Below the pieces are notes generated by a model. That model had not been told where the DNA came from and searched no databases. It saw nothing but the letters and a program-made list of their open reading frames with translations. Below are positions 1-22,572 of a stretch of DNA of 22,572 nucleotides, one piece after another. The first letter of the stretch is position 1. Each line of letters begins with the position of its first letter. Source of the DNA: a virus; the IMG/VR virus record IMGVR_UViG_3300033571_007070, positions 1 to 22,572 of that record; one strand, given 5' to 3'. The translations under genes and the position numbers were made by a program.

Positions 1-42
1 CCCCACGTAAACAAATATGTACAGCAAACAGCGTTTTGAATT

Positions 43-513
43 ATGGCAAGAGGAGGTAGCAATGTAAAGTCTGTGGCGGCGCATAAAGAGAAGGGTAATT
101 ACCGGCCTTCACGCCACGAAAACCGGGCAGAAAACCAGGTAAAACTGGTTTCACACATACCACAACCCCCGGCGAAATACGACAAGAAACACCGGGAAAA
201 GTGGAACGAAGTATGCACAAACCTGTACGAATTGGGCGCATTAAGTACGGCCGACCTGGATGCGGTGGCAAAGTATGTGGAAGCGTGGTTTTTGTCTGAA
301 TCGGCATGGGATGAAATACAGGCCGGAGGCATAACGGTAACAACTGAAAAAGGGGCGCGGATGAAAAACCCGGCCATCAATGCGTACAATGAATCGGCGG
401 CCATCCTGATCAGGCTGGGCGACAAGTTCGGCTTTAGCCCGAAATCCCGGATGGGATTAAAGACCGAACCGCGCAAGCCTGAAGATCCACTTGAAGCATT
501 TTTAAATAATTGA
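43..513 (+). CDS. terS: Terminase small subunit (P27 family)
   Basis: The product should recognise the phage packaging site and load DNA onto the large terminase. The 156-residue protein has the P27-family (Terminase_4) layout: a basic, disordered N-terminus (residues 1-40), a PxPPAKYDKKHREKWNEV segment starting the helical core (about 41-55), and a C-terminal part with NPAINAYNESAAILIRLGDKFG and then SPKSRMGL (about 108-138), which matches the family's NP...N.....L..lG..FGltP.sR.kl pattern. The length is normal for the family. The ATG at 43 is followed by the typical MARGG start. Its stop codon overlaps the TTG start of the large subunit by 4 bases, so the two are translationally coupled. 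The call rests on motif pattern and on its position directly upstream of the large subunit. Confidence 0.9.
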   Translation: MARGGSNVKSVAAHKEKGNYRPSRHENRAENQVKLVSHIPQPPAKYDKKHREKWNEVCTNLYELGALSTADLDAVAKYVEAWFLSESAWDEIQAGGITVTTEKGARMKNPAINAYNESAAILIRLGDKFGFSPKSRMGLKTEPRKPEDPLEAFLNN

Positions 514-2189
514 AATTAGCGGAGCAATATATCGAGGCGGTAATGTCGGGCCGGGAGGTGTGCTGTGAGTTTGTAAAGCTGGCAGTAAAGCGGCATTTGG
601 ATGATCTGGAAGCGAGCAAAGATCCGTCTTTCCCTTTTATCTTTTCAGAGCAGCAAGCAAACCGGGCTTTAAAGTTCGTTTCCATCCTTCGACACACGGA
701 AGGTAAGTTAGCCGGGCAATTTTTCAACCTGCAGCCAAACCAAGCTTTTTCTATTGCCATGCTGTACGGGTGGCGAAGCCGGGAAACAGGGTACAGACGC
801 TACACACAGGCATATATCGAAATGGCCCGAAAGGGTGGAAAGTCGCAATTTGCCGCAGCGCTCGAAATATACGGGGCTGGCTTTGAGGGTGAAGAAGGGG
901 CGCAAGTGTTCACGGCTGCAACCACGGCAGACCAAGCGGGCATCGTATTCCGGGCGGCAAAAAAGATGTGCAGGTACTTAAAGAAAGACAGCCCTGCAAT
1001 GGATAAGGTCATTGATATTTTCGCCCACTCCATTGTATTTAAAAATACTGATTCTTTCATTCAGAAGGTAAGTGCTGACCACGGAACGTTGGACGGTCTT
1101 AACCCTTACTACGCTGTGATAGATGAATACCACGCGCATAAAACAGACCTTGTAAAGGGTGTAATGCAGACGGGTATGGGATCACGTGAGTGTCCCATGC
1201 TTATCATCATCACTACGGCCGGTTTTGACAAGGAAAGCCCATGCTTTAAAGTAGAGCGGGCTAACGCTTCAGCGGTGCTAAAGGGTGAACGAAAGCAGGA
1301 TAACCTATTTGCGATCATATACACACTGGATGAAGGGGACGATTGGCAAGACCCGGCCGTATGGCGCAAGGCCAATCCGAATTTAGGCAGTACACCAAAC
1401 GAGCAATACCTCCGCGACCAAGTAACAGATGCGATTAACAAAGGCACGTCTACCAGGGTGCAAGTGTTGACTAAGAATTTTAATTGCTGGTTGGATACGC
1501 CAAAAATTTGGATTCCTGAAGAAAGTATTAAGGCGGTTATGCGGCCTTTGAGGTTGGAAGACTACCAGGGGCGGCCGTGTCATTTGGGTATTGACTTAGC
1601 AGCCACTTCAGACGTTACGGCAATGGCTATGTTTTTTCCTCCACACATGGGCGAAAAGGCGGCGCTATTCCTTACGTTCTGGCTGCCTGAGGATACGATT
1701 GAAAAGCGCAAAGAAGATACTAATTACCTGGATTGGGTAATTAATGGCCATATCACAAAGACACCGGGCAATATTGCGGATTACAACTTTATGAAAAACG
1801 AGATTCTGCAACGGTCACAGGTTCACCGGATTGGCTCTATTGGCTTTGACCAATGGAACGCCTACCAGATGGCTACTGAGCTAACGGATTCGGGCTTTGA
1901 GATGAAGCAATGCAGGCAGTCCTACGGCAATTTATCAGAGCCTTTGAAGTGGTTGGAAAAAACCATCCTTGCAGGGGAGATAGAGATAGCAGATAATCCG
2001 GTTTTGCTTTGGATGTTTAGAAACATCGTACTGGATTATGATGCGAATGACAATATTAAGCCTAACAAGGCAAAGAGCGCGAACAAGATCGACGGGGTTT
2101 CAGCAAGTGCGATGTCAATTTTTGCATGGCTTACCCAGCCTGCCCCCGTTTCCTCTTATTTGCTGGATTCTGACCTTTTAACAATGTAA
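510..2189 (+). CDS. terL: Terminase large subunit (ATPase and nuclease)
   Basis: This is the packaging motor, which uses ATP to pump DNA through the portal and cuts concatemers at the end of packaging. The N-terminal ATPase shows Walker A ARKGGKS (residues 106-112) and Walker B YAVIDEYH (201-208, with adjacent D and E). TAATTADQAG and DGLNPYYAVIDE are typical of the Terminase_1/YmfN group. The C-terminal RNase H-like nuclease has HLGIDLAATSDVTAM, IGFDQWNAYQM and KIDGVSASAM, which carry the expected acidic residues. At 559 residues it is full length. I keep the TTG start at 510 because AEQYIEAVMSG aligns with the conserved N-terminal segment of relatives. ATG at 543 is the alternative and would trim 11 residues. 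It is followed 2 bases later by a methyltransferase. Confidence 0.95.
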   Translation: MKLAEQYIEAVMSGREVCCEFVKLAVKRHLDDLEASKDPSFPFIFSEQQANRALKFVSILRHTEGKLAGQFFNLQPNQAFSIAMLYGWRSRETGYRRYTQAYIEMARKGGKSQFAAALEIYGAGFEGEEGAQVFTAATTADQAGIVFRAAKKMCRYLKKDSPAMDKVIDIFAHSIVFKNTDSFIQKVSADHGTLDGLNPYYAVIDEYHAHKTDLVKGVMQTGMGSRECPMLIIITTAGFDKESPCFKVERANASAVLKGERKQDNLFAIIYTLDEGDDWQDPAVWRKANPNLGSTPNEQYLRDQVTDAINKGTSTRVQVLTKNFNCWLDTPKIWIPEESIKAVMRPLRLEDYQGRPCHLGIDLAATSDVTAMAMFFPPHMGEKAALFLTFWLPEDTIEKRKEDTNYLDWVINGHITKTPGNIADYNFMKNEILQRSQVHRIGSIGFDQWNAYQMATELTDSGFEMKQCRQSYGNLSEPLKWLEKTILAGEIEIADNPVLLWMFRNIVLDYDANDNIKPNKAKSANKIDGVSASAMSIFAWLTQPAPVSSYLLDSDLLTM

Positions 2190-2191
2190 AC

Positions 2192-2818
2192 ATGCCAATC
2201 TACCACAGTAAAAAATTCCGGGAATCTGCCTTAGCCCATGAATTACTCGACGGTCTTACTGGCTTGGAAATAGGCGGCGCGGCGCATAACGCCTTTGGGC
2301 TTGATACGCTGAATGTAGACCGTATCCACCACACAAATTTAGCCTTTGAGCCTTACGCCTTGGAACAGGTAAGGCTTTGCGGCGAAGTGATGCCCGTTGA
2401 TATAGTGGCCCCCGGTGACAGGCTTCCAGTAAAGGACAAAAGCTATGACTTTGTAATTAGCAGCCATGTGATAGAGCATTTTTATGATCCTATTGCAGCG
2501 ATCAAAGAATGGATGAGGGTTTCAAAAAGGTACATCTACATGATCGTACCACACCGGGACGCTCTGGAAAGCGACAAAGACAAACCCCTGACAGAAATCA
2601 GTGAGTTTTTAAACAGGCACAAGGTCGGGGCAAATATCGGGGCGAGTGATGAACACCATAGCAGGTGGACACCTGATAGCTTTATGGTAATGTGCGGCTA
2701 TATTGAAAGCCCGATAAAGGGTGAAACGTGGCGTGTGTGTGATTATCAGTATAGTGATGATAAAGTAGGCAATGGGTTTACCGTTGTCCTTGAATGTGAA
2801 CAAAACATGGAAAAATGA
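2192..2818 (+). CDS. SAM-dependent methyltransferase (class I)
   Basis: This is a Rossmann-fold methyltransferase of the Methyltransf_11 type. The SAM-binding motif I is LEIGGA (residues 25-30), the ribose-binding acidic residue is probably in NVD (41-43), and the post-motif strand is YDFVISSHVIEHFYDP (85-100), with the usual D...HVIEH pattern. It lacks the NPPY/DPPY motif of N6-adenine or N4-cytosine DNA methyltransferases and the PC motif of C5 enzymes, so DNA modification is unlikely. The gene starts 2 bases after the terminase stop and overlaps the glycosyltransferase by 4 bases (ATGA), so the three look like one operon. With a glycosyltransferase partner, the likely substrate is a sugar, a glycan or a virion/surface component. 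That is inference; the substrate cannot be read from the sequence. Confidence 0.8.
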   Translation: MPIYHSKKFRESALAHELLDGLTGLEIGGAAHNAFGLDTLNVDRIHHTNLAFEPYALEQVRLCGEVMPVDIVAPGDRLPVKDKSYDFVISSHVIEHFYDPIAAIKEWMRVSKRYIYMIVPHRDALESDKDKPLTEISEFLNRHKVGANIGASDEHHSRWTPDSFMVMCGYIESPIKGETWRVCDYQYSDDKVGNGFTVVLECEQNMEK

Positions 2819-3762
2819 TAAATGTACTTGTAATTGAATCCCCCCTTGCTAACGCGGTAACATGGTGGCGGCTTTTTCGCCCGTTTGCTCAGATGCGCAA
2901 AATGTATCCGGGCAAGTTTAACTTCCGCTTCACCAGGAAGCTGACGGCTGAAGACTTATACCTGACGGATGTCTTTGTATTGTCCCGGCCAAACGACAAG
3001 GAAACGCTGGAGGTGGTGAAGCGGGTGAAAGACGTTGGAAGGTCTAAAATCATTCTGGACATTGACGACGCAATGACCAATCTGCCAGTCTACCACGACC
3101 AAGCGGCCTACCATCATGCACGGGCGCACATAGCGCGGGAAATCTGGACGTATGTCGATCACTTTTGGGTGTCTACCGAACAGCTACTCTATGAGTGCGA
3201 CTGCCTGAATAACGGCGAAGTAGTGCCCAATGCTATTATGCCCAACGACCTGCCTTTGGAGGCGGCACCGGATAGAGGCTTTTGGATGTGGCGCGGTAGA
3301 GGTATGCAAAAGGAAGATGTGTACCAGGCGGGGCGCGAGGTGTACGACCGGGTTAAACATATCCCTAAACGCTTTTTATTTTGGGGTGTGCTTCCTGCAT
3401 TGAACCACGGGCAAAACATACACCTGGAAGAATACGACGACGACGTGCAGAGCTACATGGCGAAGCTAAAACAAGCGAAATTTAACGTGGTGTGGAAGCC
3501 TTTGGTTGATTGCCAGTTTAACGACGCGAAATCAAACATTGCATGGATTGAGGCTACGATGTCGGGCGGTGTGTGCTTGACGAACTACGCGGGCAAAAAG
3601 GCATGGGAACACGCGACGGCGGAACCTTTGGAGTATGAAGCGGCGGTGGAGCTTTGGGGCAAAAGCCGGGACAGGATTTTACAGGACTTCAACCTGGAGA
3701 ATACGGCACGGCAACGGATGGAGAGTATTTACAGCATTTTGGACAATGTGCATAGGGTGTAA
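2815..3762 (+). CDS. Glycosyltransferase (GT-B-like)
   Basis: The 315-residue protein resembles phage GT-B glycosyltransferases. The N-terminal half has alternating strand/helix segments: INVLVIESP (2-10), TDVFVLSRP (51-59), KIILDIDDAM (78-87) and VDHFWVSTEQL (114-124), the last being typical of GT4-like enzymes where the chain returns toward the hinge. The C-terminal half has FLFWGVLPALNH (187-198), FNVVWKPLVDCQFNDAKSNI (223-242) and WIEATMSGGVCLTN (244-257). This last segment matches the nucleotide-sugar-binding region with its conserved acidic residue and the following G-rich turn. There is no signal peptide or membrane segment, so it should act in the cytoplasm. It overlaps the methyltransferase stop by 4 bases. 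The acceptor is unknown: candidates are a virion protein, a host surface glycan precursor or modified DNA. Confidence 0.75.
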   Translation: MINVLVIESPLANAVTWWRLFRPFAQMRKMYPGKFNFRFTRKLTAEDLYLTDVFVLSRPNDKETLEVVKRVKDVGRSKIILDIDDAMTNLPVYHDQAAYHHARAHIAREIWTYVDHFWVSTEQLLYECDCLNNGEVVPNAIMPNDLPLEAAPDRGFWMWRGRGMQKEDVYQAGREVYDRVKHIPKRFLFWGVLPALNHGQNIHLEEYDDDVQSYMAKLKQAKFNVVWKPLVDCQFNDAKSNIAWIEATMSGGVCLTNYAGKKAWEHATAEPLEYEAAVELWGKSRDRILQDFNLENTARQRMESIYSILDNVHRV

Positions 3763-3796
3763 AAAAGGCGGCACCCTGAATTAACAGAGTGCCGCC
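3761..3796 (-). terminator. Leftward intrinsic terminator
   Basis: Read leftward, GGCGGCAC (complement of 3789-3796) pairs with GTGCCGCC (complement of 3767-3774). A mismatch and a further CUG/CAG stem follow, closing a 6-base loop (3779-3784). The complement of AAAAAA at 3761-3766 supplies the U-run directly after the stem. On the plus strand no T-run follows the hairpin, so it should terminate leftward transcription, that is, the transcript of the gene at 3993-4625. The U-run overlaps the last bases of the convergent glycosyltransferase gene. Confidence 0.85.
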
Positions 3797-3802
3797 GTAT
3801 TG

Positions 3803-3988
3803 CCAAACCCAACCAAACCACGCCAAACCATACATTACCCGACCTAACCATGCCAGACCTCACCCTTTAGCCAAACCCAACCAAACCACGCCGAACCTAA
3901 GCGGACCAAGCCTTGCCTCACCCTTTAGCCAAACCGCACCACATCAAACACCGCCAAAGCCCACCATACCTAACCACGCCCTTTAGCC
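3803..3988. repeat. CCNNN pentamer array in three blocks split by CCCTTTAG
   Basis: On the plus strand CC recurs every 5 bases. Block 1 has CC at 3803, 3808, 3813 and so on to 3863, 12 of 13 positions (only 3833 fails). Block 2 has CC from 3871 to 3921, 10 of 11 positions (3901 fails). Block 3, from 3929 to 3979, is more eroded. Each block ends in CCCTTTAG followed by CC (3863, 3921 and 3979), which shifts the phase by 3. The block lengths are therefore 68, 58 and 58 bases. A 23-base stretch starting at 3802 recurs exactly at 3870. The array lies wholly between the stop codon and the terminator of the leftward gene, so in that RNA it reads as GG every 5 nt with GGCUAAAGGG punctuation. A 5-base period is incompatible with a selected protein-coding role. 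Confidence 0.85.
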
Positions 3989-3992
3989 AAAC

Positions 3993-4625
3993 CTAAATTA
4001 ACTCATGCGTAAACGATTCAATTCTGAAGCGCCCAAACGTAGGTCGGAAATCACCAAGCGCCTGGAATTTCCCAGCGTTTTCAATCAGTCTGAAAAGGGT
4101 TTCAGGCTGCAAAAATTCAGGCTCTAAAACCATGAGTTTAAACTCTATTTTCCAGCCTTCAAAAAAACACGGGCGCGTCCTTGTTATGCCAGCCCGCTGG
4201 ATTACCACGCGGCGAGAATCCAGCATATCCCATGTTTTTACCCCGCCGTTTAAAATGCCATACTCTTCCTCCGGCACAATAATAGCCTTAACGCGGTCGC
4301 GCAATGACTTGCGTGGCGAAACAGGATCGGCAAACGACTTCGCAGCACCAGCAATGGCAGCACAGAAATTTAATCCAGGTATTACGATAAAACCGTTTTC
4401 ATCACGAAGCACGTACGATTCAAGATCGTCTGTTTTCTTCTTTACACTGTTTTTTTTACTTTCTGCTTTTTCCTGCACGCTTTGGTTATTCCAGCAGTGC
4501 ATGAGCATTTTTGTTGTCCCTACGATCTTCACAGAAACCCGGTATGGGCGTTCTAACTCGATCAATTCGGCCGCACCATTTGACACGCCTGAAATAATCC
4601 CCGCATCTTTCTTATCTTTCCCCAT
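3993..4625 (-). CDS. Uncharacterised phage protein, RAMP-like sequence pattern
   Basis: This is a 210-residue protein. I recognise the layout from uncharacterised proteins scattered through phages and prophages but know of no assigned function. Conserved-looking segments are PYRVSVKIVGTTKMLMHCWN (27-46), a lysine-rich KKNSVKKKTDD stretch (57-67), YVLRDENGFIVIPGLNF (71-87), DPVSPRKS (100-107), WDMLDSRRVVIQRAGITRTR (132-151), and a C-terminal glycine/aromatic loop LGDFRPTFGRF (190-200). The IPG loop plus the late G-rich loop resembles the RAMP (Cas7-like) RNA-binding pattern; that resemblance is inference. The frame is open up to 4775, but the promoter at 4734-4765 lies inside that extension and the family pattern begins near residue 27, so I choose ATG at 4625. 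ATG at 4685 is the alternative. It is the only leftward gene here and has its own promoter and terminator, like a moron. Confidence 0.7.
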   Translation of the reverse strand: MGKDKKDAGIISGVSNGAAELIELERPYRVSVKIVGTTKMLMHCWNNQSVQEKAESKKNSVKKKTDDLESYVLRDENGFIVIPGLNFCAAIAGAAKSFADPVSPRKSLRDRVKAIIVPEEEYGILNGGVKTWDMLDSRRVVIQRAGITRTRPCFFEGWKIEFKLMVLEPEFLQPETLFRLIENAGKFQALGDFRPTFGRFRIESFTHELI

Positions 4626-4733
4626 GTTCAAAAAAAATGCCTTCACAAAATCCACGGAGGGCTGTCCGTGAATATGCAAAGGCATTAAAAATTCTTGTTT
4701 CAACCCAGCCCGGTTGATTTTTAAAATGTCGTA

Positions 4734-4765
4734 CAAAAATAAACCAAAAAAACCACACAACCAAA
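4734..4765 (-). promoter_or_regulatory. Leftward Bacteroidota-type promoter
   Basis: Read leftward, TTTG (complement of 4762-4765) is followed by a 20-base spacer and TATTTTTG (complement of 4734-4741). This is a full match to the Bacteroidota primary sigma-factor consensus TTTG/TAnnTTTG. Transcription would start near 4727, giving a 5' leader of about 40 nt to the ATG at 4685 or about 100 nt to the ATG at 4625. It sits just upstream of the leftward gene and supports an independent transcription unit. Confidence 0.65.
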
Positions 4766-4859
4766 AGAAAACCAATAAATTGCAGTACTTTTTTTAATGA
4801 AATTGTCGGGGTAATTGACTGAAGAAAAGCACGTGAGGGGATGCGCACACCCACTAAGC

Positions 4860-5045
4860 ATGAAAGACTTTTGGGTGCTGGTGTTAGAACAGCTTGTCGA
4901 GTGTGGCAGGATGGATCAGGCTTACTATGCTGCTGAGGAAATTGTGGTAAAAGAACACGGGCGGCGGCGGTTTAAATCTTACCAGTCTTTCCTTAACGCA
5001 AAATGCAAATGGTATAAAAATAGGAAAAAACAGGTTTTTAGATAA
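4860..5045 (+). CDS. Small hypothetical phage protein
   Basis: A 61-residue basic protein starting MKDFWVLVLEQLVECG and containing MDQAYYAAEEIVVKEHG, then RRRFKSYQSFLNAKCKWYKNRK. The pattern FW...EQ...G....AY..AE......G.RRF.SY.SF resembles small helical proteins found in Bacteroidota phages, for which I know no function. ATG at 4860 is preferred. The frame extends to a TTG at 4815, which would add 15 unconvincing residues. It stands between the leftward gene and the portal, and a rightward terminator follows its stop by 11 bases, so it may be the only gene on a short transcript. No convincing promoter is visible in front of it. Confidence 0.6.
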   Translation: MKDFWVLVLEQLVECGRMDQAYYAAEEIVVKEHGRRRFKSYQSFLNAKCKWYKNRKKQVFR

Positions 5046-5051
5046 CCTTTT

Positions 5052-5086
5052 TTTGCAGGCCGGGCAAAACCCGGCCTTTATTTTTG
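5052..5086 (+). promoter_or_regulatory. Possible promoter overlapping the terminator
   Basis: TATTTTTG at 5079-5086 matches TAnnTTTG, and TTTG lies at 5052-5055 with a 23-base spacer, the loose end of the accepted range. The spacer is the terminator hairpin itself. If active it would start a transcript near 5093 for the portal operon. T-richness alone could produce this match, so the call is weak. Confidence 0.3.
5057..5085 (+). terminator. Rightward intrinsic terminator before the portal
   Basis: AGGCCGGG (5057-5064) pairs perfectly with CCCGGCCT (5070-5077) around a CAAAA loop, and TTATTTTT follows. The stem is GC-rich and the T-tract is good. It closes the transcript of the small gene at 4860-5045 and lies directly against, or partly within, the annotated start of the portal gene. 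Portal expression must therefore come from read-through or from a promoter at this point. Confidence 0.8.
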
Positions 5087-6448
5087 TGTAAACGTTTGGA
5101 TTTGCGGCTATTTGGATTTAATATAAGCATAGAAGCGCCCTGGGATCAGGCAAGACAGGCGGCATCAAGGAATATTAACACGCTTCCTTATGGCTCCGGC
5201 CCGTCCGGGTGGGGTACGCTGTACGATTCTATCTTTTCCGGCTCCGGCGTTGTTACCAGACAAAAGGCATTGCAAGTACCGGCCGTTTTTGCGGCGGTTG
5301 ATGTGGTAAGTCGCACGCTTGCCTCTTTGCCGTTTGCCCCGTTTCGCCGCACACCTGAAGGCGCTGAACATGCCGTGGGGCATCCATTGTGGGCAATGGA
5401 AACAATAGAGCCAAGCCCCCACACAACCTCCTACAATTTCCGCCGGGATATGTTTGCTGATGCTTGCTTTGGCAATGCATACGCGAAGATTAGTTTTAAG
5501 GGTAACGGCCGGGCGTACAAGCTGGAACGCCTAATTCCTGAAGATGTGGTTATCTACCAGCGCGAAGATGGGACGCTTTATTATGCCGTTTCCCGAAAAA
5601 TGGGTACACAGGCAACCTTTGAGATCCTCTACCCGTGGGAAGTGATACACCTGAGAGGCATGACAATAGACGGGTGGCAGGGCATCAACATTTCAAACCA
5701 GTTTAATAGTTCTTTTGCCACATCCATAGACGCGACACGCTACGGTCATAACTTCTTTTCAAATAATGCCGCTATTGATGGCATAGTAGCTTTCCCTCAG
5801 GGACTTTCAAAGGATGCCAGGGATATAATAGAGGATCGTATCCAGAAAAAACACGCTGGTGTAAAGAATGTGGGCGGCATTATGGTACTGGACGCGGGTG
5901 CAAGCTATACCAAGATAGGCACTAACCCACAGGAGGCCATGCTGAACGAAACGCGGATGTTTCAGGCTTATGAATCGTGCCGCATTTTCGGCGTTCCTGC
6001 CCACATGATAAACGTACTCGACAGATCCACTTTCAACAACATTGAAATGATGGATAACGGCTTTGTGAAGTACTGCCTAACCCCGTGGGCGGAGCAATTT
6101 GAGGCGGAGTGTGATGTCAAGCTACTAACGCAAGACGAAAAGATAAACGGTACAATTTTCCACCGCTTCGATATGACAAACTTGATGCGGGGCGATATGA
6201 AAAGCCGGGCGGAGTACGAGGATAAAATGCTCAAAAACATGGTGCTGACCATCAATGATGTTAGGCGCATGAATAATATGAACGAGGTGCCTTGGGGTAA
6301 TCTCCCATTTGCACAGGCCGGTGTTACGCGGGTAAACGAGGAAGGGGAAATAGAGCTGCCAGAGCAGCCGGAAGTAGAAGAAAAAGAGCCTAAAGGCACA
6401 AAAGAAATAGACAATGAAGAAGAACCAGGAACAACGGCGGATGAATAG
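5084..6448 (+). CDS. Portal protein (HK97 family)
   Basis: The product forms the dodecameric ring at one capsid vertex through which DNA enters and leaves, and it docks the terminase and the connector. Family features include VTRQKALQVPAVFAAVDVVS (58-77), the ASLPF segment (80-84), HPLW (100-103), FADACFGNAYAKI (124-136), YYAVS and WEVIHLRG, and the late DNEMMDNGFVKYCLTPW-like helix (here STFNNIEMMDNGFVKYCLTP). The C-terminal 40 residues are acidic and probably disordered. Length (454) is normal. There is no ATG for about 100 residues, so the start is non-canonical: TTG at 5084, 5096 or 5102. TTG at 5096, giving MDLRLFGFNISI, looks the most natural, because 5084 lies in the terminator's T-tract. 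It overlaps the protease gene by 35 bases. Confidence 0.93.
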   Translation: MCKRLDLRLFGFNISIEAPWDQARQAASRNINTLPYGSGPSGWGTLYDSIFSGSGVVTRQKALQVPAVFAAVDVVSRTLASLPFAPFRRTPEGAEHAVGHPLWAMETIEPSPHTTSYNFRRDMFADACFGNAYAKISFKGNGRAYKLERLIPEDVVIYQREDGTLYYAVSRKMGTQATFEILYPWEVIHLRGMTIDGWQGINISNQFNSSFATSIDATRYGHNFFSNNAAIDGIVAFPQGLSKDARDIIEDRIQKKHAGVKNVGGIMVLDAGASYTKIGTNPQEAMLNETRMFQAYESCRIFGVPAHMINVLDRSTFNNIEMMDNGFVKYCLTPWAEQFEAECDVKLLTQDEKINGTIFHRFDMTNLMRGDMKSRAEYEDKMLKNMVLTINDVRRMNNMNEVPWGNLPFAQAGVTRVNEEGEIELPEQPEVEEKEPKGTKEIDNEEEPGTTADE

Positions 6449-7313
6449 CGATCTGGAAACGCGCCACATCCTGCACGAAGAAACGCGGGCAAAGGTCGTA
6501 AATGCTGAATCTCGCACGATTCGCGGTTACGGCATTGTCTTCAACAAAGAAAGCGTGGATCTACGGGCCGGTGGTCGGGTGTTCCGGGAAGTTATACGGC
6601 CGGAGGCTATGGATGGCATTGACACGTCCCGGATGCTGGCAATGCACAACCACGACAGTAACCGACTATTAGGGAATGCCGCTTCAGGAACCATGCGCAC
6701 AGGCACAGACGCGACGGGCGTATGGTACGAAGTTGATCTACCAGACAGCCCAACCGGACAAGATGTATTTATCTCTGTACAGCGGGGCGATACGCAGGGT
6801 AGTTCTTTTCAGTTCACTATTGCGCCCGACGGCGAACGGTGGTCTATGCGGGGCGGTAAAGCGTTCCGGGAAGTGACCAAGTTTGGCGGGGTGTATGAGA
6901 TGGGGCCGGTTTCGGAACCTGCTTACCCTGATACATCTATTGGCGCTCGTTCTTTGGAAGCAATGGAAGCGGCGGAAAAGGAAGACCGGGCAAATGAAGA
7001 CAAGGATTGGAGCGTAAGTAATAGCGCCTACTTCATCCAGCAAGTCAACTGGACAATGGAAGAAACGTCGTGGAGGCTGCGTAATCTGGAAAAGTTTATG
7101 CAAGCAGACCCAGACAATTCCCAACTATACCAGGAAACACGCGATGCGATCACAGAGGCACGCGAAGCCTTGAAAAGAATGATCGGATTAGAGGCGCAAA
7201 TAATCAGCACCGTTAACGGGCAAAGAAGCGAAGAAAAAGGCGCGGAAACGCGAGAAGATAAACCTGCTGCAATGACTGACGAGGAGTTTGAGCAATTGCA
7301 GCTTTTAGTTTAA
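6414..7313 (+). CDS. Prohead protease (HK97 gp4-like, peptidase S78)
   Basis: This is a capsid-maturation serine protease that removes the capsid protein's N-terminal domain and then digests itself. RTIRGYGIVFNKES (35-48) starts the fold. The catalytic histidine is in MLAMHNHDSNRLLG (probably H80) and the nucleophile in GDTQGSSFQF (probably S131). GPVSEPAYPDTSIGARS (164-180) is the canonical end of the protease domain. Residues 181-299 form an extra charged, probably helical tail ending in an acidic EFEQLQLL segment. HK97 gp4 is about 225 residues, so this tail is roughly 75-115 residues longer and could act in scaffolding. The ATG at 6414 lies in the end of the portal gene, with ATG 6441 as an alternative. 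The capsid gene follows after 17 bases. Confidence 0.9.
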   Translation: MKKNQEQRRMNSDLETRHILHEETRAKVVNAESRTIRGYGIVFNKESVDLRAGGRVFREVIRPEAMDGIDTSRMLAMHNHDSNRLLGNAASGTMRTGTDATGVWYEVDLPDSPTGQDVFISVQRGDTQGSSFQFTIAPDGERWSMRGGKAFREVTKFGGVYEMGPVSEPAYPDTSIGARSLEAMEAAEKEDRANEDKDWSVSNSAYFIQQVNWTMEETSWRLRNLEKFMQADPDNSQLYQETRDAITEAREALKRMIGLEAQIISTVNGQRSEEKGAETREDKPAAMTDEEFEQLQLLV

Positions 7314-7330
7314 CACAAACAACAAACACA

Positions 7331-8593
7331 ATGGCTAACACAGTCGAATTACTCCAAAAAAGGCAGCAGGTCTGGGTTGAACTCAAAGACCTCCGGGCTG
7401 CAAAGGACGAGAACGGGCAATACACAGACCCACTCGCAAAGCAAAAGGAAATTGACCTAAATCTGCGTTTCACAGACCTGACCAACGCTATTCAGGCCCG
7501 CCAAATCGAAGACGAGCAGCAAAAGGCACTTGAAGCCGAAATGCTGGAACGCGACCGCAACGGCAAAAACACAAGCACTACCGAAAAAACACAGGCAACG
7601 TATGATGATGTGTTTTGGCGCTGGACAGTAAGCCCACACGGCGGGACAAACCGCCTGAATGAAGAAGAACTGCGTATGCTCGAAACACGCGGCACTTCTA
7701 CGCAGATCGGATCTACCGACTCCCTTGGTGGATTTACCGTTCCGCAGCAATTCTCCAACGAATTGGAGGTTGCAATGAAGTGGTACGGCGGTATGTTGGC
7801 AGCGGCCGGGATTATGAACGACACAGTAGGCGGCACGCTTAAATACCCATCCTTGGATGACACGGGTGTGAACGGCGCTGTCATTGCTCAGGGCGTTGGC
7901 ACCACGGTTTCGGATTTGACCTTTGGTAACGTCTTGTTTGGTGACTATACGGTCGACTCAAAGATCATTAAAATGTCTAACGAGTTGATGAATGACAACC
8001 GCGTTGGACTGGTACAGACTACTTTGGGCGAATTGCTGCCTGCCCGTCTTGGTCGCGCTGTTAACAGCCTATTGACCAACGGAACCGGCACAAACCAGCC
8101 GTACGGTCTGACTACCACCGTAACTAACAGCGCACTGACAACTGGCGGCGGCACGGCAATCACAAAACTTGAACTAATCCGCGCACAGCACTCTATCGAC
8201 AAAGCATACCGTACCGGGCCAAACGTGGGCTGGATGATGCACGATACTATCTTGGGCTACTTGCGCACGCTTGACGTGGGTAACACTGACACGGTGCAGA
8301 TTTTCACCCCGTCTTTGGTTGTTGGTGAGCCTGACCGCTTGCTTGGTATGCCGATCTACATTAACAATGACCTGGAAGCGGCAAACGGCACAACGCGCCT
8401 TCCTGTTACTGCCAAACGCCACATCTATTTCGGTGACTTTAGCAAGTTCAAAGTTCGCCGTATTGGTGGCATCAATTTGAGCCGTAACGAAAGCCTTTAC
8501 TGGGCTGAACGTGCAGTGGGCTTTATGGGATGGCTCCGTTTGGACTCCAACCTTGTAAACGCAAGCGCGATCAAGTACATCCTGCAGGCGTAA
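7331..8593 (+). CDS. Major capsid protein (HK97 gp5 fold)
   Basis: This is the main shell protein. Residues 1-75 (VELLQKRQQVWVELKDLRAA and following) are a charged coiled-coil, matching the Delta/scaffold domain that the prohead protease removes. A linker follows, and the mature part probably begins near residues 118-130. The conserved HK97-fold start is GSTDSLGGFTVPQQF (127-141), then GGTLKYPSLDD, a long spine-helix region KIIKMSNELMNDNRVG, and LLTNGTGTNQPYGL, which is typical of this family. Length (420) is standard. It is preceded by an A-rich leader (cacaaacaacaaacaca) without a Shine-Dalgarno sequence, as usual for highly expressed Bacteroidota genes. No separate scaffold gene is seen, which fits the fused Delta domain. 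Confidence 0.95.
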   Translation: MANTVELLQKRQQVWVELKDLRAAKDENGQYTDPLAKQKEIDLNLRFTDLTNAIQARQIEDEQQKALEAEMLERDRNGKNTSTTEKTQATYDDVFWRWTVSPHGGTNRLNEEELRMLETRGTSTQIGSTDSLGGFTVPQQFSNELEVAMKWYGGMLAAAGIMNDTVGGTLKYPSLDDTGVNGAVIAQGVGTTVSDLTFGNVLFGDYTVDSKIIKMSNELMNDNRVGLVQTTLGELLPARLGRAVNSLLTNGTGTNQPYGLTTTVTNSALTTGGGTAITKLELIRAQHSIDKAYRTGPNVGWMMHDTILGYLRTLDVGNTDTVQIFTPSLVVGEPDRLLGMPIYINNDLEAANGTTRLPVTAKRHIYFGDFSKFKVRRIGGINLSRNESLYWAERAVGFMGWLRLDSNLVNASAIKYILQA

Positions 8594-8594
8594 G

Positions 8595-8804
8595 ATGTAC
8601 GTGAAGTTGAAAAAATCGGGGCGGGTGGCCTGGGTTTCAGAGCATAACGGCGCTTTCTTGATTGACAGCGGCGAAGCTGAAGAAGTCCAGGCAACCCACA
8701 CCGATATTAGAGAAACTGCAACCGTAAAGCGTAACACCGAAAAACGTGGCGTTCAAGATAACGACAACACCGACAGAAGAACCGATCACTTTGGGCGAGG
8801 CTAA
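8595..8804 (+). CDS. Small hypothetical protein after capsid
   Basis: A 69-residue ORF that starts 1 base after the capsid stop codon. The N-terminal half (MYVKLKKSGRVAWVSEHNGAFLIDSGEAEEV) is a plausible small beta-rich unit with the shape KxSGRVxxVxxxxGxxLIDxGxAEEV, seen in small proteins next to capsid genes. The C-terminal half is very polar (RNTEKRGVQDNDNTDRRTDHF), and its last 19 codons overlap the connector gene in another frame, so that end may be shaped mainly by the overlap. No function is known to me. Tight coupling to the capsid gene supports a real, co-expressed protein. Confidence 0.6.
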   Translation: MYVKLKKSGRVAWVSEHNGAFLIDSGEAEEVQATHTDIRETATVKRNTEKRGVQDNDNTDRRTDHFGRG

Positions 8805-9336
8805 AGATTGGCTGAAGGTTCACCCGGATGTGGCGGAGGATGATAACCTTATTCGTGCGCTAATTAAGGCAGCGCGGGTATGGGCGGAACGTCACGCGGG
8901 TGTGTGTCTGATTGAGCAAACGGTTGAAGAAGTTTGGGACTTCTTCCCGGAATACGGCGTTTTTGAATTGGCAATGGCTCCGCTTACAGAGGTTACAAAA
9001 GTAGAATACCGTAACGACGCAGCGGCCTACACAACATGGGCAAGCAGCAATTATACGGTGGACACTTACAGTTACCCTCCGCGTGTGGTTTCTAAAAGCA
9101 CACTACCGCCGTCTATCTCTTTGCAAAACCAGATGCCTAATTTATGGCGTATCACATACAAGGCCGGCACAACGTCGGCCAAAAATGTAGATGCCAATGT
9201 AAAAACGGCCATGCTTTTGCAGATAGGCATGATGTACGAAAACAGGGAAGATATACCGATCCTGAAAAATGGCGCTAATCCAACAGCTCGGAGTGCTTAC
9301 GCGCTTTTGTCGCTGTCCAGGGTTAATCTGATATGA
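8746..9336 (+). CDS. Head-tail connector protein (gp6/phiE125 gp8-like)
   Basis: This protein should form the ring beneath the portal, the first adaptor of the neck. The opening PTEEPITLGEAKDWLKVHPD (9-28) followed by EDDNLIRALIKAARVWAERH (31-50) is the hallmark of the phage_connect_1/gp6 adaptor family: a TLxEAKxxL helix, then D..I..LI.AAR...E...G. The rest (PLTEVTKVEYRND and an SYPPRVV segment) gives the expected beta part. At 196 residues it is typical. The start is GTG at 8746, because no ATG lies before the conserved motif; it overlaps the preceding small ORF by 59 bases. Its stop overlaps the next start as ATGA. Confidence 0.85.
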   Translation: MAFKITTTPTEEPITLGEAKDWLKVHPDVAEDDNLIRALIKAARVWAERHAGVCLIEQTVEEVWDFFPEYGVFELAMAPLTEVTKVEYRNDAAAYTTWASSNYTVDTYSYPPRVVSKSTLPPSISLQNQMPNLWRITYKAGTTSAKNVDANVKTAMLLQIGMMYENREDIPILKNGANPTARSAYALLSLSRVNLI

Positions 9337-9704
9337 GAAACACGACTGCCAACATATCACAATCCATCCCGTCTATTTCTTCCCTACGGGAACGGGTAAC
9401 GGTTCAAACGTTCACAACAACGCGGGGCGATAATGGCGAACAGGTCAACACGTGGGCGGATTTGCGGACTGATTGGGCGCTGGTTGAATATCCGGTTACG
9501 GGTAACGATGAAAGGTATTTTGGGGATCAGGAAATGAGCCTGCAGCGGGCGCGAATTACGATGCGCTACCGTGGCGACATCCTGCCCAAAATGAGGATTA
9601 TACATAACATCGACGGCTCAAAATCCATGACTTACGACGTGCTGTATTTAGCAATATTAGGTGCAAGGAAGTTTGAGGTGTTCACTTGTGAATCAGTGGA
9701 ATGA
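9333..9704 (+). CDS. Head closure / head-tail joining protein
   Basis: A 123-residue protein with the Phage_H_T_join (SPP1 gp16-like) pattern: LRERVTVQTFTTTRGDNGEQ (19-38), a tryptophan pair in VNTWADLRTDWALVEY (39-54), GNDERYFGDQEMSLQRARIT, then MRYRGDILPKMRI and a C-terminal YDVLYLAILGARKFEVFTCE. This small beta-barrel closes the neck pore beneath the connector. Start (9333) and stop (9704) both form ATGA overlaps with neighbours, so translation is coupled. The N-terminal 18 residues are poorly conserved. Confidence 0.82.
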   Translation: MRNTTANISQSIPSISSLRERVTVQTFTTTRGDNGEQVNTWADLRTDWALVEYPVTGNDERYFGDQEMSLQRARITMRYRGDILPKMRIIHNIDGSKSMTYDVLYLAILGARKFEVFTCESVE

Positions 9705-10111
9705 ACACGGGGAAATACATATACGGGAAGTTAAGCGGCACGGCGGGCGTTACGGCGCTTGTAAGTACGCGGATATACCCCATGATATTGCCCCAGGATG
9801 CGATCTATCCGGCCATTGTGTACAGTGTAGACAATAAGCCGTTAGATAGCAACATGAAGGATAGGGCGGGCTACCACGACCGCGCTACGGTAACGCTGAA
9901 TATCTGGGCTGACGTAAAGTTTGGGCAAGCGGCCTACACTTCACTCGATGCAATAGACACGGCGGTGAGAACGGCAATGGATTTTCAGACAGGAACCTCA
10001 AACGGGGTTACGTGTGAGACTTGCAAATACATGGGAAGTGAAGACATATACAGCGAAGATAGGCTATTGATTGGCCGGTCTGCAACGTATGTGCTAACTA
10101 TAAAAGTATGA
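9701..10111 (+). CDS. Tail completion protein (DUF3168-like)
   Basis: The 136-residue protein matches the DUF3168/tail terminator pattern: a short N-terminal helix (KYIYGKLSGTAGVTALVSTRIYP), LPQDAIYPAIVYSVD (30-44), then strands RATVTLNIWADVKFGQAAY and a C-terminal SATYVLTIKV. Proteins of this group (SPP1 gp17, HK97 gp10-adjacent ORF) cap the tail tube and join it to the neck. It overlaps the upstream and downstream genes by 4 bases each. The order, before rather than after the gp10-like gene, is reversed from HK97, but both genes are present. Confidence 0.8.
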   Translation: MNTGKYIYGKLSGTAGVTALVSTRIYPMILPQDAIYPAIVYSVDNKPLDSNMKDRAGYHDRATVTLNIWADVKFGQAAYTSLDAIDTAVRTAMDFQTGTSNGVTCETCKYMGSEDIYSEDRLLIGRSATYVLTIKV

Positions 10112-10605
10112 TAGACGCACAACTTCAGGCGGATTTAAACAAGGTGATTGCAGCCGTTCAAAAGATCGGGCCGGTATTGTACCGGGATGCAAAAAAAGAG
10201 CTAAAAGCGGCGGCGCGTCCTTTGTCGGCGGCTGTGAAGTCTGTTACTCCGGTCGGTAAGAAGCCACATAATCGCTATCCTAAGTTGAGGCCAGGCCAAA
10301 CGAAAGCGGCAAAAGGACAAGGTAGGGTAATTGCGTCTTACCGCCCTGGGAACCTGAAGCGATCTATTGGTGTGCTAAGTTTTAGGCGGGCTAAAACATC
10401 TGTATTTGTCGGTGCAAGGCTTCGCGGTGTGTACGATGGCTACTATGGCCATACTGTCAACTACCCAACAAGAAGTGTAAACGACAAAATGAGGCCGGGT
10501 AAATACTTCTTGGAAAAAGCAGTAGCAACGGCCGGGCCTGCAACGCTAAAAGAAGCGGCAAATAAGTTAAGCCGCGTAATTGTGAAATATTGGGAATCAA
10601 AATGA
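10108..10605 (+). CDS. HK97 gp10-like tail/neck protein
   Basis: A 165-residue basic protein with the HK97-gp10 pattern: an N-terminal helix (LNKVIAAVQKIGPVLYRDAKKELKAAARPL), then SVTPVGKKPHNRYP, PGNLKRSIGV (the conserved G.L..SI motif), VFVGARLRGVYDGYYGHTVNYPT (matching vG....gYgy.vEyGT) and RPGKYFLEKA (the RP..FL..A motif). These proteins take part in head-tail joining or tail completion. It starts within the previous gene's ATGA and overlaps the next gene's ATG in the same way. Confidence 0.85.
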   Translation: MIDAQLQADLNKVIAAVQKIGPVLYRDAKKELKAAARPLSAAVKSVTPVGKKPHNRYPKLRPGQTKAAKGQGRVIASYRPGNLKRSIGVLSFRRAKTSVFVGARLRGVYDGYYGHTVNYPTRSVNDKMRPGKYFLEKAVATAGPATLKEAANKLSRVIVKYWESK

Positions 10606-10874
10606 AAATCAGATACACAAAGCAATTCACAGACGAACACGGCATGACCTTCTTGCCCGGATGGGTAGCTGAACACTCGCAGTCAGACTGTGAAAAGCGC
10701 ATATCACAGGGCTTTGCGGCCCCTACTGAGGAAGGAACAAGAGCATTAAGGTACTCCGTAAGCGCACCCGTTTTGGTGGATGCATGCGCCGTACCGGATG
10801 CGCCTGAAGGCTTATATCAGCCGATGGAACAGGAAGAAGAAAGAAAAGGCCCAAAGGTCTTCAAAACAAAATAA
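10602..10874 (+). CDS. Small hypothetical protein of the neck region
   Basis: A 90-residue protein starting MKIRYTKQFTDEHGMTFLPGWVAEHSQSD. ATG at 10602 overlaps the previous stop as ATGA and is preferred over the TTG at 10590. The first half, with LPGWVAEHSQSDCEKRISQGFA, resembles small proteins that sit between neck and tail-tube genes in many siphoviruses (a K.F....G....pG..ae.......l...G.a pattern). The second half is acidic and low-complexity, ending QEEERKGPKVFKTK. I know no function. Confidence 0.65.
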   Translation: MKIRYTKQFTDEHGMTFLPGWVAEHSQSDCEKRISQGFAAPTEEGTRALRYSVSAPVLVDACAVPDAPEGLYQPMEQEEERKGPKVFKTK

Positions 10875-10894
10875 ACAAATAAACACACTACACT

Positions 10895-11323
10895 ATGGCA
10901 CAGACAGTTGGTACAGTTCTGGCAAAAAACATGAAGCTATATTTTGGCGCGACTGCATTGACGTGCCAGGTAGATGTTTCTATCTCCGGCTCTACAAACA
11001 TGTTCGAAACAACATGTAAAGACAGCGGGGCAAACTCTGCTTTCCTTCCCGGTTCAAAATCTTGGACAGCAAGCGGAACGCTAAACTACGCGGATGATGC
11101 CACCCTTGGTTTTGGCACATCCACGACGGGTATTTTCGACAAATGGGACGGGCAAGGCACCGTTTCCGTAGTCTTCCAGACCGGAGCAAGCGGTGACCGC
11201 AAATGGAGCGGCACGGGCTATGTTTCGAGCTGGACTATGAATAGCTCCGGCAATGATGAGGCCGTAACCGTGGATTTTGAGATCCAGGGAACAGGCGCAC
11301 TTGCTATGGCTACAATCAGCTAA
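10895..11323 (+). CDS. Major tail (tube) protein
   Basis: The subunit of the non-contractile tail tube. This 142-residue, beta-rich protein resembles the TP901-1/Phage_tail_2 group: KNMKLYFGATALTCQVDVSI (10-29), a TNMFETTCKDSG segment (matching i..TtKdS), PGSKSWTASGTLNY (the g...w..s..g....d pattern), a WDGQGTVSVVFQTG strand pair, and GTGYVSSWTMNSSGNDEAVT toward the end. The A-rich leader (ataaacaaataaacacactacact) suggests strong expression, in keeping with a high-copy structural protein. The tail assembly chaperone genes follow directly, as expected for this position. Confidence 0.87.
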   Translation: MAQTVGTVLAKNMKLYFGATALTCQVDVSISGSTNMFETTCKDSGANSAFLPGSKSWTASGTLNYADDATLGFGTSTTGIFDKWDGQGTVSVVFQTGASGDRKWSGTGYVSSWTMNSSGNDEAVTVDFEIQGTGALAMATIS

Positions 11324-11340
11324 TCAAACAACAACATGGA

Positions 11341-11694
11341 ATGACAACCTATTTGAATTTGGATGGCGTAGAGCGTCCGGTGCGTTTTGGTTTTGGTGCT
11401 TTGTACCAATACGAACAGCGTACCGGACGCAATGCCCTGGAGGATTTTGCAAAGATGGCAGGCGGGGCGGTTTCAATCACTTTGATGGTTGACTTGCTCT
11501 TTGCCGGACTTGTAGCAGGGCATAGGCATGAAAAAGTGCCAGTTTCTTTTAATCAGGACGATGTAGCAGAATGGATGACCCCTGAAGTGCTAAATCAAAC
11601 GGCCGTAATGTTCACAGACGCATTTCCAGCAGAGCAGCAGGAGGGCGACGGCGAAAAAAAGACGAAGCCCCCGAAAGTGAAAGTGATGGCCTAA
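11341..11694 (+). CDS. Tail assembly chaperone, short form (gpG-like)
   Basis: A 117-residue protein in the position of lambda gpG, between tube and tape-measure genes. It begins with a strand pair (TYLNLDGVERPVRFGFGALYQYEQ), has GRNALEDFAKMAGGAVSITLMVDLLFAGLVAG (29-60) and ends in a lysine-rich tail. Such proteins coat the tape measure and recruit tube subunits, and are not part of the virion. The end of the gene carries a slippery A AAA AAG (11655-11661). Ribosomes that do not slip make this short form, ending EKKTKPPKVKVMA. A -1 shift joins its first 107 residues to the downstream T frame. Confidence 0.85.
   Translation: MTTYLNLDGVERPVRFGFGALYQYEQRTGRNALEDFAKMAGGAVSITLMVDLLFAGLVAGHRHEKVPVSFNQDDVAEWMTPEVLNQTAVMFTDAFPAEQQEGDGEKKTKPPKVKVMA
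11639..11661 (+). promoter_or_regulatory. -1 programmed frameshift site with SD-like stimulator
   Basis: The heptamer A AAA AAG (11655-11661) is in the correct phase of the G frame (GAA AAA AAG). It is the same slippery sequence as in E. coli dnaX. An AGGAGGG lies at 11639-11645, 9 bases upstream, near the spacing of the dnaX Shine-Dalgarno-like stimulator. After a -1 slip, reading continues at GAC (11661) in a frame open to 12050. I see no obvious strong stem-loop immediately downstream. Confidence 0.85.
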
Positions 11695-11705
11695 GATGGC
11701 AACGG

Positions 11706-12050
11706 TTGATCGAGATGGGGGCGGCGGCTGGATTAAAGGAAGATGAGTTTTGGTCTTGTACGCCACGCTATTTGTATGCCTTGCAAAAGGCAAAGAGGGA
11801 CGAAAGTCGGCAGTCTTGGGAACAAGCCAGGTACATAGGATTTTGGTCTTTAAAGGCGGCAGGATCTAAGGTTAAAAGCCCTGAAAAATTGGGTAAATTC
11901 CCTTGGGAAATGCGGCAAGTGGTATTCCCCAAACAATCCATTGAGGAGCTAAAGAAGTTTGATGAGGAGGCCGATTTAATACTCAAAATGACTAACCCGG
12001 AAGCGTACGAACGCTACATAAAAGCAAAGGAGGCGCAAAATGACGGCTAA
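11706..12050 (+). CDS. Tail assembly chaperone, T extension (gpGT by -1 frameshift)
   Basis: This frame is open without interruption upstream through the slip site, so the real product is most likely a G-T fusion. The fusion has 107 residues of G, then 129 codons from 11661, about 236 residues in all; its junction reads EKK then DEAPESESDGLRWQRLIEMG. The T part has GLKEDEFWSCTPRYLYALQKAK, the FW.lTP.el motif seen in T-type chaperones, and a charged C-terminus. The TTG at 11706 is only the first in-frame start-like codon and is not preceded by a convincing leader, so independent initiation is the weaker reading. Its end overlaps the tape measure gene by 11 bases. Confidence 0.8.
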   Translation: MIEMGAAAGLKEDEFWSCTPRYLYALQKAKRDESRQSWEQARYIGFWSLKAAGSKVKSPEKLGKFPWEMRQVVFPKQSIEELKKFDEEADLILKMTNPEAYERYIKAKEAQNDG

Positions 12051-14580
12051 AGACTTACTTCTTAGGATAGGCTTTTTGTTTGACGAGAAGTCTTTGGCGA
12101 ACGTTTCTAAGCGGCTTCAAAAAAGCGGCGAACAGCTGTCCCGGATCGGTACAGACCTTACACTTTCCTTATCGGCTCCATTGGCAGCCTTTGGCGCTGC
12201 ATCCATCAAAGCGGCGGGCGATATTGAAAGCCTTACCCTTGCTTTAAAATCACAGTTAGGAAGTAGTGAAGCGGCTGCGGCGGAGTTGGACAAACTGACT
12301 GAAGCGGCCAAAAACCCCGGCCTTGGTGTAGAGCAAGCCGTTCGGGGCTCCGTTCGTTTGCAGGGTGTTGGCCTTGCAGCGGATGAAGCCCGTGAAACGC
12401 TTATCCAGATGGGTAACGCTATTGCAGCCACGGGCGGAACGGCTCAGGAGCTTGACAACGTAACGCGGCAATTCGCCCAAATGATCAGCAAGGGGCGCGT
12501 CCTTCAGGAAGACGTTTCTATCTTGTCTGAAAATATGCCCGGCCTTGCCCAGCTTATGCAAAAGGCCTTTGGCACTCAAAGTGTGGAGGCAATCCGGGAA
12601 ATGGGTGTGGGCGGCAAAGAGTTTGTCCAGCGCATCACAGAGGCGGCAAAGGAATTGCCACGGGTAGAGGGTGGTATAAAGAACGGGATTGGCAATGCGA
12701 TGGACAGCCTAAAGCAGAGCGCTGCAAAGGTGGGTTTGGCTATAAATACGGCCTTTGATGTAACGGGCTTAATAGAATCTTTTTCAGGTGGACTTTTGGC
12801 GGCTGCAAATGCTTTTGCAAGCCTCGACAGCGGCGTGCAAAAACTAATCCTTTCCCTCGCTGGCATTGTCATTGCCACGGGGCCGGTGGTGAGCGCCTTT
12901 GGAGCTATTAAGCAATTTGCCGGAACGTTTGTGTCAATATGGGCAAATGTCCTATCCAGCGTAAAAGCAGGCATAACAGCTTTTAAAGCCCTGGACACGG
13001 CAATGAAGTTAACTGTAATTGGTGGGCTTATTGCGGCAGTCGGATTATTGGCGGCGGCGTATACTCATTTTTCTTCGCAGCTTACCGATGCAGAGCGGGC
13101 GCAAAAATCACTAAGCGAGGTTAACCGAAAAGCGGCTGAAAGCGTAGCAGGGCAAAAATCAGAGGTGGACACCCTGGTAGCGGCATACAAAAGCGAAGGC
13201 GCTACACTTGACCAAAAGAAGGCCATACTTTCAGAGCTTAACCGGATAAGCCCCGAATATTTTGGAGGGATACGGGTAGGTAAAGGAGATATTGAAGCGA
13301 TTACAGCGGCCACGGCGAAATATAGCGCGGAGCTTATCCGGGTGGCAAAGATTACAGCGGCAAAGGATAGGCTTGTAGAGATTGAAAAAGAGTTGCTAAA
13401 CCTGAATAAGACGGCACAGCCTTCCATCATTCAATCGGTTGGTAATGCCATTTTAAGTTTGGGCAATGTTTCAGGGTTTGCCGCTAAACAAGCGCAAACA
13501 GCAGCGACTAACATTGTTAATAAAACAAAGGCTTTAGAGGCAGAGCGCACGGTACTGTCTGGTGTAATTACACAACAGGCACTTGCAGATGCGGCAAACA
13601 ACAAGCTAACCGACTCTACAGAGGATCTTACCAAGGCAACAGGGGCTTATGCCGACGTTCTTAAAGAAATTAGCCAAGAGGTTGCAAAGGCACAGATATT
13701 TGGCGAAAACGAAGATATAGCCAAGTTAAAGGCGCTTGAAAGCGGGATTAAGTCACTTATTGATAAAGGATTTAAGCCAGCTTCAGCAGAGGTTAAAAAT
13801 CTTGTTGCTGAATACGAGGCGTTAAAAATAGCCATTGATTCCAGGGGGCCAAGGATTGACACGACCAACCTGCCAGCGGCTCCGGCCACTTCCGTAACAT
13901 CAACAGCCGAAAACCCACTACCAGCGGCTCCGGCATTGATCGAAGCGGCAACTACCCAACTAAAACTATATTCAGAGGCGGCGGCGTATGCTGCAGATAT
14001 TCAAGACCAATTAAACCAGGGGATTTTCGATTTTTCCACCGGGTTAACCGGCGTTACCGAACAGCTTTTAGAACAAGGCAACCTATTAGGCGGCGTATTT
14101 GTGAGCATGGGCAATGCCATTTCACAGGCAGCGGCACAGGGCGAAACATCCTTTGCTAAACTTGGTCAGGCAGCAGCGGGCGCGGCGGCAAAGATTATCC
14201 GGGCTTACATTCAACAGGGTGTAGCTGCGGCGGTGGCAAAGGCATTAAGTTCCGTACCGTTCCCCCTAAACCTTGCAGCGGGCGCGGCGGCGGGCGGTCT
14301 TGCAGCGGCTTTATTTACGCGGGCGGTTGGTGCAATAGGTATTAAGGGTTTCGCCCGTGGTACTGGATATGCCCCAGGCGGCTTGTCGCTTGTGGGTGAG
14401 CAAGGCCCGGAGCTTGTTAACCTTCCACGCGGCTCGCAGGTGTATTCCAATCCAAAAACAAACAGGATGCTTGATAGTATGGGCGGCGGCGGTATGCTTA
14501 GTGGAGAATTCACCGTAAGAGGCACAGACCTGGTATTGGTATTAGAACGAGCGCAAAACAAAAATCAACGGTTTAGATAA
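12040..14580 (+). CDS. Tail tape measure protein
   Basis: At 846 residues this protein sets tail length and would be ejected with the DNA. The N-terminal segment has the tape-measure domain (LSLSAPLAAFGAASIKAAGDIESLTLALKSQLGS, then NPGLGVEQAVRGSVRLQGVG and SGRV-like LQEDVSILSENMPGLAQLMQKAFG, about 45-180). Hydrophobic stretches at about 268-305 and 325-345 may span the host membrane during ejection. The middle is helical. The C-terminal region is Ala/Gly-rich and ends with GGLSLVGEQGPELVNLPRGS, the common tape-measure C-terminal motif. A perfect AAAGGAGG lies at 12026-12033, 6 bases before the ATG, unusual in this non-SD context. At 0.15 nm per residue the tail would be about 125 nm. Confidence 0.93.
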   Translation: MTAKDLLLRIGFLFDEKSLANVSKRLQKSGEQLSRIGTDLTLSLSAPLAAFGAASIKAAGDIESLTLALKSQLGSSEAAAAELDKLTEAAKNPGLGVEQAVRGSVRLQGVGLAADEARETLIQMGNAIAATGGTAQELDNVTRQFAQMISKGRVLQEDVSILSENMPGLAQLMQKAFGTQSVEAIREMGVGGKEFVQRITEAAKELPRVEGGIKNGIGNAMDSLKQSAAKVGLAINTAFDVTGLIESFSGGLLAAANAFASLDSGVQKLILSLAGIVIATGPVVSAFGAIKQFAGTFVSIWANVLSSVKAGITAFKALDTAMKLTVIGGLIAAVGLLAAAYTHFSSQLTDAERAQKSLSEVNRKAAESVAGQKSEVDTLVAAYKSEGATLDQKKAILSELNRISPEYFGGIRVGKGDIEAITAATAKYSAELIRVAKITAAKDRLVEIEKELLNLNKTAQPSIIQSVGNAILSLGNVSGFAAKQAQTAATNIVNKTKALEAERTVLSGVITQQALADAANNKLTDSTEDLTKATGAYADVLKEISQEVAKAQIFGENEDIAKLKALESGIKSLIDKGFKPASAEVKNLVAEYEALKIAIDSRGPRIDTTNLPAAPATSVTSTAENPLPAAPALIEAATTQLKLYSEAAAYAADIQDQLNQGIFDFSTGLTGVTEQLLEQGNLLGGVFVSMGNAISQAAAQGETSFAKLGQAAAGAAAKIIRAYIQQGVAAAVAKALSSVPFPLNLAAGAAAGGLAAALFTRAVGAIGIKGFARGTGYAPGGLSLVGEQGPELVNLPRGSQVYSNPKTNRMLDSMGGGGMLSGEFTVRGTDLVLVLERAQNKNQRFR

Positions 14581-17500
14581 TGGCAGTTAGGCTAACAGGC
14601 ACATTTTACGACATAAACGGGGCGGAATATCGGGTGGATATTCACGATGCTGATTTTGTGGGCAGTTCCGACCCTTTTACCGTAAAGTATTGCACTATTA
14701 GCTACGACAGCAATGATAATAACGACTTCAATGCTCCGATCATTGGAAGCCGGGCAGAGGTCGGTATGGTGGTGGACTTTGAGGATACGATACTACCGAC
14801 TTTCATAGAAGATTTTGCAGGCGGTTCCGAAAGTCGTTTTTTCTTGGAAATTACAAAGGTTCTAACTTCTTTGGTGGTTTGGCGGGGCTTATTAACACCC
14901 GACTTTGCAGGTGAAGAAGATACAGCCCCTTACTACACTTTTAAGGTTTCGGCTGTGTGTGGTTTGGCTACGCTAAAGAAAAAGCCCTACCACGATGGCG
15001 CGGCCCTTTATACGGGCATAGAGCGACTGACCAAACACCTTGTTACGGCACTTGCTAAAACAGACCATGCTTCCATGTGGGGCGGTACAGATGCCTTCCT
15101 GAAAACGTCGGTAGACTGGTGGGCGGTGTCAATGTCAAGCGGGGCAAATGATGACTCTTTATATCAGGGCGGTGTCGATCATTCCGCTTTTTACAACTTC
15201 CAACAACAGGGAGGCGTAGATAAAGACGTAATAAGTAGTTACGACGTTTTATGGCAAATCCTAAAGACGTTTAATTGCCGGATATTCCAAACAGAGGGCG
15301 TATGGTGGGTGGAACAAATACCCTACCGGACAGCTTCGCCGTATTATTCCAGGGCGTACCAGAAAGACGGCAGCTTTATATCTTCAGCAACCGTATCAGG
15401 GGCAAATGTCATAGACCAAACCAGTACGGGCGCAAAGCTGGCAACTATGACATACGACTTCCTTCCGGCTCTTAAAAAGTCAGAGGTTAATTACGATGTC
15501 AAGATTAGGCGCAATTTCCTAAACGGGGCAAACCTGACAACGGGAGCGGATACGATTAACTTTGATCAGGCTATATCTGCCAACGGTGGGGATGCCATAA
15601 TGAGGTTAAAAGGTCAAATTTCCTTTGGGATTAAAAACCTTAGCTATTCGGGCGGCGCAAACGATGTGCTTTTCTTTGTACCTAATATAAAGCTGAAAGT
15701 GGGCAGTAATTACCTTTTAAGGGATTACGCCATTTCTAACTTTACAGCTCAGATAGACCCGCCTGAATGGACAGCAAACAGCGCAGACCGTATTTATTTA
15801 CCACACAATATTGGGGTGGTTCCTGCGGTGGGCGCGCAAGTGAATGGTACAATCAATTTTGAGATACTCACCCCGGCATTGCCTTCAGACGGCGATGACA
15901 ATCAGTTGGTGGTTACAGCGTCCGGCCTTCAGAAGTGGGACGGCGGCGGCGTTTCTAATTCTCAGTTTCAGATATTTTGGAGCGCCTCCAACTTGTTCCT
16001 GGAAGTGTACGATGAAGGCACGCCCGTTGTTTCAGAGGATCAGATACAATACACCGCAGATAATCCGGATGACTTTAGTGAGGTGTACGAAACTACAATT
16101 CGCCTTGGTTCGGCTTTACTGTCAAATAGCGCCGGGCGTATATTCAGATGGAACGGTTCTATATGGGTGAACGCAACCGATTGGGGCCAGGGTGTAGGAA
16201 CGAGAAACAAGGCAATAGGCGATCTATTGGCGCTAAACATACTTAATGCCAGGATTTCACCGCGCAGGCGGCTAAACGGCTCCATGTACGGCGATTTTCG
16301 TATGTTCCGCTTGATGCAAACGCTTGACGGGAATAAATGGATGATGTCAAGCGCCAACTGGGACATAGGCAAAAATACCATACAGGGAGCCTGGTTTTTG
16401 CTTGACTATGGCAGCGCGGGCGTATCAGCTACTCCAATTAAAAAGAAGGTAATACCAAACGGGCCTACATACCCGCCAATACCAGACCCAACAAACCCGA
16501 CAGGCTTAATAAATACATCAAGCGGGTTTAACATCAACCCGGCCCCTACTGTACTGGCTCCGGTTGCTTATAATGCCCTGGATGGCGAAATAGTAGAGGG
16601 CGCAACCGTTACAAGCATTGCAATCAAAACAGCTTCTACAGGTAGCGAGTTTTTGGCTGGGGATGGTGTCACGCTGGTTAATCCATATACCGGACAATTC
16701 CAAACCTTTACCATTGCCACGGCTCCAACGGCGGGTGCTACGTCTTTAAGTGTATCAAGCACGGCGGCGCTTTATGATTTCCCTGAAGATAGCTACTTGG
16801 TAGTAAAGCAAAACGCTTATTCATTCCGGCTACCACAGGGAACGGCCGAAGGTCAGATTTTGCGGTGGGATAACGCAGCTGAGGAATGGGAGGTTTACAG
16901 CGGCGCGACTGACGGCCATGTTCTTACGTGGGACACGACAAACGGATGGCAGGCAGAAGCAAGCACGGGCGGCGGCGGCAATTACCAGACTTTACGCGAC
17001 GGCGGGGTGGATGCTACGCAAAGAGCTGCGGCAAACTTTGTTAATACGGCACGAATTTCGTTTACCCTGACAGACGACGCAGGCAATAACGAAACGGAGG
17101 TTAGTGGAGATATAATTGCTAACTCAATCGGCGACAGCCAACTAAGGCAGGGCGCGGCGGCTTCTGTGATTGGCAGAAGCGCGGCAACGGGGGGCGATGT
17201 AGCGGACATTGTAAGCAGCGCAAACCACCAAGTATTAAAGCGTAGTGATACGGGTACTTTGATATGGGGCGCTGTGACAACTGACAACATCGCCGACAAT
17301 GCCGTAACAACAGCCAAAATAGCCGACAGCGCCGTAACAACAGCCAAAATAAACGACTTAGCAGTTACCACGGCGAAGCTGGCTGATAATGCCGTGACTA
17401 CGGTCAAAATAACGGATTTAAACGTTACTACGGGCAAAATAGCTAACGACGCGGTTACATACGCCAAACTACAAAACGTCAGCACAAATAACCGGATATT

Positions 17501-18440
17501 GGGCAGGATCACAGGGGGGGTGGGTGATGTAGAGGAATTGACGGTTGCCAATATGTACACCATATTGGGCATGACTGGAACAAATGGGCGTTTGGCGATC
17601 TGGACGGGTGCAAACTCGCTGACCTCTGATGCTGCGTTTACGTTTGATGCTGGGTTTGATCGGATGACCATAACGTCAGTATCAAATACCTCTAATTTGG
17701 GGATAGCGGTATTAAATATAAGCGGGGGAACAATTACCGGATCAACAACTACTATACGTGCGGTTGCAGATACAACAGCAAACCACCTGTTTGAGATAAT
17801 AAACACCAACAACGCAAACGCTAATGCAAATACTATCCTAAATGTTGGGAGCGGCGGCACAGCTGGGGGGGATTCTGTTATACAGTTCCAGATTAGAGGT
17901 GCGGGCGGGGTTACTCATTCGATTGGCATTGATAACAGCGACTCCGATAAATTCAAGATTACGCCAAACGCAAGCAGACCGGGCGGCAATGCCAATAGCG
18001 GCCTTATTATCACTAACGCGGCGGCGGCCCTGGTTGGTATTAACTTGGACGCTCCTTCATATCCGCTTGACGTAGGCGGACGCGGTAGAAGTGTTCAGCA
18101 ATTAATGACACAGGCACATCCAACGGCCGGGCCGCAGCTTGCGGCAATGGGCACGGGCGGATCTATTAACTTCCTCTTTGGTGGTAATAATGGTTTTTTT
18201 GTTGATTTCACAGTAGGCACAGAACCAACGGCCGACAGCGATCTTTTTAAGATCACACTAAACCAAGCGTTCCCAATTACATACTATCCGGTTTTCAGCC
18301 AGAACAATAGTAATGCCGCAAGGGATTACAATAAAATTTACATATCAAACTTTGACAGCGGAAGTTTAACGCTTGCGGTTCGTGGCACGTTAACGGCTGG
18401 CGATCAATACTCTTTTAACTTCTCATTCTTTGGAAGATGA
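14580..18440 (+). CDS. Large tail tip / tail fibre protein
   Basis: A 1286-residue protein directly after the tape measure (TAATG overlap), where the distal tail and host-recognition proteins sit. The N-terminal 400 or so residues (MAVRLTGTFYDINGAEYRVDI, VWRGLLTPDFAGEED, TFNCRIFQTEGVWWVEQIPY) look like a baseplate/hub part that could replace separate Dit and Tal proteins. A proline-rich linker (about 630-650, YPPIPDPTNPTG) leads to fibre modules with GQILRWDNAAEEWEV and GHVLTWDTTNGWQAE (about 760-790), typical of Bacteroidota phage fibres. Next come six decapeptide repeats (908-967), and then a C-terminal region rich in N, S, T and G, probably the beta-structured adhesive end. No peptidase or lysozyme motif is evident. 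Its stop forms an ATGA with the next gene. Confidence 0.78.
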   Translation: MAVRLTGTFYDINGAEYRVDIHDADFVGSSDPFTVKYCTISYDSNDNNDFNAPIIGSRAEVGMVVDFEDTILPTFIEDFAGGSESRFFLEITKVLTSLVVWRGLLTPDFAGEEDTAPYYTFKVSAVCGLATLKKKPYHDGAALYTGIERLTKHLVTALAKTDHASMWGGTDAFLKTSVDWWAVSMSSGANDDSLYQGGVDHSAFYNFQQQGGVDKDVISSYDVLWQILKTFNCRIFQTEGVWWVEQIPYRTASPYYSRAYQKDGSFISSATVSGANVIDQTSTGAKLATMTYDFLPALKKSEVNYDVKIRRNFLNGANLTTGADTINFDQAISANGGDAIMRLKGQISFGIKNLSYSGGANDVLFFVPNIKLKVGSNYLLRDYAISNFTAQIDPPEWTANSADRIYLPHNIGVVPAVGAQVNGTINFEILTPALPSDGDDNQLVVTASGLQKWDGGGVSNSQFQIFWSASNLFLEVYDEGTPVVSEDQIQYTADNPDDFSEVYETTIRLGSALLSNSAGRIFRWNGSIWVNATDWGQGVGTRNKAIGDLLALNILNARISPRRRLNGSMYGDFRMFRLMQTLDGNKWMMSSANWDIGKNTIQGAWFLLDYGSAGVSATPIKKKVIPNGPTYPPIPDPTNPTGLINTSSGFNINPAPTVLAPVAYNALDGEIVEGATVTSIAIKTASTGSEFLAGDGVTLVNPYTGQFQTFTIATAPTAGATSLSVSSTAALYDFPEDSYLVVKQNAYSFRLPQGTAEGQILRWDNAAEEWEVYSGATDGHVLTWDTTNGWQAEASTGGGGNYQTLRDGGVDATQRAAANFVNTARISFTLTDDAGNNETEVSGDIIANSIGDSQLRQGAAASVIGRSAATGGDVADIVSSANHQVLKRSDTGTLIWGAVTTDNIADNAVTTAKIADSAVTTAKINDLAVTTAKLADNAVTTVKITDLNVTTGKIANDAVTYAKLQNVSTNNRILGRITGGVGDVEELTVANMYTILGMTGTNGRLAIWTGANSLTSDAAFTFDAGFDRMTITSVSNTSNLGIAVLNISGGTITGSTTTIRAVADTTANHLFEIINTNNANANANTILNVGSGGTAGGDSVIQFQIRGAGGVTHSIGIDNSDSDKFKITPNASRPGGNANSGLIITNAAAALVGINLDAPSYPLDVGGRGRSVQQLMTQAHPTAGPQLAAMGTGGSINFLFGGNNGFFVDFTVGTEPTADSDLFKITLNQAFPITYYPVFSQNNSNAARDYNKIYISNFDSGSLTLAVRGTLTAGDQYSFNFSFFGR
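17301..17480 (+). repeat. Six 30-bp repeats encoding decapeptides (AVTTAKIADS type)
   Basis: A 30-bp unit starts at 17301, 17331, 17361, 17391, 17421 and 17451. The encoded decapeptides read AVTTAKIADS, AVTTAKINDL, AVTTAKLADN, AVTTVKITDL, NVTTGKIAND and AVTYAKLQNV. The first two copies share their first 21 bases; later copies differ at many synonymous sites, indicating long protein-level selection. The regular spacing of hydrophobic residues suits a trimeric fibre shaft. Confidence 0.85.
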
Positions 18441-18751
18441 TTGAAACAACAGGCGGCCGTTTCGTTGTCGAGGATGACAGCGAACAGCAATTTAACGGCT
18501 CATCTATCATTTGTGAGCCTACGTACATAGAGCTTCAAGAATCGTTTGCCGTCCGGCTTAATGTGGTGGACAGCGTGACAACGACTATATTAGCCTACGG
18601 GTACTTTACGGTTACAAAGGCAGAGGTGGACGCGGAAACGGGAAGCGGAACGGGTGAAACGGCACCCTGGTTCTCTGCCTTGCAGGAGGCGGTAATAACC
18701 AAACTGCAAGCATTGACCGGGAATGGTAGCATAACGTTTACGGTGGTTTAG
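18437..18751 (+). CDS. Small hypothetical tail-region protein
   Basis: A 104-residue acidic protein that overlaps the fibre gene by ATGA. It has QQFNGSSIICEPTYIELQES, a strand-rich middle (FAVRLNVVDSVTTTILAYGYFTV) and a serine/glycine linker before a C-terminal helix (FSALQEAVITKLQALTG). It has no signal peptide, membrane segment or known motif that I can identify. Position and coupling suggest a fibre-associated structural protein or fibre chaperone. It is the last gene before a 49-base T-rich gap. Confidence 0.55.
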   Translation: MIETTGGRFVVEDDSEQQFNGSSIICEPTYIELQESFAVRLNVVDSVTTTILAYGYFTVTKAEVDAETGSGTGETAPWFSALQEAVITKLQALTGNGSITFTVV

Positions 18752-18800
18752 ATAACTTTTTTCGTGGTTTTTTCGGCTTTTTTTAATAAATATTTGCAGT

Positions 18801-19166
18801 ATGGCGACGTTGGTAAAAAATCTTCCCCAACAAATTGATTATGAGGTCTACCAGGGGGACACATGGCTACCGGGAACAATCACGGCGAAGCTGAGCGGCA
18901 CGCCTATTGACTTTACCGGATACACTGCTAAAATGGAGATCCGGCACGCCATATCCAGAGAAATAGTACTGACGCTAACAAGCACCCCGGCGGCGGGCAT
19001 AACCATATCAAGTGTGGGAGTTATTACGCTATCCATGACAGCGGCACAAACGTCCGCTTTGCTTGGGGAGTATTCGTACGATCTGCAAATTACATATCCA
19101 TCAGGGATAATTAAGACGTACACATTCGGAACCATAACCGTTTACCTTGACGCAACGGCAAACTGA
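18801..19166 (+). CDS. BppU-N-like baseplate/fibre protein
   Basis: A 121-residue beta-sandwich-like protein with the pattern QGDTWLPGTITAKLSGTPIDFTGYTAKMEIR (18-48), GITISSVGVITLSMTAAQTSALLGEYSYDLQITYPSG (66-102) and a terminal GTITVYLD. The order (GDTW, G.piDltGytakm.iR, l.lt...T..l..g.Y.YDlq.....G...t...G...v) resembles the N-terminal domain of lactococcal phage BppU and similar small tail proteins that attach receptor-binding modules. The A of its stop codon (TGA, 19164-19166) is also the first base of the next ATG. It starts after a T-rich gap (18752-18800) that may hold a promoter, though only an imperfect AATATTTG is seen. Confidence 0.65.
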   Translation: MATLVKNLPQQIDYEVYQGDTWLPGTITAKLSGTPIDFTGYTAKMEIRHAISREIVLTLTSTPAAGITISSVGVITLSMTAAQTSALLGEYSYDLQITYPSGIIKTYTFGTITVYLDATAN

Positions 19167-19624
19167 TGGCAGACGTAACACTCGAAATAGTAGAGGCAAC
19201 GCCAATAGAGCTAAACCTTAGCGGTGCAGTTCCAACGGTTCGCAGTGGCTGCGTAATGGTCAGCCCGTCAACGTCCGGATCTTCAGCCCTGACCACAGGA
19301 ACGAGCAAGGCGGTTGTTCGCATCCCTTCAGAGCTTGGTGGTATGGTGCTAACAGACGCGGGGGCCGGGCTTGCTACGCCTTCAAATTCAGGGGCCGTTT
19401 CGGTTCAAATGCGGAGAGTTCGGGCGGGCGCTTCAGTCAATATGTTGACCACCGAAATAACAATAGACCAAAATGAGTATGACAGTGTAACAGCGGCAAC
19501 GGCCGGAATTATTAACCAGTCAAACAGGGCGGTACAAGCGGGCGATCACATTCATTTCGATGTGACGGCGGCGGGGAATTCTGCTTTAGGGCTTGTTATT
19601 TCATTCACATTCCAACCAGTTTAA
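19166..19624 (+). CDS. Virion-associated hypothetical protein
   Basis: A 152-residue protein that starts on the last base of the previous stop codon. Notable segments are SKAVVRIPSELGGMVLTDAGAGLATPSNSG (48-77), SVQMRRVRAGASVNMLTTEITIDQNEYDSVTAATAG and VQAGDHIHFDVTAAGNSALGLVISFTF at the end. The pattern of mL.TEitID..E..S.....p.vI......V..GD.i.fdv...G....GL.v...f resembles a beta-sandwich carbohydrate-binding or fibre-head module in phage structural regions. The family role is not established to my knowledge, and the inference rests on composition and location. Confidence 0.55.
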   Translation: MADVTLEIVEATPIELNLSGAVPTVRSGCVMVSPSTSGSSALTTGTSKAVVRIPSELGGMVLTDAGAGLATPSNSGAVSVQMRRVRAGASVNMLTTEITIDQNEYDSVTAATAGIINQSNRAVQAGDHIHFDVTAAGNSALGLVISFTFQPV

Positions 19625-19643
19625 AACATAAAAACAAACACAC

Positions 19644-20060
19644 ATGGCTACGTTTAACAAATTCAATGCTTTTGTGGAGCATGTAGCGGAGGGAGTACAC
19701 AACCTTGGGTCACATCAGTTAGTAGTGGCGCTGACCAATAGCGCCCCGACTTCATCAAACTCTGTACTTGCTGATATTACCCAAATCAGCTACACAAACC
19801 TATCAAGCCGGAATATAACCACATCAACAAGTTCCCAAACTTCGGGGCTTTATAAGTTGGTGTTAACTGACTTGACTCTGACGGCTTCCGGCGGCTCAGT
19901 TGGGCCTTTTCAGTACATCGTTATTTATAACGATACGCCAACATCTCCAGCCGATCCCCTTATAGGGTATTACAACTATGGTTCTGCTTTGACCCTTGCA
20001 AGCGGTGAGAGTTTGACCATCGACTTCGATGCGGCTAACGGCCTTTTAACCTTGCAGTAA
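19644..20060 (+). CDS. Phage virion protein, MATFNKFN-HNLG type
   Basis: A 138-residue protein starting MATFNKFNAFVEHVAEGVHNLGSHQLVVALTNSAP. This opening is shared by many short phage proteins found beside tail fibre genes, which are generally treated as structural or decoration proteins without proven function. The rest is beta-rich (SGLYKLVLTDLTLTASGGSVGPFQYIVIYND) and ends SLTIDFDAANGLLTLQ. It has its own A-rich leader (aaaacataaaaacaaacacac), so it is probably well translated. It has no membrane or signal segments. Confidence 0.65.
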   Translation: MATFNKFNAFVEHVAEGVHNLGSHQLVVALTNSAPTSSNSVLADITQISYTNLSSRNITTSTSSQTSGLYKLVLTDLTLTASGGSVGPFQYIVIYNDTPTSPADPLIGYYNYGSALTLASGESLTIDFDAANGLLTLQ

Positions 20061-20101
20061 TTCATTGAAATGGCGGTTTCATTCCTAAACAATAAAATAA
20101 C

Positions 20102-20533
20102 ATGGCGGATAATGTAGGATATACACCCGGTTCTGGTGAAACAATCGCGACTGACGAAATCGGCGGCGTACAATATCAACGAGTCAAGCCCGTATGGGGT
20201 GTTGATGGTGTTGCAAATGATGTAAATGCCACAACACCGTTGCCAGTCGAAGTCATTGGAGAATTAACCGAGGCAATTGAGGCTATGCGGATGGCTATCG
20301 TTTCACTTACCAAATCGGTCGGCCTTGCACAGGTTAACCCCTTAACGGGCCGTCTGTTGGTTGATCAATCTGCATTAACCCAGCAGGTAAGCGGTGCGGT
20401 AAGTGCAACCCAGAACGGCACCTGGAACATAACAAACCTAACACAAGTCGGAAGCGCAAACGCGGCCATTGTGCCGTTTTCATTGGAACGCGGTGCCGCT
20501 GATAATTTGCGCCGAAACATAAACGTAACCTAA
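20102..20533 (+). CDS. Hypothetical tail-region structural protein
   Basis: A 143-residue protein starting MADNVGYTPGSGETIATDEIGGVQYQRVKPVWGVDGVANDV, an opening I recognise from phage proteins next to tail fibre genes (a short beta-structured N-terminal anchor with a GADG..... ..PLPV turn). A predicted helix follows (LTEAIEAMRMAIVSLTKSVG, about 60-79), and the C-terminus has TQNGTWNITNLTQVG. The helix could trimerise. Function unknown. It is preceded by an A-rich leader (ctaaacaataaaataac) and lies 2 bases before the kelch-like gene, so the two are probably translated together. Confidence 0.6.
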   Translation: MADNVGYTPGSGETIATDEIGGVQYQRVKPVWGVDGVANDVNATTPLPVEVIGELTEAIEAMRMAIVSLTKSVGLAQVNPLTGRLLVDQSALTQQVSGAVSATQNGTWNITNLTQVGSANAAIVPFSLERGAADNLRRNINVT

Positions 20534-20535
20534 CA

Positions 20536-21972
20536 ATGGCCACTACAAACGGAAATAGAAAAATATTAGACCTGAAAAGATGGGAGCAGGTTAGCCCGGC
20601 TCCTTCGTCAACTGCTGCCGGGGCTTTAATAGCATCATCCAGACACTTTAGGCAACAACAATTGTATATCAACAGTGCCACAGCTGCTTGGTTATACAAC
20701 CCGAGTGAAGATGGCTGGGTGGCATTGCCTACTGTTTCGCTTGCGGGAGTATTTCAGGGCGGCGCGGCGGGTGTTGCGGGGTCGTGGTCAACGGGCACAA
20801 CCGTTGCAGCTTCATCGCTTACTGCTACCGGAGGCACTACGTCAACAATCATCACAAACCAAACGCTTGCCAGATCCTTGGCAGGGTATTCGGTACACAT
20901 ACTTTCAGGCCCAAATGCAGGGGTAACGCTTACAATTGTTTCAAATACAATAGGCGCAAATGCCACAATCACGGTAGATGAACAAGCCTCTGCCTTTACT
21001 TCATCAACGGTTTACAGACTTTGCACTCCGGTTTGGTATGTAGTTAGCGCAGGTGGCCATGCTTCCGGGTCGTTCAAAAAATACGATTTAGCAACGAACA
21101 CATGGACGACGTTAGCAATCACTGGACTGCCTGCATCTTTTGGCACAGATGGCAAATTAGTTAACACGCCAAGTTGGTTTAATACCAATTACAAAGCATT
21201 TGCCACAGGGACGGCAACAGCGGGGGGGGCATCTACCCTTACCAATACAGCAAAAAACTGGACAACTAATCAGTGGACAAATTCCCAAATCCGCATTGTA
21301 TCAGGTACGGGCGCGGGTCAGATTCGTACCATTGCGTCTAACACGGGGACGGTAATAACAACAAGTGCCGCATGGACTACACAACCCGACGCTACCTCTG
21401 TTTATTCTATTGAAGGGAATGACGATTTTCTGTACTATATGGGCAACAACGCGGTAACAATGTACCGCTACTCAATTTCGGGAAATACTTGGAGTACCCT
21501 GTCTCCAACTGCAGCAAGGGGTGCAGCTCCAGGCTTGGGCATGTCCGCACATTGGATTCACAGTGTAACCGATACTAGATGGACAAATGAAAATTCCATC
21601 ATTAATGGGCAGCGCATTTATTCATTCAGGGGTAATACCACGACACACCTTGATTACTATGATATTGCCGCTAATACGTGGGTGTCTATAGTGCCTTATG
21701 CACCTGCGCAGGAAACATTTGCAACCGGGACAAAGTACACCTATTTGATTGATAAAATCTACATTCAAAAGGAAGCGACAAACAGGTGGTTTGAGTTTGA
21801 CATTGCGCAGCAAAACATGACGGGATGGACTACAATGGCACTAACGCAAGGTGCCGCACTTGCAGGTGATACGGCGTTCGACGTGACGTATTATGACGGA
21901 GCAACCGAGATTCATTATGTCTATATGTTGATGAACACCTCTACACTCATGTACCGACAAATGGTAATTTAA
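20536..21972 (+). CDS. Kelch-like beta-propeller tail protein
   Basis: A 478-residue protein with five kelch-like blades, each marked by an aromatic-rich Y(D/N/S)xxxNTWxxL turn: YNPSEDGWVAL (54-64), YDLATNTWTTLA (183-194), YSISGNTWSTLS (311-322), YDIAANTWVSI (375-385) and FDIAQQNMTGWTTM (421-434). Two copies of another domain, about 75 residues each, are inserted at about 85-162 and 223-293. Each copy carries (I/L)SGxxAG, TIxSNT and a terminal TxVYxxx. A propeller at a tail tip usually binds a host-surface ligand, but no ligand can be inferred. It ends on the base that starts the next ATG. Confidence 0.7.
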   Translation: MATTNGNRKILDLKRWEQVSPAPSSTAAGALIASSRHFRQQQLYINSATAAWLYNPSEDGWVALPTVSLAGVFQGGAAGVAGSWSTGTTVAASSLTATGGTTSTIITNQTLARSLAGYSVHILSGPNAGVTLTIVSNTIGANATITVDEQASAFTSSTVYRLCTPVWYVVSAGGHASGSFKKYDLATNTWTTLAITGLPASFGTDGKLVNTPSWFNTNYKAFATGTATAGGASTLTNTAKNWTTNQWTNSQIRIVSGTGAGQIRTIASNTGTVITTSAAWTTQPDATSVYSIEGNDDFLYYMGNNAVTMYRYSISGNTWSTLSPTAARGAAPGLGMSAHWIHSVTDTRWTNENSIINGQRIYSFRGNTTTHLDYYDIAANTWVSIVPYAPAQETFATGTKYTYLIDKIYIQKEATNRWFEFDIAQQNMTGWTTMALTQGAALAGDTAFDVTYYDGATEIHYVYMLMNTSTLMYRQMVI

Positions 21973-22166
21973 TGGAATCACAAAATATTGAAATCACAGC
22001 GCCCGAAGGCTTTGACAATTCTGAATTGCTGGACTTATACCGCACTCGAATAAAATTCCTTGAGGGTATAATCGAAGCGGCGACAAGCCGGGGCGATGTT
22101 GATGAAATCGTAAGGATTCAGGCAGAAATTCAGACGGTAACAGATGCTATTAACGCTCTTACGTAA
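21972..22166 (+). CDS. Small coiled-coil protein
   Basis: A 64-residue acidic protein. After a short polar lead (MESQNIEITAPEGFDN) it is almost entirely helical (SELLDLYRTRIKFLEGIIEAATSRGDVDEIVRIQAEIQTVTDAINAL), with hydrophobic heptad-like positions typical of a two-helix coiled coil. It starts on the last base of the kelch-like gene's stop codon, and its final 23 bases overlap the next gene. Possible roles are an adaptor or oligomerisation partner of the neighbouring tail proteins. Confidence 0.6.
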   Translation: MESQNIEITAPEGFDNSELLDLYRTRIKFLEGIIEAATSRGDVDEIVRIQAEIQTVTDAINALT

Positions 22167-22572
22167 CCAAGCAAGCGGCGGCGCTTATGTACTCAGTGCC
22201 GCCGCTGCAATATTCACGCTGACGGGGCAGGATGCCGGACTAAATAGAGGTGTACGGTTAACAGCCGACCCAGTGACGTTCACGCTGACGGGGCAAGACG
22301 CTGGATTAAGCAGAGGCGTAACCATAGCAGCCGACGGTGGTACGTTCACGCTAACAGGGCAAGACGCTGGATTAAACAGAGCCTCTTTATTGACGGCTGA
22401 TAGTGGAGTCTTTACGCTAACAGGGCAAGACGCTGGATTAAACAGAGCCTCTTTATTGACGGCTGATAGTGGAGTCTTTACGCTAACAGGCCAGGATGCG
22501 CAATTCTCGCAGGCGGGGCAACTAATTGCAAGCGCGGGCGTATTCACGCTCACTGGAAATGATGCCGGACTA
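22144..22572 (+). CDS. Repeat protein, FTLTGQDAGL repeats (partial, runs off window)
   Basis: An ATG at 22144 opens a frame that stays open to the window edge (143 codons, no stop). The protein begins MLLTLLRNQASGGAYVLSAA and continues into 22-residue units of the form FTLTGQDAGLNRxxxLTADxGx. FTLTG recurs at nucleotides 22213, 22279, 22345, 22411, 22477 and 22543, exactly 66 bases apart. Such repeats recur in phage and prophage structural proteins and probably build a beta-structured fibre or adhesin. The start lies 23 bases inside the previous gene. Because no stop is in the window, a caller that needs complete ORFs would miss it. The total length and C-terminal domain are unknown. Confidence 0.8.
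   Translation, partial: MLLTLLRNQASGGAYVLSAAAAIFTLTGQDAGLNRGVRLTADPVTFTLTGQDAGLSRGVTIAADGGTFTLTGQDAGLNRASLLTADSGVFTLTGQDAGLNRASLLTADSGVFTLTGQDAQFSQAGQLIASAGVFTLTGNDAGL
22213..22572 (+). repeat. 66-bp tandem repeats; one recent exact duplication
   Basis: Six copies of the FTLTG-start unit lie at exact 66-base spacing within the partial ORF that begins at 22144. The outer units differ from each other. The 66 bases at 22348-22413 are repeated without a change at 22414-22479, and the match continues 11 bases further, indicating a very recent duplication by slippage or recombination. Confidence 0.9.

Follow-up and report, generated by a model that had tools for sequence, protein, structure and literature searches.

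dnaX-like signals at a probable −1 frameshift junction in the tail assembly chaperone genes of a phage with a likely Bacteroidota host

Related recoding systems

A −1 frameshift that joins the tail chaperone gene G to an overlapping T frame is expected, and ordinary, in tailed phages. The locus described here shares with lambda G/GT its place between the tail tube and tape measure genes, the −1 direction, a shift near the end of G and a T domain fused to G. It differs from lambda in having A_AAA_AAG as its slippery heptamer, a Shine-Dalgarno (SD)-like element upstream and a potential stem downstream, and its profile matches, which are weak and sub-threshold, are to GTA-type TAC families. The GTA gp10-type chaperones are represented by Phage_TAC_11 and Phage_TAC_6, which are the best Pfam matches of G and T respectively and come in the same order, with scores below the curated cut-offs.

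The nearest counterpart of the signals is in the unrelated Escherichia coli gene dnaX, where an SD precedes the shift site by ~10 nt and a hairpin follows it after 6 nt (PMC11162774). The heptamer is the same and the corresponding distances here are 9 nt and 5 nt, the dnaX spacings being those given in papers and not derived from sequence (a putative dnaX segment was unmatched in E. coli genomes). While the dnaX shift shortens the product, that proposed here lengthens it, and dnaX acts on SD-using ribosomes, with 50% efficiency. The locus has the tripartite dnaX layout on a lambda-type gene pair, and the likeness to dnaX drawn in an earlier sequence-only reading was apt.

The +1 site of Flavobacterium johnsoniae prfB (AGGAGGUAUCUUUGAC) is likewise a frameshift site with an internal SD, in a bacterium where initiation seldom involves SD (PMC8710568). 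It is distinct from the present site in that prfB is a cellular gene with autoregulation and its frameshifting is +1 and stop-codon dependent. In F. johnsoniae the 30S platform holds the anti-SD, which is of little consequence, yet the SD at the +1 site of prfB remains perfect; in Bacteroidia the 16S tail is sequestered with the ribosomes being largely SD-blind (PMC8710568). The level of prfB frameshifting in F. johnsoniae has been reported to be low (PMC12421855).

The chaperone locus and its reading frames

The window, that is the whole stretch of DNA analysed, is a virus record of 22,572 bases (IMG/VR IMGVR_UViG_3300033571_007070, positions 1–22,572). Upstream of the tail genes are terminase, portal and capsid genes, the terminase being called by similarity, and the order around the site is of siphovirus type: a neck or tail-completion gene, major tail protein, G, T and tape measure protein, with all features given below on the plus strand. 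The major tail (tube) protein gene (10895–11323; PF06199 above cut-off, phrog_1407) is directly 5′ of G, and the tape measure protein gene (12040–14580; PF20155 TMP_3, E 2e-19) starts within the end of T. Between them is an overlapping ORF pair, as expected of G/GT pairs. G, the zero-frame tail assembly chaperone of 117 aa (11341–11694), is assigned from its ORF, gene order and weak profile matches, and the T domain, 129 aa in the −1 frame after the slip (11661–12050), from its open frame, weak profile matches and a conserved motif.

Across the site the codons of G are GAA AAA AAG, and the heptamer A_AAA_AAG at 11655–11661, in phase with G and invariant in the clade, sits within a run of seven A's (11654–11660). 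Reading in the −1 frame meets no stop from 11586 until a TAA at 12048–12050. The sequence-only reading had placed the heptamer exactly to the base, and its coordinates for AGGAGGG, 11639–11645 and so 9 nt 5′ of the heptamer, hold, as do the open −1 frame through the junction to 12050 and the junction peptide that it wrote, EKK-DEAPESESDG. In-phase X_XXY_YYZ heptamers number 24 in 398 positions of G/T overlaps versus 15 in 2263 positions elsewhere in G genes, and this approximately 9-fold greater density argues that the heptamer at the junction is more than chance. Other in-phase A_AAA_AAG or A_AAA_AAC heptamers are present in window genes at 959 (terminase), 10924 (major tail) and 21252 (a late gene), and none of these three has an SD-like element upstream.

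G matches PF11836 Phage_TAC_11 (GTA gp10) weakly (E 0.0018; 18.7 bits against a curated cut-off of 27.8) and phrog_2115, ‘tail protein’, with E 1.8e-7; T matches PF09550 Phage_TAC_6 weakly (E 0.0054; 17.6 bits against 23.4) and phrog_16333 with E 4.3e-10. The relatives match the same two Pfam families, also below the cut-offs, with the T of the best relative reaching 22.4 against 23.4. Together with the gene order, the weak matches of both proteins support their being a tail chaperone pair. The AlphaFold2 model of G has a mean pLDDT of 82, with residues 99–116 below 50, and a model of T is a set of helices with a mean pLDDT of 87; neither model has a match in the PDB. An FW..TPR motif of T is conserved in relatives. 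The last ~18 residues of G, encoded by the region of the SD-like element and slip site, are predicted to be disordered, and because both elements fall within this predicted disordered tail the protein constraint on them is weak.

Conservation of the junction among relatives

Relatives, designated here by L numbers, were collected by searches with G and a search with T, and have identities from 100% down to ~25%. The search with T gave 39 distinct junctions, and at 38 of these T occupies the −1 frame relative to G; in the exception, L116, the ORF that the script paired with T resembles another upstream gene. The comparison of the heptamer across related phages, proposed in the sequence-only reading, gave an in-phase heptamer of slippery type within the overlap at 43 of the 46 junctions scanned (for L111, which is the same contig as L062, the heptamer picked by the script may differ from the one used). 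A_AAA_AAG is carried by the window clade, L090, L092, L112 and a marine group, A_AAA_AAC by L091–L110, and the lambda heptamer, G_GGA_AAG, directly before the G stop codon, by one branch of the family, L118–L155. The frame relation is conserved in the marine relatives too, many of which have nine to ten A's at the site versus the seven of the window. With L109 (L061), L113 and L114, T is again in the −1 frame and the overlap, without a canonical heptamer, has a G run only, with the codons CCG GGG GAA in L109 and CCG GGG GAG in L114 (CCG GGG GAR) and GCG GGG GAG in L113; that slippage there is on GGGG is a guess.

A further member of the T family is present in MT835789 (L159), a human gut phage record without annotation, where T is in the −1 frame after GAA AAA AAA AGG (A9). 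The products of Cellulophaga phage phi39:1 genes gp19 and gp20 (NC_021804; L156 10330–11056), annotated as hypothetical, resemble the same chaperone pair. Their junction, an A8 run, has no SD; T is in the +1 (or −2) register there, and its open frame reaches 5′ beyond the annotated gp20 start as far as the run of A's.

Host and the use of SD at gene starts

SD-like motifs are at the starts of one of the 24 window genes, with 1.7 expected by shuffling, and so are not enriched; the corresponding figure for Cellulophaga phage phi39:1 is 0/47, and for the positive controls, a Microcystis phage and a Rhizobium phage, 16/31 and 18/33. The sole such motif in the window is a GGAGG that precedes the tape measure ATG by 6 nt (12029–12040) and falls within the end of T; L001–L005 share it and L007–L014 lack it. 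Distant relatives of the tape measure protein occur in Cellulophaga and Flavobacterium phages, a relative of T matches phi39:1, and phi39:1 G aligns with the G profile at an hhalign probability of 93%. This lack of SD enrichment, the distant Cellulophaga and Flavobacterium phage matches and the links to phi39:1 make a Bacteroidota host likely on sequence grounds. The sequence-only reading had taken a Bacteroidota host as its setting, and that much is favored, though the assignment is indirect and no host can be named. Portal, capsid and terminase matches were also considered and are scattered over many phyla, and so are uninformative about the host. Two scans of 84,980 species genomes yielded no prophage relative.

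The downstream stem

A 7-bp stem, overlooked in the sequence-only reading, can form between GCCCCCG (11667–11673), 5 nt 3′ of the heptamer, and UGGGGGC (11716–11722; TGGGGGC in the DNA). In all members of the window clade the 5′ arm, GCCCC(C/U)G, begins 5 nt after the heptamer. The long-range pairing, found by folding and pair counts, is intact in 97.6% of cells, and one change, C-G to U-A, is compensatory; L010–L014 have one mismatch, and in L007–L014 a nearer hairpin competes with the distal stem. That proximal hairpin is absent from the window's own group, and was not retained as an element. Single folds place the stem only mildly ahead of shuffled sequence (z −0.8 to −2.1), and the evidence for it is modest, coming from six distinct sequences in which the arms are also protein-coding. 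The stem is a likely stimulator of the proposed shift. The distant relative L068/L143 (IMGVR_UViG_3300020192_000126) has an A9G site and, directly 3′ of it, a hairpin of 19 pairs including one G-U. This hairpin is a candidate for a very strong structural stimulator, and suggests that the family makes use of such stimulators.

The SD-like element

The window clade consists of four lineages (the window, L007, L008/L009 and L010–L014) with G identity of 61–65%. In it GGAGGGCGA-N5-AAAAAAAG is invariant while the five bases between vary, and GGAGGGCGA is unchanged in L001–L014 at the same spacing to the heptamer. Pairing of the AGGAGGG site with the 16S tail ACCUCCUUU has a calculated duplex energy of −10.8 kcal/mol, within the best 0.3% of window 17-mers. 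In published SD-stimulated −1 shifts the spacer is 9–14 nt long (PMC5009743). A branch comprising L090/L115 has AGGAGGCAACCGG before A_AAA_AAG with a 7-nt spacer and L092–L094 have AAGGAGTCAGG with a 5-nt spacer, both spacers being below that range. An SD is missing from most of the remaining branches, L091–L110 and L118–L155 among them.

Pitted against a role in pairing is the possibility that the frameshift is real, with the heptamer and stem acting, and that AGGAGGG merely encodes an acidic, glycine-containing linker (Q-E-G) that has been kept by descent. We give this a little less than an even chance. When synonymous codons are resampled in each sequence alone, with the amino acids given, the SD-like element has P values of 0.08–0.25, which are not significant and speak for linker coding, as do the proposed shifting without an SD in the sister groups L091–L110 and L118–L155 and the A8 run without an SD in phi39:1. 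The reported SD-blindness of Bacteroidia ribosomes (PMC8710568) also favors it. Set against it is the codon before GAG, which in the four lineages is CAG, GGG, CAG and CGG, so that the amino acid varies (Q, G, Q, R) yet the codon always ends in G; from codon usage, the probability of a G-ending codon followed by GAG has a product over the four lineages of 0.0011 if they are independent, though they share ancestry. Also counting against linker coding are the exactly constant spacing, the third bases of the SD codons, which are identical in the four lineages at 3/3 positions versus 19/98 columns (19%) upstream in G, and the occurrence of AGGAGGCAACCGG ahead of the same heptamer in the L090/L115 branch. 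The conservation gives moderate support for frameshifting being raised by pairing of the element with the 16S rRNA. Its being a second stimulator, with AGGAGGG pairing to the 16S rRNA tail as in E. coli dnaX, is plausible, and we put this at about even odds.

Proposed mechanism and its alternatives

From the frames, elements, conservation and lack of T starts observed, we infer that ribosomes undergo programmed −1 frameshifting close to the end of the tail chaperone gene of this siphovirus-like phage, with the products and stimulators proposed here, at a probability of about 0.93. Most ribosomes would terminate at 11692–11694 to give G of 117 aa, and a minority, after slipping on A_AAA_AAG and re-pairing as AAA AAA, would continue to 12050 and yield a G-T fusion of 236 residues; T would be reached by frameshifting only. 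By analogy with lambda, G would coat the tape measure protein and T recruit the tail tube protein, with the efficiency of slippage fixing their ratio. For lambda the ratio of the two chaperone products is about 30:1, for which a low slip rate suffices (PMC5009743). Slippage of a few percent is all that a tail chaperone requires, so even weak SD stimulation could be sufficient. The G/GT assignment of the sequence-only reading is strongly supported by gene order, the weak profile matches and the relatives with the same frame relation and without a separately started T, and as judged by sequence comparison this is a genuine, conserved and ordinary G/GT frameshift with dnaX-like signals.

Slippage of the transcribing polymerase, not of the ribosome, on the A run could also yield the extra product, and the A7 of the window and the nine to ten A's of many marine relatives are in keeping with this. 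It is nevertheless very improbable, as the bacterial cases reviewed use approximately nine A's or T's (PMC5009743), the run in the clade stays at seven with constant spacing to the SD-like site and stem, and elsewhere in the family the heptamer is A_AAA_AAC or G_GGA_AAG, of which G_GGA_AAG has no long run. Expression of T as a separate gene from TTG 11706 or ATG 11715, both present in the window, is scarcely credible, since these codons are missing at that place in L007, L008 and L010 (which have no ATG, GTG or TTG before T codon 25; L122 has none in its first 27 T codons), the conserved T residues DEAPES...LIExGA are upstream of both and precede every possible start codon in the window clade, and no relative found by the T search has a T with its own conserved start. 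Separately and well-started T genes in relatives were among the refutations that the sequence-only reading had named, and their lack, with the conserved T residues ahead of start codons, argues strongly that frameshifting is the route to T.

With ribosomal frameshifting as the preferred reading, the value of the locus is that its SD-like element has the spacing of dnaX and belongs to a phage whose gene starts lack SD. It is a tentative proposition, to which we give rather less than even odds, that in a phage group with hosts that are SD-blind at initiation the 16S tail retains a function in elongation, the tuning of a −1 frameshift; if true, Bacteroidota have kept mRNA–rRNA pairing as a signal for recoding. 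For tail chaperone frameshift sites of Bacteroidota phages, the literature searched, mostly without subscription papers, makes no mention of an SD. The family provides a ready comparison set, with an SD site here and none in L091–L110 and L118–L155, the long hairpin of L068 and the long A run of the marine group.

Elsewhere in the window there are 30-bp repeats within a large tail protein gene (17270–17351), and near the right end tandem 66-bp repeats (22213–22490).
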